Shown here: one piece after another, positions 1 to 64,000 of the stretch
How the letters are laid out: each line of letters begins with the position of its first letter
How positions within the stretch are numbered: the stretch's first letter is position 1
Source: Chloroflexota bacterium
GTDB taxonomy: Bacteria > Chloroflexota > UBA11872 > VXNJ01
NCBI GenBank assembly: GCA_026707405.1
Contig: JAPOWW010000003.1
Location: 310,001 to 374,000, forward strand
Reading direction: 5' to 3'
DNA length: 64,000 nt
Translations under genes and position numbers: made by a program
The notes under the pieces: generated by a model
The model's database searches: none
Seen by the model: the letters and a program-made list of their open reading frames with translations, nothing else
Told to the model about the DNA's origin: nothing

Positions 1-286
1 GCTCGGAATCGGCGGACTCGAATCCGAGAATGCGGGCGACCTCGCCGGGGGATGTGGCGGGATCGGCCATGAACGCGTCGGGATAGAGCTTCAGGTGAGC
101 CCGGGACGCCACGCGCCCGAAGATTCGACGACGGCCGCCGTCGACTTCATCCCAGTAGTAGATGAACTCGCCGATCTTCACGACACCTTCACGGTCGGGC
201 GTGACGATGGTGAAGTCTCCGGCGCTTTCGCCGGGACCCTTGGTCGTGCCTATCGGGAGGTTATCGCCCGCCACGCCCGAAATCAT
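1..286 (-). CDS. herA: HerA-type ATPase, N-terminal HAS-barrel part (truncated by window edge)
   Basis: Translating the minus strand from the ATG at 286-284 gives an open frame of 95 codons that runs off the left edge of the window. The residues look like the N-terminal HAS-barrel domain of HerA-family DNA translocases: a beta-rich stretch with GDFTIV, VVKIGEFIYYWDE and RRIFGRVASR. The ATP-binding domain would lie outside the window, so no Walker motif can be seen. The start overlaps the stop of the preceding gene as ATGA, which implies translational coupling. HerA is a hexameric DNA pump that works with NurA in end resection. The two genes upstream (HAS-barrel-like protein and NurA), followed by Rad50 and Mre11, make HerA the natural assignment. 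The family call rests mainly on this context. Confidence 0.7.
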   Translation of the reverse strand, partial: MISGVAGDNLPIGTTKGPGESAGDFTIVTPDREGVVKIGEFIYYWDEVDGGRRRIFGRVASRAHLKLYPDAFMADPATSPGEVARILGFESADSE

Positions 287-888
287 TTGGACTGCTCGAC
301 CTTGAGCTTCCACGCCAAATTGCTGCGTATCACGGAGAGCGCCGCCGACTCCTCCGGGAACAGATCCGCCAGCCGGTCCGAGAGGCTCAGGAGCAACTGT
401 TCGATAAGCGGATGGCCATGGGCGAGCAGATGGGGAACATAACCTACGGTAAAGCGGCCATTTGGCTTGTGAAAGTTGGTGATTTCGTTGTCTCGCAGCG
501 CCCGGACGCGCGCGCCGATGAACGGGGATGTCGAAGTGACGCCGTGAACTACCGTGTTGTCGCGGTTCAACATGCCGAGCGCGATGATCCCCACCAGCGT
601 CGCGGTATCGGCGTAGCGGTCAGGTGTCAGACGGTCGGACTCGATTTGCGGCCTGATTCGCGGTCCCGCCGAACCGAAGTCGGGATTGAAGAGGATGGTG
701 TCGAAAACGACGCCGACCAATTCAGACGCGGCGTCCTCCATATCGACTGCGACGAGGGTGCCAAACGCGTAACGCGCGGCGGCGGGCGGATCGTCGACTT
801 CTCCCTCCGCCAGGACCTGGCAGACGAACTCGACGTGAGAGTTCGACTTGACGATCGTGCCTATTTCCAGGCTGTCTATCTCCTCCAC
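283..888 (-). CDS. HAS-barrel-like protein of the NurA/HerA operon
   Basis: This 201-residue protein has no catalytic motif that I recognise. The N-terminal ~75 residues (IGTIVKSNSHVEFVCQVL, then GTLVAVDMEDAASELVGVVFD) read as a small beta-barrel of the HAS type found at the start of HerA and the ATP synthase beta subunit. The rest is mixed alpha/beta without membrane segments. Its start overlaps the end of NurA by 13 nt, and its stop overlaps the HerA start as ATGA, so it is tightly embedded in the operon. A role as an adaptor or regulator of the HerA-NurA machine is an inference from position and fold resemblance. It could also be a HerA-like paralogue that has lost its ATPase domain. Confidence 0.6.
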   Translation of the reverse strand: MEEIDSLEIGTIVKSNSHVEFVCQVLAEGEVDDPPAAARYAFGTLVAVDMEDAASELVGVVFDTILFNPDFGSAGPRIRPQIESDRLTPDRYADTATLVGIIALGMLNRDNTVVHGVTSTSPFIGARVRALRDNEITNFHKPNGRFTVGYVPHLLAHGHPLIEQLLLSLSDRLADLFPEESAALSVIRSNLAWKLKVEQSK

Positions 889-2066
889 TGCTTGCTTTCG
901 CTCTTGGGCCGGGACCGCCGGCTCCGCAGCGGGCTAGATGCGGAGAATTGCCGCTCGGCGAACCGGCGGAAGATATCTCTGAACCTGTCCCTGTCGCGAG
1001 ATGTAAGCACGGCGACCGCGTCGGCAGTCTCCATGGCGTACGGGTAACCGCCGCCTTGTGCCGCGATTTCGGCGCGGATTACGTCCACCATTTGGTCAAG
1101 CCTTCCGGACTCCAATATCCAGCCGGGAAACTCCAACCGCGCCGGCAGCGCGTCGCGGCTGGAACGGAGATATACGAAATGGACATCGGTCTGCCGTCCC
1201 CGCCCTTCGTAGTTTTCCAGCCCCTTGGCCCGGGCGCAAACGAAGGCGGGGGTCCGCTGGAGCCATTCGCTTTGGGGCAGCAAGACGCCGTCGTTCAGAT
1301 CGGTTGTCGATCCGTTATCGAGCCACGAGTACATTTGCGAGAGATCGCGGGCGCGGCTGGAATCGACATAGCCGACGACGGGCGTCCGCGTTTTCTCGGA
1401 CGCCTCCATCAGGTCCAGGACGGATTCCACGTATCTGGGTCGGAGACTGGTGGCGAATGAGACGACCAGACTTCCGTCGAAAATCGCGACTCTGCGGCCC
1501 GGCTCGTCCGCACGTGACTCCATCCACTCGATTAACGTCTCGATTTCCAGGCGGTGACGGCGTTCGTTGACGGCGTCCTGAAGAGCCGCGTCGTCCGGGG
1601 CGCTCGCGAGCAAATCGTGGGGCAGCAACGGCTTGAATAGAGTCGACTTTCTGTAGTCGCCCTTGCCGCGGTGGGGATTCTCGAACATGCCCACCCGCAC
1701 GGCGGCTATCGGCACACTCCAGTCGCCGGTCGGATATATCTGGCTGCCGTCGACGGCCAGCGTCGTCACGTCGTCCGATGCCCGCTCGGCCCACCGGCTC
1801 CACTCGCGACGGCTCGCGTCGTGGGGCAGTCCGGTCTCGAACGGAAGCCAGTCTCCCATGCCCGGGTTCCACTCGGACGACGGGTAGGCGCCGTGCCTGC
1901 CGGCGGGAAAATCGAGCGCGGCTTGAAGGTCGGCGGCCGTACGGCGGCGCGCGGCTTGGGCGGATTTTCGCAAGCGGTCGCGCTCCTGGAGGAGCTCGCG
2001 ATTCGATAGCGCCAGCTCGTCGGCATGGTCTTCCAGGAATTGCCAGACCTGAGATGCGTCGATCAT
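876..2066 (-). CDS. nurA: NurA-domain DNA repair nuclease
   Basis: This 396-residue protein carries the hallmarks of the NurA nuclease fold. A first acidic motif, LAVDGSQIYP, has D106 in DGS. A second, VAIFDGSLV, has D197, again in DGS. A C-terminal helical segment is followed by GGYPYAMETADAVAVLT. NurA enzymes are Mn-dependent 5'-3' nucleases and endonucleases that resect DNA ends when driven by HerA. An N-terminal helical region (about residues 1-60) precedes the nuclease domain. The gene lies 34 nt downstream of rad50 and overlaps the next gene by 13 nt. The ATG at 2066-2064 was kept because the alternatives would trim the N-terminal helix. Confidence in the family is high. The exact polarity of the nuclease cannot be read from sequence. 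Confidence 0.82.
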   Translation of the reverse strand: MIDASQVWQFLEDHADELALSNRELLQERDRLRKSAQAARRRTAADLQAALDFPAGRHGAYPSSEWNPGMGDWLPFETGLPHDASRREWSRWAERASDDVTTLAVDGSQIYPTGDWSVPIAAVRVGMFENPHRGKGDYRKSTLFKPLLPHDLLASAPDDAALQDAVNERRHRLEIETLIEWMESRADEPGRRVAIFDGSLVVSFATSLRPRYVESVLDLMEASEKTRTPVVGYVDSSRARDLSQMYSWLDNGSTTDLNDGVLLPQSEWLQRTPAFVCARAKGLENYEGRGRQTDVHFVYLRSSRDALPARLEFPGWILESGRLDQMVDVIRAEIAAQGGGYPYAMETADAVAVLTSRDRDRFRDIFRRFAERQFSASSPLRSRRSRPKSESKQWRR

Positions 2067-2100
2067 CGATTCGGGTTTATCGGGGCAGCTGCGGTGGAAT

Positions 2101-4902
2101 TCACTGGACTCGGACGCGGGATACGCCGTTGATCTTTTCGACGTGAATGACGGATTGGAGCAGCCGTTCGAAGGTGTCGTCGTGGCTAATGACGAACAGC
2201 TGGGAAAAGCCGGTGATGCGTTGAATCTGCTCCGCGAGATTTTCCCTCCGGGTGGCGTCGAGATTCTGGGTGGGTTCGTCTAGGAATGCGGTGTCGATTC
2301 GCAGCAGGTCCCGGAGCAAGGCCAGCCGCACCGAGAGCGCGGCGGTTATCTGCTCGCCGCCGGAGAGCTGGCGGAAAGATCTGCGGTAGCCGCCGCTCTC
2401 CAGCCAAATTCCGTATTCCTCGTCCCATTGGAGCGATTGATCGTAGCTGCCCATGATTTCGCAGAATATCTCGTTGGCAGAGTTGGACACTCCGAAGACC
2501 ATGGCCTTGGTTACCTCAGGACCGGCGTCGCGCAGCGAGTTGCGAATGAGCCGCGTAACTCGTTGGAGGGTCTCGGTGCGTTTGACTTTAGCGAGAATGA
2601 CTCCGGATTCCCGCTGGACCTCCAGCAGCTCCAGCCGCTCATCTTCGAGCCTCCTCAACTCGGCGTCCAACTGCTCGCGACGACTCTGGAGAGCGCCAAC
2701 CTCGGTCTGAAGAGCGCTCTCGTGTTCGCGCGCTTTAGTCAGGTTCTCAGGGTCGAACTGCTTTGCCTGCTTTTCGAGGAGGCGTTTTGAACGCTCGACG
2801 GCTTGCCCGGCCTGATTGGCCTTTGCGCGGGCGGATTCGCGCTCTTCGAGGAGAGCGGGCAGGCTCCCAGCGACGGCGCTGTCTTTCAAGTGCCGTTCAT
2901 GTGCAGGACGCAAGGATGCGAGGGAGCGCCGCAGGTTATTGACTAGTTCGGGTGTGTTCACGAGAGGGCCGATTTCTTCGCGGAGCGATGCGAGCTTCGA
3001 AGTGGACGACGCAATGGCATCGCGCGCGTCGGCAAGCTCAGCTTCGATTGACTTGCGCCTGGCGAGCTCCGACCGCGCGATCTGAAGTCGGGAGCGCGGG
3101 TCAGGGTCGCCGAACTCGTCAATTTGTTCTGCGAGTGCGATGGCTTCCGATTGCGCTTTCAGGGCTTGAGCCTCTGCGGTCCTGGCCTCGGCGACCAGGG
3201 CGTTTTGCGCCTCGATGCGCTGGGATAGCGTGTTGACCTGGTCCTCCCAAACCGCGATCCCTGCTGCCTTTTCCTCGGCGGCGCGGGCCAGCCGCAGGCG
3301 CTCGCGGGTCTCTTCGAGCACGGCTTCAAGCTCGGTTCGTTTGATCGGGTCGGCGGCCTCGAGGCGGACGCTGTAAAGCTCGACCAGGTGCGCTCCCCGC
3401 TCGATGGCTCGTTTCAACGCCTGACGCAGGTGATGGAGATCCGGTTGACGGTCTGAGCTTTCGGGGCCGGACTCGATGCGCCGCTCAACGCCGGCAAGCT
3501 CCAGACGCTCGTGGGCTACGCGCGCCGAGAGACCGTCGACGTTCGGGCTGAAGAGCTGCAAATCGCCGTGGGCGGCGTCGGCCGAGGTTATGGACGCTGA
3601 AAGATCGACGATCCGCTGCTGGAGGTCATCTACCTGGGCGGCGAGCGGCCTGTCGTTATGCGCATCGGCAATGCGGCGTTCGTATTCCTCCCGGCCGGCG
3701 ATGTGCCCAGCAATCTCGGACTCGATCCGCGCTATTTGTTCCCTTGCGTTGGCGAGCACTGCCGCCCGCCGGCGAGCTTCGTCGAGTTGGTCCTCAAGCT
3801 CCGATTGAGACTCGACGGCTTTTTGCAGGTCCGGTAAACGCGCATGGAGACGGGACAGCTCGTCCAGGTCTGCTTGCGCCTGGTCGCGGCGCTTTTGATG
3901 GACTCCCAGGTTGGCTTCGAGCACGCCGATTTCGGTCGAAAGACGCTGGAATCCGGCGAGCCGCGCCTGCTCGACGTGGAAGCGCTCTTCCGTGGACCGG
4001 TACTCGGCGGACTGCGCGCTTGAAGCATCTGCCCGTTTGGCGGCCTTCTCGGCTTCGCTCACTCTGGCGGCGGCCGCGTCCAGAGCCTCTGCGTGAAGCT
4101 CGAGGGTTTGAGCGCCGGCGCTGATCTCTGCTTTGAGACGGTCGATCGACTCCTTGCGGGCGTTGAGATCCGCGGTTACAGCTCTGGCCTTTCTTAATTG
4201 GTCGACGGCCCTATCGAGTAGCGCTGCGACTTCAGCGGCGGTGGACGTTTTTTCCTTGATTGCCTGGGTAACTTGCGGCAGGTCCTTTAGGCGCTCTTCG
4301 AGGGCGGCCAGAGTTTGCTCAAGTTCGGATCTTCGGTTGTCCAGCAGGTTCAGGGGTTTCCTCAGCGCGTTGAACGCGGCGCGGAAGTCGTGGGTGCCGA
4401 GCAGCGGGTCGAACTTGCTCTTGCGCGACTGGGGAGTGTCGATGAAGTCGGCGGTCAGCCGTCCCTGGGGGACGCCGCTAACGTCGGCGAATATCGATTT
4501 GAGATCGACGGCGCTGTCGCCGAAACCCAGAGTCCGCCGGAGAAACCTGTCGACCTCCTCGCGGCCTTCGGCCATTGGGCCGCCGTGTTCGGCGTCCATT
4601 AGTTTGGGAGCGGCGGAAACCGCGCCCGCTCGACTTTTTCGCAGCGACCGCACCGACTCGTACTCGCGTCCGTCCAGCGGAGAGACGTAGCCGACGCGTA
4701 TTTCGGCGGATGTTTGCCCTTCGCGCATGAGCGCGGCGAGAGGGACGCCGGTGAAACCGAAGAGCGCGTAGCCTATGGCCTCGACTATGGTCGACTTGCC
4801 TGCACCGTTTTCGCCGGAGATCGCGGTAAGACCGGGCGACAGGTCGAGGTGCTGCTCTTCGTAGCTCTTGATGTTATTTAGGTAAACGCTAGTTATCTGC
4901 AA
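2101..4902 (-). CDS. rad50: Rad50/SbcC-type SMC ATPase without a zinc hook
   Basis: This 933-residue ABC/SMC-type ATPase has Walker A GENGAGKST at residues 30-38, long heptad-rich coiled coils through about residues 180-760, the ABC signature LSGGEQ near the C-terminus and Walker B AFLDEPTQNLD, then an H-switch-like ISHDD. It should form the ATPase core of an Mre11-Rad50 complex that tethers and processes broken DNA ends. The usual CxxC zinc-hook motif at the tip of the coiled coil is absent. The only cysteine I find in the protein is in IFCEIM near the C-terminal ATPase half. The gene overlaps the mre11 stop by 14 nt and is followed by nurA. At 933 residues it is within the normal range for SbcC/Rad50 proteins. 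Confidence 0.88.
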   Translation of the reverse strand: MQITSVYLNNIKSYEEQHLDLSPGLTAISGENGAGKSTIVEAIGYALFGFTGVPLAALMREGQTSAEIRVGYVSPLDGREYESVRSLRKSRAGAVSAAPKLMDAEHGGPMAEGREEVDRFLRRTLGFGDSAVDLKSIFADVSGVPQGRLTADFIDTPQSRKSKFDPLLGTHDFRAAFNALRKPLNLLDNRRSELEQTLAALEERLKDLPQVTQAIKEKTSTAAEVAALLDRAVDQLRKARAVTADLNARKESIDRLKAEISAGAQTLELHAEALDAAAARVSEAEKAAKRADASSAQSAEYRSTEERFHVEQARLAGFQRLSTEIGVLEANLGVHQKRRDQAQADLDELSRLHARLPDLQKAVESQSELEDQLDEARRRAAVLANAREQIARIESEIAGHIAGREEYERRIADAHNDRPLAAQVDDLQQRIVDLSASITSADAAHGDLQLFSPNVDGLSARVAHERLELAGVERRIESGPESSDRQPDLHHLRQALKRAIERGAHLVELYSVRLEAADPIKRTELEAVLEETRERLRLARAAEEKAAGIAVWEDQVNTLSQRIEAQNALVAEARTAEAQALKAQSEAIALAEQIDEFGDPDPRSRLQIARSELARRKSIEAELADARDAIASSTSKLASLREEIGPLVNTPELVNNLRRSLASLRPAHERHLKDSAVAGSLPALLEERESARAKANQAGQAVERSKRLLEKQAKQFDPENLTKAREHESALQTEVGALQSRREQLDAELRRLEDERLELLEVQRESGVILAKVKRTETLQRVTRLIRNSLRDAGPEVTKAMVFGVSNSANEIFCEIMGSYDQSLQWDEEYGIWLESGGYRRSFRQLSGGEQITAALSVRLALLRDLLRIDTAFLDEPTQNLDATRRENLAEQIQRITGFSQLFVISHDDTFERLLQSVIHVEKINGVSRVRVQ

Positions 4903-6187
4903 CGTCGAGGATCCCGGCGCGCCCGAGTCCGGACGTCAGGATTTCCAGAAGAGACTCCGGCGATTCGGACTGAATGGACTGGGACTTGAGCCGGGCCGCC
5001 AGGGCGGCCAGCTCGGCGGCGTGGGGCGCGAACTCGTCGTATTTTTCGAACATCTGAGTTAGAACGCTGCGCTCGATCTCGCTTCGCGTTTGTTGAAGGT
5101 CCGACGTCATCGGATCGCCAAGCTGACGGTTTTCCGTATCCAGCACTACCCGGGCGATCAGGCAGTCGAGCTTCTCGTGAAGGACTCGTTCGTAGAGGCG
5201 CGGATCGACGAGACCGCGTTCGAATCGGAGCAGGCCAGTGAGCCGAAGCTCGACGATGGGGCGTTCGGAGCGCGACTCCACGTGGGCATCCGCTAATTTG
5301 GAGATTGCCTGTGCCAACTCCTCGGGCGTCACGTATGAGCCGACTTCGATTTCCAGCTTTAGGTATTTACGGGAGAACGCAACGTTGCCAATTAGTCGAG
5401 CCTGCTGCTTGGGTGATGCCGCGGTATCGACGGTCACGTCGTAGAAGCCTTTGCGCCGCCCGACCTCGCGCGAACTCCAGTTTTCGAGCGCGCCTGGGCT
5501 GAAAAGCAGCGGCTCCTCGTCCGTGCCGTCTGGCAGGCTGAACGCGTGGTGGACGTGGCCCAACGCGACGTAGTTGATGAGTCCGCGAAGCACCAATAGC
5601 TCGTCGGCGGTGCATCCGCTGTGCAGGTAGTCCACCTTGTCGTCGACTCCAGTATGGAGGAGGCAAATCGAGTGTTCGACGCCGGACGAGGGCAGGTCGG
5701 CGGCGAGCCTGGCGAATCTGCGGACTATTTCCGGAAGCCGGGCGCCGTAATAGCCAATACCGAAAATGCGGACACCGTCGAGGTCGAAGTAGGTCCCTCC
5801 GGATTCGGCTCGCCATGGACGGACTCCCACTCCATCTTGTTCGCGGGTGATGTCGAGCAAATGCAAAAGGCCTTGCCGCTGCAGATACCAGACCCACGTC
5901 TTGGCTCCGTGCCTGAGGAACTTCTCGTGATTGCCTTCGATTGCGAAGACGGGTATTCCGGCCCTGGAGAGCCGCTGAAGGCCTGTTGCGGCGACGTTGA
6001 ACGTCTCCGGGTCGACCGTCTTCTGTTCGAAGAGATCGCCCGCGATTAGCACGAAGTCGGCGCTCACATCAATCGAATAGCTGATGACGTCCCTGTAGGC
6101 GCGGGCGAAGTCGATGGCGCGCTCGACCCGGCCGTACTGCTGCTTGCCGAGATGGACATCGGCCATGTGGACGAACCGGAACTTAAT
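4889..6187 (-). CDS. mre11: Mre11/SbcD-type DNA repair exonuclease
   Basis: This is a calcineurin-like phosphoesterase of the Mre11/SbcD family. The metal-binding motifs appear in order: ADVHLG (DxH), LIAGDLFEQ (GDLF), EGNHEK, LLHTGVDD and ALGHVHHAF (GHxH). It is the nuclease partner of the Rad50 protein encoded next. The first ATG (6166-6164) falls inside the conserved first beta-strand. Seven in-frame codons upstream add KFRFVH before MADVHLG, matching the usual N-terminus of the family. The only candidate initiators there are ATT at 6187-6185 (or ATC two codons further upstream), with GGAG nearby and an in-frame stop further upstream. I chose the ATT start on that basis, so the N-terminus is uncertain while the rest is solid. 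This is the first gene of the operon. Confidence 0.85.
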   Translation of the reverse strand: MKFRFVHMADVHLGKQQYGRVERAIDFARAYRDVISYSIDVSADFVLIAGDLFEQKTVDPETFNVAATGLQRLSRAGIPVFAIEGNHEKFLRHGAKTWVWYLQRQGLLHLLDITREQDGVGVRPWRAESGGTYFDLDGVRIFGIGYYGARLPEIVRRFARLAADLPSSGVEHSICLLHTGVDDKVDYLHSGCTADELLVLRGLINYVALGHVHHAFSLPDGTDEEPLLFSPGALENWSSREVGRRKGFYDVTVDTAASPKQQARLIGNVAFSRKYLKLEIEVGSYVTPEELAQAISKLADAHVESRSERPIVELRLTGLLRFERGLVDPRLYERVLHEKLDCLIARVVLDTENRQLGDPMTSDLQQTRSEIERSVLTQMFEKYDEFAPHAAELAALAARLKSQSIQSESPESLLEILTSGLGRAGILDVADN

Positions 6188-6234
6188 CGCGATACTCCGT
6201 AATCTTCAGGGGCGAGGCGCTGAGGTCGCCGCTT

Positions 6235-7110
6235 ATGAAAGAAAACAGCCGGACCGTAGCCGTGACGGGGGGCGCCGGGCGGGTTGGCAGGCTGCTGGCC
6301 TCCAATCTTGATGCCTTGGGTCACACCGTAAGAATTCTCGATCTGCCGCAGGCGGACTTCGACGGACTTGAAGTTTACGAGACTCTGCCGGGGGATATTT
6401 GCGATGGGGAATACGTGCGGTCGGCGCTGACAGGCGCGGACGTTGTGGTGCATCTGGCGGCGTTGCTGCCGCCGGTCGCTGAAGAAAGGCCGGAGCTTAC
6501 TGATCGGGTGAACGTGGAGGGAACCAAGAACACTCTCGACGCGATGGACTCGATGGTGGACGGAGGGATGCTGGTCTTCAGCTCGTCGGTCGTCGTCTAT
6601 GGCAACACCCAGGACATGCAGCCGCCGGTAACGACCGATGCTCCGCTCAGGGGCGCCGGGGCTTATCCAGAGAGCAAGATCGCCGCGGAGGAGGCGATAG
6701 GCGAATCGGGGAGGGCGGCAGTAGCTCTTCGGATATCCGGGGTATCGGTTCCCGACTTCCTGCTGCCGCCGGCGGTTTGGCCTTTCACCGCCGGTCAGCG
6801 CATGGAGTTCGTTCTGATAGACGACGTGGCGGCGGCGCTGACTTCGGCGGCGGTTGGCGACTTTGACGCGGGGATGGCCGTCCACAACATCGCGGGGGGC
6901 GATAGCTGGCGCTTGACGGGCCGCCAGTATTCGGACGCCTACCTGGGGGCGTTTCAGATTCCGGGCGAAGAAGCCAAGTTCCTGGATCAGTCCGAGGCGT
7001 TCGACTTCTACGACATCGGTTCGGCGGTCGAGGACTTTGGCTTTAGTCCGACGCCATTTGAGTGCTTTCTCTCGGCGTTTGAATCATCGATTGCCAAAGC
7101 GTTGAGTTGA
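6235..7110 (+). CDS. NAD-dependent epimerase/dehydratase (extended SDR)
   Basis: This 291-residue protein has the extended short-chain dehydrogenase layout. A Rossmann motif GGAGRVG at residues 12-18 is followed by ADVVVHLAAL, the active-site block FSSSVVVYG and the catalytic Tyr/Lys pair in AYPESKIAAE. Members convert nucleotide sugars or related hydroxy-compounds with bound NAD(P). The substrate cannot be read from the sequence. The gene is divergent from mre11 with only about 47 nt between them, so the two promoters must share that space. It is followed by a gene-free convergent gap before the RdhA-like gene. No signal peptide or membrane segment is seen. Confidence 0.75.
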   Translation: MKENSRTVAVTGGAGRVGRLLASNLDALGHTVRILDLPQADFDGLEVYETLPGDICDGEYVRSALTGADVVVHLAALLPPVAEERPELTDRVNVEGTKNTLDAMDSMVDGGMLVFSSSVVVYGNTQDMQPPVTTDAPLRGAGAYPESKIAAEEAIGESGRAAVALRISGVSVPDFLLPPAVWPFTAGQRMEFVLIDDVAAALTSAAVGDFDAGMAVHNIAGGDSWRLTGRQYSDAYLGAFQIPGEEAKFLDQSEAFDFYDIGSAVEDFGFSPTPFECFLSAFESSIAKALS

Positions 7111-7326
7111 GGTTTGGGTCGGAGGCCTGGGGAGGCTCATGCACTGCCCTTGGCTTGTCCGAACGGCCATTCGGTGAACACCTGGCAGCGAGCCTCGACC
7201 GTGGCTCATCGTCGAGGACGTAGTAGGTCCAAGTCAGGGCATCTGCGTCGATCGACGCTTACGAGCACGGCGTTGAGAGGACTCGCTCGGGATCATCGTG
7301 GCGCGGCCTGAGCCACGGAAGTGAAA

Positions 7327-8574
7327 CTACGTGTCGCGGGTGATGCCGTTCTTGTCGATGGCCGACTTGACGTTCCTGGCGAATTCGGTCAGTTCGCCGT
7401 CGGCGGGGATGTCGTCGCCGGCAAGCCGCTCTTTGAACTGCTCGAATAGCCAATCCTCGCGGCGGCCGTGCGGTATGTCGAATAAGCTCCGCTCGAAGTT
7501 GGGGAGCCGGCCGGGGCCGAAGTAGCCTTTGTCGTGCAGCGAGTAGCCTTCGAGCTCGTGGGTGCCCTTGCCCAGCACTTCGCCAGTTTGCACATAGTGG
7601 TTCATCACAGCAGGCATGCCGAACTTCTGTATCGGGCAGACCTTCATGCAGATGCCGCAGCCGTCGTATATGGCCATCACGGGGCGGCATCGCTCGTAGA
7701 TCACTTTGTTCTTCTCGGCGCCGCGCCACCACACCTTTTCTCTGACGAGCGCTCGTGCGGGGCAGCGTTCCACGCATATCAAACACTTTTGACAGAATGC
7801 GTGAATGCCATAGTCCACCGGCTTGTCGTATGTAACCGGTGCGTCGGTTGTGATCATCATCAGGCGAGCCCTGGAGCCGAAGTGTGGCGAAAGAAGCTGG
7901 CCGTTGGCCCCAAGCTGTCCCAGGCCAGCGGCGACGAACATGGGGATCATTACCGAAATCGGATCGCGTGGGCTGTGAATCTGCGCGTGGTAGCCCATCT
8001 CTCGTATAAGGTCGGCGAGCCTGTCACCCCGTTTGCTCTCGAACTCATAGGTGTCGAAATGGGCGTGCTCGGCTTCAAGGCTGGGAATACTCTGAGTCTG
8101 ATCGTAGTCCTGCTCCATCGCCAGGCAGATGGCGTGGGGAAACTTCGCCCAGCTCCGCTTGCATTCGAAGAGGTACCGGCGATCGAACCTGGTGAAGCCG
8201 ACCTCTCCGAAGCCGAGCTCGCGGGCCGCGCGCCGGATGTCTTCGGTAAGGTCTTCTCTCTCCCGCGGGGCGCCTGACAGCTTCACGTTCGCCGACACCT
8301 CGGCGGAGTCGACCAAGGGCTTCATTCGCTCGTCGTGGCCCCTCATGTAGTCGGCGACCTCGGGTGAATATACCGACCACACCCAGTCCCTGTCGGCGCC
8401 CTTCTCGATGTTCTGGGTTTCGAGGGGGTCTACGCGGCTGAAGAACGAGACGTCGGCCTCGCGGAGAGGGATACCCGGCGTGGTGGTCAGGTCCTCGGCG
8501 ACAGGTATTTCGACATCCGGGTCGCCGAATACTCGCCCAGGTCGCTTGACGACGTGGCTTATTGACTTGACCAC
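7327..8574 (-). CDS. Reductive dehalogenase-like Fe-S protein (RdhA family, soluble form)
   Basis: This 415-residue protein resembles the catalytic RdhA subunit of corrinoid reductive dehalogenases. The C-terminal third contains two ferredoxin-type clusters, CQKCLICVERCP followed by CGICMKVCP with upstream cysteine ligands. The middle (LGFGEVGFTR, then GANGQLLSPHFGSRARL) matches the nitroreductase-like corrinoid-binding fold shared with epoxyqueuosine reductase. Unlike respiratory RdhA it has no twin-arginine signal at the N-terminus, and no small RdhB membrane anchor is encoded nearby. A cytoplasmic, perhaps catabolic or biosynthetic, role is therefore more likely than organohalide respiration. 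The start is GTG at 8574 with GGGG upstream. The substrate is unknown, and corrinoid use is inferred from family. Confidence 0.72.
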   Translation of the reverse strand: MVKSISHVVKRPGRVFGDPDVEIPVAEDLTTTPGIPLREADVSFFSRVDPLETQNIEKGADRDWVWSVYSPEVADYMRGHDERMKPLVDSAEVSANVKLSGAPREREDLTEDIRRAARELGFGEVGFTRFDRRYLFECKRSWAKFPHAICLAMEQDYDQTQSIPSLEAEHAHFDTYEFESKRGDRLADLIREMGYHAQIHSPRDPISVMIPMFVAAGLGQLGANGQLLSPHFGSRARLMMITTDAPVTYDKPVDYGIHAFCQKCLICVERCPARALVREKVWWRGAEKNKVIYERCRPVMAIYDGCGICMKVCPIQKFGMPAVMNHYVQTGEVLGKGTHELEGYSLHDKGYFGPGRLPNFERSLFDIPHGRREDWLFEQFKERLAGDDIPADGELTEFARNVKSAIDKNGITRDT

Positions 8575-8812
8575 GACATTTCCCCGTGTGGGACTGTAAC
8601 TGTCTATAACGTAGGGAGTGTAATACCGGGAAGATTAGGTGATCAAGAGTGATTTCGCGGCGTTGTCTCGGGTATGGGAGCGGGGTCGGCGAGCGACACA
8701 GACAGGATTGCTGCGGCCACATCCTTGTTTGCGAGGTCGGGAGACGATTTTGCGACCGAGATAGGTGATGTAATCTCTCTGAAAACAGGGACCAATGGAG
8801 GCGAGGTGACGT

Positions 8813-9217
8813 ATGGCCGTAATAAAAAAAGAAGTGGAAGGCGTTGACATCTACCCGGACGAGCCGGGTCGAGTCGTGCGCAAGGACCTTGTAGGACCCG
8901 AAGACGGCGCGCCGAACTTCTCGATGCGCCAGTTCCACCTCTCGCCCGGGTCGTCGACACCCGAACATTCGCACGACTGGGAACACGAGGTATTGATAAC
9001 CCAGGGCGGCGGAACGCTCTTGCACAGGAGCGGGAATTCGGACTTCACGGCGGGTGACACGGTCTACGTGCCGCCGCACGAGGTGCACCAGTTCCAGAAC
9101 ACAGGAGACGGACCGCTTGCGTTTATCTGCGTGGTGCCGAATTCCGGGCACGTGGCGAGCCTGACGAATGAGGAACGCGACCGCCTCGCGGCCGCTGGAA
9201 TCGACTGCGAAGGATAG
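8813..9217 (+). CDS. Cupin-domain protein
   Basis: This 134-residue single-domain cupin contains the two conserved motifs: a metal-binding first block with HSHDWEHEVLI around residues 59-69, and a second block VYVPPHEVHQF. The histidines and glutamate are spaced to bind one metal ion. Such small cupins act as dioxygenases, isomerases or small-molecule sensors, and nothing here identifies the substrate. A good ribosome-binding sequence (GGAGGCGAGG) precedes the ATG. The gene is divergent from the RdhA-like gene across about 240 nt. No membrane or export signal is visible. Confidence 0.75.
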   Translation: MAVIKKEVEGVDIYPDEPGRVVRKDLVGPEDGAPNFSMRQFHLSPGSSTPEHSHDWEHEVLITQGGGTLLHRSGNSDFTAGDTVYVPPHEVHQFQNTGDGPLAFICVVPNSGHVASLTNEERDRLAAAGIDCEG

Positions 9218-9337
9218 AGTTTTTAGGCGATTTAGGTCTAGAAGCCGAAGCCTGCGTTTAGAATGAATAATGTGACTCGCGCGGCCATGTCTGTAACTAC
9301 AGGCTGACCGGCGTTTCGAGGCTTTGGAGGCTCTTCA

Positions 9338-9520
9338 ATGAAGCTAATCGTTGGATTTCTGACACTAATCGGCTTGGCGGTGGTGCTGGTGTTTCTCGCC
9401 GCCATCGGCCTTTTCGCCTTTGACGAGATGAAGCGGAAAATGGCCGAAGGCGACTTCTCGTCGGTAATGCCACCGGCTCCAGAACAAGAACAACCGGCTG
9501 CGGAAAGCCAGTCCGGCTAA
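9338..9520 (+). CDS. Small single-pass membrane protein
   Basis: This 60-residue product has one strongly hydrophobic segment over residues 3-27, then a short charged stretch (DEMKRKMAEGD) and a Pro/Glu-rich tail. A clear GGAGG lies 8 nt before the ATG, which supports real translation despite the small size. It matches no family I recognise. The likely topology is a short N-terminal anchor with the polar tail on one side of the membrane. It stands between the cupin and the hydrolase gene on the same strand, but the flanking gaps of 100-250 nt argue against a tight operon. Confidence 0.5.
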   Translation: MKLIVGFLTLIGLAVVLVFLAAIGLFAFDEMKRKMAEGDFSSVMPPAPEQEQPAAESQSG

Positions 9521-9777
9521 GGTCGAACGACCGCCGCTCACCGGATTGCCGAAGGCCCGGTTGAGAAGCGCGGCAGGAGCGGGTATTTAGAAGACTAACG
9601 GCGTTGGATGCCGCGCGGACTAAGTCTGGTTCGAGTTTCTTGATTTGCCGCTTTGGGCGGCGGATGCCGCGTTTTGAGAAACTAGACACATAACCCTAAC
9701 CAGAGACGTGGGATTCAGGCATTTTGAGATCGTGGACGCGGCCTCCATTCCCGTTACCGGGGCGCGAATCAATTTCG

Positions 9778-10908
9778 ATGCTCCTTCTCTTTGTCGCACT
9801 GATCGCCTTTGTGCCAACGATCTCGAAATTGTGTAGGACCGCCGGCATAGCGCTTGAAACGGTTCCTGGCGTTCCACATCCTCTTTCGCTTACTACAGCC
9901 ACACCGCACCGCACCGTAATCGAAATGGACTGGCGGGAGGGGGAACTCCAGGCGGACCTGTACGATCCCGGCGGGTTGGGTCTAAAGCCAGGACTGATAC
10001 TGGTCAATGGGGTGGTGCGCGAGGGGCGGCGCTACAGCGATTTCGAGAATCTGGCCTGGGCGCTGAGCCGCGCGGGCTTTGTAGTGATGGTCCCGGACCT
10101 GCTGAACTATCGGGAGTTCCGGCTCGTTACGGATGACGTTGACATTCTCGCGGACGCGTTCGAATTTCTGGTGGATCACAGGACCGTCGATCCGAGCAAT
10201 GTCGGGTTCTTGGGGTTCAGCGTCGGTGGATCGCTGTCGTTTGCCGCGGCTGCTGAAGGTCGTATCGCCGACGACGTGAGGTTCGTGGGGATGATCGGGC
10301 CTTACTCGGACCTGTCCCGGGTGATAATGACGACGACGACGGACTCCTATTTCCGCGACGGCCGGCTCATCGGGTTCAAACCTGAATCGTTCGTGTGGTC
10401 CGTCACACGCAACACGCTTATCGGAACGCTCGACCGGCCGGAGGACCGGGCGGTGCTAGGCGCGCTTTTTTCCGGCCCCGGCCCCGTGCCGCTTGAGGAA
10501 GTCCGGGAGAGGTTCGACCGCGGCGATCTTTCGCCGGACGGTCAGCAGGTGTATGACATTTTCGTCAATCGGGACCCCGACCGCGTTGGCAATCTGATCG
10601 CCTCTCTACCCGAAGGAGTCAAGAGCGGACTTCAGAGGCTGTCGCCGGTGAATGCCGCCGAGGCCATGCACGCGCACGTGCTGATACTGCATGAAAACGG
10701 CGACCCGTATTTCGCGAGCTGGGAGTCGGAAGATCTTATGGGGTCGCTACAGCGCGATTACGCCGAGTTGACGCTAACCAGCATAGTGCAACATGCGGAG
10801 CTGCGACTGCCGCCGCCGACGCCAGAGAACATCTTTGGCTTCTACTTGCGCGAGGGCTGGAAGCTGGGGTCGTACATATTCTCGATTCTCTCGGCGGCGG
10901 AGGCGTGA
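9778..10908 (+). CDS. Alpha/beta hydrolase (dienelactone hydrolase-like) with N-terminal membrane anchor
   Basis: This alpha/beta-hydrolase-fold protein has a nucleophile elbow GFSVGG and upstream strands VVMVPDLLNYRE typical of dienelactone hydrolase or acyl-esterase relatives. The probable acid and histidine lie in HENGDPYFAS and the C-terminal VQHAELRLPP. The frame stays open to a TTG at 9724, but the ATG at 9778 immediately precedes a hydrophobic stretch (residues 1-18) that looks like a signal anchor, so I start there. No strong ribosome-binding site supports either choice. The likely role is ester or lactone hydrolysis at the membrane, with unknown substrate. The product from ATG 9778 is 376 residues. 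Confidence 0.65.
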   Translation: MLLLFVALIAFVPTISKLCRTAGIALETVPGVPHPLSLTTATPHRTVIEMDWREGELQADLYDPGGLGLKPGLILVNGVVREGRRYSDFENLAWALSRAGFVVMVPDLLNYREFRLVTDDVDILADAFEFLVDHRTVDPSNVGFLGFSVGGSLSFAAAAEGRIADDVRFVGMIGPYSDLSRVIMTTTTDSYFRDGRLIGFKPESFVWSVTRNTLIGTLDRPEDRAVLGALFSGPGPVPLEEVRERFDRGDLSPDGQQVYDIFVNRDPDRVGNLIASLPEGVKSGLQRLSPVNAAEAMHAHVLILHENGDPYFASWESEDLMGSLQRDYAELTLTSIVQHAELRLPPPTPENIFGFYLREGWKLGSYIFSILSAAEA

Positions 10909-10979
10909 CCGGCGGAGAGCAGCGTTAGCGGGCGGCGATGATATGGCTCCGAGGCAGGCTACTTCAGAGAGTTTCGGAC

Positions 10980-11996
<1,017 letters not shown>

Positions 11997-12116
11997 TTAG
12001 GTATCGACGGCGGACTGGGCAAAAACCGGCGTTGCCGGGCGGGGAGCGCCGTCGGTCTGTATGACGTTGATAACGCCGAGACGACGCTTTCGTGACTGAT
12101 CCATTTGCGCGGCCGA

Positions 12117-14921
12117 CTACCTTGAGGGCAGGTGGAAGACGTATGGCTCGGAGGGCGTCCACCGAAGCGTTACCTGATCGTCCAAGTACCGGTACTCGAA
12201 GAGTATCAACCGCGCAAGCACTTCAGCGCCTGCACCAAACACGATCTCAAACCGCCTCGTCCCCCGGAAGTCGAACTCGCGAGCGAAACCGGTCTTGAGG
12301 ATTCTGTCGTCCACAGCCTCGGTCACCTTTCGCTCGGCAACGGAGTATTCCAATTCAATAAGGTTGGCGGTGGAAGGCAACCCGAGTCCGCTCACCCAGA
12401 ATCCGTGGGTATTGGATTCCTGGTAAGTGACGCCGGCTTCGAGATCTTGACGGCTGGGATTGGCGAAACTGACTGTGGCGTTGATCTTTTGGCCGTCCGT
12501 GCGGACCCTTACGCTTATGACCGCTCGCGCGTCGGGGGTGACCGATGGGTCGACGTCAGCGTCCGCGTCTAAAGCGCGCGCGAGAACCATCTGTACAGGA
12601 TCGTACCCATGGGGCGTGACGATGACCGTGTAGGGTACTGGATGAAGATCGGACACGATCCAATGTAACCCCGGCGCTATCACATGATCGGTCGATTGTC
12701 CGTCGATCTCGACACTGACGCCAGCGTTGACAGTAGCTGGGTTCAAGACGCCCAGTAATAGGCGGCGGCTGGCTCCAGAGGCTTGGCTCACGGCTTCGGG
12801 ATCGGCTGAAATCGCGTCGGCGGCCACGGTCACGTTGAATGGGCGCGCCCGGGTGAAGAAGTTTGAACCGTCGAATGACTCCGCCACCTGAGCGCCGGCA
12901 ATGATGTCAGCCGGTCGGTATCTGTAGAGTCCCAGCGTCCCCTCAGGCGTGAGGTTTTCACTTCGTAGCAGGCCGTGGATGCGAGCATCCTGGTGGCTGC
13001 CGAGGATTACGAAGTCGGGATCGGGCGGCATCTTCCGAATGTTCTGCGGGAATCCGGGGGTGCGGCCCGCAGTGAAGTAGTTTCGACCGTACATCTCGGC
13101 TCCAAGGATGGCGGCAGTACGGGCATTCCAGAGGTTCTGTGCGTGGGACTCGAAGTGAAACGCCAGCGTGATGGGCCTGAACTTGGTGCTGCCGGGAACC
13201 AGCGGGTATTGGAAGTGAGGCGAGAGTCTTACGGTCGACCCCTCCGGCACGGAGCGGGCGATTTGGCGAGCCTCATGCACGATTTCGCTGGGCATATTCC
13301 ACGTGAACCCCGTCCAATACCATCGGAACGTTTGAACGGTGTTGACAGCCGTGAGGGCGCCCACCAACAGTAGAGCTGCGGCAGTGAGAACCCGCAGGCT
13401 TGCCATCGCACTGTAGCGGGCCATGGCTCGCGGCCAGCCGGCGACAGCGGGGCGGCCGATACTGGTCCAGGCTACCGCAAGACCCGCCGCGAGCAGGGTG
13501 TCGCCGAAGAACGCTACGTAAGACAGCGTCTTGAAGTAGCCGTACTGATATCCGGCGCCTAACCGGACCCAGAGCCCAAACGCGGCGAACGCCGCCGCCA
13601 GAATCAAAGCCGGCAACTTCTCACCGCGCATTTTCGCGAGCGCGACGATCGCCAGCGCTATAAAACCGATCCAGGCCGGCAGTTCGAGGCTTTGAAGGAC
13701 GCTCCACACGTGAGTTCCGAGCAGACGTTCCATGCCCTCTGGATCGTTGACCATATGGTAGGCGCGGATGCCGGTTGAGGTGCGCGGCGCCGGAAACGTG
13801 ATATCGCCCCATGCGTTCCCGAACAGCTTGTTTAGATCGCTGGTAAGGACGGTGAATCGCGCCACTGCCCATTTGGCGAAGTGAAACAGACCCGGGAACC
13901 CGGTGGCGACTCCGACGAGTCCTATGATCAGCACGGTACGGATTCGGTTGGCTCGCGGTTTTTTCGCCAGCGCCAGTATCAAGGCGAGCGGCGCGGCCGT
14001 GGCGGCGAACATGCCGCTTATGCCCCAGAAGTAAGAGGACAACAAACCGGCTGAAACCCAACCGGCCAGTATTGCCGGTCTAACTCCGCCGTGGCGGATA
14101 GCCGCTATCACCGCGCCAAACGCCAGGGGCATGAAAGCGAACGCGACGGTGTGCGGTCCGAAACCCATGGAGCTGAACCAGAGCGGCAGTCCGTTCAGCC
14201 CGTAAAGACCGGCCGCCAGGAATGACGTTCTGGGGCCGAGCTGCAACCCCACCCGCGCAAATAGAAAAACCGAAACCACGGAAAGACCTAGCAGCAGATA
14301 GATCGTCGGCATGTAGGCCAGGAAGGTCGGTGTGCCTGAGACGATGCTCGCGAGCGACAGCGTATAGACGAATCCCTGACCCCTGGCCCGGAAACGATCC
14401 AACTTTTCCAGCTCTAGGAATGGACCGTCGGCCGCGCCGCTCATGGTGGCGGGGGAGTGTTTTAGATGTTCGGCGTAGGGATAGTAGAGGTCTTCATCGA
14501 CGTTGAGCGCCAGAAGCCCCAGCGAGTCGTCCCGCGCGTGTGGCAGAACCGCAATGAAGAAAAGCACTAAACCGACAATGGCGGACAAGGCGATCCAACG
14601 GTCGCCGAAGTCCCAACGGGCGGTCCTGAATCGTCTCAGCGTGACCGCAGCGCCTATAACGCCGAGCCCTAAGAGAAGCCAGAATATCTGGGTCGTGGTG
14701 AGCCAGCGGGCGTTGAAGTAGTAGGAGACGGTTATCGCCAGGAGCCAGCCGACAAACGGGGCGAGAACGAACCAATACCTCGACCAAGGGCCGCCGGACA
14801 GCAGCAGTCGGGCCGGCAGGAGGCCGACAAATCCGAGGAATAAAAGCAGGAGCGCCGCAACCAGCGTCGCCTGACCGAGCACTGTCCATGAAAGTTCTTG
14901 CACGACCTGGAATTCTGACAT
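12117..14921 (-). CDS. Large multi-pass membrane protein, GT-C glycosyltransferase-like
   Basis: This 934-residue protein has about a dozen hydrophobic segments in residues 10-560 and a soluble, beta-rich C-terminal region of about 350 residues. Loop acidic residues after the early membrane segments (ALNVDEDLYYPYAEH) recall the Asp/Glu-containing first periplasmic loop of GT-C transferases that use lipid-linked sugars. It is flanked by a flippase and gmd, so a role in transferring or polymerising sugars at the outer face of the membrane is likely. I cannot name the family with certainty. A second protein of the same size and layout, broken by a stop codon, is encoded at 44272-47067. The start ATG at 14921 is well placed before the first hydrophobic helix. 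Confidence 0.65.
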   Translation of the reverse strand: MSEFQVVQELSWTVLGQATLVAALLLLFLGFVGLLPARLLLSGGPWSRYWFVLAPFVGWLLAITVSYYFNARWLTTTQIFWLLLGLGVIGAAVTLRRFRTARWDFGDRWIALSAIVGLVLFFIAVLPHARDDSLGLLALNVDEDLYYPYAEHLKHSPATMSGAADGPFLELEKLDRFRARGQGFVYTLSLASIVSGTPTFLAYMPTIYLLLGLSVVSVFLFARVGLQLGPRTSFLAAGLYGLNGLPLWFSSMGFGPHTVAFAFMPLAFGAVIAAIRHGGVRPAILAGWVSAGLLSSYFWGISGMFAATAAPLALILALAKKPRANRIRTVLIIGLVGVATGFPGLFHFAKWAVARFTVLTSDLNKLFGNAWGDITFPAPRTSTGIRAYHMVNDPEGMERLLGTHVWSVLQSLELPAWIGFIALAIVALAKMRGEKLPALILAAAFAAFGLWVRLGAGYQYGYFKTLSYVAFFGDTLLAAGLAVAWTSIGRPAVAGWPRAMARYSAMASLRVLTAAALLLVGALTAVNTVQTFRWYWTGFTWNMPSEIVHEARQIARSVPEGSTVRLSPHFQYPLVPGSTKFRPITLAFHFESHAQNLWNARTAAILGAEMYGRNYFTAGRTPGFPQNIRKMPPDPDFVILGSHQDARIHGLLRSENLTPEGTLGLYRYRPADIIAGAQVAESFDGSNFFTRARPFNVTVAADAISADPEAVSQASGASRRLLLGVLNPATVNAGVSVEIDGQSTDHVIAPGLHWIVSDLHPVPYTVIVTPHGYDPVQMVLARALDADADVDPSVTPDARAVISVRVRTDGQKINATVSFANPSRQDLEAGVTYQESNTHGFWVSGLGLPSTANLIELEYSVAERKVTEAVDDRILKTGFAREFDFRGTRRFEIVFGAGAEVLARLILFEYRYLDDQVTLRWTPSEPYVFHLPSR

Positions 14922-14978
14922 TGAATGGTGTCAGGGGCGCGCCGTTTGCGTCAGGCTCACGGATTGGGTTTGGGCGGT

Positions 14979-16325
14979 TCAGATCGGATCACGGGTCGAG
15001 AGTTCGTCGATTGCGACGGGCACAGGGGGGTCCAGAGGACCGTTTTCGGGTTGAACGGTTGGCTGGGTGCGGATTCGCCATCGGATCAGCGCCGCCGCGA
15101 CTATCGTGAGAAACGCGCACATAGCCGCGCCGCTTGCGATGAGGATCAGCGCGAAGTCGTACGTGGACTCCGCGACGAATACGTACAGAGCAACTTGCAC
15201 AACGGCGATGGGCAGGAGTCCGTAGGCGATCCAATTCCATCCGGCGGCGATTATGAGGTAGGTGAGGAACAGGGCGGTTGTTAGCAGCGCCGTCCCGATG
15301 AGGTATCTCTGCAGGAGGCCAGGATCGGGCGCGTAATTGGCGCCGACCAGGGCGTTGTGGACGAAACCCGGAATGACGAATCCGGCGATAACAGGAATTA
15401 CGGTTATCGCGACGAGGACCGAGGCAGTCTTGGCAACGAAGCCGGGCTGGAGTACGCCACCTGCGAAAACGTGACGAAAGCGGGGCAGCAAAAGCAGTCC
15501 CAGGACAAATCCGGCGTAGAAGATGACCCTTCCCGCGAGGGCGGCGGCTGAAAACGACTCCATGGGAGTGTCGGGCAGCCGGCTGTTGGCGATCACTACG
15601 TCGATCGCCTGAACGCCGAAGATCGACAGTGTCGCCGGCACGGACCGAAGCTGTTCTCGGAGTGTAGCCCAAAGGCTTTCACGGACCTCGCCCTTCGATG
15701 GGGAGTTTGGCAGCAGTAACCAGATGGCGAGCACCGTGGCCACCACGTAGCCGAAGGCGAAGCCGGCGGTGGCGCCCGCCACGCCGAATCCGAAGGCCAC
15801 GAGCGCCACAGCGAGGACCACTCGCAGTCCCGCTTCGGCAAGCATCACCCATCCAAGCACGCTGAACCGTTGGGCGCCCTGGAGCGCTCCGCGAAACGCG
15901 GAGAGCACCAACGAGAGACAGAACGTTACCGCCAGCCAGGCGAGCACCCAGTTTCCCTCGAAGCCGAAGATCTGCCGGATGCCGGAAGAAAAGATTCCGA
16001 ACAGAGCCACGAGGCTGAGTCCTGCCAATCCGCCGAACGTGGCCGCGCGCAGCGCGAACGGCCAGGCCAGCAGATGGGTTGCGCGTTGAACGATGTGACC
16101 CGTGCCGACTGCGACAGCGGCCTGAAACGCGTTGCCGGGGAACAGCAGAATGGCGATAAAAGAAACGATGGCCAGGACAACGGCGTACTCCTTGGGGTCG
16201 AGCAGCCGGGCCATCGCGAGCTGGTAGACGTAGGAAAGCCCGTTCGCGGACATGGCCAGCACCAGGAAAACGACAGACTGACGCAGCATCGATTGGCGGG
16301 CCATCCAACGCGGACGCCAGGTCAT
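14979..16325 (-). CDS. Polysaccharide flippase (Wzx/MOP superfamily)
   Basis: This 448-residue protein has around 12-14 evenly spaced hydrophobic segments and begins with a typical Wzx-like N-terminus (SVVFLVLAMSANGLSYVYQLAMARLLDPKEYAVV). That pattern is characteristic of the polysaccharide-transport branch of the MOP/MATE superfamily, which flips lipid-linked oligosaccharides across the cytoplasmic membrane. The C-terminal tail is polar and proline-rich. The gene lies 57 nt upstream of the GT-C-like gene on the same strand and shortly downstream of a GT2 transferase, forming a coherent glycan-export block. Confidence 0.78.
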   Translation of the reverse strand: MTWRPRWMARQSMLRQSVVFLVLAMSANGLSYVYQLAMARLLDPKEYAVVLAIVSFIAILLFPGNAFQAAVAVGTGHIVQRATHLLAWPFALRAATFGGLAGLSLVALFGIFSSGIRQIFGFEGNWVLAWLAVTFCLSLVLSAFRGALQGAQRFSVLGWVMLAEAGLRVVLAVALVAFGFGVAGATAGFAFGYVVATVLAIWLLLPNSPSKGEVRESLWATLREQLRSVPATLSIFGVQAIDVVIANSRLPDTPMESFSAAALAGRVIFYAGFVLGLLLLPRFRHVFAGGVLQPGFVAKTASVLVAITVIPVIAGFVIPGFVHNALVGANYAPDPGLLQRYLIGTALLTTALFLTYLIIAAGWNWIAYGLLPIAVVQVALYVFVAESTYDFALILIASGAAMCAFLTIVAAALIRWRIRTQPTVQPENGPLDPPVPVAIDELSTRDPI

Positions 16326-16411
16326 TCGATTCGGCCGTCAGGCGCCGGGAGACCGCAAAACATCTCGGGCATGGCTGGGTGGCGCTTGGAACCCGCTATG
16401 AATGCTGATTC

Positions 16412-17098
16412 TTATCGAATCAAATCGCGAAGCCACTGATACACGTAGCGATGCCAAGTCCTCCGTATGCTGATTTTGGACCGACCCGCGCCTCGCTCGA
16501 ACTCGTGACTGGGCACCTCGGCGATTTTGTAACCTTTCTTGAGAACCTTCATAACCATTTCCTGCTCAATCGTGGTCAAGTTTTCTCTTAGATCCAGATC
16601 GGCTGCTACGCGCTTGCTGATGGATCGGAATCCGTTTTGAGCGTCGGTCAAGCGCACACCGAATCGATAGTTGATTCCAAGCTGGATAATCTGCTGACCG
16701 AACCAGCGAATGAACCGATCAAGGTCGCCGGTCATTTCGTCGCTGCCGCCTCTGGGCCGTGAGCCGACGACCAAATCGGCCTCTCCCTGTCTTATCGGCG
16801 CGACAAGTTTGGGAATGTCGGTGGGTTCGTGCGAAAGGTCCGCGTCGACGAAAACCAGAATATCGCCTGCAGCTTCGCGGATGGCCAGACGCACGGCGTC
16901 GCCCTTGCCTCTGCCATGGTCTTCGATGAGCCTGGCGCCTAATTCAGTTGCGATAGTTGGAGTCGCGTCTTCGGAGCGACCGTCAACCACGAGCACCTCA
17001 TCGGCATACTCCCGCACCGATTCGATTACCTCGCCGACAGTCTGCTCCTCGTTCTTGGCCGGTATGATGACCGATACGCTGGCATCCCGCAGTGGCAT
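16412..17098 (-). CDS. Glycosyltransferase family 2, dolichyl-phosphate-mannose-synthase-like
   Basis: This 228-residue GT-A-fold transferase begins SVIIPAKNEEQTVGEV and has the nucleotide-binding DGRSEDAT, the metal-binding DADLSHEP (DxD) and the acceptor-side motif NGFRSISKR. It closely follows the catalytic domain of polyprenyl-phosphate mannosyl/glucosyl synthases (DPM1-like), which load a single sugar onto a lipid carrier. There is no C-terminal membrane domain, so it is the soluble-type form. Its product would suit the GT-C-like transferase encoded two genes downstream, which would need a lipid-phosphate sugar donor. Confidence 0.8.
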   Translation of the reverse strand: MPLRDASVSVIIPAKNEEQTVGEVIESVREYADEVLVVDGRSEDATPTIATELGARLIEDHGRGKGDAVRLAIREAAGDILVFVDADLSHEPTDIPKLVAPIRQGEADLVVGSRPRGGSDEMTGDLDRFIRWFGQQIIQLGINYRFGVRLTDAQNGFRSISKRVAADLDLRENLTTIEQEMVMKVLKKGYKIAEVPSHEFERGAGRSKISIRRTWHRYVYQWLRDLIR

Positions 17099-17264
17099 AG
17101 GTTCGGGTCGCTTCCAGAGAGACGTGGCGGTCGATTATATGTGGCAAGTCCAGGGAGCGGCTTCCGGCGGCGCATTGCGGTCCGAGTGTGACTTATCCGT
17201 ATCGCGCTGAAGCCGGGGATAATTGGATATGACGGAAGAAACACCTCAACGGAGTGATTGACCT

Positions 17265-18122
17265 ATGTTGCAGTCTAATCGAGACCGACTCGTGGCAATT
17301 TCGGTAGTCGGCGAGGTTGCCTCGCCCAGGGCGCCGTTCGATCCGTTGCGCGTTGGGAACGACGGCGTGGGCCGCAACCTGCCGGGCTCGGGCGGGATTA
17401 CGTATAACGTCAGGATCGGGGACACGGCGATGGGCTGGGCCGGCGATCACGTCGAACCCGGGGTCACGATCAAGAACAAGAACGAGATGGAAAACGGCGC
17501 GCTTCAGTCGCTCTCCTGCGTGGGCAATCAGGCAACCGTGGTCGGCGGGGACGCGAAGGGGGCCAAGGGGTACGTCACGGGAACTCATGGCGGAATCGAG
17601 CACCTGATCTGCTATTTCGACAGCGACGCGCTCGAATCGCTCGTTATAGGAGACAAGATTCAGGTGCGCGCTCTGGGACAGGGACTCGAACTCGTCGACC
17701 ACCCGGAAGTCAAGGTCAAGAACATCGATCCGGACCTGTTCGAGAAGCTTGGGCTTAGCGCCGACGGCGACGACGTGGAAGTTCCGGTTTCAGCCATCAT
17801 TCCCCCGCAGCTCATGGGTTCCGGGCTTGGCGCGACCTCCGAACGCGGCGACTACGACATAGTTACGAATGACCTAACCATTCACGAAAAATACGGACTT
17901 GGGGAACTTCGATTGGGCGATATCGTGGCCATCAATGATCACGACAATACGGTTGGCCGGGCTTATCGCGAGGGGGCCGTCACGGTGGGTGTGATAGTTC
18001 ATGCCGACAGCTTTGCTTCCGGGCACGGCCCGGGGGTAACGACCCTCTTGACCTCCAGCACCGGAAAACTCAAGCCTGTGATCGACAAGACGGCCAACAT
18101 CGCCCGCTATCTAGGGGTGTGA
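17265..18122 (+). CDS. DUF4438 domain-containing protein
   Basis: This 285-residue protein matches what I recall of the DUF4438 family. It starts VAISVVGEVASPRAPFDP, has a glycine-rich centre (VGGDAKGAKGYVTGTHGGIEH) and ends in GVIVHADSFASGHGPGVTTLLTSSTG. Members occur in Thermotogae, Chloroflexi and others, and their biochemical function is not established to my knowledge. No membrane segment or signal peptide is present. The gene lies 121 nt upstream of selB on the same strand, but nothing in the sequence ties it to selenium metabolism. The start is the ATG at 17265, preceded by AACGGAGTG. Confidence 0.75.
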   Translation: MLQSNRDRLVAISVVGEVASPRAPFDPLRVGNDGVGRNLPGSGGITYNVRIGDTAMGWAGDHVEPGVTIKNKNEMENGALQSLSCVGNQATVVGGDAKGAKGYVTGTHGGIEHLICYFDSDALESLVIGDKIQVRALGQGLELVDHPEVKVKNIDPDLFEKLGLSADGDDVEVPVSAIIPPQLMGSGLGATSERGDYDIVTNDLTIHEKYGLGELRLGDIVAINDHDNTVGRAYREGAVTVGVIVHADSFASGHGPGVTTLLTSSTGKLKPVIDKTANIARYLGV

Positions 18123-18243
18123 CCGATGTCAGGTTCAGCCGGTCACGGCGGCTCTTGAAGATAGGGACGCGCGGTTGACGCAAGCCGCGAAGGGGTTTTT
18201 GGGACTGGCTGTTTAGGTTCAACGGGTAGGGTCGTATTGACCA

Positions 18244-20109
18244 ATGTTCACCATCGGCACCGCGGGGCACATAGATCACGGTAAGTCCGCCCTCGTAAAC
18301 GCTCTTACGGGCATCGACCCGGACCGCCTGCCCGAAGAGAAGTCGCGCGGAATGACGATCGATCTAGGGTTTGCCTGGCTGACGCTGCCGAGCGGACGCG
18401 ACATAAGCATTGTCGACGTGCCGGGCCATGAACGCTTCATCCGCAACATGGTAGCCGGCGCGGGCGGCATCGACGCCGCGCTTCTGGTAATCGCCGGTGA
18501 CGAAGGCGTGATGCCGCAGACGCGGGAACACCTGGCGATTTTGGACGTGCTGGGCATCGACGCCGGACTCATAGTGATTACCAAGTGCGACCTGGTCGAG
18601 CCGGACTGGCTGGAGCTTGTCGCGGCGGAGGCTCTCGAAGTAGTAGAAGGGTCGTCGCTGGACGGGTCGCCGATAGCGACTGTGTCCTCCACGCGAAGGA
18701 CGGGGCTTGACCGGCTGCTCAGGGAGCTCGACGATTTGCTCGACGGCCTCGAACAGACGCCCGCCGGGGGACGGCCGCGGCTGCCGGTCGACCGGGCGTT
18801 TTCAGTAAGCGGTTATGGAACGGTGGTTACCGGCACGCTGATCGACGGTCCGCTGAAGCAAGGTCAGGGTCTGGAAGTGCTGCCGTCCGGCGTTCGAACG
18901 CGGGTCCGCGGCATTCAGAGTCACAAAACGGCGGTGGAAGAACTGGAATCGGGTTCCCGCGCGGCTGTAAATCTGTCCGGCGTCGAGGTCTCCGACGTGC
19001 CGAGAGGCAGCGTTTTGGCCGTGCCGGGGGACCTGAGGCCATCGCGGCTTCTGGATACCAGGCTTTCGTTGTTGCGGTCGGCCATGAAACCCTTGAAAAA
19101 CGGCACGGAAATCGCCATGCATACGGGAACGGCTGAAGTCCGGGCGGCGGTGAGGCTTCTCGACGTTGACGCGCTTGAACCGGGTTCGACCGCTTGGGTC
19201 CAAATGAGAGTCCGCCAGCCGGTATCGGCCAAGCAGGGTGACCGCTTCGTTGTTCGGCAGTTGTCGCCCGCCGTAACAATAGGCGGCGGGGAGATAGTGG
19301 CCCCCAAGGCGTCGAGATTGCGGCGGCATGACTCGGACGTGCTGGAGCGGCTGGAACGGCTGGCGACGGGGGATATGGCTGATTCGATAGCGCTGGCGCT
19401 GGAACGATCGGGGCCGATGCGGAGGCGGGAACTGGCCGAAGCGGCGGGCGGCCCCGGGCCGGAGTTCGATCAGGCGATGGCCAAGGCCCTCGAGGCGGAG
19501 CAGGTCGTGCACGCGGGCAACACCTATTTTGAGTCTGAAGGACTGCGGAGGCTCGTGAATGGGGCGAAGTCGCTGCTTGCCGAGTTCCACGAGGCGAATC
19601 CCTTGCGCTCCGGGCTGCAACGCGAGGAGCTCAGGAATCGGCTGGGGCTGGGTTCGGGGCAATTCAATGATTTCATATCGCATCTGGAGTTGGAGGGAGT
19701 CGTTCAGGTTGATGGCGCGGTCGTTCGACTGACGAGTCATCGGGTCGAGCTGACGGAGGAGCAGGAACGCGCCGTCTCAGCGCTGCTCGAGGTCTTGAGA
19801 AAGGCGGGAATCAACGCGCCTCCGCTGAACGAGTTGGCCAAGCGGTTTGGAGTGGCGGACGAACTGCTGGATAGTCTTGGAGCCGAGGGACGGCTCGTGC
19901 GGGTGGCGTCGAATCTCGGCTATGAAGCGGAGTCGTTCGAGGGGATCAAGAATTCGATCCTGGAGCTGATCGAGGACCGCGGGAAAATCGACGTAGCCGG
20001 TTTACGGGACCATTTCGCGAGTAGCAGGAAGTATTGCCTGCCGATTTTGGAATACCTCGACTCGGCGGGAATAACCCGACGCGTCGGCGACTTTCGCGTT
20101 AAGCGGTAA
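18244..20109 (+). CDS. selB: Selenocysteine-specific translation elongation factor SelB
   Basis: This 621-residue GTPase delivers Sec-tRNA to UGA codons marked by a SECIS hairpin. The G1 motif is GHIDHGKS (residues 8-15), the switch region SRGMTIDLGFAW, G3 DVPGH and G4 TKCD. The EF-Tu-like domains II/III are followed, from about residue 370, by a C-terminal array of winged-helix domains (LERSGPMRRRELAEAAGG and later repeats to the end) that binds the SECIS. Its length is normal for bacterial SelB. It predicts active selenocysteine decoding, which is borne out by two in-frame-TGA genes in this window. No selA or selC was found next to it. Confidence 0.93.
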   Translation: MFTIGTAGHIDHGKSALVNALTGIDPDRLPEEKSRGMTIDLGFAWLTLPSGRDISIVDVPGHERFIRNMVAGAGGIDAALLVIAGDEGVMPQTREHLAILDVLGIDAGLIVITKCDLVEPDWLELVAAEALEVVEGSSLDGSPIATVSSTRRTGLDRLLRELDDLLDGLEQTPAGGRPRLPVDRAFSVSGYGTVVTGTLIDGPLKQGQGLEVLPSGVRTRVRGIQSHKTAVEELESGSRAAVNLSGVEVSDVPRGSVLAVPGDLRPSRLLDTRLSLLRSAMKPLKNGTEIAMHTGTAEVRAAVRLLDVDALEPGSTAWVQMRVRQPVSAKQGDRFVVRQLSPAVTIGGGEIVAPKASRLRRHDSDVLERLERLATGDMADSIALALERSGPMRRRELAEAAGGPGPEFDQAMAKALEAEQVVHAGNTYFESEGLRRLVNGAKSLLAEFHEANPLRSGLQREELRNRLGLGSGQFNDFISHLELEGVVQVDGAVVRLTSHRVELTEEQERAVSALLEVLRKAGINAPPLNELAKRFGVADELLDSLGAEGRLVRVASNLGYEAESFEGIKNSILELIEDRGKIDVAGLRDHFASSRKYCLPILEYLDSAGITRRVGDFRVKR

Positions 20110-20203
20110 CGCTTGAAGGTGAATTCGGCAAGTTGAGGCGAAGCCGATCGGGAACGTTGGTGGAGGTCCGCCGCGATCCGGCGGTGAACAGGATTAGAGA
20201 CGA

Positions 20204-21217
20204 ATGAAAATCAAGCAACTAGTCATTCACGGCGAAGGCAAGGTGTCGCTGGACGACGCCGAAATCCCCGATGCAACACCGCCGGGCGAGATTCTGGTTG
20301 AAACCGAGGCCACGTTCATCAGCGCGGGGACCGAGCTTTCCGGTTATCAGGGACTGAATCCCGGTGCGCCGAAACCAGGACTTCCGGATTACCCGCTCAC
20401 CCCCGGGTACCTGAACGTGGGGCGGGTGCTGGCGGTTGGCGACAACGTCGATGAGTTTCGCGCGGGGGAACGCGTTTTCAGCTTCGCTCGTCACGCTTCA
20501 CACCACCACGCCGCGGTAAACGGGGTGGTGGTCGCCGTTCCCGAAGAGATCGACTCCCACACGGCGGCGGCGTCGTGGCTGGCGGGAATCGCGCTCACGT
20601 CCGTTCAAGCGAGCGACGTGTCTTTGAACGATTGGGTGGCCGTGTTCGGGCTCGGCATGGTGGGCAATCTGGCCGCGCAGCTTTTCAAGCTCTCCGGGGC
20701 GCGCGTCGTTGGCATCGACCCGGTCGCGTTCCGGCGGGGGCTGGCGCGCGAGGTGGGCATCGAGCATACCGTCGGCGGTTCGGATGAAGAGGTCGGCAGC
20801 CATATTCGGAAGCTTTGCGGGCCTAAAGGGGCCGGCATCACGGTGGAGGCGGTCGGGCACTCGCGCGTGGCGGAGCAAGCCGCCGAGTTGACCGCGCCGT
20901 ACGGCGAGCTGATCTTGCTGGGAACTCAGCGGGCGGACTACCAAGCGGATCTCACGCATCTTATGCGTCAAATTCACTGGAAGTGGCTGGATGTGAAAGG
21001 CGCTCAGGTCTGGCGCATACCGCTGCGTCCGGTCCGAGGGGTCAAACATTCCAGCTACCGGAACGCGCTGCTGGTGTTGGATCTGATCAAATCGGGCCGA
21101 CTTGAGATCGAAAAGCTGATCTCGCACCGGATACGCCCCGATGAGATAGCGGAGGCGTACGGGCTTCTCTTGCATGGGAAGGACGAGTGTTCGGGGGTCG
21201 CGATCGACTGGACGTGA
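20204..21217 (+). CDS. Zinc-independent MDR-family alcohol dehydrogenase-like oxidoreductase
   Basis: This 337-residue medium-chain dehydrogenase/reductase has an N-terminal GroES-like domain and a Rossmann domain with VFGLGMVGNLAAQ. The usual catalytic-zinc cysteine is replaced (FISAGTELSGYQG where family members have a CGTD-like motif), and the structural-zinc four-cysteine lobe is missing. It therefore resembles the BchC-like and bi-domain oxidoreductase branch rather than zinc alcohol dehydrogenases. NAD(P) use is predicted and the substrate is unknown. The gene follows selB by about 95 nt. The intervening sequence contains a short GC-rich inverted repeat but no recognisable RNA gene. Confidence 0.75.
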   Translation: MKIKQLVIHGEGKVSLDDAEIPDATPPGEILVETEATFISAGTELSGYQGLNPGAPKPGLPDYPLTPGYLNVGRVLAVGDNVDEFRAGERVFSFARHASHHHAAVNGVVVAVPEEIDSHTAAASWLAGIALTSVQASDVSLNDWVAVFGLGMVGNLAAQLFKLSGARVVGIDPVAFRRGLAREVGIEHTVGGSDEEVGSHIRKLCGPKGAGITVEAVGHSRVAEQAAELTAPYGELILLGTQRADYQADLTHLMRQIHWKWLDVKGAQVWRIPLRPVRGVKHSSYRNALLVLDLIKSGRLEIEKLISHRIRPDEIAEAYGLLLHGKDECSGVAIDWT

Positions 21218-21327
21218 CCGCGCTGGCCACCGGGAAGTCTAGGTGAAGGCGGGGGAGAAGATACGCAGGGCTATACTCGATTGTTGCTACAACCGCGATC
21301 GAAATGGCTACTACAAGGGAGAAGCAG

Positions 21328-21750
21328 ATGACGTTAAGCATTTATTTGAATTTCGGCGGCAACTGCCGCGAGGTCTTCGAGTTCTACAGGTCGGTTTTCG
21401 GGGGAGAATTCGAGATTCTCCAGACTTTCGGCGATGGGCCGGGGGACATGGATGTTCCGGAGGACGAACTGGACGACATCATGCACGTTTCGTTCCGCAT
21501 AGGCTCCAGCGTGCTCATGGGCAGCGACATGCCCTCGGGATTCGGGCCTCCGGTGCAGATGGGCAACAACTTCTCGATCAGCTACACCACGGAGAGCAAG
21601 GAGCAGACCGACGATCTGTTTGCGAAGATCTCGGAAGGCGGCACGGTTAGCATGCCGCCCGCGGACATGTTTTGGGGATCGTATTTCGGCTCCTGCACGG
21701 ACAAGTTCGGCGTGAACTGGCAGTTCAACTACGATCCGCCGCAAGAGTAA
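21328..21750 (+). CDS. VOC-family protein (PhnB/glyoxalase-like)
   Basis: This 140-residue vicinal-oxygen-chelate-fold protein of the PhnB type starts TLSIYLNFGGNCREVFEFY and has the usual FGGEFEIL, then HVSFRIGSSVLMGSD and the C-terminal GSYFGSCTDKFGVNWQF. Many PhnB-like proteins have lost glyoxalase activity and their substrates are unknown. The frame is open from an ATG at 21304, but the ATG at 21328 has a better ribosome-binding site (AAGGGAGAA) and matches the family N-terminus, so I use it. A TATACT box at 21272-21277 could be the -10 element, although no good -35 is evident. Confidence 0.78.
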   Translation: MTLSIYLNFGGNCREVFEFYRSVFGGEFEILQTFGDGPGDMDVPEDELDDIMHVSFRIGSSVLMGSDMPSGFGPPVQMGNNFSISYTTESKEQTDDLFAKISEGGTVSMPPADMFWGSYFGSCTDKFGVNWQFNYDPPQE

Positions 21751-22000
21751 GGTTGCCGCACCGCCCGCCGTTCCTACCGTCGGGCTCCGCTAGACACGTA
21801 AGCAAAACACGGGCCGATTTCGGCCAACGAGGGTGTCATGGGTTACGCCTGCCGTTTTGCGGGTCGCGACTCCTGCCGCGTTAGAGCGGCAAATCAGTGC
21901 TGAACAAAAACAAGCCCACATAACGAATAAGGAATATCCTTTCCACGGCAGCCGCGCCGAGGCGTGCTTGCGGCTGGAATAACGGAAGGATGAGTCAAAG

Positions 22001-22963
22001 TTGGCGGTCTACGGAAAAACGGCACTGATAGGCACCGGTCTGGTGGGTCCGCAAATCGGAGTGGTGCTGGCGCAGGGATCGACCGAGGTAAGCGTGTTCG
22101 ACATGAACGCCGAGGCCGTGGACCGCGCCCTCTCCGACATGCGCGGATACGTCGACGAGCTATCCCGCCACGAGATGCTCATGGGCGGCGACGCCGACGA
22201 GGTCTACGGGCGCGTAGGGCGGGCCGAGAGCCTGGAGTCGGCCGTGGCCGGGGCTGACATCGTTGTGGAGGCGATTTTCGAAAACGTGGAGGCCAAGCGA
22301 GTGCTCTTCAAAGAGCTTGGGGAAGTCGCCGATCCGGCCACGCCGCTGGCCAGCAATACATCGTCGATTCCGATCAGGCACATGGCCGAGGTTTGCCGGA
22401 ATCCCGAGCGCGTGGTGGGCAGTCACTTCATCCTGCCCGCCCACATACTTCCGCTGGTCGAGGTTATAAAACACCCGAACGTCGACGAGACTGTTATCGA
22501 GACGGTGCGGGCCGGCTGGGAACAGATGGGCAAGCGGCCCATCGTGGTGAACGTGGATATACCGGGCTTCGTAGCCAACAGGCTTCAGCATTCACTCACG
22601 CGCCAGGCCATCGAGCTGCTGGCAACCGGGATAGCCAGCGCCGAGGACATCGATAACGCCGTGCGCTTCGGATTCGGAACGAGATTCGTTTCGGTAGGTC
22701 CGTTGGGAGGACGGGACCTGGGTGGGATCATCAATCACTCCAAGGTGGCCGCGTACCTCTACAAGGAGCTAGACGGAAAGGGGGACCTGGGGGCGGAGAC
22801 TCTGGCCAATATGGCCCAGCAGGGCCACGACGGAGTGAAAACGCTGAAGGGCTTTCACGATTGGGAAGGCGATCCGGCGGAACTGAGAGACTTCCATTAC
22901 GAGCAGATGATCGTCCAGACGAAACGGGCGCTAGAGATCGGCTCGGTGCGGGTGAAAATGTAA
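22001..22963 (+). CDS. 3-hydroxyacyl-CoA dehydrogenase family protein
   Basis: This 320-residue protein is related to 3-hydroxybutyryl-CoA dehydrogenases. The N-terminal Rossmann domain starts ALIGTGLVGPQIG, continues with VFDMNAEAV and ADIVVEAIFENVEAK, and has the catalytic region ASNTSSIPI and GSHFILPAHILPLVEV. The C-terminal helical domain begins PGFVANRLQHSLTRQA. It should oxidise or reduce a hydroxyacid or hydroxyacyl-CoA with NAD. In canonical enzymes the catalytic His sits in a GxHFxxP motif, which is present here. The start is TTG, with GGAAGGATGAG upstream. The next gene is an aldo/keto reductase about 68 nt downstream. Confidence 0.8.
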   Translation: MAVYGKTALIGTGLVGPQIGVVLAQGSTEVSVFDMNAEAVDRALSDMRGYVDELSRHEMLMGGDADEVYGRVGRAESLESAVAGADIVVEAIFENVEAKRVLFKELGEVADPATPLASNTSSIPIRHMAEVCRNPERVVGSHFILPAHILPLVEVIKHPNVDETVIETVRAGWEQMGKRPIVVNVDIPGFVANRLQHSLTRQAIELLATGIASAEDIDNAVRFGFGTRFVSVGPLGGRDLGGIINHSKVAAYLYKELDGKGDLGAETLANMAQQGHDGVKTLKGFHDWEGDPAELRDFHYEQMIVQTKRALEIGSVRVKM

Positions 22964-23030
22964 TTTGTGGGCGCGATCCGCCGCGTAGGCGGGGCGCGAG
23001 GTACAGACCGTCAGGAATTGGGAGAAGCAA

Positions 23031-23987
23031 TTGAATAAACAACCGTACGGAGGAACAGGTCACGACATAACGCCTGTTGGGCTGGGCATGGTCCCGATTG
23101 GCAGATCGCCGCGCGTGACGTCGGACGAGCAGGCGGTCGAGGTCGTGCGGGCGACGTTTGAAGCGGGGATCAATTTCATCGACACGGCCCCGTATTACGG
23201 CGAGGCCGAACGCCGGCTTGGAATCGCGCTTAAGGAAATAGGGGACGATGCGCCGGACGATCTGTTTATCAATACTAAGGCAGGCTACAGGCCCGATCCC
23301 TTCGACTACTCGGAGGGGCAGACGATCGCCTGCGTCGAGAAGAGCCTGGAACTGCTGGGGCTCGACCTGTTACACGCGGTACACATTCACGACGTCGAGC
23401 GTTCCGATATGGACACTGTCATGAACGGGTCCTTGAAAGCTCTGCAGAAACTGCAGGACCAGAGGCTTGTCGGACACATCGGCGTATCGGGCGGCCCGGT
23501 GGAGTTACTGACCAGCTACATAGAAACGGGCGAGTTTGAGAGCGTAATAACTCACAATCGATTCAATCTCCTGGATCAGCAGGCGGGACCGCTGATCGAC
23601 CGGGCGAATGAGCTGGGCGTGGCGGTGATCAACGCCGCGCCGTTCGCTTCGGGGATCCTGGCGCGGCCGGCGAATCTGGACGCGCCCTACGTGTATCACA
23701 CGGCTCCGCCGGAGGTCAGGGACCGGATCGAGCGGATATCGGCGGTTTGCCGGGAATTCGACGTCGAGGTCCCGGCCGCGGCGGTGGGGTTTTCTGTAGA
23801 GAAAGAGAAGATTGCGGTGACGATTCTCGGCGCGGCGACTCCCGCCGAAATCAAGGCGGCGGCAGCGGCGGCGGAAGCGGAATTCCCGCCTGAGTTGTGG
23901 GCGGCTATCGAGCGGGAGGCTCCGCCCAATATGGTCGACAACGTGGAGAACTGGCGCAAGCAAGGCGGGCAAAGTGTCATCTTGTAG
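23031..23987 (+). CDS. Aldo/keto reductase
   Basis: This 318-residue TIM-barrel oxidoreductase has the AKR active-site pattern INFIDTAPYYGEAERRLG (Asp and Tyr), a lysine in INTKAGY and the histidine in HAVHIHDVE. The C-terminal NADP-binding segment includes VTILGAATPAEI. It resembles the L-fucose or D-threo-aldose dehydrogenase-like branch, but the sugar or aldehyde substrate cannot be fixed from sequence. The start is TTG at 23031, with GGGAGAAG about 8 nt upstream. It precedes the selenocysteine glutathione peroxidase gene by 50 nt on the same strand, so the two may be co-transcribed. Confidence 0.82.
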   Translation: MNKQPYGGTGHDITPVGLGMVPIGRSPRVTSDEQAVEVVRATFEAGINFIDTAPYYGEAERRLGIALKEIGDDAPDDLFINTKAGYRPDPFDYSEGQTIACVEKSLELLGLDLLHAVHIHDVERSDMDTVMNGSLKALQKLQDQRLVGHIGVSGGPVELLTSYIETGEFESVITHNRFNLLDQQAGPLIDRANELGVAVINAAPFASGILARPANLDAPYVYHTAPPEVRDRIERISAVCREFDVEVPAAAVGFSVEKEKIAVTILGAATPAEIKAAAAAAEAEFPPELWAAIEREAPPNMVDNVENWRKQGGQSVIL

Positions 23988-24037
23988 CGTTGCGGCGACG
24001 GGTCTATGAGGGCTACGGCGCGCGGGAGGGGTGAGTG

Positions 24038-24526
24038 ATGTCCGTATACGACTTTGAAGTCGAGGATATCGACGGCAATCCCGTCGATCTCGGTAAGTTC
24101 CGGGGAACGGTATCGCTGGTCGTCAACCTCGCGAGCTTGTGAGGGCGGACTCCGCAGTACGTGCTACTGCAAGAGCTGCACGAAAGCTACGCGGGGCGTG
24201 GATTTACCGTGCTCGGCTTTCCGAGCAACGACTTTGCTGACGAGGAGCCGGGGGCGAACGACGAGATCAAGCGGTTCGCCGTGTCGAGGTACGGCGTCAC
24301 TTTCCCGATGTTCGCCAAGACCCCAGTGAAGGGGCCTGACGCGCATCCGCTTTACAAGCACCTGGCGAGGGAGTCAGTACCGCCTCGCTGGAACTTTCAC
24401 AAGTATCTAGTGGACAGGACGGGCGGCGTGGTTGCGTATTTCGATTCCAAGATGCAGCCTGATGCCGGCGAGGTCGTGAACGCTATCGAGAAACAGCTAG
24501 GGGAGGGTGGCCTCAGCGCAGGGTAA
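24038..24526 (+). CDS. Glutathione peroxidase, selenocysteine-containing (in-frame TGA at 24140-24142)
   Basis: Reading the TGA at 24140-24142 as selenocysteine gives one 162-residue glutathione peroxidase. The N-terminal part is DFEVEDIDGNPVDLGKFRG. The active-site block is NLASLUGRTPQY with Sec at residue 35, exactly where family members have Sec or Cys. The remainder continues without a break through GFPSNDF (residues 60-66) and the conserved RWNFHKYL (W118, N119). Stop-limited gene calling would give only a fragment from 24161. GGGAGGGGTGAG precedes the ATG at 24038. The catalytic Gln usual in the FPCNQF motif is Asp65 here. SelB is encoded 4 kb upstream. The 3' end overlaps the convergent EamA gene by 14 nt. 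The enzyme reduces peroxides, with thioredoxin or a thiol as likely donor. Confidence 0.9.
24140..24170 (+). promoter_or_regulatory. Sec codon and candidate SECIS hairpin of the glutathione peroxidase gene
   Basis: After the TGA (24140-24142) an exact 6-bp stem, GCAGTA at 24154-24159 pairing with TACTGC at 24165-24170, encloses a 5-nt loop CGTGC. The loop begins 17 nt after the TGA, inside the range known for bacterial SECIS elements read by SelB. The loop contains G and U residues that SelB typically contacts. This is a candidate only; folding and SelB binding are untested. Confidence 0.65.
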
Positions 24527-25397
24527 CGAGAACCACGCCGCCGGTCGCGACGAGGGTTCCAACGATGGCTTTCCAGCCTGGGCGTTCGCGCAGGAGCACG
24601 ACCGCGAGGACCATGGCGAATACCGGCGAAAACGCTCCCAGCGCGCCCGTCCTGGCCGCGCCGATTTCCTGGATCGACAATAGAAAGAGGTAACTGCCGA
24701 CGGTAAGGCCCAACAGCCCGGAGAGAGCCAGAGTGACCGCGGTCCGGGTGTTGACTCGCAGCAACGGGAACCGGCTGGATACGCGCCACGCGAATGCCAT
24801 CGTCATCGCCGCCGCTAGCGGCATTCGGAATGAGTTGGCGACGAACGGATGGGCGTCGCCAGCACCTATCTTGAGCAGGATGATGTCGATTCCCCACATC
24901 ATTGCGACGACGAGCGACAGGGCCAATCCACGACGATACTGCCAGCGCGAGGCGTGCGGGATCTGTTCTTCGGCGGTTGAGCGCGTGGACACCAAGGCCC
25001 CGCCGGTGACGATCAGCAGGGTTCCGGCTATCGCGAATCCCCCTATCTCTTCGCCCAAAAGAAGCGCCGCGAAGAGGAGTGCGAAGAGCGGAAACGTGCC
25101 GCCGATCGTGTAAGACCGCACCAGTCCGACGGTTCGAATCGCCCGGAACAAAAGCATGTCGCCCGCGCCGACACCGGTGATAACCGAGACTGCCAGGGCC
25201 GCGAAGTTTTGCCAGCGCAGCTCCATCAGCTCGCCTTGCACCCCGGCCGCGAGCATCAATACCGGAGTCGCAACTGCGGGAACCAGCAGCCGGATGGCGT
25301 TCATCTGGGACACGGGGATGGAGGGGGGCGCTATGCGTACAAGCGTGACCGCCAAGCCCCAGCTAAACGCGGCGCCCAACGCGACCAGTTCGCCCAC
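24513..25397 (-). CDS. EamA-family (DMT superfamily) transporter
   Basis: This 294-residue membrane protein has ten hydrophobic segments arranged as two repeated EamA units of about 140 residues each. The second unit ends VFAMVLAVVLLRERPGWKAIVGTLVATGGVVLV, a pattern typical of the drug/metabolite transporter superfamily. Such proteins export or import small metabolites such as amino acids; the substrate is not evident here. It is convergent with the glutathione peroxidase gene, and their 3' ends overlap by 14 nt. It lies downstream of glyA on the same strand with about 60 nt between, where an inverted repeat occurs. Confidence 0.82.
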   Translation of the reverse strand: MGELVALGAAFSWGLAVTLVRIAPPSIPVSQMNAIRLLVPAVATPVLMLAAGVQGELMELRWQNFAALAVSVITGVGAGDMLLFRAIRTVGLVRSYTIGGTFPLFALLFAALLLGEEIGGFAIAGTLLIVTGGALVSTRSTAEEQIPHASRWQYRRGLALSLVVAMMWGIDIILLKIGAGDAHPFVANSFRMPLAAAMTMAFAWRVSSRFPLLRVNTRTAVTLALSGLLGLTVGSYLFLLSIQEIGAARTGALGAFSPVFAMVLAVVLLRERPGWKAIVGTLVATGGVVLVTLR

Positions 25398-25432
25398 CTA
25401 AGCCTCCGGGAGCGCGACTTATGCGTAACTTG

Positions 25433-25453
25433 CCTGCGGCGTTACCCCGCAGG
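25433..25453 (-). terminator. Inverted repeat between glyA and the EamA gene
   Basis: A 7-bp stem (CCTGCGG at 25433-25439 with CCGCAGG at 25447-25453) and a 7-nt loop lie just past the glyA stop on the minus strand. There is no run of T residues after it, so it could be an RNA stabiliser or a weak terminator rather than a standard intrinsic terminator. Confidence 0.3.
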
Positions 25454-25458
25454 TTGTC

Positions 25459-26733
25459 TTAGTTTGAGGTAACGGGGGACTGAAGGCCCGGAACCGGGAA
25501 TTTCAAAGCCATCTCCCGCACCTCGGCTCTGATGGCGGCAAGGTTCTGCCGGTCCCTGCGGTCGTCGTACACACGGCGGATCCAGCCTGCTATCCGGCGC
25601 ATTTCGGCGGGGCCGAATCCGCGGGTGGTGAGCGCGGGCGTTCCAAGTCTGATGCCCGAGGTGACGGTCGGCTTGCGGGTCTCGCGGGGCACGGTGTTCT
25701 TGTTGGCGGTGATGCCGGCTCTTTCCAGGGCGATTTGCATGGCGCGGCCCGAGGCTCCGTCGGGGCCAAAGTCGATGAGCATGAGATGGTTGTCGGTACC
25801 GCCGCTTACGAGGCGCAGGCCCTCTTCCGTCAAGCCTTCCGCGAGCGCGCGGGCGTTTTCGACCACGCGAGCGGCGTAACCGGCGAACTCGGGCATCCCG
25901 GCTTCCTTCAGGGCTACGGCTTTACCCGCGATGACGTGCATAAGCGGACCGCCCTGGGTACCCGGAAATATCGCGCTGTCGACGGCCCTGGCGAACTCCC
26001 GCCGGCAAAGGACCAGTCCGCCCCGTGGCCCGCGAAGAGTCTTGTGAGTGGAAGTCGTGACGAAGTCGCAGAACGGGACGGGCGAGGGATGCGCGCCACC
26101 GACGACCAGACCCGCGATGTGGGCTATGTCGGCCATAAGCAGCGAGCCGGCCTCGTCGGCGATTTCGCGGAATGCGGCGAAGTCGATAGTCCGCGGATAT
26201 GCGGTATAGCCGCATACTATGAGCTTTGGCTTGACCTTCAGGGCGATCGAGCGGACGGCGTCGTAATCGATTCGCTCCGACTGGCTGTCGACTCCATAGG
26301 CCGCGAAGTTGTATTGGCTTCCGGAGAAGTTCTTTGGATGGCCGTGGGTGAGGTGGCCGCCGTGCGCCAGCTCCATGCCGAGAACGGTGTCGCCATACTC
26401 GAGCGCCGCGAAGTAGACGGCCATGTTGGGCGCCGAACCGGAGTGCGCCTGGACGTTGGCGTGCTCGGCTCCGAACAAGTCTTTGGCCCGCTGAATAGCC
26501 AGGCGTTCGATTTCGTCCACATTGACACAGCCACCGTAATAGCGTTTGCCCGGGTAGCCCTCGGCGTATTTATTGGTGAACACGGAACCGACGGCTTGCA
26601 TCACGGCGGCACTCGTGTAGTTTTCGGATGCTATCAGCTCAAGGCCGTCAAGCTGACGTTGCTCCTCCGACTTGAGGGACGCGAAGACGTCGGGATCGGT
26701 CCGGCGGAGATCGAAGTGACCGTCGGTTTTCAT
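25459..26733 (-). CDS. glyA: Serine hydroxymethyltransferase
   Basis: This 424-residue PLP enzyme interconverts serine and glycine with tetrahydrofolate. The N-terminal [34 protein letters not shown] and [13 protein letters not shown] are hallmark blocks, and the PLP lysine is in [14 protein letters not shown]. The length and order match bacterial GlyA throughout. The start ATG at 26733 gives a normal N-terminus. The neighbours are an EamA transporter downstream and a PC4-like protein upstream, neither obviously linked to one-carbon metabolism. Confidence 0.95.
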
Positions 26734-26831
26734 GGCGATCGGAAAAGACGGCTTGCGCGGTCGGAGACCGGCCGCGGGCGGGCGTGGGTTACGAACATCA
26801 GGGTCTTACTCGGGGGCAGGACGGCTTGCTG

Positions 26832-27389
26832 CTAGCCGCCGGCGCGTTCGGTCAGCAGGTCGTCGACGACCTGGAGTCCCTGGATTATCTCGGGGAGGAG
26901 TTTTACGTGGACGTTAATTCCGTGCTTGCCGGGACGGAGCTTTCCCTTGTCGTCGCGGAAGTGGACGCGGGCGAATGCGTAGTCGTTCTTGTTGAAAGTA
27001 GACAGTCCGATCAGCCATTCATCGCCGTCGGAACGGGGGAGTCGGGAAAACACTTTTACGTTCCCGGGAAGATCGTCCGCCGATAGCTCCGGGGGCGCGG
27101 TCTCCACGGCCATGAGGGCGTTGATTATCGCGGACAGAAGTTCTTCGTGGACATTGATACCGTGCTTGCCGGGCCGGAGCATGTCCTTATCGTCGCGGAA
27201 ATAGGCGCGAGCAAATGCATAGTCAGTGTTGTTGAACTTGGAGACCCCGACCAGCCAATCCTCGCGCCGGTTCTTGGGGATTCTCTGAACGATCTCGACG
27301 TCCTTTGGCAGGTCGTCGGCGGTTATCAGTTTGGTGGATTCGGCCATTTCGCTCGCTTCGCTCAAGTGTCGGGATTCGGAATTGAACAC
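26832..27389 (-). CDS. Tandem PC4-like (transcriptional coactivator p15 fold) protein
   Basis: The 185-residue product consists of two near-identical units set exactly 80 residues apart: DDLP at 25 and 105, YAFARxxFRDDK in both, and RPGKHGINVH at 72-81 and 152-161. The FRDDKxxLRPGKHGI pattern is the core of the PC4/Sub1 fold, whose dimer binds single-stranded or melted DNA. Here two copies in one chain could make an intramolecular dimer. The function in bacteria is uncertain; ssDNA protection or transcription roles are inferred from the family. The start could be GTG at 27389 or ATG at 27347, and neither has a strong ribosome-binding site. Confidence 0.65.
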   Translation of the reverse strand: MFNSESRHLSEASEMAESTKLITADDLPKDVEIVQRIPKNRREDWLVGVSKFNNTDYAFARAYFRDDKDMLRPGKHGINVHEELLSAIINALMAVETAPPELSADDLPGNVKVFSRLPRSDGDEWLIGLSTFNKNDYAFARVHFRDDKGKLRPGKHGINVHVKLLPEIIQGLQVVDDLLTERAGG

Positions 27390-27493
27390 GATACAACGAC
27401 GGACCCGATGAGTCGGGACCTTTTTAATGTATCAACAAACGCCGTCTTTCCAAGACATGGGTGTTTCGCTTCCGCCGTGGGGCATCGTGATGG

Positions 27494-28870
27494 TTAGGAC
27501 GGCTCCAGCTCCCACACCTGCACTCTGCCCAGCGAACCAAGGATCGGGTCGGCGTGCTTGGAGGCGCTGCCGATTCCCGCCACGACCTTGCCCGCGATCT
27601 TAATGAACTGCCCCTTCCGTCCTGAGCGATATACCACCTCGTCGTCGGGAGGAGTCGAAAAGAAATGCGAGCGGCTGATGACTTTCCAACCGGTGTCGCG
27701 AAACAGCTTTTTGGCCTCCCGCCGCGTGAGCGCCTTGAACGGACCGAGGTGGGGATCGGGGGCGAGGGCGTACTCCACGCCCCTGTGGCCTATGGCTTTG
27801 CGGAACTGTTTGAGGATGGAGTAATAGGAGTTGCGGTTAGTGAAGGCGACGACCAGACGTCCCTTGGGGCGGATCAGGTCACGCAGGCGCCTGAGCAATC
27901 GCAACTGCTCGGTTCGCGGCAAGGACTCAAGACGGAAGATACACGTTATGAAGTCGTATGAGACGCCGTTCATGCTGTAGAAGTTGGAGTATTCGACTTC
28001 GGTAACGGAGCGTACGACCCTGGCCCTAATAAATTCGCGGACCTGCTCGGTCATTTCCACGGCGGTGATGTCGGCGTCCGGAAAACTCCGTGAGAACGCT
28101 TCGGTGTATATCCCCGTGCAAGGCAATACGTCGAGCCACTGGCATTCGCCGGTCGGGGACCACCGGCGAATCGCCGCGTTGACCGCCTCGAACTCCGAGA
28201 TTATGGGCTTGTTGTAATGGGCGCCGTTGCGAATTTTGGCCATCTGGAAATGGCTAATCTGATCCATCGACCACACGTTGGGGTCTTCCTCGAACGGCCA
28301 GTGACCGGTCCCCTTGTAATGGTTGAAGTGGAGCACGGAGTCGATCGAGCGACGCCGCGGCGCGCGCAGATTGAGCTTGTAGTAGCCGAAGAGAACGAGC
28401 GCAAGGACGGTCTGCTCCTCCGGAAGCCGCAGGAGCCTCTTGATCCGGCCCACGTTACCGAGCGTGTCCACCCAGCAGCCGCCCAGTCCCAAATCGTGTG
28501 CCATCAACATCATGTTCTGAACGGCCGCCGACGCGCTCTGCACCCAGGCGAGGTTCTCGCGCGTGTACTTGTGCGAATACGTTACGAAAATTGCGACCGG
28601 CGCAAGAGTGATGAACCTAGTCTCTTCGGCTATCTGGTCGATCAGCTCCGGGTCGTCGACGGCGATGAACTCCCACAGCTGCAGATTGCAGGCGCTTGGG
28701 GCGTAGCGGGCGGCGTCGATGATTTGGTCGACGACCTCGCGCGGAACGGGGTCTTTCTTGAACTTGCGTACCGTTCGACGGCTGAAAATTGCTTCTTGAA
28801 GTTCCAACTGAATCTTGCTTCGTAGAATGGCCAGCCAAAGATTTTGCCTAATATAGCGTCTGATTTCCAC
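27494..28870 (-). CDS. Nitroreductase-methyltransferase fusion protein
   Basis: This 458-residue protein joins two domains. Residues about 25-190 are a nitroreductase-fold FMN domain, starting AIFSRRTVRKFKKDP with the FMN-phosphate arginines, then AARYAPSACNLQLWEF and AHDLGLGGCWVDTLG. Residues about 225-420 look like a class I SAM methyltransferase: a degenerate motif I WLDVLPCTGIYTEAF, then ITAVEMTEQ, YDFITCIFRLESL and RPKGRLVVAFTNRNS. Nitroreductases usually stand alone, so the fusion is unusual. It suggests coupled reduction and methylation of one small molecule, but the substrate is unknown. The frame is continuous, with no sign of a sequencing join. Confidence 0.7.
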   Translation of the reverse strand: MEIRRYIRQNLWLAILRSKIQLELQEAIFSRRTVRKFKKDPVPREVVDQIIDAARYAPSACNLQLWEFIAVDDPELIDQIAEETRFITLAPVAIFVTYSHKYTRENLAWVQSASAAVQNMMLMAHDLGLGGCWVDTLGNVGRIKRLLRLPEEQTVLALVLFGYYKLNLRAPRRRSIDSVLHFNHYKGTGHWPFEEDPNVWSMDQISHFQMAKIRNGAHYNKPIISEFEAVNAAIRRWSPTGECQWLDVLPCTGIYTEAFSRSFPDADITAVEMTEQVREFIRARVVRSVTEVEYSNFYSMNGVSYDFITCIFRLESLPRTEQLRLLRRLRDLIRPKGRLVVAFTNRNSYYSILKQFRKAIGHRGVEYALAPDPHLGPFKALTRREAKKLFRDTGWKVISRSHFFSTPPDDEVVYRSGRKGQFIKIAGKVVAGIGSASKHADPILGSLGRVQVWELEPS

Positions 28871-28914
28871 GGACGGGTAGATTTTCCCGGTTCACATTGT
28901 TTGAGAGGGGTGCA

Positions 28915-29850
28915 TTGACGCGATCGCTGGTTACGGGCGGGGCCGGTTTTCTGGGATCCCATCTTGTCGACGCGCTGGTCGACCGGGGCGACGAGGTAGC
29001 GGCGCTAGACAATCTCGTCACCGGGAAGCGGGAGAAGCTGCATCCTGACGCCCGGCTCATCGAGGCGGATGTGCTCGACGTGGATCGCGTCCGCGGTGAG
29101 ACCGAGGATTTTCGGCCCGATTTCGTTTTTCATCTTGCGGCGCAGGCCGACCCCAAGCGCGCGTTCACCGATCCCGGATTCGACGCCGAAGTGAATGTGA
29201 AGGGGACCATCAACGTGGCGCTAGCGGCCCTGGAATGCGGCGCACGCAAGCTGGTCTTTACGTCTACCGGGGGGGCGATGTACGGCAGCCCCGACCCCTC
29301 GATACTGCCCGTGGACGAGAGTTTTGCGGTGGCACCGGCGTCGCCTTACGGAATGTCGAAATACTGCGCGGAGCTCTATCTAGGGATGCTGGGAATGCAG
29401 CGCGGACTGGAGTATTCGATTCTTCGCCCCGCCAACGTCTACGGTCCCAGGCAAGAGCCGGAGTCGGAAGTGGGCGTGGTGCTGATCTTTCTGGAGCAAA
29501 TGCTGGCGGGAGTGACGCCGACGATGCGAGGGTTCGGCAAGGCAACACGCGATTACGTGTTCGTGGGGGACGTCGTGCAGGCGCTAGTGCTCGCGTCCGA
29601 GCGGGGCCGGGCGAAGCCGTATCACGTCGGCAGCGGAGTAGAGGTGGACGTGGAAACGATTTTCGAGGGTCTGCAAAGACGGCTGGACACTTCGTTCGTG
29701 CCCGAGCGCGTTCCGCTGGCACCGGGCGAGGTCGAAAGAATGGCGCTGGACGCGAGCCTGGCGGCGAAGGAGCTAGGCTGGCGGCCAAAGTATTCGCTGA
29801 ACGAAGGGCTGGACAAGACCGTGGAACACCTGGAGTCGGGCCGCCGTTAG
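28915..29850 (+). CDS. NAD-dependent epimerase (UDP-glucose 4-epimerase-like SDR)
   Basis: This extended SDR of 311 residues has the NAD motif TGGAGFLGSHLVDAL at the N-terminus, DFVFHLAAQADPKRAF, the TSTGGAMYG active-site strand and Tyr/Lys in SPYGMSKYCAE. The later RPANVYGPRQ and TRDYVFVGDVVQA are typical of UDP-galactose/glucose 4-epimerases and dTDP-sugar relatives. The exact sugar is unknown. The frame is open from 28897, but the TTG at 28915 has GAGAGGGG just upstream and the expected N-terminus. It is divergent from the nitroreductase-methyltransferase fusion with a very short shared region of about 44 nt. Confidence 0.83.
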   Translation: MTRSLVTGGAGFLGSHLVDALVDRGDEVAALDNLVTGKREKLHPDARLIEADVLDVDRVRGETEDFRPDFVFHLAAQADPKRAFTDPGFDAEVNVKGTINVALAALECGARKLVFTSTGGAMYGSPDPSILPVDESFAVAPASPYGMSKYCAELYLGMLGMQRGLEYSILRPANVYGPRQEPESEVGVVLIFLEQMLAGVTPTMRGFGKATRDYVFVGDVVQALVLASERGRAKPYHVGSGVEVDVETIFEGLQRRLDTSFVPERVPLAPGEVERMALDASLAAKELGWRPKYSLNEGLDKTVEHLESGRR

Positions 29851-29858
29851 GCCGCGTG

Positions 29859-30545
29859 TCACCTGACTCGGACGACCACCTCGGGTTCGGTCAGGTATTG
29901 CCGCACCTCCGCTTCCATGTCGGTGCGGATTAGAGCGACCAGCATATCGCCCGATTGCAGGCGCAGGTCGGTCTGCGGCAGTAGAGTGTCCGTTCCGCGA
30001 ATAATGAGACACAGGTTGCCGCCCATGCCCCTAAGATTCACCTCACCTATGGTGCGAGAAACCGCCTGCGAATCCTCGGGAAGCCTTATCTCGACAAGCT
30101 CGAGATCGCTTTCGTCAAGTCGAAGCAGGTGGACGATGGCGCCGGTGGGGATGTCCTGCTCGATCATCGAGAGAATCAGGTCGGTGCTGCTGACGGTGTG
30201 ATCGACGCCGAGCCGCTTGAATATGATCGCGTTTTTTGGATTGTTGATTCTCGCGATGGTCCTGGCCTTCTCATGTGAGAGCGTTCGCGCCAACTGGCAG
30301 ATTATGAGGTTGTCCTCGTCGTCGCCGGTTACGGCGATGACGAGGTCGGCGCGCGTGACGCCGGCATGAAGGAGCCAACGCCCTTCGCAGGCGTCGTGCG
30401 GGTGAACGATGCTGCCGAGGTCCATCGACAGCGTGTGCGCCCTGCGGCGGTTCTTCTCGATGAGAACGATCTCGTGGCCCATGTTCAGCAGGGCTTTAGA
30501 CAGGTGATATCCGACCTTTCCGCCTCCGGCGACGACGGTGAACAT
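29859..30545 (-). CDS. TrkA-type NAD-binding potassium transport regulator (TrkA-N plus TrkA-C)
   Basis: This 228-residue protein has an N-terminal RCK/TrkA-N Rossmann domain (VVAGGGKVGYHLSKAL, VLIEKN, ADLVIAVTGDDEDNL) and a C-terminal TrkA-C domain from about residue 140 (LVEIRLPEDSQAVSRTIGEV to SGDMLVALIR). Such proteins gate potassium channels or transporters by binding nucleotides. It directly follows a second, shorter TrkA-N gene with no intergenic base. No TrkH/KtrB-type membrane subunit is encoded in the window, so the partner channel is elsewhere. Confidence 0.8.
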   Translation of the reverse strand: MFTVVAGGGKVGYHLSKALLNMGHEIVLIEKNRRRAHTLSMDLGSIVHPHDACEGRWLLHAGVTRADLVIAVTGDDEDNLIICQLARTLSHEKARTIARINNPKNAIIFKRLGVDHTVSSTDLILSMIEQDIPTGAIVHLLRLDESDLELVEIRLPEDSQAVSRTIGEVNLRGMGGNLCLIIRGTDTLLPQTDLRLQSGDMLVALIRTDMEAEVRQYLTEPEVVVRVR

Positions 30546-30962
30546 CTACTTCCCGTCTCCGTTGGCCGCACCCAATGCTTCGCGAATTTTCAAAGCGCCC
30601 ACCGTGGTCGGGCACATCGTGGTCAACCCCGAAGCCGCATAGGCTTCGCTCCGCACGGGATCGCTGCATCTTGCGACGACTTTTTCGACGCCGAATATCT
30701 TCTGGGCGATCTGGGCGGACATCAGGTTGCTATTGTCGCCGTTGGTCGTAGTTATGAACGCGTCGGCCCGTTCCGCACCAGCGTTCTTCAGGACGTCTTC
30801 GTCGATGCCGTTGCCAGTTATGGTGGACCCGCGGAAATCGTCGCCCAGCCGCGTAAATGAGTCTGGATCTTTGTCAATAACGACCACGGCGTGACCTTCG
30901 GCGCAGAAGTCCGTGGCGAGGAGCGCGCCGACGCGGCCGCAGCCGACGATTATCACGTACAC
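30546..30962 (-). CDS. TrkA-N (RCK) domain protein
   Basis: This 138-residue protein contains only the RCK N-domain: YVIIVGCGRVGALLATDF at the start (GxGxxG), VVVIDKD for the adenosine ribose, and ADAFITTTNGDNSNLM. It lacks a TrkA-C domain, unlike the gene immediately downstream, with which it is abutted. Together the pair resembles the two halves of a duplicated TrkA split into separate genes and is likely to act as one ligand-gated potassium transport regulator. The C-terminal tail is a short polar extension. Confidence 0.78.
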   Translation of the reverse strand: MYVIIVGCGRVGALLATDFCAEGHAVVVIDKDPDSFTRLGDDFRGSTITGNGIDEDVLKNAGAERADAFITTTNGDNSNLMSAQIAQKIFGVEKVVARCSDPVRSEAYAASGLTTMCPTTVGALKIREALGAANGDGK

Positions 30963-31146
30963 AGTGCCGCTCCTTTAGCCCGCCCTTCGGACATCGAGGC
31001 TTTCGATCCGCCCACGAGGGCAAGGCCAGCTCGTCTTTGACCGCCCACCGGGCAACCGGATAGCCGCCGGGGTTGCCGAATGCGGGTGCATTGGGCGAAT
31101 CTGTTGGGAGCGGACGCGGCTAACGACAAAGCGGGAGGCCACACTC

Positions 31147-31470
31147 ATGATCTATGAACTGCGTACGTATTACATCATGCCGGGCAAAATGCCGGACATA
31201 CAGAGCAGGTTCGCCAACCATACGCTTGGATTCTTCGATAAGCATGGGGTCCAGGTCGTGGGATTCTGGACTGAATTGGTCGGGCAAAACGACACGTTGG
31301 TCTATATCACGGCCTTTGAGAGCATGGCGGACCGCGAAGAAAAGTGGAACGCATTCATGTCTGATCCGGGGTGGCTCGCTGTCCGCGCGGAGACGGAGAG
31401 GGACGGGCAGATCGTAGCGCGCGTCGAGAACCGGATTCTGCAGCCGACCGAATTCTCGCCGCTACAGTAG
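31147..31470 (+). CDS. NIPSNAP-family protein
   Basis: This 107-residue protein fits the NIPSNAP ferredoxin-like fold. It starts MIYELRTYYIMPGKMPDIQS and has FFDKHGVQVVGFWTEL and ITAFESMADREEKWNAF, the recurring blocks of this family. Bacterial members are small dimeric proteins of mostly unknown function, often encoded beside oxidoreductases, as here (an SDR gene follows in 14 nt). AGCGGGAGG precedes the ATG. No export or membrane signal is seen. Confidence 0.82.
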   Translation: MIYELRTYYIMPGKMPDIQSRFANHTLGFFDKHGVQVVGFWTELVGQNDTLVYITAFESMADREEKWNAFMSDPGWLAVRAETERDGQIVARVENRILQPTEFSPLQ

Positions 31471-31483
31471 GAATGAAGCGCTG

Positions 31484-32263
31484 ATGGCAGATCAAAGCAA
31501 CAATGACAGAGAGTTTTCACTCGAAGGGCGGGTCGCGCTGGTTACCGGAGGTGGCCGGGGGATTGGCGAAGGCATCTGCATGGGGTTCGCCAAGGCCGGC
31601 GCCGATCTCGTGGTGGCGGCGCGCTCCGCGGATGAAATAGACCGGGTCGCCGCGGCCGCGCAAGCGCTTGGGCGGCGGGCTATCGCCGTGGAGACCGACG
31701 TGGGCGACCTGGATTCGCTCGACCGGCTGTTCGAGGCCGTGCGGGGGGAATATGGCCGCCTGGACATACTCGCCAACTGCGCGGGGGTAAACGTTCGTAA
31801 ACCCGCGGTGGAAGTCCTGCCCGAGGACTGGGATTTCGTGCACAACATCAACCTTCGCGGGATGTTCTTTGCGTGCCAGCACGCGTTGAAGATGATGGAC
31901 GGCGGAGGGTATGGAAGGATAATCAACATAGCTTCGCTGGCGACGTTCATCGGGATAAATCCGTTGACGGTCTACAGCGCCAGCAAGGGAGGGGTGGGGC
32001 AGCTTACGAAGGCGCTGGCGATCGAATTCGCGACCCAGCCGATTACCGTCAACGCCATCGCGCCGGGCTACATACACACCGAAATGACCAAACCGGTGTT
32101 CGAGCACCCGGAGCGCGGCCCGTGGGTTATGAGCAGGATTCCGGCGCGCAGGTGGGGCTGGCCGGTGGATATCGCGGGAGCGGCGGTATTTCTGGCTTCT
32201 CCGGCGGCGGCGTACGTTACCGGGCAAGTACTGGCGGTCGATGGCGGGTGGCTTGCAGGCTAG
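31484..32263 (+). CDS. SDR-family oxidoreductase
   Basis: This 259-residue classical short-chain dehydrogenase has TGGGRGIGEGI for NAD(P) binding, NCAGVN, the catalytic Ser in INIASLATF and YSASKGGVGQ for Tyr/Lys, and the C-terminal SPAAAYVTGQVLAVDGGW. The overall pattern is that of glucose/ribitol or gluconate 5-dehydrogenase-like enzymes, but the substrate is not assignable. It follows the NIPSNAP gene closely and is itself followed by a nitroreductase, so the three may be co-transcribed. Confidence 0.88.
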   Translation: MADQSNNDREFSLEGRVALVTGGGRGIGEGICMGFAKAGADLVVAARSADEIDRVAAAAQALGRRAIAVETDVGDLDSLDRLFEAVRGEYGRLDILANCAGVNVRKPAVEVLPEDWDFVHNINLRGMFFACQHALKMMDGGGYGRIINIASLATFIGINPLTVYSASKGGVGQLTKALAIEFATQPITVNAIAPGYIHTEMTKPVFEHPERGPWVMSRIPARRWGWPVDIAGAAVFLASPAAAYVTGQVLAVDGGWLAG

Positions 32264-32314
32264 CGGTAAGGTCTAAAACGGGGCGGAGTACGATTTCGAG
32301 TGGAGATGGCCTAG

Positions 32315-32887
32315 ATGGAAGTCCTCGAGGCAATACGCACGCGGCGCAGCGTTAAGCGCGTTACCGACCAGTCACCGTCGCGTCGCGACATCGAGGAAAT
32401 GCTGGAAGCGGCGCTATGGGCACCCAATCATCACTTCACGGAGCCGTGGCAGTTTCACGTCATCGCCGGGGATGAGCGCGCCAAGATGAGCGAGCACGTG
32501 GCCGCAGCGATAGAGCGCGAGTCGATGCCAGGCGACGAAGCCGCAGCGGCTGCGGCCACGAAAGCCAGAGGCGCGCTCTTGCGGGCGCCCGTGGTGATAG
32601 CGGTGACGGTGTGCGTGAGCGACGACCCGGTGCTTGCCCTGGAGGACTACGCGGCGGCTTGCTGCGCGATCCAGAATCTGACGCTTGCGGCCTGGTCGAG
32701 GGGTATCGGAAGCAAATGGAGAACGGGCGCCATGTGTCTCTACGCCTCGGCCAAAGAGTACATGGGCGTGAGCCAGGACGACTGCGTCGTCGGTTACATC
32801 TATCTGGGCTATCCGGGGCGAAACGCCGTTGGCCAGGGACGGGAGCGGAGCCAGGATTGCATTCGCTGGCTCGGCTGGGACGAATAG
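32315..32887 (+). CDS. Nitroreductase-family FMN protein
   Basis: This 190-residue nitroreductase-fold flavoprotein starts MEVLEAIRTRRSVKRVTDQ with the FMN-binding arginines, then ALWAPNHHFTEPWQFHVI, and has ENLxL-like packing in CAIQNLTLAAWSRGIGSKW near the C-terminus. It should bind FMN as a homodimer and reduce quinones, nitro compounds or enones with NAD(P)H. It is a separate gene from the nitroreductase fused to a methyltransferase at 27494-28870, and the two share only the general fold. GGAGATGG lies upstream of the ATG. Confidence 0.85.
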   Translation: MEVLEAIRTRRSVKRVTDQSPSRRDIEEMLEAALWAPNHHFTEPWQFHVIAGDERAKMSEHVAAAIERESMPGDEAAAAAATKARGALLRAPVVIAVTVCVSDDPVLALEDYAAACCAIQNLTLAAWSRGIGSKWRTGAMCLYASAKEYMGVSQDDCVVGYIYLGYPGRNAVGQGRERSQDCIRWLGWDE

Positions 32888-32936
32888 TCGACCGGGGCGG
32901 ATTTCGCCCGGCGTCAACGCCCGTGGGTAGTAAGCG

Positions 32937-33920
32937 ATGACTGCCGATATCAGCGTGCGGAACCTCGTCAAGCACTATCTGGTGCCCGTGCGCGAGGGCG
33001 GGCTGCGGGCGTCGATCAAGGGCGTATTCAAACGGCGGCACCGGCGAGTGCGCGCGGTGGATGGCATTTCGTTCGAGGTCGCGAGAGGCGAGATAGTCGG
33101 ATTCCTGGGACCGAACGGGGCCGGGAAGACGACGGCGCTGAAAGTGCTGAGCGGCTTGCTATACCCAACAGACGGTGAGGTTGCAGTACTCGGTCATACG
33201 CCGTGGCAGCGGAAGCGCGACTTCCTGAGTCGAATGACGCTGATAATGGGTCAGCGTCAGCAGCTTTTCTGGGACCTGCCCGGGATCGATACCTTCCTCG
33301 TGAACAAGGCGGTGTTCGGTCTGGACGAACCGACTTACGAGGCGTCTTTCAACCTACTTTCGGAGATGCTCGAGTTGGGTGATCTGCTGTACAAGCCGGT
33401 GCGCCAGCTATCGCTGGGCGAACGGATGAAGTCGGAGCTGGCGGCGGGTCTTCTGCATTCGCCGAGCGTGCTGTTTCTCGATGAGCCGACGCTTGGTCTC
33501 GACGTCACCATGCAGCAACGAATAAGGCAGTTCATCAAGGACTACAACGCCGCGACCGGGGCGACGATTCTGTTGACGAGTCACTACATGGCGGACGTGA
33601 AGGCGCTTGCGGAACGGGTCATCGTGATCGACCAGGGACTTGTGCTCTACGACGGCTTGCTGCAAGGACTTGTCGAAAGTTACGCGCCTCACAAAACGAT
33701 AACGCTGCAATTCGAGCAGCCGGTGGAGATCAAGGACCTGGAGCGGTATGGCGAGGTCGAGCGTATCGACGAATTGCAGTTCCGGATCAAAACGGCCAAG
33801 GACGCCGCTCCGGGCGCCACCGCCCGCCTGCTAGCCGACCTGCCGGTGGCCGACTTGAGCGTGGAGGACCCAGCTCTGGAAGACGTGATCGACCAAGTGT
33901 TCCGAACGGCTGCCGAATAG
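32937..33920 (+). CDS. ABC-2 type exporter ATP-binding subunit
   Basis: This 327-residue ABC ATPase has Walker A LGPNGAGKTTALKVL, Q-loop GQRQQLFWDLP, signature LSLGERMK (a variant of LSGGQ) and Walker B VLFLDEPTLGLD, followed by the H-switch TSHYMAD. A C-terminal domain of about 80 residues follows. It resembles the ATPase of the two-permease ABC-2 family that includes viologen and daunorubicin-type exporters. The next two genes encode the permeases, the first starting only 6 nt downstream. Confidence 0.88.
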   Translation: MTADISVRNLVKHYLVPVREGGLRASIKGVFKRRHRRVRAVDGISFEVARGEIVGFLGPNGAGKTTALKVLSGLLYPTDGEVAVLGHTPWQRKRDFLSRMTLIMGQRQQLFWDLPGIDTFLVNKAVFGLDEPTYEASFNLLSEMLELGDLLYKPVRQLSLGERMKSELAAGLLHSPSVLFLDEPTLGLDVTMQQRIRQFIKDYNAATGATILLTSHYMADVKALAERVIVIDQGLVLYDGLLQGLVESYAPHKTITLQFEQPVEIKDLERYGEVERIDELQFRIKTAKDAAPGATARLLADLPVADLSVEDPALEDVIDQVFRTAAE

Positions 33921-33925
33921 CGGCA

Positions 33926-34723
33926 ATGCGTCACATACTCGTCGGGTTTGCAGCCTTTACCAGGAGCGAACTGGCAAACCTCTTCCAGTACCGGGTAATG
34001 ATGTTCCTCTATGCGCTCTGGGATGTCGTCAATCCCATCATTTACCTTATCGTGTGGTCCCTGGTGGCGGGAGAGCGCCAGATATCCGGGTTCAGTCGCG
34101 ACGATTTCATCATGTACTACCTGGTTTTCATGGTGGTCTCGCACCTCGCGCTGGCCATCGAGGTCTACACGTTCGGTCCTTTGATCGAGCGAGGCCAGCT
34201 ATCGCCGAGACTGTTGCGGCCTATACATCCGTGGTGGCACGCGGCTGCCGTGAACATCTCCTACAAAGTCGTCAACCTCATCATGCTCATTCCGGTTTGG
34301 ATAGGTCTCTTTCTGGTGTTGCGTCCAGCCTTTCCGGGGGACTGGATAACGGTGGCGCTATTCCTACCGGCGCTCGCCGCGGCGATCGTGCTGTCGTTTT
34401 TCATCGGCTCGCTGTTTGCGATGCTTGCGTTCTGGACTACGCGCTCTTTCTCGTTCTGGCAGATCTGGACGAGCTTGCTGTTTCTAATGGGCGGGCAAGT
34501 GGCGCCGGTCGCCGTGCTGCCCGGATTCGTGCGCGACGTGGCGGTGGCGCTGCCGGCCCGGTATGCGTTGGGCTTTCCGGTCGAGGTCATCCTGGGCCAG
34601 CTTGACGCCGGGGAGCTTGTGATGGGGTTCGCCATGCAGGCGGGTTGGATAGCCCTGGCGGCGCTGGCGTTTGCGTTTGTCTGGAGAAGCGGTATCAAGC
34701 GCTATTCGGCGGTCGGGGCATAG
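33926..34723 (+). CDS. ABC-2 type exporter permease subunit 1
   Basis: This 265-residue membrane protein has about six hydrophobic segments, beginning after an amphipathic helix at the N-terminus (TRSELANLFQYRVMMFLYALWD). This is the usual form of ABC-2 permeases of the two-subunit type. It lies between the ATPase and a second permease, with 6-nt and 3-nt gaps, so the three are surely one operon. The transported molecule cannot be read from sequence; related systems export hydrophobic toxins or lipids. Confidence 0.82.
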   Translation: MRHILVGFAAFTRSELANLFQYRVMMFLYALWDVVNPIIYLIVWSLVAGERQISGFSRDDFIMYYLVFMVVSHLALAIEVYTFGPLIERGQLSPRLLRPIHPWWHAAAVNISYKVVNLIMLIPVWIGLFLVLRPAFPGDWITVALFLPALAAAIVLSFFIGSLFAMLAFWTTRSFSFWQIWTSLLFLMGGQVAPVAVLPGFVRDVAVALPARYALGFPVEVILGQLDAGELVMGFAMQAGWIALAALAFAFVWRSGIKRYSAVGA

Positions 34724-34725
34724 CG

Positions 34726-35511
34726 ATGAGACTCGCCCGAATCGCCTGGGCCTTTCTGCGATCGGCCGTCCAGCATGAGCTGGCCTATCGCGCGGACTTC
34801 TTTGGGAACGTCGTGCGGAGCCTGCTGGGTACCGGGACGGCATTCGGCGGACTGATGGTGGTCTTCTCACACACGGAGTCCCTGGGAGACTGGAACTTCC
34901 CGCAGATGCTCGGTTTGCTGGGGGTGTTTTACGTCGTCCAGGGAGTGATGGCCGTGTTCATGAGCCCCAGCCTGAACAAGACTGTCGAGGAGGTGCGGGA
35001 GGGGACGTTCGACTACATACTCGTGAAACCGGTGCCGAGCCAGTTCATCGCCTCGACGCGCCGGTTCGTTCTGTGGCACGTGACCGACGTCGCCCTAGGA
35101 GTGGCGATAATCGTGATCGCGGCCGGCCGGCTCGAGGACAAGGTGACCTTGATGGATGTCTTGGTCTTCCTGGCGATGATCTTTACGGCGCTCTCAATCG
35201 TCTATGCGATGTGGCTGAGCCTGACGACGCTGGTTTTCTGGTGGGTGCGGATGGAGAACGTCACGATGATTTTCAACGTGTTCTACGAGACGGGGCGCTA
35301 TCCGGTGGAGATATTTCCGTTCTGGCTGCGGCAGGCGCTGACGTTCATCTTTCCGGTGGCTTTCATTACCACCGTGCCGGCGCGGGCCATTACGGGCCGC
35401 GAGGCTTCCTGGCTGACGTGGATTGCGCCGATTGTCGCAATCGTTGTGGTCCTGGCGGCGTCGAAATTCTGGCGCATCGGATTGAGCCGGTATTCGAGCG
35501 CTTCAAGCTGA
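34726..35511 (+). CDS. ABC-2 type exporter permease subunit 2
   Basis: This second six-segment permease starts MRLARIAWAFLRSAVQHELAYRADFF and shares the family element EEVREGTFDYILVKPVPSQF after the second membrane segment. The frame is open from 34645, but that would overlap the preceding permease. The ATG at 34726, 3 nt after its stop, gives the correct N-terminus and 261 residues. It probably pairs with permease 1 as a heterodimer under the ATPase encoded first in the operon. Confidence 0.82.
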   Translation: MRLARIAWAFLRSAVQHELAYRADFFGNVVRSLLGTGTAFGGLMVVFSHTESLGDWNFPQMLGLLGVFYVVQGVMAVFMSPSLNKTVEEVREGTFDYILVKPVPSQFIASTRRFVLWHVTDVALGVAIIVIAAGRLEDKVTLMDVLVFLAMIFTALSIVYAMWLSLTTLVFWWVRMENVTMIFNVFYETGRYPVEIFPFWLRQALTFIFPVAFITTVPARAITGREASWLTWIAPIVAIVVVLAASKFWRIGLSRYSSASS

Positions 35512-35735
35512 TCTTCAACGGGAGATGCGACCGCCGGGACCGGCGGCGTGGTAAATTGCCCCGCCGCGCCGCGGCAAGTAGTATTGCCTGTCGGTTCCGC
35601 TTGCGGAGCGTCTTCGACCTTTCGTAGCCTTTGGTAGACGTGCGTCAGCGGCCGACCAGTTCGGGCGCCGGGGCAATTCGAGTCGAACCAAGAAAAATCC
35701 GCAGTCGTTCGGTCGCCTGATTCGGGAGGATCTGG

Positions 35736-37277
35736 ATGCTGATTAAATCGATAGCCGAAAGAACAATGGCGGCAGACGCGCCGCCACTAACCCGCATCCC
35801 CATGGATGTGGATCAGCTAAGAATCCTGCTCGTCAAGCCCGATATCTCGGGAGTCTGCGTCGGGTTTACGAGTCTGGCCCGCGTCCCTCCGCTTGATTTG
35901 CTGATGGTTGCAGCGAGCGCGCCGGACCACGACATTCGAATCATCGACATGCGACTCGAGGAAGATGAAGACTTCGAGAAGCTGATCGAGGAGTACGATC
36001 CGCACGTTCTTGGCGTGACGGCCTACACGGCGGAAGCGGTCAGCACCAAGGAGCTTTGTCTACGCGCTCGGGCGCTGAAGCCGGAGCTTACGATCGTGCA
36101 GGGCGGGTATCACGCGGCCATGGCGCCCGATGACGCAATGGACGAGTCCTCGGTCGATCTGCTGGTACTTGGGGAAGCGGAGTCGACGTTTACGCCGCTG
36201 CTGGAAGCGATCCGCAAGGGCGATGGATTTGAGGAGATCCCGGGCATTGCCTACCTGTCCGGCGGCGAGCTTGTGTTCACGAAAACGGCTGCCCAGATCA
36301 AGGACCTCGATACCCTCCCGTTTGCCGACTGGAGCCTCGTGGAGCAGTACTCAAAGCAGTACTACCTGAACGTGATGGGAATCGTCGGGACGGTGGAGAC
36401 CACGCGGGGGTGCCCGTACGATTGCAGTTTCTGCTCGGTGTGGGTCTTCAACGAGCGGCGCTACCGAAAGAAGAGCCCGGAGCGGGTCCTGGAGGAGCTC
36501 AACAGGCTTCCCGATGGAATAGACGTTGCGGCGTTCGTGGACGACGAGTTCTGGGTGGATGAGAAGCGGGCCATCGAAATGGCCGACCTGATCATCTCTC
36601 AACCGGAAGACTGGCGGGGCAAAGACTGGCGCTACTGGGCGCAGGTTCGCACAAGCGATATCACTCGCCGACCGGCGCTGGTCGAGAAATGGGCCGACGC
36701 GGGTCTTAAAGTGCTCTTGCTCGGGATAGAGTCGGTCAAGGACATAGAGCTGGACCGGCTTCACAACAAGCGAAACAAGGTGACCCACGCCGTACAAGCG
36801 CTCGGCATAATGCGCGAGCACGGAGTCGAGGCGTGGGGTTGCTTTATCGTCAATCCCGAATGGGAAGAAGAAGACTTCCTTGAGCTCGAGGACTTCGTGA
36901 GGCATCACGAGATCGCATTCCCGCAGTTCACCGTGCTGACCCCGCTTCCGGGTACGCCGCTGACGGATGGGATGATCGCCGCCGGCATACTGGACATTGC
37001 CAAGCTGGAGTCGCAGCTTCTCGACTTCCTGCACGCGACCACGCGGACCCGGCTGCCGCTTGTAGATTTCTACGAGCGGATGGCGTCGCTATACGAGACG
37101 ACGGGAATGCGCGGCAGTCTTTCGGTATACAAGCGCGCGATTCGCAACGGCGTCATGTCGCGCGAGTGGTTGCAGACCGAAATGGGAAGGCGCGTGCGCC
37201 GGTTCTTCTCGGAGCTGTGCGAAGTAGACGGCTACATACGAGCGCACGAGCTTTTAGGTCACGAGGTGAGCGCCTAG
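35736..37277 (+). CDS. B12-binding radical SAM protein
   Basis: This 513-residue protein has an N-terminal cobalamin-binding Rossmann domain (residues about 25-155, with RVPPLDLLMVAA and VLGVTAYTAE) and a radical SAM domain with the CxxxCxxC cluster in TRGCPYDCSFCSVW. Class B radical SAM methylases and cyclases such as BchE and hopanoid-modifying HpnJ/HpnR share this layout. The substrate is unknown. A good site GGGAGG precedes the ATG at 35736. The neighbouring ABC exporter ends about 225 nt upstream, so a functional link is possible but unproven. The C-terminal part, from about residue 430, is alpha-helical. Confidence 0.82.
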   Translation: MLIKSIAERTMAADAPPLTRIPMDVDQLRILLVKPDISGVCVGFTSLARVPPLDLLMVAASAPDHDIRIIDMRLEEDEDFEKLIEEYDPHVLGVTAYTAEAVSTKELCLRARALKPELTIVQGGYHAAMAPDDAMDESSVDLLVLGEAESTFTPLLEAIRKGDGFEEIPGIAYLSGGELVFTKTAAQIKDLDTLPFADWSLVEQYSKQYYLNVMGIVGTVETTRGCPYDCSFCSVWVFNERRYRKKSPERVLEELNRLPDGIDVAAFVDDEFWVDEKRAIEMADLIISQPEDWRGKDWRYWAQVRTSDITRRPALVEKWADAGLKVLLLGIESVKDIELDRLHNKRNKVTHAVQALGIMREHGVEAWGCFIVNPEWEEEDFLELEDFVRHHEIAFPQFTVLTPLPGTPLTDGMIAAGILDIAKLESQLLDFLHATTRTRLPLVDFYERMASLYETTGMRGSLSVYKRAIRNGVMSREWLQTEMGRRVRRFFSELCEVDGYIRAHELLGHEVSA

Positions 37278-37384
37278 CGGTCCGAACCGCCGATATCGGT
37301 GAAGTCGGCTCAATCTCGGCCTATGAGTGCTAGGATTTAAGCACAGCGAGAATCATTCACTCTCATGACTGTGGAATCAGCATT

Positions 37385-37741
37385 ATGAAGTGCCACGAAT
37401 GCGCACACGAAAACACAGAAGGCGCGTGGTTGTGCATCAACTGCGGCGCCAAGCTAAAGCGGGACGATTTTCCATCGGATAGCGACAGGTCGTCCACGCA
37501 GGCGGACGATCCCATCCCGTTTGAGCCGAACATCAGCGAGAACCTTCGCCGGTTGCGCGAGCGCGCGAGCGGCGAGCAGCCGTCTGCGCGAAACAGGCGG
37601 CGGTCGGGGACCGGGCCCCCGAAGCTGGAGGTCCCCAACCTGACCGGCGGTGCACGAATACTTGGACTGCCGATATCCGTGTGGGTGTTGTTTGCGGTCG
37701 TCTTCGTCATCGCCCTGATGTTTCTGAGTAGCCTGCAGTAG
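37385..37741 (+). CDS. Zinc-ribbon protein with C-terminal membrane anchor
   Basis: This 118-residue protein begins with a four-cysteine zinc ribbon (MKCHECAHENTEGAWLCINC), has a polar, low-complexity middle rich in Arg, Ser and Pro, and ends with a hydrophobic helix over about the last 25 residues (PISVWVLFAVVFVIALMFL). It should be anchored in the cytoplasmic membrane with the ribbon inside. No function is known to me for this architecture. It is a single gene between the radical SAM enzyme and the alcohol dehydrogenase, with gaps of 107 and 242 nt. Confidence 0.65.
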   Translation: MKCHECAHENTEGAWLCINCGAKLKRDDFPSDSDRSSTQADDPIPFEPNISENLRRLRERASGEQPSARNRRRSGTGPPKLEVPNLTGGARILGLPISVWVLFAVVFVIALMFLSSLQ

Positions 37742-37983
37742 CAGGCCGCTCAAACAGTACCTAGAAAACCTCGAACCGCCGGTTCTGACGGCCGGTTAGC
37801 CAGCGTTGGCGCCGAGAGGCGTCCCCGACCGAATCCCGCCATATCCGGTTCTTAGCGAATCGTGGCGCGCCGTTAGAGCGAAGGGGCGTCTAACGAGAGC
37901 ATCGGGCTTCGAATCTTTGAGGCCTTCGCGGTAATCTACGCTACATTTTCATGCTTTCCGGATTGCGTAGGGGGTAGCGCGAT

Positions 37984-39099
37984 ATGGCCGAAAAGGGGCT
38001 TGTAGCCAGATTTCACGGGCCGAATGATCCTTGGGAGATCTACGAGTATCCGGTCCCGGAGCCCCGGCCCGGGGCGGCGGTGCTGAAGGTTGCACTGAGC
38101 AACATCTGCGGCTCGGACCTCCACTACTGGCGCGGCGACCTGGATGTCGCGGCGATGGGGAGGCCGCTTCCGCTGGTGCTCGGTCACGAGGCCGCAGGCG
38201 TCATCCACACGCTTGGCGACGGGGTGGAGACCGACTCCACGGGTGAGCCGTTAAACCCGGGCGACCGGGTGATTTTCAGATACTTCTTCCCCTGCGGGCG
38301 CTGCCGGATGTGCTTGCGACGGCATTACCGGTCGTGTCCGACCAGACTTTCGCAATGGTGGGTCAGCAGCGACGAATGGCCGCATTTCCAGGGCACGTTC
38401 GGCCAGTACTACTACCTGCGACCGAGTCACGCCGTTATCAAGGTCCCCGACCATCTGGAGGATGAGGTGGTGGCGGGTCTCAATTGCGCGCTCACCCAGG
38501 TGCTTGCGGGACTGACCCGCGCGAACCTGGAGGCAGGGCAGACCGTTGCCATTCAAGGCGCGGGCGGGCTTGGCGTGTACGCGACCGTAGTGGCCAGAGA
38601 GATGGGCGCGGGACAGGTGATAGTGATCGACGGCGTGGACGAACGGCTGGAGCTGGCGCACGCGTTCGGGGCCGACGAGTTGATAGATATCCGCGAGCAC
38701 GACACGCCGGAGAAGCGCGTGAAGGCGGTGCAGGACCTGACGGAAGGCTGGGGCGCGGACATTACCGTTGAAGTGGTCGGCCACCCCGCGGTGATGCAAG
38801 AGGGCATTCTGATGACATCGCCGGAAGGCGTTTACCTCGAGATCGGGAACATCAACCGGTTCTGGAAGGGCGAGATCGATCCTTCGGAGCTGATCTTCAT
38901 GAACCGGACGATGCTAGGCGTGGCCCACTATGAAGCGGCCGATCTGAAGCGCGCGCTCGATCTCGTCGCTACGACGCGGTCGAAGTACCCGTGGGAACGA
39001 GTCTTGTCGCACATCTTCCCGCTGGCGGAGATCAACGAGGCGATGGAGCAGCAGGACAAAGGACACGTGACGCGCTCGGCGATAAAGATGTGGGATTGA
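37984..39099 (+). CDS. Zinc-dependent MDR alcohol dehydrogenase
   Basis: This 371-residue medium-chain dehydrogenase has catalytic-zinc ligands in NICGSDLHYW and GHEAAG, a structural-zinc lobe with CGRCRMCLRRHYRSC, and the NAD-binding IQGAGGLGVYATVVA with an acidic residue after VIVID favouring NAD. It differs from the zinc-less MDR protein at 20204-21217. Members of this branch oxidise polyols, threonine or alcohols; the exact substrate is unclear. It is separated from upstream genes by 242 nt and is convergent with ileS. Confidence 0.85.
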   Translation: MAEKGLVARFHGPNDPWEIYEYPVPEPRPGAAVLKVALSNICGSDLHYWRGDLDVAAMGRPLPLVLGHEAAGVIHTLGDGVETDSTGEPLNPGDRVIFRYFFPCGRCRMCLRRHYRSCPTRLSQWWVSSDEWPHFQGTFGQYYYLRPSHAVIKVPDHLEDEVVAGLNCALTQVLAGLTRANLEAGQTVAIQGAGGLGVYATVVAREMGAGQVIVIDGVDERLELAHAFGADELIDIREHDTPEKRVKAVQDLTEGWGADITVEVVGHPAVMQEGILMTSPEGVYLEIGNINRFWKGEIDPSELIFMNRTMLGVAHYEAADLKRALDLVATTRSKYPWERVLSHIFPLAEINEAMEQQDKGHVTRSAIKMWD

Positions 39100-39342
39100 G
39101 GCGGCGCAGATCCGGGTCGATCGAGCGGCGCCGGGGGGTGGCAATTTGACGATTTTGCCGCAACGTACCCCTGTGAGGCAGGCAAAAACAAGAGATTTGT
39201 TGGCGACGGCGAAAGCTGTTGCAGGGGGAGTGGATTACCTCTTCCAGCCGTCAGATAGACACACTTTGACGGTGAATGTCAAGACGTTATGGCTCCATCG
39301 TTTTAGACTTGACGGTGTGGCAAGTTCGAGTTGGCCCTACGC

Positions 39343-42300
39343 TTAGAGGCGCGATAGTCCCACGGTAATCGCGGTATCGGCAAGGGCGACCGATTCGACG
39401 TGCATTCCGCCGGCTGGGGCGGCTGTCTGAATCTCGACCGCCAGGACCTCAGTGGCGATGTGATCGGCGTAGACGTCCAGCAGCTCCGGCACGCCCGGCC
39501 CGTCTAGGTGGAGCCTGATGCGGTCGGACACTTCGAATCCGGCGCCGCGGCGGGCATTCTGAATCGCGTGCACCAGATCCCTGGCCTTGCCTTCCAGGAG
39601 CAGGTCGTCGTCGAGCGCGAGCGCGATTCCGCCGACCATGCCCGCCCGCGCTTCGACGGCCAGTCCCTCGACGCCCTCGTGCCGCACGTCGAGCTCTTGA
39701 GGCTCCAGCGTCTCGGTCGAACCGTCGATCGATATGGTCACGCTTTCGCCGCGCGATACCGCGGCCGCGACCGCGGCGGCGTTCAAGTTGTCCAGGGCTT
39801 GAGCGACTTTCCCGACGCGGCGGCCGAATCGCGGACCGAGCAGCCTGTAGTTCGGCTTGATCGAGTGAGAGAGGATCTCGTCGTCGCTCTCGACGATCCG
39901 AACGGACTTTACGTTGACCTCGTCCAGGACGATCTGGACGTGCGCTTGAACCGCTGCCCGGTCCTCTTGTTTGGGCATACCCAACACCAGCTCGGAGAGC
40001 GGCTGCCGAACCTTGGCCCCGGAGGACGAGCGGGCAGCGCGGCCCAGGCCGACCACCGACCGCACGACCGCCATCTGGCTCTCAAGACCTTCATCCAGCA
40101 GCGAAGGGTCGGCGGCGGGCCAATCTTCAAGGAAAATGCTGGGCGCTGCGTCCGAATTGACGCCTGGAGTGAGATTCTGGTGCATTTCCTCGGAGACGAA
40201 CGGGACCAGGGGGGCCATGACTTTCACCATCGTCGTTAGGACCTCGTGCAGGGTCCCGTAGGCGGCGCGCTTGTCGTCGTCGGCCTGTGATTTCCAGAAG
40301 CGCCGACGGCTGAGGCGGACGTACCAGTTGGAGAGGTCGTCCCAGAACCGCTCCAGCTCGGCGACGAGCGGGTATATCCAGTATTCGTCGTAACGGTTGC
40401 TCGCAAAGGCGACGAGCGAGGTCAGCCGGCTGAGGATCCACCGGTCGAGCGCGGGTCGTTCCGCAACGGCGGGAACGCCTTCGCGGGGATCGAAGCCGTC
40501 CAGCTCGGCGTAGGTGAGGAAGAAGGAGTAGACGTTCCAGAGAGTGAGAAGCTTGCGGACGATTTCCTTGCCGGGACCGAAGCCGAACTTGACGTTGGAG
40601 TTTGGATTGGTTCCCAGGTACATCCAGCGCATCACGTCGGCGCCGAGCGTTTTGACCGCGTCGTCGAAATCGATGGCGTTGCCGAAGGACCGGTGCATGG
40701 CCTCACCCTTTTCGTCCATGACCTTCTCGTAGACGAAAGCGCTCTTGTAGGGCGCTCGGTCCTCCAGCGCGACGCTCATGAAGAGCATGGAATAGAACCA
40801 GAGCCGTATCTGCTCGCGCATTTCGGTGATGAACTCGGCGGGGAACCAGTTGCGCCATCCCGTATCGCCGTTGGACTGGTCTTCGCGCATGTAGTCGAGC
40901 GTGGAATAGGGCACTATGCCGGCGTCGAGCCAGCAATCGCCAACGTCGGGGACACGATGGGCGGTATTTCCGCAGGACGGGCAATTCAGGGTTACCGAGT
41001 CGATCCAAGGTCGGTGAAGCTCAGGCAGCGCGTCGACGGCGGCCGGATCGACCGCAAGCTCGCGCAGCTCGTCGACGGAACCGATGACGGTGAGCTTTCC
41101 GCAGGCGTCGTCGCCGCATACATAAAACGGGAGCGGGAGGCCCCAGTAACGTTTGCGGGAGATTGCCCAGTCGCCCATGTTGTCTAGCCAGTCCTGCATA
41201 CGCTTGCCGGCGGACTGGGGCACCCAATTGACGGTTTCCGCCGCGGACTTCATGAGGGGGCGAATCCCGTCGCACGCGATGAACCACTCGTCGACGAAGT
41301 TGAAGACGATCTCTTCCTTGCATCTCCAGCACACGGGGTATCTGTGGGTGTAGTCGCCGGTGTCGACGAGCATGCCCTTGTCCTCGAGGTTCTGGACAAT
41401 GAAGCCGGTCGCGTCGAGCGCGCGCCGGCCGGTCAGAGGGCCGAACCCTTCGAGGTAGCGGGCTTCTCCGTCGATGGGGATCACGACGGGCAGATCGTGC
41501 TCGCCGGCAAGCTCGAAGTCCTCGGCGCCGGAGCCGGGGGCTATGTGGACTATTCCGGTGCCCTCGTCTTCGGACACGTCCTCCCAGGAGACGACCGTGT
41601 GGACGACTTCCGCCTGCGCGGGCAGCTCGTCCCAGGGCCCACGGTAGCGCAGTCCGACCAGCTCCGCTCCGGGGAGCTCTTCGATGATTTCATAGCCGCT
41701 TTCCAGAACCGCCTCGGCGGCGCTTTTTGACAGGTAGTAGATGCCGTCGGGGGTGCGGGCTTTCACGTAGGTAAGCTCGGGATGCACCGCCGACGCGACG
41801 TTTCCGGCGAGAGTCCAGGGCGTGGTCGTCCATACGAGCAGGTACTCGCCGGGGCGGTTTTCGATGGGAAACCGCAGGGTCACGTAGGTGTGTGTGATCT
41901 CGTGATAGGTGTCGGTACCCACAAGCTCATGCTGGGAAAGGCTGGTGCCGCATCTCATGCACCAGGGCATGACCCTGCCGCCGCGCCTGATCCAGCCCCG
42001 CTCGTGACAAGTCTTCAGGAAGAGCCAGATGTGCTCGATGTTCTCGTCGCTGTAGGTGAAGTAGGAGTTGTCCCAATCCATCCACATGCCCAGGCGGATG
42101 GACTGATCGGTTATCCGCTTTGCGAATCGCAACACCCGGTCCCTGCACTCCCGGGCAAAGCGGTCGAGACCGAACTCCTCGATCTCGCGCTTTGAGTTCA
42201 GGCCCAGGTCGCGCTCGACTTCGACCTCGACCCACAGCCCCTGGCAGTCGAAGCCGTTTTGGAAGCGCTGGCTGTAGCCTTGCATGGCCTTGTAGCGCTG

Positions 42301-42510
42301 AAATACGTCCTTGTAGGAGCGGCCCCAGGCGTGATGGACGCCCATAGGGTTGTTGGCGGTGATGGGGCCGTCGATGAAGGAAAACCGGGGGCCGTCGGAG
42401 TTTTTTTCGACCAAGCTCTCGAAGGCGCGCGAATCCTCCCAGAAGTCGAGTATCCGAGCTTCGATTTCCTTGAAGTCGGGCGTTTTGGCGGGCGCTTTGA
42501 ATGCGGTCAA
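39343..42510 (-). CDS. ileS: Isoleucyl-tRNA synthetase
   Basis: This 1055-residue class I synthetase carries the Rossmann catalytic domain split by a CP1 editing domain (VWTTTPWTLAGNVASAV), a zinc-type CWRCKEE region and the C-terminal anticodon-binding domain. The HIGH-like motif reads GVHHAWG (residues 57-63), and the KMSKS position appears as EAMHRSFGN. I recall both variants as a recognisable subtype in Chloroflexota-like bacteria rather than damage. It is transcribed after an AlaX-like editing gene, with 17 nt between them. The length, domain order and editing motif make IleRS more likely than ValRS or LeuRS. Confidence 0.9.
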   Translation of the reverse strand: MTAFKAPAKTPDFKEIEARILDFWEDSRAFESLVEKNSDGPRFSFIDGPITANNPMGVHHAWGRSYKDVFQRYKAMQGYSQRFQNGFDCQGLWVEVEVERDLGLNSKREIEEFGLDRFARECRDRVLRFAKRITDQSIRLGMWMDWDNSYFTYSDENIEHIWLFLKTCHERGWIRRGGRVMPWCMRCGTSLSQHELVGTDTYHEITHTYVTLRFPIENRPGEYLLVWTTTPWTLAGNVASAVHPELTYVKARTPDGIYYLSKSAAEAVLESGYEIIEELPGAELVGLRYRGPWDELPAQAEVVHTVVSWEDVSEDEGTGIVHIAPGSGAEDFELAGEHDLPVVIPIDGEARYLEGFGPLTGRRALDATGFIVQNLEDKGMLVDTGDYTHRYPVCWRCKEEIVFNFVDEWFIACDGIRPLMKSAAETVNWVPQSAGKRMQDWLDNMGDWAISRKRYWGLPLPFYVCGDDACGKLTVIGSVDELRELAVDPAAVDALPELHRPWIDSVTLNCPSCGNTAHRVPDVGDCWLDAGIVPYSTLDYMREDQSNGDTGWRNWFPAEFITEMREQIRLWFYSMLFMSVALEDRAPYKSAFVYEKVMDEKGEAMHRSFGNAIDFDDAVKTLGADVMRWMYLGTNPNSNVKFGFGPGKEIVRKLLTLWNVYSFFLTYAELDGFDPREGVPAVAERPALDRWILSRLTSLVAFASNRYDEYWIYPLVAELERFWDDLSNWYVRLSRRRFWKSQADDDKRAAYGTLHEVLTTMVKVMAPLVPFVSEEMHQNLTPGVNSDAAPSIFLEDWPAADPSLLDEGLESQMAVVRSVVGLGRAARSSSGAKVRQPLSELVLGMPKQEDRAAVQAHVQIVLDEVNVKSVRIVESDDEILSHSIKPNYRLLGPRFGRRVGKVAQALDNLNAAAVAAAVSRGESVTISIDGSTETLEPQELDVRHEGVEGLAVEARAGMVGGIALALDDDLLLEGKARDLVHAIQNARRGAGFEVSDRIRLHLDGPGVPELLDVYADHIATEVLAVEIQTAAPAGGMHVESVALADTAITVGLSRL

Positions 42511-42527
42511 GGTGGATGCGGTCCTTG

Positions 42528-43337
42528 TTACGAGTCGATGCGCGACTGTGCGGTTGGCGGGTCGTCGAGCGCTATCTCGATGCGCCGGTTGATCCTGCCC
42601 TTGTTGCTGCCGCCCAGTACGTTTACCAGTCCAACCTCGCGGGTGTTGGAGACGTGAATGCCGCCGTCGGCCTGGATGTCGAGCCCTTCGATTTCGACGA
42701 TTCGGACTTGCTTTATCTGCTTTGGCAGCAAGTTGATGTGAGTGCGGATGAGACCGGGGACGGTAACGGCTTCTTCACGAGCCATCTCGTAGGTCTTGAC
42801 CGGAAGCGATCGAGCCAGCTCGTGACGCAGCTTGCTCTGCACCTCGTCGAGAATGTCGTTGATTCGAATCCCTTCCAGGCTGAAGTCCATCCTGGCCTTT
42901 GCGCCGCCGTCGGCGATATTGCCGCCGGTAACGTCCGCGTCCCAGCCATCCAGCACTATCGCCGAGAGCGCATGCAAGGCCGTGTGAAGTCGCATGTAGC
43001 GGTAGCGCAGGTCCCAATCGAGCAGGCACTTGACCTCCTGGCCGACGGCTGGGAGCTGCCCCTGAACCTTGTGCACTATCGCCGCGCCTTTTCTGGATAC
43101 GCCGGCGACGCGGCTGGTCGTCCCGTCGAACTCGATGATGCCTTGATCCGGGGGTTGCCCGCCGCCGCGCGGGTAGAACGCGGACTCTTCGAGCACGAGC
43201 CGGTCGTCTTCGACGGCGGCGACTACGCTGTTGAATGTTCGGAGGTAGGCGTCTTCGTAGAAGAGCGGAACTGTCTTGGCTGAAGGTCCTGGCAAGCTAA
43301 GTTCTCCGGAGCAGGCGGCAGCGGATAGCCGTGGCAA
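42528..43337 (-). CDS. AlaX-like alanyl-tRNA editing protein
   Basis: This 269-residue protein matches the editing domain of alanyl-tRNA synthetase (AlaX family). RGGGQPPDQGIIEF is the usual glycine-rich loop, and MRLHTALHALSAI supplies the HxxxH zinc ligands. The third block reads QADGGIHVSNT where canonical proteins have CGGTHV, so the cysteine ligand is replaced by aspartate. AlaX proteins hydrolyse Ser-tRNA-Ala or Gly-tRNA-Ala in trans. The first ~20 residues are probably an over-extended N-terminus, since the family starts near KTVPLFYEDAY. It forms an apparent operon with ileS, an unexpected partner. Confidence 0.8.
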   Translation of the reverse strand: MPRLSAAACSGELSLPGPSAKTVPLFYEDAYLRTFNSVVAAVEDDRLVLEESAFYPRGGGQPPDQGIIEFDGTTSRVAGVSRKGAAIVHKVQGQLPAVGQEVKCLLDWDLRYRYMRLHTALHALSAIVLDGWDADVTGGNIADGGAKARMDFSLEGIRINDILDEVQSKLRHELARSLPVKTYEMAREEAVTVPGLIRTHINLLPKQIKQVRIVEIEGLDIQADGGIHVSNTREVGLVNVLGGSNKGRINRRIEIALDDPPTAQSRIDS

Positions 43338-43518
43338 GCTCGAAGCGCACAGCGTAAGCCAGCCGGTATCGCGAGTTCAATTCGATGAGTTCTCCGCAGG
43401 ACATTCGATCTTCGAGTTGATTTTATCGGGATGGCTAAAGAGCGATCTGCATTGTCCGCCGTCTTTGACCGGTTAGCAAGAGAGACATTTCCGCAAAAGG
43501 GCTGGGATTACGCCGATT

Positions 43519-43534
43519 GCGAAGCATGCTTCGC
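43519..43534. repeat. 16-bp perfect palindrome downstream of the SH3b gene
   Basis: GCGAAGCATGCTTCGC reads the same on both strands and lies about 20 nt past the stop of the SH3b gene, between it and the divergent 5' side of the AlaX gene. It could be a weak transcription end or a protein-binding site. No T-run follows on either strand, so a standard intrinsic terminator is not supported. Confidence 0.35.
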
Positions 43535-43554
43535 TCCGGCCTCAGCGCTCTAAA

Positions 43555-44109
43555 TCACTCGTCGGAGAAGGTGAGGTAGCGCGCTTGAGTCCAGCCTTCC
43601 TCTTCCAACTCGACCCACTGTATCTCGCCTTCGATCAAGTCCTGTCCGGTCAGAACGACTTCCTCTTCGAACAGCAAAACGCGCACGACGCTGTTGTCCG
43701 TCGAGGGACCTTCGCGGACGTTGAGGCCGTCGGTGGCGTTCACGGTGGCGGTGAGGCCCGGGGAAACTACTCTCGGCGGGGGGATGGTCTCGGTGGGTTC
43801 GGGCGTGGGACTCGGCGCGGGCGTGGGAGTCTCGGTCGGTTCCGGTATGACGGTGGGCGGAGCGGTCTCCGTGGGAGCCGGTGAGGGCGTAGGGGTAGGG
43901 AGCGGTGGAGCCTGCGTCGCGATGGGGGATCTGACCGCGGTTTCGCTGTTCGCCGCGGATTTAGGCGCGAGCGACGAGGCGCGGGCAAGCTCCTCCTGGG
44001 TCGGCCCCCTGAGATAGAAGTTCAGGAGCAAAATCCCGACGACGGGGACGACGAGCGCGGTGGCGACGGCCAGGATCGTGCCGCCGGCCCCTATGTCATT
44101 ACGCTGCAT
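43555..44109 (-). CDS. Membrane-anchored SH3b-domain protein with Pro/Thr-rich linker
   Basis: This 184-residue protein has one hydrophobic segment at about residues 11-32, then a linker of some 75 residues very rich in Pro, Thr and Glu in TPSPAPTETP-like steps, and a C-terminal bacterial SH3 domain of about 65 residues (VNATDGLNVREGPSTDNS, then WVELEEEGWTQARYL). SH3b domains often bind cell-wall peptides, and the linker would span the envelope. Chloroflexota often lack conventional peptidoglycan in some groups, so the ligand is uncertain. No enzyme domain is attached. Confidence 0.75.
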   Translation of the reverse strand: MQRNDIGAGGTILAVATALVVPVVGILLLNFYLRGPTQEELARASSLAPKSAANSETAVRSPIATQAPPLPTPTPSPAPTETAPPTVIPEPTETPTPAPSPTPEPTETIPPPRVVSPGLTATVNATDGLNVREGPSTDNSVVRVLLFEEEVVLTGQDLIEGEIQWVELEEEGWTQARYLTFSDE

Positions 44110-44271
44110 TGGACTGGTGACTTCCTCCAGGTTCGGGTCTCATAGACCGTCCTATCGAATTATCCACCTGAGCGGCCTCCGGCACTAATTCGCTCAATGG
44201 CGATTCCGAGGCAACACAGCAAATGTGATTGGAGATTTCCCGGGTAATCCTGGTGGCTGGGTAAAGGGGGT

Positions 44272-47067
44272 TTACCTATCAGAAATAGCTTTGCCGACCA
44301 CCTCTTCGTGGACATCATACGAGACTTCGCCGGTCTCGGAGACTGTGATCCTGAGCACGGGAATGATGGCGGCATCGCGCCAGTATTCGGGCTTAAGGTG
44401 ATGCCGCAAACGCACCGCGAGTACGTAACTGTGTGCGTCGAGCACCCCTTCGGATCGCTTTAGGGGATTGAACGCGCCATGCTCTCGTCGGATCGCCAGG
44501 CTGGGGGCGTGGAAATCAAATTCGTATTCGAAGAAACTCGTTCCCCTGCCAGGATTCAAATAGCTGCCAAACCACATTTCGAAAGCGGTAGAGCCGTCTG
44601 GGCGGACCTGGCTCGACGGGTTCCAAGGAGGAGTATCAGTGGTGATCAACACCCAGTCCTGGCTTGTCCACCGGTCGGGAGCGCGGTCGTCGAAGGTTAC
44701 AGTGAAGGCGATACGCCCCTCCGCTTCGCTTACGTCCGACAGCCGGACGCTGAACTGCAGCGGCTCCGCCAACGTGGGCGGAGGCATGATTGGATCGACG
44801 GCACCACTGAGCGCGTAGACGGCGGTGTCTTCGTTCCACCAGATGCGCTGGCGCGCCGCTGGAGTAAGCGCCCCCAATGGTGTGACTATGAGGTCAGGCA
44901 CCTCGTCGGCGACCGGCTCCATCCACCACGGCGACTGTAAGTGCAGCGTGGTCGGATCTACCACGCCTTGCAGCCGGGCATGGGAGAGCGCCCATGCGGT
45001 GTGGAAGAGGTTAGAGAATGCGAAACGCTCGGGGACCAGGACCGTGGCCGATGCCGGAACAGACTGCCGCAGTAGCTCATACGATCCGGGCGCCGGCGCC
45101 ACATCGATCGCGTCGAACGCGGGCAGGACACCGTAGAGGCTCTCCGAACCGTCTCGAACCAAGAGCTCGAAGAGGTTGGGATCGTTGAGCCGCTCGACTG
45201 CCTTTCTGGGCAGGCCCTCTACCCACTCGTCGGTCGCGTGCACGTATTCGAATCCGAGCCGGCGGACGGCCGCCGGTTCGAGAAAAAGCAGGACATCCCT
45301 ATAGGCAGGCCCCTCCCTTCTTCTGAGATGGACGAGCCCGTCGAATCCCGATGCATTGGGACGGCCCGTGGCGTAGGTCATTTCATGCGGGCGAGGGGAA
45401 AACACTCGCGCATCGACCGCGGTGTTGTTACGAATAAATGCAGCGATGCGGTCGGGCAGGCTCCGCAACTGGTAACGTCCCTCCGACGGTCCGCCGTCGA
45501 TCTGCGAAGCTGGCCGGACGTTTGCAAGCTCAACCCCCGAGCCGATCGCCAAGCGCAGATTGTTGATCGGCGTCGCGACTGTCGGCCAGACTACAAGGCT
45601 GACGAGCACCGCGCCCGCGGCGTATCGCCAGCGGGTTCGCAGCTTCGCCAGACCGCCGCCAAGCGCCAGCAACAAAGCGAACAGCGCAAAGTTGCGTGCA
45701 CGTCCGGCCAAGCGACCCAGATCTTGCGGCGCGGGATCGTACCGCAGCACCAATGCGGCGATCATCAGCATCAACGCACCCATGGTCAATGCCAACACTA
45801 ACCGGTCGCGCCAGGCCACTAGCGCCGCCACGCCGGCGACAGCCAGCGGACCAACACCCAGCAGGGCTATACCTCCTGGCAACCTCTCCAACACTCCCAG
45901 CAGTCGCCAGTCCCGCACGTCTTCGATCCAGCCGAGCGCTAAGCCAGACGTCGCCGAGTCTCCCGATATGACCGTAGAAAACCCTCCGGTAAGCAGCAAA
46001 AGCGCGGCGAGCGCAAGGCCGCAGGCGGAGCGGATCAACACGCTCCGCAACGGAGAACCGGCGCGGCTGCACTGCACGAGATGGACCGCCTCAAGTCCTA
46101 CCCACAAGAAGAGCACGATCGGAGTGAGAGTTGGGGAAGTGAGGCCGAGAAAGCCCGTGAGCGCGGCTAGAGTCAGTACAGTTGACCAGGTGCGGCGCTC
46201 CGGGCGAGCGGCGCGTTCCAGCACTACGAACGCGAGGGTGTAAGTTAGAAGAAAGGACGGCTTCCAGATATTTGGAAGCGCCGCAAATTTCGCTGCTAGC
46301 GGCCACGATTCCGACGACGGCCAGTAGGTCTCCGTCAATGAGGCCCGGATACCCGCCTCCGGCAACCCCGTCGGCAAAGTTATGTCTATGAGCTCGAACG
46401 CGCGAGGAAACGTCCACGCGCCGGTCGCGAGCAGCAGCGGAGTCAAGACCTATGCGCTAAGCCACCCCCCGCGCCGCAGCAGCGCCGTACCCACCACCAA
46501 AACCAAGCTAATCCAGGCATATGCGCAAAGGAGTTCGTGGCCGAACGCCAGCTCGAGACCGAACTGGGGCGTCAGCAGCCCGTTCAACATGTGCGGGCCA
46601 TAGTGATATTGGGCTGGCGTGCCCGGGTTCCAGGGGAACTCGGGCGGAAATATCCCCGCGCGGATCGACGCGGCCAGTCCCAAGTGCATATAGTCGTCGG
46701 CTATTCCCAAGGTCTGCCGGCTGGCGAGTCCGATAAAGAAGAGCGGCACAGCCACCAGGGCGAACATTGAGGCGACGCGTAGCCGCGGCGGGACACGTTT
46801 CGGAGAGCGCCAGACCAAGACGGCGGCCAGCGCCAGCACTACTATCCAGCCGGCGATAGCTCCGGGCATTCCCGGCAGCGCGTGCACAACCAGGTTGACG
46901 ACGACGCCCCAGATCGCGGGGCCAACGATCAGCCCCTGGGCCAGCGCAACGCGGTGGTCGGTTTCTCTCAGCCCCACGCGGACGATGACATAGCCGACGC
47001 CAGCGAGCGCGGCCAGCTCGGCCAGCAGAAACAGGAGGCCGGGAACTACCGACGGATCAACTGTCAT
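44272..47067 (-). pseudogene. Large GT-C-like membrane protein gene interrupted by an in-frame TAG
   Basis: Two open frames on the minus strand, 47067 down to a TAG at 46452-46450 and then 46449 down to 44272, are in the same reading frame. They are separated only by that single amber codon. Read through, they give about 931 residues: membrane segments from the start through about residue 530, then a soluble beta-rich C-terminal region, the same layout as the intact 934-residue protein at 12117-14921. The break falls between two membrane helices (GGWLSA, then stop, then VLTPLLLATG). No frameshift or repeat is present. A nonsense mutation, a sequencing error or a recoded codon are all possible; I favour the first two. 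A TTG at 46446 could start the second part. Confidence 0.72.
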
Positions 47068-47213
47068 GGACAGTCTCGGGTGAAATGGGCGCAAGCACTA
47101 GCGCGTCCCAATGGATAAGAAGATTGTGACTGTGTCTCGCGCGCGCAGAAAAACAAGTACCGCAGAATCTTATTTGCGACGAAAAGCGAGCATGTTTCCG
47201 CCGGTTCTCTAAT

Positions 47214-47243
47214 TTGATTGCACAGGGTCGGAGTTCATACAAT
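47214..47243 (+). promoter_or_regulatory. Predicted sigma-70-type promoter of glnA
   Basis: TTGATT at 47214-47219 and TACAAT at 47238-47243 are spaced by 18 nt, close to the consensus for the main sigma factor. Transcription would start near 47250, leaving a leader of about 130 nt before the glnA TTG codon. This was identified by eye and not tested. Confidence 0.45.
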
Positions 47244-47330
47244 AGCTTGGCTAAGCCAGAGCCGACTTTCCGCCCGACCAACGACGGTCAACCCAAGCGC
47301 TTGAAGCCTTGGTCACGTTGTGTTTTAAGT

Positions 47331-47356
47331 CCCCGAACCCCGCTGAGGGGAAGGGG
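47331..47356 (+). promoter_or_regulatory. Leader hairpin upstream of glnA
   Basis: Two CCCC blocks (47331-47334 and 47338-47341) can pair with two GGGG blocks (47347-47350 and 47353-47356) to form a stable GC hairpin 24 nt before the glnA start codon. It is followed by CGTTTGTTTG, which is only moderately T-rich. It might act as an attenuator or RNA stabiliser in nitrogen control. It does not match any glutamine riboswitch consensus I can recall. Confidence 0.35.
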
Positions 47357-47379
47357 CGTTTGTTTGTGGAGGCTCTGTT

Positions 47380-48828
47380 TTGTCCGACCTGGTTGCCGAT
47401 CCCGAAGACGTCCAAAGCGCCATCGAGCTTGCTGGAAGCAACGGCGTAGAGATAGTTGATTTCCGATTCACCGACCTGTTTGGCACCTGGCAGCATTTCT
47501 CGATTCCGGTCGGCGATCTGACGCCGGGCCTGTTTGAGGAGGGACTGGGATTCGACGGTTCGAGCGTACGCGGGTTTCAGCCTATCAATCTCAGTGACAT
47601 GATGCTGCTCCCCGACCCGACGACGGCGGTGGTCGATCCGTTACTCGGAATTAAGACGCTGTCGATGATCTGCAACGTGGTCGACCCGACAACGGGCGAG
47701 GCGTATTCGCGGGATCCCAGAAACGTAGCCCGCAAAGCCGAGGCGCATTTGCGCGGCAGCGGGATCGCTGACATGAGCTATTGGGGGCCGGAGGCCGAGT
47801 TCTTCATCCTGAGCGGGGCGCGGTTCCACCAGGAGCCGAACAGCGCCGGCTTTGAGATCGACTCGCCGGAAGGCATCTGGAACTCGGGGGCGAGCGAAGT
47901 GGGCGGCAAGCCGAACCTGGGATACCGGCCGGGTTACAAGGGAGGGTATTTCCCGGTTCCGCCGACCGACAGTCTCCAGGACGTTCGGTCGGAGATGGTC
48001 CTCAAACTGATCGAAGCCGGGGTAGACGTGGAGGTCCACCACCACGAAGTGGCGACCGCGGGTCAGGCCGAGATCGACATGCGCTACGGCGAGCTGACGA
48101 GCATGGCGGACTCCGTGATGATGTACAAATACATCACCAAGAACGTCGCCGCCGCGCACGGGCTGACGGTCACCTTCATGCCGAAGCCCTTGTACGGGGA
48201 CAACGGTTCCGGGATGCACGTGCACCAGAGCCTTTGGAAGGACGGCGAACCGCTCTTCTACGACGCGTCGGGATACGCGCTTATTAGCGAGATGGCCCGT
48301 TACTACATCGGCGGGCTGCTGGCCCACACGCCGTCGCTGCTGGCGATCTGCGCTCCGACGACCAACTCGTACCGGAGGCTGGTGCCAGGATTCGAGGCAC
48401 CGGTTTCGCGAGTCTATTCGGCTAGAAACCGCAGCGCGGCCTGCCGGATACCGGTGTACAACGAGATACCGGCGCAGAAGCGCATCGAGTTCCGCTGCCC
48501 CGACCCGACAGCCAACCCGTATCTGGCTTTTGCCGCGATGCTGATGGCCGGGCTCGATGGAGTTCGGAACGAGATCGCGCCGCCGGACCCTGTGGACGAG
48601 GACATCTATGAGCTGAGCGCCGAGGAGAGGGCGAACATACAGTCCACGCCCGGCAGCCTCGAGGAGTCGCTGGCGGCTCTGGCGGACGATCATGACTATC
48701 TGCTGGAAGGCGGCGTCTTCACGCAGGACCTGATAGACACGTGGATCGAGTACAAGACGGAGAATGAAGTACAGCCGTCGGCGCTGAGACCCACTCCGTT
48801 CGAGTTTCTGCTCTACTTCCACGGATAG
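47380..48828 (+). CDS. glnA: Glutamine synthetase, type I
   Basis: This 482-residue GSI enzyme makes glutamine from glutamate, ammonia and ATP. Characteristic blocks are FTDLFGTWQHFSIPV and GFDGSSVRGFQPI near the N-terminus, the ATP/metal region GPEAEFFIL, and NGSGMHVHQSLWKDG-like GDNGSGMHVH. The adenylylation region appears as DEDIYELSAEE with the tyrosine retained, which suggests control by adenylyltransferase as in GSI-beta enzymes. The start is TTG at 47380 with GGAGG 7 nt upstream. A predicted promoter and a hairpin lie in the leader. Confidence 0.95.
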   Translation: MSDLVADPEDVQSAIELAGSNGVEIVDFRFTDLFGTWQHFSIPVGDLTPGLFEEGLGFDGSSVRGFQPINLSDMMLLPDPTTAVVDPLLGIKTLSMICNVVDPTTGEAYSRDPRNVARKAEAHLRGSGIADMSYWGPEAEFFILSGARFHQEPNSAGFEIDSPEGIWNSGASEVGGKPNLGYRPGYKGGYFPVPPTDSLQDVRSEMVLKLIEAGVDVEVHHHEVATAGQAEIDMRYGELTSMADSVMMYKYITKNVAAAHGLTVTFMPKPLYGDNGSGMHVHQSLWKDGEPLFYDASGYALISEMARYYIGGLLAHTPSLLAICAPTTNSYRRLVPGFEAPVSRVYSARNRSAACRIPVYNEIPAQKRIEFRCPDPTANPYLAFAAMLMAGLDGVRNEIAPPDPVDEDIYELSAEERANIQSTPGSLEESLAALADDHDYLLEGGVFTQDLIDTWIEYKTENEVQPSALRPTPFEFLLYFHG

Positions 48829-48991
48829 AGCCAGCGCCCGGCTTTGCGCCGGCGGTCAGTTGACGGCCGCCGGGGCGTGTCGAAGCGGGGAGCGTCGTAG
48901 AATCGTTCGGCTGGCCGCGGGTGGTCTCGGGCACGGATTGTGCTGACCGCCCCGGCCCGGATATCGCGAAGCGCATAGGGTCTCAGGAACA

Positions 48992-49939
48992 TTGCCCAGA
49001 TCTCTGGTTGCAGGCGGCGCCGGATTTATAGGCTCGCACCTGTGCGAACGCTTGCTGTCCGAAGGACACAGCGTGGTGTGTATGGACAGCTTCGCGACAG
49101 CGCTGCGTGAAAACGTTTCGGAACTTCGCGGGGTCGAGGGGTTCGATCTGATCGAGCACGACATTGTGGAGCCGATCCCGGATCTGGGTCGATTCGACTG
49201 CGTTCTGAACATCGCCAGCCCGGCCAGTCCTGTCGACTTTCGAAGCCGGGCAGCCGAGATAGCGGCGGTCAATTCGGTCGGCACCCAGAACCTGATAAAC
49301 GTCGCGCGAGAAAGTGACGCGAAGTTCTTCCTGGCTTCGACATCGGAAGCGTACGGTGAGCCGCATGTCCATCCGCAACCGGAGTCGTACTGGGGGAACG
49401 TGAATCCGGTCGGCGAGCGTTCGTGCTACGACGAGAGCAAGCGATTTGCGGAGACGCTCACGTACATCGCGGGCCAGTCATACGGCCTCGACACTCGAAC
49501 AATCCGAATCTTCAACACGTACGGCCCGCGTCAGCGGCTCGACGACGGCCGCGCGGTGACCGACTTCATAGTGCGGGCGGTGCGGGGGGAGCCGCTGAGC
49601 GTACATGGTGACGGCTCGCAAACGCGAAGCTGGTGTTACGTCGACGATCTGGTGGACGGCATCGTGAGGGTGCTCGACAATCCGGAAGGCTCCGGTCGGG
49701 TGGTCAATCTCGGCAATCCCGTAGAAACCACGATTCTCGAGATCGCGGAGAAGATCGTCGAGCTGGCGGGCAGCGATTCACCGATAGAGCACGCTCCGCT
49801 TCCGGCGGACGACCCCACGCGCCGTTGCCCCGACATCTCGCTGGCCCGTGAGGTATTCGGCTGGGAGCCGACGATATCGCTCGACGACGGCCTTCGCCGC
49901 ACCATAGATTGGTATCGACCGAGGATACTGAGTCAGTAA
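48992..49939 (+). CDS. Extended SDR of the UDP-glucuronate decarboxylase type
   Basis: This 315-residue protein has the N-terminal VAGGAGFIGSHLCERLL, VLNIASPASPVDF, the Ser in FLASTSEAYGEP and Tyr/Lys in CYDESKRFAETL, with the later FNTYGPRQRLDDGRAV and TRSWCYVDDLVDG. That combination is typical of UDP-xylose synthase (UDP-glucuronate decarboxylase) and close relatives. The expected product would be UDP-xylose or a related nucleotide sugar for surface glycans, but substrate assignment is tentative. The start is TTG at 48992. It is convergent with ricT, with 11 nt between. Confidence 0.82.
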   Translation: MPRSLVAGGAGFIGSHLCERLLSEGHSVVCMDSFATALRENVSELRGVEGFDLIEHDIVEPIPDLGRFDCVLNIASPASPVDFRSRAAEIAAVNSVGTQNLINVARESDAKFFLASTSEAYGEPHVHPQPESYWGNVNPVGERSCYDESKRFAETLTYIAGQSYGLDTRTIRIFNTYGPRQRLDDGRAVTDFIVRAVRGEPLSVHGDGSQTRSWCYVDDLVDGIVRVLDNPEGSGRVVNLGNPVETTILEIAEKIVELAGSDSPIEHAPLPADDPTRRCPDISLAREVFGWEPTISLDDGLRRTIDWYRPRILSQ

Positions 49940-49950
49940 TCCGGCGTGGT

Positions 49951-50835
49951 TCAGCGCCGTCTGCGCCGCCGCCTTCTTGAGCGCCCCCGGCGTCTGGACC
50001 GACCCCTGCGGCTCGAACCTTCCTTCTTTTGCTTTTCGGCGGGGGGCTTCTCGGACTTGGGCGCGGGGGGAAGGAACTGAAGCGCCGACTCGTCGTCGGG
50101 CTTGTAGCGATTGCGACCGCGCGTGCCCCGGGTGAACACGTCCTGGGCCTCGTCTTCTGATTCGACGAAATCCCCATCGGTAGTGAGCGGACCCTGGAGA
50201 TACATGTCGTGCTCGTAGCGGAGACAGCAGAGCAAGCGCCCGCAAACGCCGGAGATCTTAGAAGGATTCAAGGGCAGGTTTTGGTCCTTGGCCATCCTCA
50301 TGGTGACATTGCCCGGCTGGACAAGCCACGTGGAGCAGCACAGGCTGAGACCGCAGCGTCCCATGCCGTCGGCCAGCCGGGCACGGTCGCGAGCGCCGAC
50401 CTGCCGCAGTTCGACTCTGATCTCAAGCAACTCGGCAAGCTCCTGAGCAAGCGCCTGGAAGTCGACCTGCTTATCGGCGGAGAACTGGAAAGTGACATTG
50501 GCGCCGTCGAAGCTGAATTCGGCTTGCAGAGGAGTTATCGGCAGGCTGCGGTCTCGCGCCAGCTCGCGGAAGGTCTGGAGCGCTTCCTCGGCTTGCTCTT
50601 CAAAATGCTTCATCGTCACGACGTCGTCGGGAGTTCCCTTGCGCTCGACCTCCTTCAGATCGTTCTTCAACTCCTCGGTGGCGAGCTCGGTTGGGGCGAG
50701 CACCACGCGCGCGAGCCGGCGGCTGTTGCCTGAATTGACGACCGCGTAGTCGTCGACCTCGAAGTCATGGTCTCCGGGAGAGAAGTAGTAGAGCTTCCCG
50801 GCGCGTCGGAACCGGATTCCGATTACGGTTGGCAT
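49951..50835 (-). CDS. ricT: PSP1/RicT-family protein with Arg-rich tail
   Basis: This 294-residue protein contains the PSP1 domain: VIGIRFRRAGKLYYF at the start, and GMGRCGLSLCCSTWL with the later GVCGRLLCCLRYE, which supply the conserved cysteines that bind an Fe-S cluster with partner proteins in Bacillus RicT (YaaT). RicT acts with RicA and RicF on mRNA maturation and phosphorelay control. The last ~25 residues are almost all Arg, Lys and Ser, suggesting nucleic-acid contact. It follows holB by 19 nt, an order also known from other bacteria. Confidence 0.85.
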   Translation of the reverse strand: MPTVIGIRFRRAGKLYYFSPGDHDFEVDDYAVVNSGNSRRLARVVLAPTELATEELKNDLKEVERKGTPDDVVTMKHFEEQAEEALQTFRELARDRSLPITPLQAEFSFDGANVTFQFSADKQVDFQALAQELAELLEIRVELRQVGARDRARLADGMGRCGLSLCCSTWLVQPGNVTMRMAKDQNLPLNPSKISGVCGRLLCCLRYEHDMYLQGPLTTDGDFVESEDEAQDVFTRGTRGRNRYKPDDESALQFLPPAPKSEKPPAEKQKKEGSSRRGRSRRRGRSRRRRRRRR

Positions 50836-50854
50836 TTATAGCGGGGTCTCCACG

Positions 50855-51832
50855 TCAGGGCGCGGCCGGCCCGGCGCCCGGGATTTCGTCGAGGTCGAGA
50901 AACAGATCGTCAAGAGTGCTGGCCACCATCGTGTTGGCGCTCAGGGCATTGATTCCCGCGCGTATTGTGTTCAGATTAGCCGCCCACTTTTCGTAGAACT
51001 GACGTTCTGTCTCAGGACCGCCGCCGATAGACTCCGCAACCCTGGCGCGAGCGACTACCCCATGATATCCAGCGAGAAGCTCCAATTCCTCAAGCGCGGC
51101 TTTTCGCTGGCTACCGATCTCGTAGGCCATGCCGAGCTTCGAGGTCGCGTCGCCTGAGAGCCGCTCTTCTAATGCCATCAACCGCTGCTTGAAATCCTCC
51201 AGCAATTCGGGGTCAGCGGCCATTTCCACGGCCCAGCGCGGCCGACCTTCGGCGTAATCGAGTATCAGGTTTCGATCAGACTCGGCAACAGGGCCGCCTT
51301 GTGACAGCAGCCCGGCTATGGCGTTTTTGGCAGGGACTGTCATGCGTATCTGAATGCACCTCGACGCGAGAGTTTCGGGGACCGACTCAATGGTCCGCGC
51401 TCCAAGAATCATGATCGTGCGGGGTGGGGGTTCCTCCAGGATCTTGAGGAGCGCGTCGGCCGCCTCTCGCGAGAAAAGCTCGGCCCTGGGAACGATAGTG
51501 ATCTTGTATTTCGAGCTTGTGGCTTTAAGCGATACGCGGCGCTCGATCTCCCGGACCTGGTCGATATGTATCTGCTGATGCTTCTCGCCGACGTCGATTT
51601 CGCGGACGTCGAAGTCCTCGCCATGGGCTATGCGCAGGCAGGAGCGGCATTCCTGGCAGGGTGGGGCGGCGCGTTCGCAATTGAGCGCCTGGGCGAAGTT
51701 GCGCGCGGTGGCGGTCTTGCCGCAGCCGCTGTGACCGATCAGCAGATAGGCGTGTGCGACGCGGTTGCGTTCGATAGCGCCGCGCAGCATTTGCGCCACG
51801 CGTTCCTGACCGGTAACAAGCCACTTGCCCAT
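50855..51832 (-). CDS. holB: DNA polymerase III delta-prime subunit
   Basis: This 325-residue clamp-loader subunit has the AAA+ Walker A LLIGHSGCGKTATARNF, a four-cysteine zinc module (CERAAPPCQECRSCLRI) and an SRC-like sensor region ASRCIQIRM. The C-terminal collar domain follows. It belongs to the HolB/DnaX family, and its single-gene context with ricT immediately downstream is the pattern seen for delta-prime. It helps open the sliding clamp at the replication fork. It starts just left of an intergenic repeat cluster. Confidence 0.88.
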   Translation of the reverse strand: MGKWLVTGQERVAQMLRGAIERNRVAHAYLLIGHSGCGKTATARNFAQALNCERAAPPCQECRSCLRIAHGEDFDVREIDVGEKHQQIHIDQVREIERRVSLKATSSKYKITIVPRAELFSREAADALLKILEEPPPRTIMILGARTIESVPETLASRCIQIRMTVPAKNAIAGLLSQGGPVAESDRNLILDYAEGRPRWAVEMAADPELLEDFKQRLMALEERLSGDATSKLGMAYEIGSQRKAALEELELLAGYHGVVARARVAESIGGGPETERQFYEKWAANLNTIRAGINALSANTMVASTLDDLFLDLDEIPGAGPAAP

Positions 51833-51898
51833 AAGTCAGGGTACTAGATTTGAGGCGGTAGCGGCTCGCGGATCCTGCCCGGTCTTCGAGCTTTGGAT

Positions 51899-52031
51899 TC
51901 GGGATCGAGCCCGGGATGACGGAGGGGGGCGGTGACGGAGAGGTTAGATTCCTCGGTTTCGCTCGGAACGACAGTTAGACCTAGACGAAAGAGGGGATGG
52001 ATTCCCGCTTTCGCGGGAATGACGGTAGGGG
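51899..52031. repeat. Three diverged copies of a short imperfect-palindromic repeat
   Basis: Three units recur between holB and the DUF3105 gene: about 51899-51922, 51946-51972 and 51995-52031. Each has a hairpin-forming core followed by GGAAYGACG or a close variant. The third is cleanest, with ATTCCCGC (52001-52008), a 4-nt loop and GCGGGAAT (52013-52020). Such dispersed intergenic palindromes are common in many bacterial genomes. No transposase or attachment site is present. Confidence 0.5.
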
Positions 52032-52050
52032 ATCGGTGAGGGATGGGGCG

Positions 52051-52656
52051 TTATTCGGCTGTGATGTCAAGGTGCCCTTCGATGAAATCGACCACGGGCC
52101 GCTCCCGGTAGCTTTTCATCTTTTCGAGCCTGTTGAGAGCGGTAAGCGCGACTCGCGCGTCGGCGATGGCCGGACCGGGGGCAAGAATGATCTTCGCGCC
52201 GGGATACCGTAGGTACACGTCGGTCAGGGCGTCTACCAACTCGTCGCATTCGGCAGTTCCGGCCACGCAGTTGTACTGGACGATGACCCCACCGTCGAGG
52301 AGATTGGCGACCTGCACCTCGTTGGGGATCGGATCGGAGTGGACGCCCCAAGCCGCCCCGGACGCGACGTGCGCTCCCGACGTGGGAGGGATGCTGGAGT
52401 ACGGCTCGTGCGGCGAGTCGATGTCCTCGATCAACTCGGAATCGACGTTCTCGATAGCCGTACCCGGCGGCCTGTCGAAAAAGTTCTGAAGCACGAAGAT
52501 CTGGAGCGGGATGAGTCCGAGGAAGACGACAGTCATCAGGATCCACTGGCGTCGGGAGAGGCGTGTCCGCTTACGCGGCGGCGCGGCGCGCGGGGGCGGA
52601 GCGGGCGGCGCGATCCGACGCTGGCCTCGGCGCTTTGCGCGCCTTCGGCTGGCCAT
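52051..52656 (-). CDS. DUF3105 domain-containing membrane-anchored protein
   Basis: This 201-residue protein has an Arg-rich N-terminus (ASRRRAKRRGQRRI), one hydrophobic helix at about residues 37-58 and then the DUF3105 region, with HEPYSSIPPTSGAHV, WGVHSDPIPNEVQV, a GGVIVQYNC loop and C-terminal VDFIEGHLD. The function of DUF3105 is unknown; it is probably an extracytoplasmic domain, given the signal anchor. It is divergent from rpsO, with about 130 nt between. Confidence 0.8.
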   Translation of the reverse strand: MASRRRAKRRGQRRIAPPAPPPRAAPPRKRTRLSRRQWILMTVVFLGLIPLQIFVLQNFFDRPPGTAIENVDSELIEDIDSPHEPYSSIPPTSGAHVASGAAWGVHSDPIPNEVQVANLLDGGVIVQYNCVAGTAECDELVDALTDVYLRYPGAKIILAPGPAIADARVALTALNRLEKMKSYRERPVVDFIEGHLDITAE

Positions 52657-52705
52657 CAGATAGTCACGGGCTGCAAGAAAAGAAACGTCTCATAGGCTTG
52701 TTGAA

Positions 52706-52714
52706 TGCTATACT
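52706..52714 (+). promoter_or_regulatory. Extended -10 promoter of the rpsO operon
   Basis: TGCTATACT at 52706-52714 is an extended -10 element (TGnTATACT). No strong -35 is visible at the expected distance, as is usual for extended -10 promoters. Transcription would start at about 52721, some 65 nt before the rpsO start codon. The prediction is by pattern only. Confidence 0.45.
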
Positions 52715-52745
52715 CTCCCAAGAGGTAAGGAAATCAGTTCGGCTG

Positions 52746-52769
52746 GCCCGCTCGCAGGCGGGCTTTTTT
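52746..52769 (+). terminator. Intrinsic terminator/attenuator in the rpsO leader
   Basis: A 6-bp GC stem (GCCCGC at 52746-52751 with GCGGGC at 52758-52763) is followed at once by six T residues (52764-52769), the classic intrinsic terminator. It lies after the predicted promoter and 16 nt before the rpsO start, while the only upstream gene points the other way. It is therefore best read as an attenuator of the rpsO-pnp transcript. Confidence 0.6.
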
Positions 52770-52785
52770 AGTAGTCAGGATTATT

Positions 52786-53049
52786 TTGGCCGGCCCCAAC
52801 AAACAACGCGTAATTCAAGAGCTTCAAACTCACGAGGAAGATACTGGCTCGACCCAGGTGCAGATAGGCATTCTCACAACCCGCATCGCCCATCTGACCG
52901 AGCATCTAAAGGTCCACAAACACGATCATCACTCGCGCCGCGGCCTGCTGGGTCTCGTCGGAAGGCGAGGATCACTGTTGCGTTATCTGCGCGGACGCGA
53001 CGCGGAGAAATACAAGGAGGTCGTTCGGCATCTGAAACTTCGCGGTTGA
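52786..53049 (+). CDS. rpsO: 30S ribosomal protein S15
   Basis: The 87-residue product matches S15 along its whole length, including HEEDTGSTQVQIGILTTRI, HKHDHHSRRGLLGLVGRR and the C-terminal LRYLRGRD. It binds 16S rRNA early in assembly of the small-subunit platform. The start is TTG at 52786, with CAGGA 5 nt upstream. As in many bacteria it is followed by pnp. An attenuator-like terminator sits in its leader, which could hold a feedback control site for S15. Confidence 0.96.
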   Translation: MAGPNKQRVIQELQTHEEDTGSTQVQIGILTTRIAHLTEHLKVHKHDHHSRRGLLGLVGRRGSLLRYLRGRDAEKYKEVVRHLKLRG

Positions 53050-53231
53050 CGCCCGCCGGCGCGGCGCTTCGTTAACCGCTTGTCGGACGTTGCGCCGACA
53101 TCGCAAAACAGAACAGTTTGGCGCTGGGCTCCGATGGAGGAGAGAAGAGGAGTAGGGGCGAAAACGCCGAGGCCCTCGATCCTATCCCTCTTCGCTCTTC
53201 CAGAGCCGGCGCTCTAGGGAGAAATACCTGC

Positions 53232-55439
53232 ATGATTTTTCACGTACAAAGGTCCCTGGCCGGACTCAGCCTAAAGCTGGAGACCGGTCGATGGGCACAA
53301 CAAGCGCATGGCGCGGTCACCGTCACCTACGGGGATACGGTGATTCTTTGCACCGCGACCATGAGCGACAAGCCGAGGGAAGGAATTGATTTCTTTCCGC
53401 TCTCCGTCGATCTCGAAGAGAAGACGTATGCCGCCGGGAACATTCCCGGTTCTTTTTTACGGCGCGAGTCGAGACCGCCCGACACGGCGATTCTGGCTTC
53501 GCGTTTGACCGACAGGCCGCTGCGGCCTCTGTTTCCCAAGGGCATGGTGAACGACGTTCAGGTGATCAACACGCTCCTCTCGTCCGACAAGGAGAATCGC
53601 GAGGACGTGCTGGGCATCGTTGGAGCGTCGGCGGCTTTGACGATTTCGCGGATACCGTTCGGCGGACCAGTCGGCGCGGTGCGAGTGGGCTATGACGGCG
53701 AGCAGTTTGTGATAAACCCGACCCGCACGTTTCAGACTGAGAATCCGGCGCTCGATCTGGTGGTCGTCGCCAGCCGCGAGGGCGTGGTGATGCTCGAAGC
53801 GGGCGCAGCGGAATTGTCCGAGGCGAAGATGATCAAGGCGATCGAGCTTGGATTTGCCGAGATTCAGCCGCTTATCGACATGCAAGAAGAGCTTCGGTCG
53901 CTGTGCGGCGTTGAGAAGGCCGGGTACGAAAAGCGCCTTACGCCGACGGAGGCTAAGGACGACGTGGCGTCCCGATTCGGTGAGGAAATCCGGGCGGCGG
54001 CGCTTATGACGGACAGGGCCGAGCGCTCCACGCGCCTGGACGACATCAAGCGGCGCGCACGTGAAGGTCTTGAAGGAACACATTCCGAAGGCGACGTGGG
54101 CGATGCGTTCAACGATGTCGTAAAGCAGGCGACGCGCGAAGCGATCCTCCGCCATTCTCGCCGACCTGATGGACGGGGGGCCGACGAACTCCGTCCGCTC
54201 TCAGGGGAAGTGGGCGTTCTGCCACGGCCGCACGGAACCGCGGTGTTCCAGCGCGGGGAGACCCAATGCCTGTCCATCATTACCCTCGGCTCCGGCCGGG
54301 ACGAACAGCGGGTCGGGCTGGACAACCTGGGAATCGAACCTCCCAAGCGGTTCTACCATCACTACAACATGCCACCGTTCGCGTCGGGAGAGGCTTATCC
54401 GCTGCGCGGGCCGAGGCGACGGGAAATCGGACACGGGATGCTGGCCGAGCGGGCGATCTTGCCGGTTATGCCCAGCCAGGAAGATTTTCCATATACGGTT
54501 CGCGCCGTTTCGGAAATCCTGTCGTCGAACGGGTCGACGTCCATGGCGGCGACAACGGCCACCAGCCTGGCGCTGATGGACGCGGGCGTGCCTCTGAGCC
54601 GTCCCGTGACCGGAATATCGATCGGAATGGTGATGGACAGTCCAACCGACTATGTGCTGCTCTCGGACATTCAGGGGGCAGAAGACCACTTTGGCGACAT
54701 GGACTTCAAGGTCGCCGGGACCAGCGCGGGAGTGACCGCGATACAGCTCGATATCAAGGTCACGAATCTGCCTATGACGGTTGTTCGCGAGACCATCGAG
54801 CGCGCCAGGAGCGTGCGCCTGCGCATTCTGGACGTGATGAGTCAGGTGATTCCGGGGCCTCGTCCCGAAGTATCACTCCACGCTCCGAAGATGCTCACTC
54901 ACAGCATCAGTCCGGAGGACATCGGACAGGTGATAGGACCGGGCGGACGGGTGATACGGCGGATCGAGGAAGAGACGGGCGCGGAGATAAACATCGAAGA
55001 GGACGGAGCCATAACGGTTTCGGGAGAGAATTCCGAAAGTGCGGGCCGCGCTCTGCAGATGATCAAGGACATCACCGGCGAGCCGGAGATAGGCCGGACG
55101 ATCATGGGCAAAGTCGTCCGGATAATGGACTTCGGCGCGTTCGTGGAAATAGCGCCGGGACGGGACGGCCTGGTACATATCTCGGAGCTGGCCGAGGAGC
55201 ACGTTAACCGTGTGGAGGACATGCTGTCCGTCGACGACGAAATCATGGTGAAGATTATCGAAGTGGACAACCTGGGGCGGATAAACCTGTCCCGCAAGGC
55301 CGTGCTGCAAGGGGACGACTGGACGCCCCGACGAGAGCCCTCCGGACCCCGCCGGGGAGGTCCCGGCGGAGGCGGCAGAGACTCACGCGGCCCGCGCGGA
55401 CCGCGTGGCGGCGGAGGCCGACGGAGGGGCCAGCGTTAG
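53232..55439 (+). CDS. pnp: Polyribonucleotide nucleotidyltransferase (PNPase)
   Basis: This 735-residue phosphorolytic 3'-5' exoribonuclease has two RNase PH-type domains (the first from residue 1, the second beginning near GRGADELRPLSGEVGVLPRPHG), a helical linker, a KH domain (IGPGGRVIRRIEEETGAEI) and an S1 domain (GKVVRIMDFGAFVEIAPG). A Gly/Arg-rich tail follows. The frame is open from 53118, but the ATG at 53232 gives the canonical start MIFHVQRSLAGLSL. It degrades and tails RNA with other degradosome parts; RNase J is encoded downstream. It follows rpsO by about 180 nt. Confidence 0.95.
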   Translation: MIFHVQRSLAGLSLKLETGRWAQQAHGAVTVTYGDTVILCTATMSDKPREGIDFFPLSVDLEEKTYAAGNIPGSFLRRESRPPDTAILASRLTDRPLRPLFPKGMVNDVQVINTLLSSDKENREDVLGIVGASAALTISRIPFGGPVGAVRVGYDGEQFVINPTRTFQTENPALDLVVVASREGVVMLEAGAAELSEAKMIKAIELGFAEIQPLIDMQEELRSLCGVEKAGYEKRLTPTEAKDDVASRFGEEIRAAALMTDRAERSTRLDDIKRRAREGLEGTHSEGDVGDAFNDVVKQATREAILRHSRRPDGRGADELRPLSGEVGVLPRPHGTAVFQRGETQCLSIITLGSGRDEQRVGLDNLGIEPPKRFYHHYNMPPFASGEAYPLRGPRRREIGHGMLAERAILPVMPSQEDFPYTVRAVSEILSSNGSTSMAATTATSLALMDAGVPLSRPVTGISIGMVMDSPTDYVLLSDIQGAEDHFGDMDFKVAGTSAGVTAIQLDIKVTNLPMTVVRETIERARSVRLRILDVMSQVIPGPRPEVSLHAPKMLTHSISPEDIGQVIGPGGRVIRRIEEETGAEINIEEDGAITVSGENSESAGRALQMIKDITGEPEIGRTIMGKVVRIMDFGAFVEIAPGRDGLVHISELAEEHVNRVEDMLSVDDEIMVKIIEVDNLGRINLSRKAVLQGDDWTPRREPSGPRRGGPGGGGRDSRGPRGPRGGGGRRRGQR

Positions 55440-55443
55440 AAAG

Positions 55444-56241
55444 ATGCGGGTCATAGTTTGCGGCGCCGCCGGCCGGGTTGGGCGGCAGATGGTCGAATCG
55501 CTCAGTCAAGAGGCCGACATGGAGGTCGTCGGACTGGTCGACGTGGCGGCCATACCGGCCGATCTCGCGCGGTCGTTCGGTCCAAGCGCGGTCTGCTCCG
55601 ATGACCTTGCGTCGGCTATCGACCAATCGAGTCCCGAGGTAGTCGTAGACTTCACCGTCGCGGTCGCGGCCCGCGAGAACATGGTCGTAGCCATCGAACG
55701 TGGAGTGTCGCCGGTCGTTGGTACTACGGGATTTTCCGACGACGATATAGAAACCATCAGCCGTAAGGCTCGTGACGCGGGCGTAGGGGCGTTCATTGCG
55801 CCCAACTTTTCCATCGGGGCGGTCATGCTGATGCGGTTGTCGGAGATCGCGGCGTCGCATTTCGACCACGTCGAGATCATCGAGCTGCATCACGATGGCA
55901 AGGTAGACGCGCCGTCGGGCACGGCGCTCCACACGGCGCGGATGATCGTCGAGGCGAGAGGCGAGCCGGCGGTGGACGTTGCGACGGAGCGGTTCACGCT
56001 GGAGGGCGTGCGCGGAGGCGACTTCAGCGGAGTGAAAATCCACTCGGTACGGCTGCCGGGTCTGGTGGCGCACCAAGAAGTTGTGTTTGGCGGGGTTGGA
56101 CAGACGCTGACTCTCAGGCACGACTCGACCAGTCGCGAATCGTTTGCGCCTGGGGTTATCATTGCGATTCGCCGTGTGCGCGACCTGAAGGAGTTGGTCG
56201 TGGGGCTGGATAAGCTGTTGTTCGAGAGCGTTTCCGATTGA
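55444..56241 (+). CDS. dapB: 4-hydroxy-tetrahydrodipicolinate reductase
   Basis: This 265-residue NAD(P)H-dependent reductase of lysine and diaminopimelate synthesis has GAAGRVGRQM at the start for nucleotide binding, GTTGFSDDD, and the catalytic IELHHDGKVDAPSGTA motif with the His pair and Lys. The start ATG at 55444 lies 4 nt after the pnp stop; an upstream in-frame start at 55405 would overlap pnp and adds no conserved residues. It is followed by asd and dapA, giving three consecutive steps of the pathway. Confidence 0.94.
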   Translation: MRVIVCGAAGRVGRQMVESLSQEADMEVVGLVDVAAIPADLARSFGPSAVCSDDLASAIDQSSPEVVVDFTVAVAARENMVVAIERGVSPVVGTTGFSDDDIETISRKARDAGVGAFIAPNFSIGAVMLMRLSEIAASHFDHVEIIELHHDGKVDAPSGTALHTARMIVEARGEPAVDVATERFTLEGVRGGDFSGVKIHSVRLPGLVAHQEVVFGGVGQTLTLRHDSTSRESFAPGVIIAIRRVRDLKELVVGLDKLLFESVSD

Positions 56242-56272
56242 CGACGTATAAGGGAGCGATGGAGTAAGCGAT

Positions 56273-57271
56273 ATGGCAGGACGAACGGTTGCCGTCGTAG
56301 GGGCGACAGGGGCAGTTGGGCAAGAACTGCTTTCGGTGCTGGATCAGCGCGAGTTTTCGATCGGCCAGCTGCGTTTGCTGGCGAGCAGCCGCAAGAACGG
56401 ACGAACCATAAATTTCCGAGGGAAAGACATCCCCGTCGAAGCGGCGACGCCCGAATCGTTCGAAGGCGTTGATCTGGTGTTCTCGGCCGCGGGCGGCTCC
56501 GTAAGCAAGGAGCTTGCGCCGAAGGCGGTGGAAGCCGGCGCGGTGGTAATCGACAAGAGCTCGGCCTGGCGCTACGAGGACCACATTCCGCTAGTCGTAC
56601 CCGAGGTGAACGGCGATGACGTTGCGTCGCACCAGGGGATCATCGCGTGTCCCAATTGCTCGACCATCCAGATGGTGGTCGCACTGGGGCCCATCCATCG
56701 CGAGCACCCAATCGACCGCGTAGTCGTGTCGACGTATCAATCGGTATCTGGCGCAGGGGCCGGAGCGATGCTGGAGCTTGGCGCGCAGTCCGAGGCGATA
56801 GTGGGTGGCGATGACCCGGAGATCGACGTTCTGCCGCGTCAGATCGCCTTCAACGTAATACCCGAGGTTGAGACATTCCGCCCGGAGGACGGGTACACCT
56901 CCGAGGAATGGAAGATGGCCAACGAGACCCGGAAGATCATGCACGCGCCGGACATGCGCATCTCGGCCACGTGCGTGCGAGTGCCGGTGTATCGAGGCCA
57001 CTCGGAAGCCGTGAGCGTTGAGTTTTCGGAGCCGGTTTCGGCGGCCGAAGTACGGGAGATACTTTCCGGCGCATCCGGCGTGAAGGTCGTCGACGACATC
57101 TCCAACGGAGCGTATCCGACCGCACTCGACGCGGCGGGCAACGACGACGTTTGGGTCGGAAGGATTCGTGACGACGTCTCCACGGACAACGGGGTCGTTT
57201 TCTGGGTCGTTTCGGACAACCTGCGCAAGGGCGCGGCCACGAACGCCGTTCAGATCGCGGAGCTGCTCTAA
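56273..57271 (+). CDS. asd: Aspartate-semialdehyde dehydrogenase
   Basis: This 332-residue enzyme has VVGATGAVGQELL for NADP, the catalytic cysteine in ACPNCSTIQ and the substrate-binding arginine/histidine region RISATCVRVPVYRGHSE. It reduces aspartyl phosphate to the semialdehyde used for lysine, threonine and methionine. It lies 31 nt after dapB, with dapA next, so the three form a lysine-branch operon. The length is normal. Confidence 0.95.
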   Translation: MAGRTVAVVGATGAVGQELLSVLDQREFSIGQLRLLASSRKNGRTINFRGKDIPVEAATPESFEGVDLVFSAAGGSVSKELAPKAVEAGAVVIDKSSAWRYEDHIPLVVPEVNGDDVASHQGIIACPNCSTIQMVVALGPIHREHPIDRVVVSTYQSVSGAGAGAMLELGAQSEAIVGGDDPEIDVLPRQIAFNVIPEVETFRPEDGYTSEEWKMANETRKIMHAPDMRISATCVRVPVYRGHSEAVSVEFSEPVSAAEVREILSGASGVKVVDDISNGAYPTALDAAGNDDVWVGRIRDDVSTDNGVVFWVVSDNLRKGAATNAVQIAELL

Positions 57272-57612
57272 CGCAGAACGGCAGCGCGGCGGACAAGCTG
57301 TTTTTCAGGCCCGCCCTGCTTTCGTAGTCTCGAAGCGCCTCTATCGTCATTGTGAGGAAGGGCGGTTCGCGAACCGCCCCTACGACTTGATCCGGCATCC
57401 ACAGGCTGAACGCCCTGTCCTTGATTCCAGTTGAGAACGCCTCACGTAGCCCGAAAACGGGCGCGTGACTAAAATGTGTTACTGCGAGTTCGGTCCCTTG
57501 TCGTATTCGAGGGACTTGTCAGCGTAGATTCGCAGTGTGGAGCGGCGTCGGGTTAGCTCCAGGGACGCTTATCCAAATCGTCATCGCCGGCGTGGAGGCG
57601 GGAGGAATCGAA
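57272..57612 (+). other. 341-nt gene-free gap between asd and dapA with two hairpins
   Basis: I see no gene here. A perfect 20-bp palindrome lies at 57360-57379 (GGGCGGTT paired with AACCGCCC around CGCG). A second hairpin at 57443-57467 pairs CACG with CGTG and GCCCG with CGGGC around an AAAA loop. The first resembles dispersed repeats of many genomes. The second is followed by an A-rich stretch and has no T-run. The gap sits within an otherwise tight pathway cluster, so dapA may have its own promoter. Confidence 0.45.
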
Positions 57613-58530
57613 ATGCTTGAATTCGGCCGGCTCATAACAGCCATGATCACCCCGTTCAGGGATGACGGCTCCGTTGACTACGAGACGTTTGCGCGACTTT
57701 GCGACGGCCTGCTGGAAGCCGGAAACGACGCGCTGCTGGTCACGGGGACCACGGGAGAATCACCGGTACTCGACGAAGAGGAGCGGGCGTCCCTGTATCG
57801 CGAGGCGGTCAGCGTCGCCAAGGGCAGGGGCAAGGTGATCGCCGGGACCGGCGGTTACAACACTTACGAGAGCATTCATCTTTCGCAGATGGCGGCGGAG
57901 TGCGGAGTGGATGGCCTGCTTCAGGTCGCGCCGTATTACAACAAGCCGCCGCAGGCCGGGCTCGTCAAGCACTTCACGGCGATAGCCGAGGCGACTCCTC
58001 TGCCGAACATCATCTATAACGTGCCTGCGAGGACGGTAACCAACATCGACGCTCCGACCGTCGCGGCGGTCAGCGAGGTCGATAACATCATCGGCGTAAA
58101 GGAAGCGAGCTGCGACTTCGACCTGATCGCCGAGATCGTCCGCACGGCGGCGGACGGATTCCTGGTTTACAGCGGCAACGACAGCGACACCTTCCCGATC
58201 ATGGCTCTGGGCGGGGTTGGGATCGTGAGCGTGGCCAGCCACGTCATCTCGGGAGAGATTCGAGGGATGATCGACGCGTTCGTTCGCGGCGACTGGGAGA
58301 CCGCGCGGGACGATCACCTGCGAATGCTGCCGATCGCCAGGGCGCTGTTCCCGGCAGGCTGGAGCAATCCGATAGCCATCAAGGCGGCAATTAACCTGAG
58401 CGGCTTCGACGTGGGGGTGCCGCGGCTGCCGCTGGTCGAGTTGCCGGAGGACATGCAGGCGGGTTTGAAAACGCTGTTGGGCGAATACAGTCTCGACCGG
58501 TACCTGACGGCCGCAGCCGTCGCGTCATAA
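57613..58530 (+). CDS. dapA: 4-hydroxy-tetrahydrodipicolinate synthase
   Basis: This 305-residue TIM-barrel aldolase condenses aspartate semialdehyde and pyruvate. The hallmark GTTGESPVLDEEE loop is present, along with the catalytic tyrosine in IIYNVPART and the Schiff-base lysine in IGVKEAS. The frame is open from 57535, but the ATG at 57613 has GGAGG 8 nt upstream and gives the standard N-terminus LEFGRLITAMITPF. It is the third lysine gene in this block. An orphan UDG gene begins about 90 nt downstream. Confidence 0.95.
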   Translation: MLEFGRLITAMITPFRDDGSVDYETFARLCDGLLEAGNDALLVTGTTGESPVLDEEERASLYREAVSVAKGRGKVIAGTGGYNTYESIHLSQMAAECGVDGLLQVAPYYNKPPQAGLVKHFTAIAEATPLPNIIYNVPARTVTNIDAPTVAAVSEVDNIIGVKEASCDFDLIAEIVRTAADGFLVYSGNDSDTFPIMALGGVGIVSVASHVISGEIRGMIDAFVRGDWETARDDHLRMLPIARALFPAGWSNPIAIKAAINLSGFDVGVPRLPLVELPEDMQAGLKTLLGEYSLDRYLTAAAVAS

Positions 58531-58619
58531 CTGTTGGCGGCAACTCGTTGACGTTTCGAAGATCGCAGGCTCGCGACGCCGAGGTCGCAGGCCAGAGTTT
58601 CCCGGCGGTATAGCCGGAC

Positions 58620-59228
58620 GTGTGGGGCAGCCTGTCGGAAGTCGACGAGGCGGTAAGGGGTTGCACTGACTGTTCGCTGTGCGGGGGGCGCACAAACGCG
58701 GTGCCCGGCGACGGGGACCCATCTTCCGAGATCATGTTCGTGGGAGAGGGGCCGGGCTACTACGAAGACGTGCAGGGCCTTCCCTTCGTGGGCCAGGCGG
58801 GGCAGCTTTTGAACGAGCTGCTGGCCGAGGTCGGGTTGAAGCGCGAAGAGGTTTACATTACGAACGTCGTCAAATGCCGTCCGCCCAGAAACCGCGATCC
58901 CCAGCCCGATGAAATTCAAGAGTGCTCCAAATATCTGGACCGTCAAATCGAGCTGATCGATCCGAAGGTGATCGTGACGCTTGGACGCTATTCCATGGAC
59001 CGTTTCTTTCCGGGGCAGCGCATATCCAGGATCCACGGTACGGCCCGCCGGACCGCCGGGCGGATGGTCGTGCCGATGTACCATCCGGCGGCGGCACTGC
59101 ATCAGCCGTCGCTGAGGCGGACCCTTTCGGATGACTTTGCCAAGATCATTACCGCGGCGGAGGCGACTCCGGCCGAGCCGGTCCCTGAAGAGCGCGACGA
59201 TTCAGCTCAACAGCTATCGTTGTTTTGA
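58620..59228 (+). CDS. Uracil-DNA glycosylase, family 4 (Fe-S type), with C-terminal clamp motif
   Basis: This 202-residue family 4/5-type UDG carries four cysteines for a 4Fe-4S cluster (C15, C18, C86 and C102), the catalytic-loop GEGPG at 43-47 and HPAAAL at 155-160. It removes uracil from DNA formed by cytosine deamination. The last residues QLSLF match the consensus of beta-clamp-binding peptides, so the enzyme may be tethered to the replication clamp. The start is GTG at 58620. No strong upstream site is seen, and the short distance to dapA suggests co-transcription. Confidence 0.88.
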   Translation: MWGSLSEVDEAVRGCTDCSLCGGRTNAVPGDGDPSSEIMFVGEGPGYYEDVQGLPFVGQAGQLLNELLAEVGLKREEVYITNVVKCRPPRNRDPQPDEIQECSKYLDRQIELIDPKVIVTLGRYSMDRFFPGQRISRIHGTARRTAGRMVVPMYHPAAALHQPSLRRTLSDDFAKIITAAEATPAEPVPEERDDSAQQLSLF

Positions 59229-59267
59229 GGTCCGGTTGATCTCAGTCCTCCCGAAACCGTAACCGGA

Positions 59268-60938
59268 GTGGCATCCAGCATCGAACCGCCCACTTTGCGG
59301 GTCGTTCCATTGGGCGGCGTTGGAGAAATCGGGCGCAATTCCATGATTATGGAATACGAGGACGACGCAATCGTGATCGACTGCGGCGTTATGTTTCCGG
59401 ACGCCGAGATGCTCGGAGTCGACCTGGTGATCCCCGACTTCAGCTACGTCTATGAGCGGGCGGAGAAAGTTCGCGGGATAGTCATCACTCACGGCCACGA
59501 GGACCACATAGGGGCGCTGCCCTACGTGCTTCCCAAGCTGCAAACGCCGGTTTACGGCACCAAGCTCGCGCTGGGTCTCATCCGGGCGAGGCTCGAAGAG
59601 CACGGCCTGCTAGGGGACGCCGACCTTCGAGAAATCCAACCTCTGCAGGAGCTCCGGCTAGGCGCGTTTCAACTCAAGTTCTTCCACGTGTGCCACAGCA
59701 TTCCCAACGGGGTAGGAATCGCGATAACGACTCCGGTCGGGACGGTGGTGCATTCCGGCGACTACAAGTTCGACCAGACCCCCGTCGACGGCATCGGACC
59801 CGACTTTCATACTCTCGGCGAGCTGGGGGGTCGGGGCGTGCTGGCCGTTTTCGGCGACAGCACCTACGCGGACCGCCCCGGCTACAGCGACTCCGAACAG
59901 GTTATCTACGAGAGTTTCGAATCGGTGTTCGCGGAGGCTTCCGGGCGGATTATCGTTTCGACATTTGCATCGCTCATATCCCGGATACAACAGGTGATGG
60001 AGGTCTCGGCTGAGTATGGCCGCATGGTTGCCGTGGTTGGCCGAAGCATGGAGACGAACGTACCGCGAGCGATCGACCTGGGTTTTCTCGATCCGCCCGA
60101 CGGAGTCCTGATCGATAAGGACGACATCGACCACGTGGAGCCCGAGGAGCTTACGATCATCTGTACCGGAAGTCAGGGCGAGCCAACCTCGGCACTTGCG
60201 CGAATGGCCAATCGCGACCACCGGCTCATCAGAATTCAACCCGGAGATACAGTGGTGCTCTCGTCCTCGCCGATCCCCGGCAATGAGGAGCTTGTAAATC
60301 GAACCATCGACCGTCTCTTCCGGCAGGGCGCGAATGTCGTGTACGAGAAAATCAAGCCGGTGCACGTTTCGGGTCATGGCAGCCAAGAAGAGTTGAAGCT
60401 GCTGCTGGGAATGCTCAGACCCGAATACGTAGTTCCGATTCACGGCGAGTATCGCCATCTCGTCCACCACGCCCGACTGGCTGAATCGGTGGGGATACCC
60501 GCCGACAACGTCCTGATTGCCGAGAACGGCGACATCATCGAGTTCACTTCGACATCCGGGCGCATAGTCGACAAGGTTCCCGCTGGATATGTCTTCGTTG
60601 ACGGTTTGGGCGTGGGGGACGTGGGAGCCGAAGTCCTCAGGGACCGCCGCCGTCTGGCGGGCGACGGCATCTTGATTGCAGCAATCACCGTGGACCGGCG
60701 TACCGGCGCATTGATCGACGAACCCGACCTGATATCCCGCGGATTCCTCTACGAGCCTGAGTCGTCCGACGTTCTCGACAGGGCGAAAAAGCTGCTGGGA
60801 CAGACGCTGGAATCGGAAGCTTCGACGGAACCGGACTGGACATATCTGAAGAGCAAGGTTAGAAATACGCTGGGGAGGCGCCTGTATGCCGAAACTCGGC
60901 GCAGGCCGATGATTATCTCGGTGGTAACCGAGGTCTGA
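59268..60938 (+). CDS. rnj: Ribonuclease J
   Basis: This 556-residue metallo-beta-lactamase/beta-CASP ribonuclease has ITHGHEDHIGALPY (HxHxDH), later GDYKFDQTPV and the beta-CASP motifs VPIHGEYRHL, followed by a C-terminal domain. It is a 5'-3' exo- and endoribonuclease that matures and degrades RNA together with PNPase, which is encoded nearby. The start is GTG at 59268, 39 nt after udg. The dapA-rnj-ftsK neighbourhood is a known arrangement in Firmicutes and Chloroflexi. Confidence 0.92.
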   Translation: MASSIEPPTLRVVPLGGVGEIGRNSMIMEYEDDAIVIDCGVMFPDAEMLGVDLVIPDFSYVYERAEKVRGIVITHGHEDHIGALPYVLPKLQTPVYGTKLALGLIRARLEEHGLLGDADLREIQPLQELRLGAFQLKFFHVCHSIPNGVGIAITTPVGTVVHSGDYKFDQTPVDGIGPDFHTLGELGGRGVLAVFGDSTYADRPGYSDSEQVIYESFESVFAEASGRIIVSTFASLISRIQQVMEVSAEYGRMVAVVGRSMETNVPRAIDLGFLDPPDGVLIDKDDIDHVEPEELTIICTGSQGEPTSALARMANRDHRLIRIQPGDTVVLSSSPIPGNEELVNRTIDRLFRQGANVVYEKIKPVHVSGHGSQEELKLLLGMLRPEYVVPIHGEYRHLVHHARLAESVGIPADNVLIAENGDIIEFTSTSGRIVDKVPAGYVFVDGLGVGDVGAEVLRDRRRLAGDGILIAAITVDRRTGALIDEPDLISRGFLYEPESSDVLDRAKKLLGQTLESEASTEPDWTYLKSKVRNTLGRRLYAETRRRPMIISVVTEV

Positions 60939-60991
60939 TTCGGCGGCTTCCGGCCTCGAACGTGAGGCGGGAAAAGACGTAAGGAGCCTCC

Positions 60992-63193
60992 TTGCCCAGA
61001 TCTGGCAGCCCACGACTAAAGCGTTCCACCTCGACTCCCGCCCGATTGTCCCTACCGATCGGGACGTATCAGATAGTCGGCCTCGTTCTGACCGTGATTT
61101 CAGTGCTGGCGCTTATAGGGCTGGCCACGGAGGATGGGATCGTGGCGGGGGCGGTGGGCGGCGCGCTGGCCGAGCTCTTCGGCCGTCCGGCTTGGCTTTC
61201 GGTATTCGTGCTGTTGGCCATCGGTGTGACTACGTTCGCGTCCGGTTTTACCAAGGTCCGGCTTGTCAGCGCGCCTGTCATGGCGATAGCGGTCGTGTTC
61301 GTGTCGGCGCTTTCGGGATTGACACATCTTGCAACCGGGTTGGGCGCGCAACAGTCGGGACCCACAGGCGGAGGGCTTCTCGGCCGGGCCGTCGGATGGA
61401 ACATGGTCGTGGCGCTCGGATATCCGGGCGCCTACACGGTGCTGATCATTTTGATTGTGCTTGTGCTCGCGTTCGCGCTGCTGCGCCCCGGGCCGGGTCT
61501 TGGGTACGTGGCGGCTTTGGGCCGGTTTGTGATCGAAGTATCGCGCTCGATTCGTCGACTTGCCGTGGCAGCGGCGGTGAGACTGGAGGCGCGTCTGCGG
61601 GCGCTCGAAGGCGCCCGTGGGAAATCGGCTAACGTGCCTTCCCGTAAGCGCGGTGCCGCGACGAAAGTCAAGGACGACAAGTGGCAACAGGCTCCTCTCA
61701 TCAAAGTCAAATCGCCTCCGGTCCAGCCCGCGGACGGAAATCAGGTAGCCGCAGAGGAGGAATCCGAGACGGAAGACGCGGGTCGATGGCGGCTGCCACC
61801 GTTTGACTTTCTTGACCAGCCGAACAGGTCGAGAGGGGTTACAGACGAAGAGATCGCCGAAAACGCCGCGGTCATCGAGTCGACGCTCGCGAGCTTCAAC
61901 GTCGAAGCGAGGGTGCAGGAAGCCATTCCGGGGCCGGTCGTGACTCAATACTGCGTCAGTCCGGGATCGGGCGTAAAAGTCGCCAGGATTACCGCGCTTG
62001 CGAACGACCTCGCGCTGGCCCTTTCGGCCAAGAGCATCCGGGTCGAGGCTCCGGTGCCGGGTCGCCCGTTCGTAGGACTCGAGTTCCCGAACCGCAAGCC
62101 GGCGACGGTCACCTTGCGCGAACTGATGGAGTCGGAAGAGTACCAGTCCATGGACGTCCCGCTGCGCCTGCTGGTGGGGAAGACGGTGGCGGACGACGCC
62201 AAGATAGATACGCTTTCGACTATGCCGCACCTCCTGATCGCCGGATCGACGGGTGCGGGCAAGTCGGTCTTCCTGAACAGTGTGATCCTGAGCCTGCTGT
62301 TTCAGCATCACCCGGACGAGCTGCGGTTGATTCTGATCGATCCGAAGATGGTGGAGCTTGTGGCGTTCAACGACATCCCGCACCTGATGATGCCGGTGGT
62401 GGTGAGACCGGACGAGGTCGTAAACGTGCTCGCGTGGGCGTCGCGCGAGATGGGTCTGAGATACAAGACTTTGTCGGATACCGGCTACCGGAACTTGCAG
62501 TCCTACAACCAAGACGCGGAAGCCGAGGGCAGGGAGAAAATGCCCTACATAGTGGTAATCGTCGATGAACTGGCGGACCTCATGATGACGGCTTCGGCGG
62601 ACGTCGAGCGGCATCTTTGCCGACTGGCGCAAATGGCGCGCGCGGTGGGTATACACCTGATCATCGCAACCCAGCGTCCGTCGGTCGACGTGCTAACGGG
62701 ACTGATAAAGGCCAACTTCCCCACTCGCGTCGCGTTCATGGTAAGCAGCCAGGTCGACTCGCGGACGATTCTCGACTCCGCCGGCGCGGAGCGGCTGGTC
62801 GGGCGCGGCGACATGCTCTATTCGTCATCGGAATCGAGTCGCAGCGTTCGGCTCCAGGGGGCTTATTCGTCCGATTCGGAGATAAAGAAGGTGGTCAAGT
62901 TCTGGGCGAAACAGGGCGATTTGGCGCGAATTACGCCCGAGGAGGTCGCCGCCGCCGCTGAAGAGCCGGACGAGTCGGAGATGGAGCTATTCGAGGAGGC
63001 AGCGGATATCGTTCGGCAGCATAGCTTCGCGTCGGCGGCGCTGCTTCAGCGGGAGCTCCAGATCGGCAACAAGCTCGCCAGAAGACTTATCGAAATGCTG
63101 GAGCGGCAGGGGCTGGTGGGGCCGCCGATCGAGGGCCGTCCCAGCCGCGAAGTGCTGACTCAGGGCGTGCTGGAGCCGGAAGAGGTCGCATAG
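60992..63193 (+). CDS. ftsK: FtsK/SpoIIIE-family DNA translocase
   Basis: This 733-residue protein has four or so membrane segments in residues 20-175, a charged linker, the alpha/beta motor from about residue 280 with Walker A IAGSTGAGKSVFLNS and Walker B VVIVDELADLMM, and a C-terminal winged-helix gamma domain (ALLQRELQIGNKLARRLIEMLE). It pumps chromosomal DNA through the division septum and acts on the terminus region. The start is TTG at 60992, with AAGGAG 5 nt upstream. A shadow frame of 518 codons lies on the opposite strand and is not real. Confidence 0.93.
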   Translation: MPRSGSPRLKRSTSTPARLSLPIGTYQIVGLVLTVISVLALIGLATEDGIVAGAVGGALAELFGRPAWLSVFVLLAIGVTTFASGFTKVRLVSAPVMAIAVVFVSALSGLTHLATGLGAQQSGPTGGGLLGRAVGWNMVVALGYPGAYTVLIILIVLVLAFALLRPGPGLGYVAALGRFVIEVSRSIRRLAVAAAVRLEARLRALEGARGKSANVPSRKRGAATKVKDDKWQQAPLIKVKSPPVQPADGNQVAAEEESETEDAGRWRLPPFDFLDQPNRSRGVTDEEIAENAAVIESTLASFNVEARVQEAIPGPVVTQYCVSPGSGVKVARITALANDLALALSAKSIRVEAPVPGRPFVGLEFPNRKPATVTLRELMESEEYQSMDVPLRLLVGKTVADDAKIDTLSTMPHLLIAGSTGAGKSVFLNSVILSLLFQHHPDELRLILIDPKMVELVAFNDIPHLMMPVVVRPDEVVNVLAWASREMGLRYKTLSDTGYRNLQSYNQDAEAEGREKMPYIVVIVDELADLMMTASADVERHLCRLAQMARAVGIHLIIATQRPSVDVLTGLIKANFPTRVAFMVSSQVDSRTILDSAGAERLVGRGDMLYSSSESSRSVRLQGAYSSDSEIKKVVKFWAKQGDLARITPEEVAAAAEEPDESEMELFEEAADIVRQHSFASAALLQRELQIGNKLARRLIEMLERQGLVGPPIEGRPSREVLTQGVLEPEEVA

Positions 63194-63239
63194 GCAACGC
63201 GGGCGCGGCTTGCTCCTCCGTTCTCCCTGAGTTCGCTGG

Positions 63240-63345
63240 AGGGAGTGGTTCGACAAGCTCACCACGAACGGAGAAAGGGCGGGGGCGCGGAAGCGCGGGG
63301 ATTCACCCTCACCCTAACCCTCTCCCTCCAGGGAGAGGGAATGGA
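63240..63345. repeat. Dispersed intergenic repeat patch between ftsK and selD
   Basis: The gap holds two repeat types of the kind scattered through many bacterial genomes: GTGGTTCGACAAGCTCACCA at about 63246-63265, and a 22-bp palindrome at 63318-63339 with arms CCCTCTCCCT and AGGGAGAGGG around CC, embedded in repeated CACCCTAACCCT text. No gene or mobile-element end is recognisable between 63194 and 63484. Confidence 0.5.
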
Positions 63346-63484
63346 TTCGCGTTTTGCGGTAAAGACGACTCGGGGGGAATGGCGGATCAAGTTGAGGAAT
63401 CCGGCTGAAGCCTTCGATGAGATGATGGCTCTTAGGTCTGTGATTTATGCTGAATAGCGTTGTTTATGAAGGATGCCGGTGAGG

Positions 63485-64000
63485 ATGTCCGATTCGAAGA
63501 CTGCTCCACGGCTGACTCAGTACTCGCACGGCGCCGGGTGAGGCTGCAAGCTCAGTAGAAGCCAGCTAGCGCAGGTTCTGCGCTCGTTTCCGGCCATCGA
63601 CGACGCCAGGGTGATCCTCGGCGCCGACGCGGCTGACGATGCCGCCGTGTACCGTCTTTCGGACGATAAGGCGCTCGTGTTCACGGCTGACTTTTTCACG
63701 CCGATTGTGGACGATCCTTACGATTTCGGGCGCATCGCCGCCGCCAACGCGCTGAGTGATGTTTATGCAGTCGGCGGCACGCCGTTCGCCGCTCTTAACA
63801 TCGTCTGCTTTCCCAAGGACGATTTACCGGCGGAGGTCCTGTCGGGGATTCTGCGGGGCGGACGAGACAAGGCGGAAGAGGCGGGCGTAGTGATTCTGGG
63901 CGGACACACGATAGACGATCCAGAGCCGAAATACGGTCTCTCGGTCACAGGCTCGATCCACCCTGACAGGGTAGTCACGAACGCGGGCGCAAAACCCGGC
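63485..64000 (+). CDS. selD: Selenophosphate synthetase SelD, selenocysteine-containing, truncated by window edge (TGA at 63539-63541)
   Basis: Reading TGA at 63539-63541 as selenocysteine yields an open frame to the window end, 172 codons. It starts MSDSKTAPRLTQYSHGAG, then Sec19-GCKLS, the active-site block of SelD where family members have Sec or Cys, followed by the catalytic Lys22. Further SelD blocks are ADAADDAAVY, VFTADFFTPIVDDPYDFGRI, AANALSDVYAVGGTPFAALN and GHTIDDPEPKYGLSVTG. Ordinary gene calling would break or miss it. SelD makes selenophosphate from selenide and ATP for Sec-tRNA synthesis, complementing selB at 18 kb. The start ATG at 63485 gives the usual short N-terminus. Confidence 0.92.
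63539..63584 (+). promoter_or_regulatory. Sec codon and candidate SECIS hairpin of selD
   Basis: Downstream of the TGA (63539-63541), AGCGCAG at 63568-63574 pairs perfectly with CTGCGCT at 63578-63584 around a GTT loop, a 7-bp stem. Its top, GCAGGTTCTGC, strongly resembles the apical GCAGGTCTGC of the E. coli fdhF SECIS. The loop begins 33 nt after the TGA, within but near the long end of the bacterial range. This is a candidate only. Confidence 0.6.

Follow-up and report, generated by a model that had tools for sequence, protein, structure and literature searches.

The 64,000-nucleotide stretch of DNA analysed here, referred to as the window, carries on its forward strand a peroxidase-like frame interrupted by a single TGA, and the question raised by this locus is whether that codon ends translation or specifies selenocysteine (Sec) at the catalytic position. 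Positions 24038–24526 (+) form one 163-codon frame with its sole TGA at codon 35 (24140–24142) and a terminal TAA at 24524–24526. These coordinates, the lone in-frame TGA, the surrounding motif NLASLUG and the terminal TAA had been given in a preliminary description of the locus as a Sec-containing glutathione peroxidase (GPx), and all were reproduced from the sequence and its translation. When all six window frames were scanned blind, by codon usage, for coding-like sequence flanking a TGA, the TGA at 24140 ranked first.

Two candidate starts are available on the plus strand, GTG at 24035 and ATG at 24038. The frame of the preliminary description stood, with one small correction: GTG 24035 is probably the true start, as judged by sequence comparison, because the ATG is replaced by AGA in the sister species of the genus, where the only in-frame start is GTG. 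A Shine-Dalgarno-like sequence, GGGAGGGG, lies at 24024–24031 (+), and its GGAGGG is also present in the sister species. The coding sequence, with TGA read as selenocysteine, is accordingly assigned to 24035–24526 (+).

The read-through protein matches PF00255 over the whole domain (1.2e-35; 121.7 bits, cut-off 27). The 34-residue piece before the TGA and the piece after it match this family separately and contiguously, at profile positions 1–31 and 34–107, so neither piece is a chance frame, and the claim that conserved family sequence flanks the TGA in one frame is borne out. The NCBIfam equivalog cut-offs for PRK10606 and Gpx7 were not reached. Alignment of the read-through translation to Cys- and Sec-GPx, a check suggested in the preliminary description, placed the TGA in the column of the peroxidatic residue, the position originally claimed for it: Cys occupies this column in 110/110 Cys homologues, and TGA is found there in eight homologues including the window gene.

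The alignment also shows Trp118 and Asn119 in place beside Sec35, with Asp65 at the Gln position of the tetrad; Asp is found there in 41 of the 110 Cys homologues and in all eight Sec ones. The resolving Cys, 46 residues past the catalytic Cys in 109/110 Cys homologues, is Ala in both the window gene and the sister species. The window protein contains no cysteine whatever and thus has no resolving Cys. An AlphaFold model of the protein (pLDDT 94.4) has only GPx structures as its best PDB matches, with TM about 0.85–0.92, and a GPx fold is confidently predicted.

Hairpin downstream of the TGA and selenocysteine machinery

A bSECIS-like hairpin, GCAGTA-CGTGC-TACTGC, is located at 24154–24170 (+). 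The perfect 6-bp hairpin reported just past the TGA was thus recovered; it begins 11 nt downstream and is 17 nt long. Its 5-nt loop (CGTGC), 6-bp stem, G at loop position 2 and 17-nt distance from TGA to loop fall within the published bSECIS limits (loop 3–9 nt, stem 4–16 bp, G in the first two loop positions, UGA-to-loop 16–37 nt; PMC13188914). All six Watson-Crick pairs are present in seven of the eight Sec genes of the class (five of six pairs in the eighth, which has a broken frame), with the hairpin complete in 5/6 of the more distant TGA-GPx genes and carrying a single mismatch in the sixth, and the complete hairpin is present in 0/110 Cys homologues; these counts are non-independent, since the Sec genes are a small set of relatives, and Fisher p-values overstate their independence. 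Compensatory changes were observed among the Sec genes in two stem pairs (C-G/G-C and C-G/U-A), and 98% of cells are paired, whereas at most 46% were when the stem partner was slid by 1–3 columns as a control.

The stem is partly forced by the protein because the CAG...CTG encoding 'QYxxLQ' already pairs. With the protein fixed and window codon usage applied, six of six Watson-Crick pairs arose in 0.9% of synonymous draws (16% with G-U allowed), and six pairs arose in about 4% of synonymous versions of the relatives' genes. An argument for significance from the hairpin alone was weakened by this synonymous-codon control and was set aside; taken by itself, the hairpin is moderate evidence for Sec. 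When the 45 nt past the TGA were folded, the minimum-energy structure contained the hairpin for the window gene and one relative (L129) and lacked it for the sister species and all remaining relatives; owing to this inconsistency reliance was placed on the fixed +11 position and the pair counts. No known SECIS or tRNA was detected in the window by Rfam and ARAGORN scans.

Two components of the Sec machinery are encoded within the window. The Sec-specific elongation factor SelB lies at 18244–20109 (+) (TIGR00475, 341.7 bits, cut-off 242) and has SelB winged-helix domains. The selenophosphate synthetase SelD begins at 63485 (+) and runs past the right edge of the window at 64000, continuing in L124 (TIGR00476, 408 bits, one internal TGA). 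The in-frame TGA of selD, at 63539–63541 (+), corresponds to Sec19 in the motif HGAGUGCK and is followed by a bSECIS-like hairpin of its own, AGCGCA-GGTTC-TGCGCT, at 63568–63584 (+). SelA (547 bits) and a tRNA-Sec whose anticodon is UCA (74.3 bits) were identified in the genome, which by these matches holds a complete predicted machinery of SelA, SelB, SelD and tRNA-Sec. Across the class, SelA scores above cut-off in 39 of 41 genomes and SelD reads through one TGA in 38 of 39 matches, the remaining match starting at profile position 54 and lacking that region. Three C-terminal-domain matches to molybdopterin oxidoreductases were found in the genome, with no stop codon inside that domain.

In the proposed mechanism, SelA would produce Sec-tRNA-Sec using selenophosphate supplied by SelD. 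When the ribosome reaches codon 35, the hairpin that starts 11 nt past the UGA would bind SelB carrying Sec-tRNA-Sec, and Sec would be inserted in place of termination.

Conservation in relatives and alternative readings

The sister species (G259) has the same TGA and the same hairpin at 87% identity. The two loci also have neighbouring genes in common, namely hydroxyacyl-CoA dehydrogenase, aldo/keto reductase, GPx, EamA-like transporter and serine hydroxymethyltransferase. Between the two genes, dN/dS is 0.22 for the 34 codons preceding the TGA, which hold 8 differences, and 0.19 for the 127 codons following it, which hold 49. These values indicate that both sides are under purifying selection and argue against both a pseudogene and a true stop. 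TGA-GPx genes were found in six further genomes of the class besides the genus pair. Close relatives with a genuine stop and no downstream conservation would, by the preliminary description, have refuted the reading; the opposite was seen, the TGA being kept in the second species and in the six class genomes.

The least improbable alternative is a pseudogene, a former Cys-GPx in which TGC or TGT mutated to a stop. TGA is indeed one base from either codon, and standard translation ends there. Set against this are the selection acting on both flanks, the identical TGA in a second species, the hairpin and full Sec machinery, and a frame with no other lesion, which together leave the pseudogene a very improbable explanation. 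Somewhat less probable again is that the short ORF at 24161–24526, with an internal GTG start and no active site, is the real product. This is what a standard caller would give: the longest standard ORF begins at GTG 24161, which confirms the earlier statement that standard calling drops 41 codons including the active site, and automatic annotation would yield a truncated GPx. However, no Shine-Dalgarno-like sequence precedes GTG 24161, the product would be without its active site, and the 34 codons before the TGA show both purifying selection and a match to the family.

A sequencing or assembly error for TGC or TGT, conceivable for a single base in a draft genome, has a smaller chance still, as TGA stands at this codon in independently assembled genomes from two species of the genus and in six others of the class, and the genes with TGA carry the hairpin whereas those with Cys do not. 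Genome-wide reassignment of TGA to Trp or Gly is the most remote of the four, since nothing favours it beyond the read-through itself, 6 of the 18 clear window ORFs end in TGA, the genome has a tRNA-Sec with a UCA anticodon, and both read-through TGAs fall at Cys/Sec positions of their families. The read-through sites together with the TGA-terminated ORFs indicate that TGA is Sec at chosen places and a stop elsewhere.

The Sec-encoding interpretation originally put forward is therefore supported by the machinery, the kept TGA, the two-sided selection, the compensated hairpin and the second TGA-containing selenoprotein gene, selD. The gene almost certainly encodes a full-length predicted selenocysteine peroxidase of the GPx family (PF00255), of about 162 residues. 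SelD is open to the same mis-annotation, as standard calling truncates selD too.

Among the other ORFs of the window, one at 27494–28870 (-) fuses a nitroreductase domain and a methyltransferase domain. The protein encoded at 26832–27389 (-) is made up of two halves that resemble each other, of which one matches the PC4 transcriptional coactivator domain, and a 724-aa ORF at 44272–46446 (-) has no Pfam match.

Distribution, origin and the reducing thiol

No GPx match was found in the other searched members of the window's family and order. Within the class, the Sec form of GPx occurs only in the window's genus and in one other family (f4). None of the best 80 named relatives has the Sec form. 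The tree places the two Sec groups apart, with the window's genus adjoining proteobacterial Cys-GPx at weak support. Two Sec origins in the class were considered, but a single common Sec clade was not rejected by the AU test (p-AU 0.112). The gene may have arisen by transfer of a Sec gene or by separate Cys-to-Sec changes. With two Sec genes, GPx and selD, the lineage seems to use selenium in peroxide defence besides making selenophosphate.

Three relatives in the class have a Sec-GPx plus a separate Cys-GPx (L127 and L132 in G189, L128 and L133 in G237, L129 and L134 in G165). In another (L131 of G322), the frame of the Sec-GPx breaks soon past FPCND and one hairpin pair is lost, which points to gene decay or to a fault in the assembly; no SelA above cut-off was found in the G322 genome.

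Catalysis by the window protein would proceed through the Sec35 selenolate, positioned by Trp118 and Asn119 and also by Asp65 where many homologues have Gln, which would reduce the hydroperoxide. Because the protein has no cysteine, the resulting selenenic acid of Sec35 could form no internal bond and would need a thiol or thiol protein from outside as its reductant. In animal Sec-GPx the oxidised selenium is reduced directly by an outside thiol (mechanism in PMC9925728). The glutathione synthesis families PF04107, PF04262 and PF02955 had no match in the 94.5% complete genome, for which reason glutathione is doubtful as the reductant and may not be the reducing thiol; glutathione uptake, or genes in the 5% of the genome that is missing, could alter this assessment. 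The broader proposal of a Cys-free GPx with one Sec that relies on a reductant other than glutathione, since its host does not produce this thiol, and with Sec gained separately in two families of the class, is speculative and is considered rather unlikely as a whole. The lack of any Cys in this Sec-GPx and the undetected glutathione synthesis of its host are unusual features, and they pose a simple, testable question, namely which reductant serves such an enzyme when neither a resolving Cys nor glutathione is available.

Comparison with known systems

The bacterial Cys-GPx enzymes (thioredoxin or glutathione peroxidases) have about 45–57% full-length identity to the window protein. They combine a peroxidatic Cys with a resolving Cys (the latter in all but one of the homologues aligned here), whereas the window protein has Sec and Ala at these positions.

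Human GPX4, a monomeric Sec-GPx (6elw), has its fold in common with the window model (TM 0.84/0.82), as well as the Sec-Trp-Asn arrangement and a mechanism without a resolving Cys step. The two differ in that the tetrad Gln of GPX4 is Asp in the window protein, the SECIS adjoins the UGA in the window gene but lies in the 3' UTR in GPX4, and the window's host genome is without detected glutathione synthesis genes.

The E. coli K-12 fdhF element, used as a positive control for hairpin geometry, is a 17-nt stem-loop 11 nt past the UGA with G-U in its apical loop, as is the window hairpin. Unlike the fdhF SECIS, the window hairpin has no bulged U in its stem, and its sequence differs; this sequence is presumably matched to the SelB of its own genome.

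Bacterial Sec-GPx has been in the literature since the mid-2000s (PMC1794560, PMC2398784, PMC13188914). It was reported in Treponema denticola (PMC1794560), and ocean metagenomes of the Global Ocean Sampling contained 40 Sec-GPx against 3,287 Cys forms (PMC2398784). A 2026 review, which lists WP_010957027.1, enters bacterial Sec-GPx as a high-confidence prediction (PMC13188914). As described, the Treponema denticola, WP_010957027.1 and ocean proteins resemble the window gene product in belonging to PF00255 and in having a peroxidatic Sec and the UxxT motif. Bacterial selenoprotein genes also carry the bSECIS inside the coding region (PMC1794560, PMC2398784, PMC13188914), as the window gene does. 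The window gene differs from the known bacterial examples in its lineage, whose near relatives are mostly without GPx. Sec-GPx is thus an already known kind of bacterial selenoprotein, to which the window gene adds a computationally well-supported member.

Follow-up and report, generated by a model that had tools for sequence, protein, structure and literature searches.

In the available parts of the published reports, two archaeal systems offer precedents for the role proposed here for the gene analyzed. The genes for AglP, a methyltransferase, and AglQ, a toroid-like isomerase, are transcribed together in Haloferax volcanii, and both products are concerned with one and the same uronic acid in a lipid-linked glycan (PMC3827465). 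Agl32 from Halobacterium is a glucuronyl C5-epimerase of a lipid-linked glycan, structurally nearest to cellobiose 2-epimerase (PMC13308652). Flavin oxidases of the nitroreductase superfamily can desaturate their substrates and occur as fusions, according to the accessible text of PMC10404671. A nitroreductase of unknown function is reported as raised in archaeal biofilms, and no glycan link is drawn in the available text of that source. Our literature search found no paper on the joining of a nitroreductase and a methyltransferase in one chain, nor on a nitroreductase in glycan clusters. In the window, the whole 64-kb stretch of Chloroflexota DNA that was analyzed, one gene encodes such a fusion.

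Both domains are encoded by one unbroken ORF on the minus strand, at positions 27494 to 28870 of the window. The first-pass annotation had described a single chain of 458 residues; the single chain holds, with Pfam matches to both a nitroreductase and a methyltransferase in one frame, but 21 of those 458 codons are probably untranslated. Judging from comparison with related genes, translation almost certainly starts at the TTG at position 28807 and not at the GTG at 28870, giving a gene at 27494..28807 (437 codons plus stop) and a protein of 437 residues. The TTG was preferred because the copy from the same genus (L037) carries an indel and an in-frame TGA upstream of it, in the stretch corresponding to 28808..28870, with the TTG itself kept, and because the relatives from the same order have starts at the place aligned with it. 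Gene calls in our scripts were crude, being the longest or GC-weighted ORFs.

In the Pfam search, the fusion protein matched Nitroreductase PF00881 (E = 5e-32; 111.8 bits versus a cut-off of 23.5), Methyltransf_23 (32.6 bits versus 27), and Methyltransf_11 (26.5 bits versus 21.2). None of the NCBIfam equivalogs reached its curated cut-off with this protein (BluB, 71.8 versus 150; NfsA-type PRK10765, 55.2 versus 223), which, together with the lack of a paper on the architecture, agrees with the first-pass view that the pairing is not a standard one. An AlphaFold2 model built from an alignment of 23 fusions had a mean pLDDT of 85.7 and a pTM of 0.78, and both predicted folds were complete. Residues 1 to 166 (28310..28807, minus strand) form the predicted nitroreductase-fold (FMN) domain, which matched solved nitroreductases with a Z score of about 21 (up to 21.3 for 3e39, with 164 aligned residues and an rmsd of 2.7). 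R10, R11, and R14 are kept in 22 of the 23 fusions and N41 and Q43 in all 23; we take these five to be the FMN-contacting residues. The linker, which had been called short, runs to about 36 residues (residues 167 to 202; 28202..28309, minus strand), is conserved in the alignment of relatives, and holds the motif IRNGxxYNKP.

Residues 203 to 437 (27497..28201, minus strand) form the predicted class I methyltransferase-fold domain. Its model is close to SAM- and SAH-bound structures, with Z scores of 20.9 for CmoM (8joz; 226 aligned residues, rmsd of 3.6), 19.6 for METTL6 (7ezg), and 19.0 for DhpI (3ou2). Motif I had been noted as degenerate from this one protein, and the family alignment extends the observation to all 45 fusions. 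DVLPCTG stands in place of DxGxGxG at residues 226 to 232 (28112..28132, minus strand), and GxGxG is intact in 0 of 45 fusions: the first Gly is missing in every one and the second in 41 (L131 to L134 have it), whereas the third is kept throughout. E251 (28055..28057, minus strand), where strand 2 of the methyltransferase fold ends, is acidic in 22 of 23 fusions; this position is presumably the ribose-binding site. The predicted folds are complete and the FMN-type residues are kept, but the glycine loop for SAM is lost. Methyl transfer is in doubt because these glycines are missing.

Purifying selection acts on both halves of the protein. Between the window gene and the same-genus copy, dN/dS was 0.019 for codons 1 to 160 and 0.035 for the linker and second domain. 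Among six genes from a neighboring genus of the same order, the values were 0 to 0.17 for the first domain and 0.02 to 0.22 for the second, counted over the ten pairs with computable dS, since dS was saturated and gave no ratio in the five pairs that included L003. Decay of the methyltransferase half is ruled out by these ratios.

Judged from sequence, the fusion is a conserved, uncharacterized two-domain family. In the host class, the full-length fusion was found in 21 of 41 genomes, together with one gene split over two contigs and one fragment at a contig edge. A set of 400 Chloroflexota genomes returned the same 21 fusions and the split one, and the other 40 matching genomes had the first domain only. 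Elsewhere, the fusion occurred in 16 of 294 genomes of Planctomycetota, 8 of 279 in the phylum of a woesearchaeal genome, 2 of 297 in the phylum of a genome titled Desulfosudis, and 1 of 2, 1 of 82, and 1 of 23 in three further groups, where each count includes a central genome that was picked for having the fusion. Among 54 named loci, those with both domains came from genomes titled Chloroflexi or Chloroflexota (one of them Thermoflexus), Planctomycetota, Hydrothermarchaeum, Woesearchaeota, Desulfosudis, Nitrospinae, and one simply bacterium. The architecture recurs, thinly spread, in Chloroflexota, Planctomycetota, Thermodesulfobacteriota, Nitrospinota, and several archaeal lineages. A viral origin was rejected, since viral contigs gave three pattern matches, none of them related.

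A tree of the nitroreductase domain, built without nine loci from the window's order that are nearly identical (L028 to L034, L036, and L048), did not establish a strictly single origin of the fusion. The label "fused" needs four changes, of which three are forced by starred branches, and the base of the tree is unresolved. One of the four changes comes from L037_4, which was labeled nitroreductase-only though its contig ends inside the gene. The fused L053 groups with nitroreductase-only rows.

The genes around the fusion in several other lineages point to surface glycans. The discovery set comprised 18 fusion loci, all from outside the order to which the window belongs. In 10 of these, the fusion adjoins a protein of the family c87, whose assignment as a toroid rests on a predicted model: an (alpha/alpha) toroid with a beta-sandwich, for which Foldseek matched PL17 lyase, chondroitin AC lyase, and dermatan sulfate epimerase and the best Z score was 26, to cellobiose 2-epimerases. 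Proteins of the family c154 adjoin the fusion in L051, L052, L053, and L054, and a CFDR protein lies two genes from the fusion in L049 and at the other fusion copy in L054; these two families were assigned as toroids on weak hits to several (alpha/alpha) families in Pfam and on a mutual profile match. L050 has a toroid candidate judged by eye only, and none was found at L041 or L056. Searching the PDB with profiles of c87 and CFDR gave no convincing relative. Glycosyltransferases, flippases, YfhO-type membrane proteins, and radical SAM proteins were also found at the discovery loci.

Because the discovery loci supplied the toroid profiles, only the second sample of loci serves as a test. In this independent set, a toroid-family gene was present at 11 of 22 further fusion loci, namely 4 of 15 in Planctomycetota, 6 of 6 in archaea, and 1 of 1 in the Desulfosudis phylum. 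The other 11 planctomycete loci had no toroid-family gene nearby; inspected by eye, they had acyl-CoA dehydrogenase-like, HMG-CoA reductase-like, and other unrelated neighbors. At 11 of the 20 loci where a toroid gene lies directly downstream of the fusion, a candidate toroid start falls in a 4-base overlap with the fusion's stop, with the overlaps found among c87, CFDR, and the L050 protein. The fusion is thus coupled genomically to a toroid in several lineages.

Some further features of these loci were recorded. The c87 (L039:11281-13221) and CFDR (L060:8326-9954) families are toroid-like and go with nitroreductase genes in both bacteria and archaea; the members that were scanned have mostly no match in Pfam or NCBIfam. 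Nitroreductase-only relatives at L055, L057, L059, L060, L061, and L065 are also near c154 or CFDR genes, and at L060 a separate methyltransferase gene with an intact GSGTG overlaps the nitroreductase gene. L054 has two different fusion genes (L054:2370-3740 and 11609-12883) in a single glycan locus, and each has a toroid family of its own nearby.

In L038, L040, and L046, which belong to other families of the host class, the fusion sits between a hexapeptide transferase and an epimerase- or lyase-like (alpha/alpha)6 toroid in a glycan-assembly locus. The 64-kb window contains no toroid, but the window's genome has a c87 toroid on another contig (G000:C2:207170-208939), surrounded by GT4 genes, a hexapeptide transferase, a YfhO protein, and a flippase. 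Seven genes there (four GT4-type glycosyltransferases, the hexapeptide transferase, the toroid, and YfhO) are reciprocal best hits of the L038, L040, and L046 locus; the flippases of the two loci do not pair in this way. The hexapeptide transferase and toroid genes are adjacent, with ORFs overlapping by 4 bases and no fusion between them, so that the window's fusion lies outside an otherwise shared locus. Among 11 hand-picked genomes of the class, c87 was found in all 9 with the fusion; of the two without it, G005 has a weaker, more distant c87 match and G025 has none. Since G005 has the glycan locus and a distant toroid without the fusion, the fusion is not essential to the locus.

Within the window itself, the gene next to the fusion (26832-27389, minus strand) encodes a protein of 185 residues in which two stretches resemble PC4 (PF02229), and a stand-alone nitroreductase-family gene (PF00881) lies about 3.5 kb from the fusion (32315-32887, plus strand). 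A nitroreductase-type gene is also present on the fusion's contig in L037. On the minus strand, positions 12117-17098 hold a GT2 gene and genes for a flippase-looking protein of 448 residues and a protein of 934 residues, neither of the latter with a Pfam match; this is perhaps a second glycan locus.

The reading we prefer, with a probability of roughly 0.6, is that the fusion is a two-domain enzyme acting in the assembly of lipid-linked surface glycans together with the toroid, glycosyltransferases, and a flippase. A nitroreductase-superfamily FMN oxidoreductase, joined to a methyltransferase fold with a non-canonical SAM loop, would modify a sugar, perhaps a uronic acid, of the lipid-linked glycan. 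The epimerase- or lyase-like toroid and the fusion would share one sugar as their target, probably a uronic acid; the flavin domain may oxidize, desaturate, or reduce it, and the second domain may bind SAM and methylate it or, failing that, bind the substrate. Counting against this reading are the absence of a toroid from the window and from the vicinity of 11 of 15 further planctomycete fusions, the glycan locus of G005 that does without a fusion, the missing motif I glycines, and the flippases that are not each other's best hits. More doubtful is the stronger proposal that the fusion and toroid work as a single machine, common to bacteria and archaea, for a flavin-dependent step not described before: desaturation or reduction of a uronate ring, linked to epimerization and methylation, on lipid-linked glycans.

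A serious competitor, though with less than even odds, keeps the role in glycan assembly and holds that the methyltransferase-fold half no longer methylates and serves as a binding, regulatory, or scaffold domain, leaving the flavin half alone catalytic. The absence of the first motif I Gly from 45 of 45 fusions and of the second from 41 of 45 speaks for it, as do the six nitroreductase-only relatives near toroid genes, which lack the fused domain. It is opposed by the third Gly, kept in 45 of 45, the acidic residue 251 in 22 of 23, the complete predicted fold near SAM- and SAH-bound structures, and the strong purifying selection. A general metabolic role in lipid, cofactor, or detoxification chemistry, in which the placement in glycan loci would be incidental or a side use in some lineages, seems to us unlikely: different toroid families adjoin the fusion in bacteria and archaea, frequently with 4-base overlaps, and the window's genome retains the orthologous glycan locus. 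It would fit the lack of a toroid neighbor in the window and at 11 of 15 additional planctomycete loci, as well as the acyl-CoA dehydrogenase-like and B12-dependent mutase-like genes near some planctomycete fusions. The first-pass suggestion that a natural product or xenobiotic is reduced and then methylated follows from the domain names alone and is improbable. The homologues in other families of the class lie in a surface-glycan locus that has its ortholog in the window's genome, and no natural-product or catabolic cluster was found in the scanned parts of the window or in the other loci read. A frame error or assembly artifact merging two genes, which the first-pass annotation had raised against its own reading, has practically no chance of being the explanation and is ruled out by the identical single frame in dozens of independent genomes from several phyla.

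To our knowledge, nitroreductase-type flavin chemistry is not a known part of glycan assembly. On the preferred reading of a glycan-assembly enzyme, the fusion and its toroid partners would point to an unrecognized sugar-modifying step for which candidate genes can now be named. The fusions also make up a family whose methyltransferase fold lacks the glycine loop and is still under selection.

Compared with known systems, the first domain shares the whole fold of the nitroreductase superfamily (4dn2, 8cqt, and 3e39; BluB, NfsA, and cyclodipeptide oxidase branches) and its RRxxR, AP(S/T)xCNxQ, and RR motifs; the fusion differs in having a methyltransferase partner and in scoring below every NCBIfam equivalog cut-off. 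The second domain resembles class I SAM methyltransferases such as CmoM, METTL6, and DhpI in its complete predicted Rossmann fold (Z scores of 19 to 21) and the acidic residue after strand 2, whereas their GxGxG motif I is kept in no fusion examined. The ThiF-FDO fusions (Rv1355c and OxzB), as described in the accessible part of PMC10404671, likewise combine a nitroreductase-type flavin domain with another enzyme domain in a single polypeptide, but the partner domain differs, and so does the pathway, that of acyl-oxazolones. By analogy, the fusion and toroid resemble the pairing of a methyltransferase and a toroid-type isomerase in AglP-AglQ (PMC3827465), and the proposed toroid partner would be like Agl32, a toroid C5-epimerase on a lipid-linked glycan (PMC13308652); the archaeal proteins are separate, and no flavin domain is mentioned in the available text of these two reports. 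The toroid partner that an AglP/AglQ-type uronate modification would call for, beside the fusion or in the same genome, is encoded in the window's genome by the c87 gene on another contig. The fusion may therefore add a redox step to sugar modification of the AglP/AglQ and Agl32 type.
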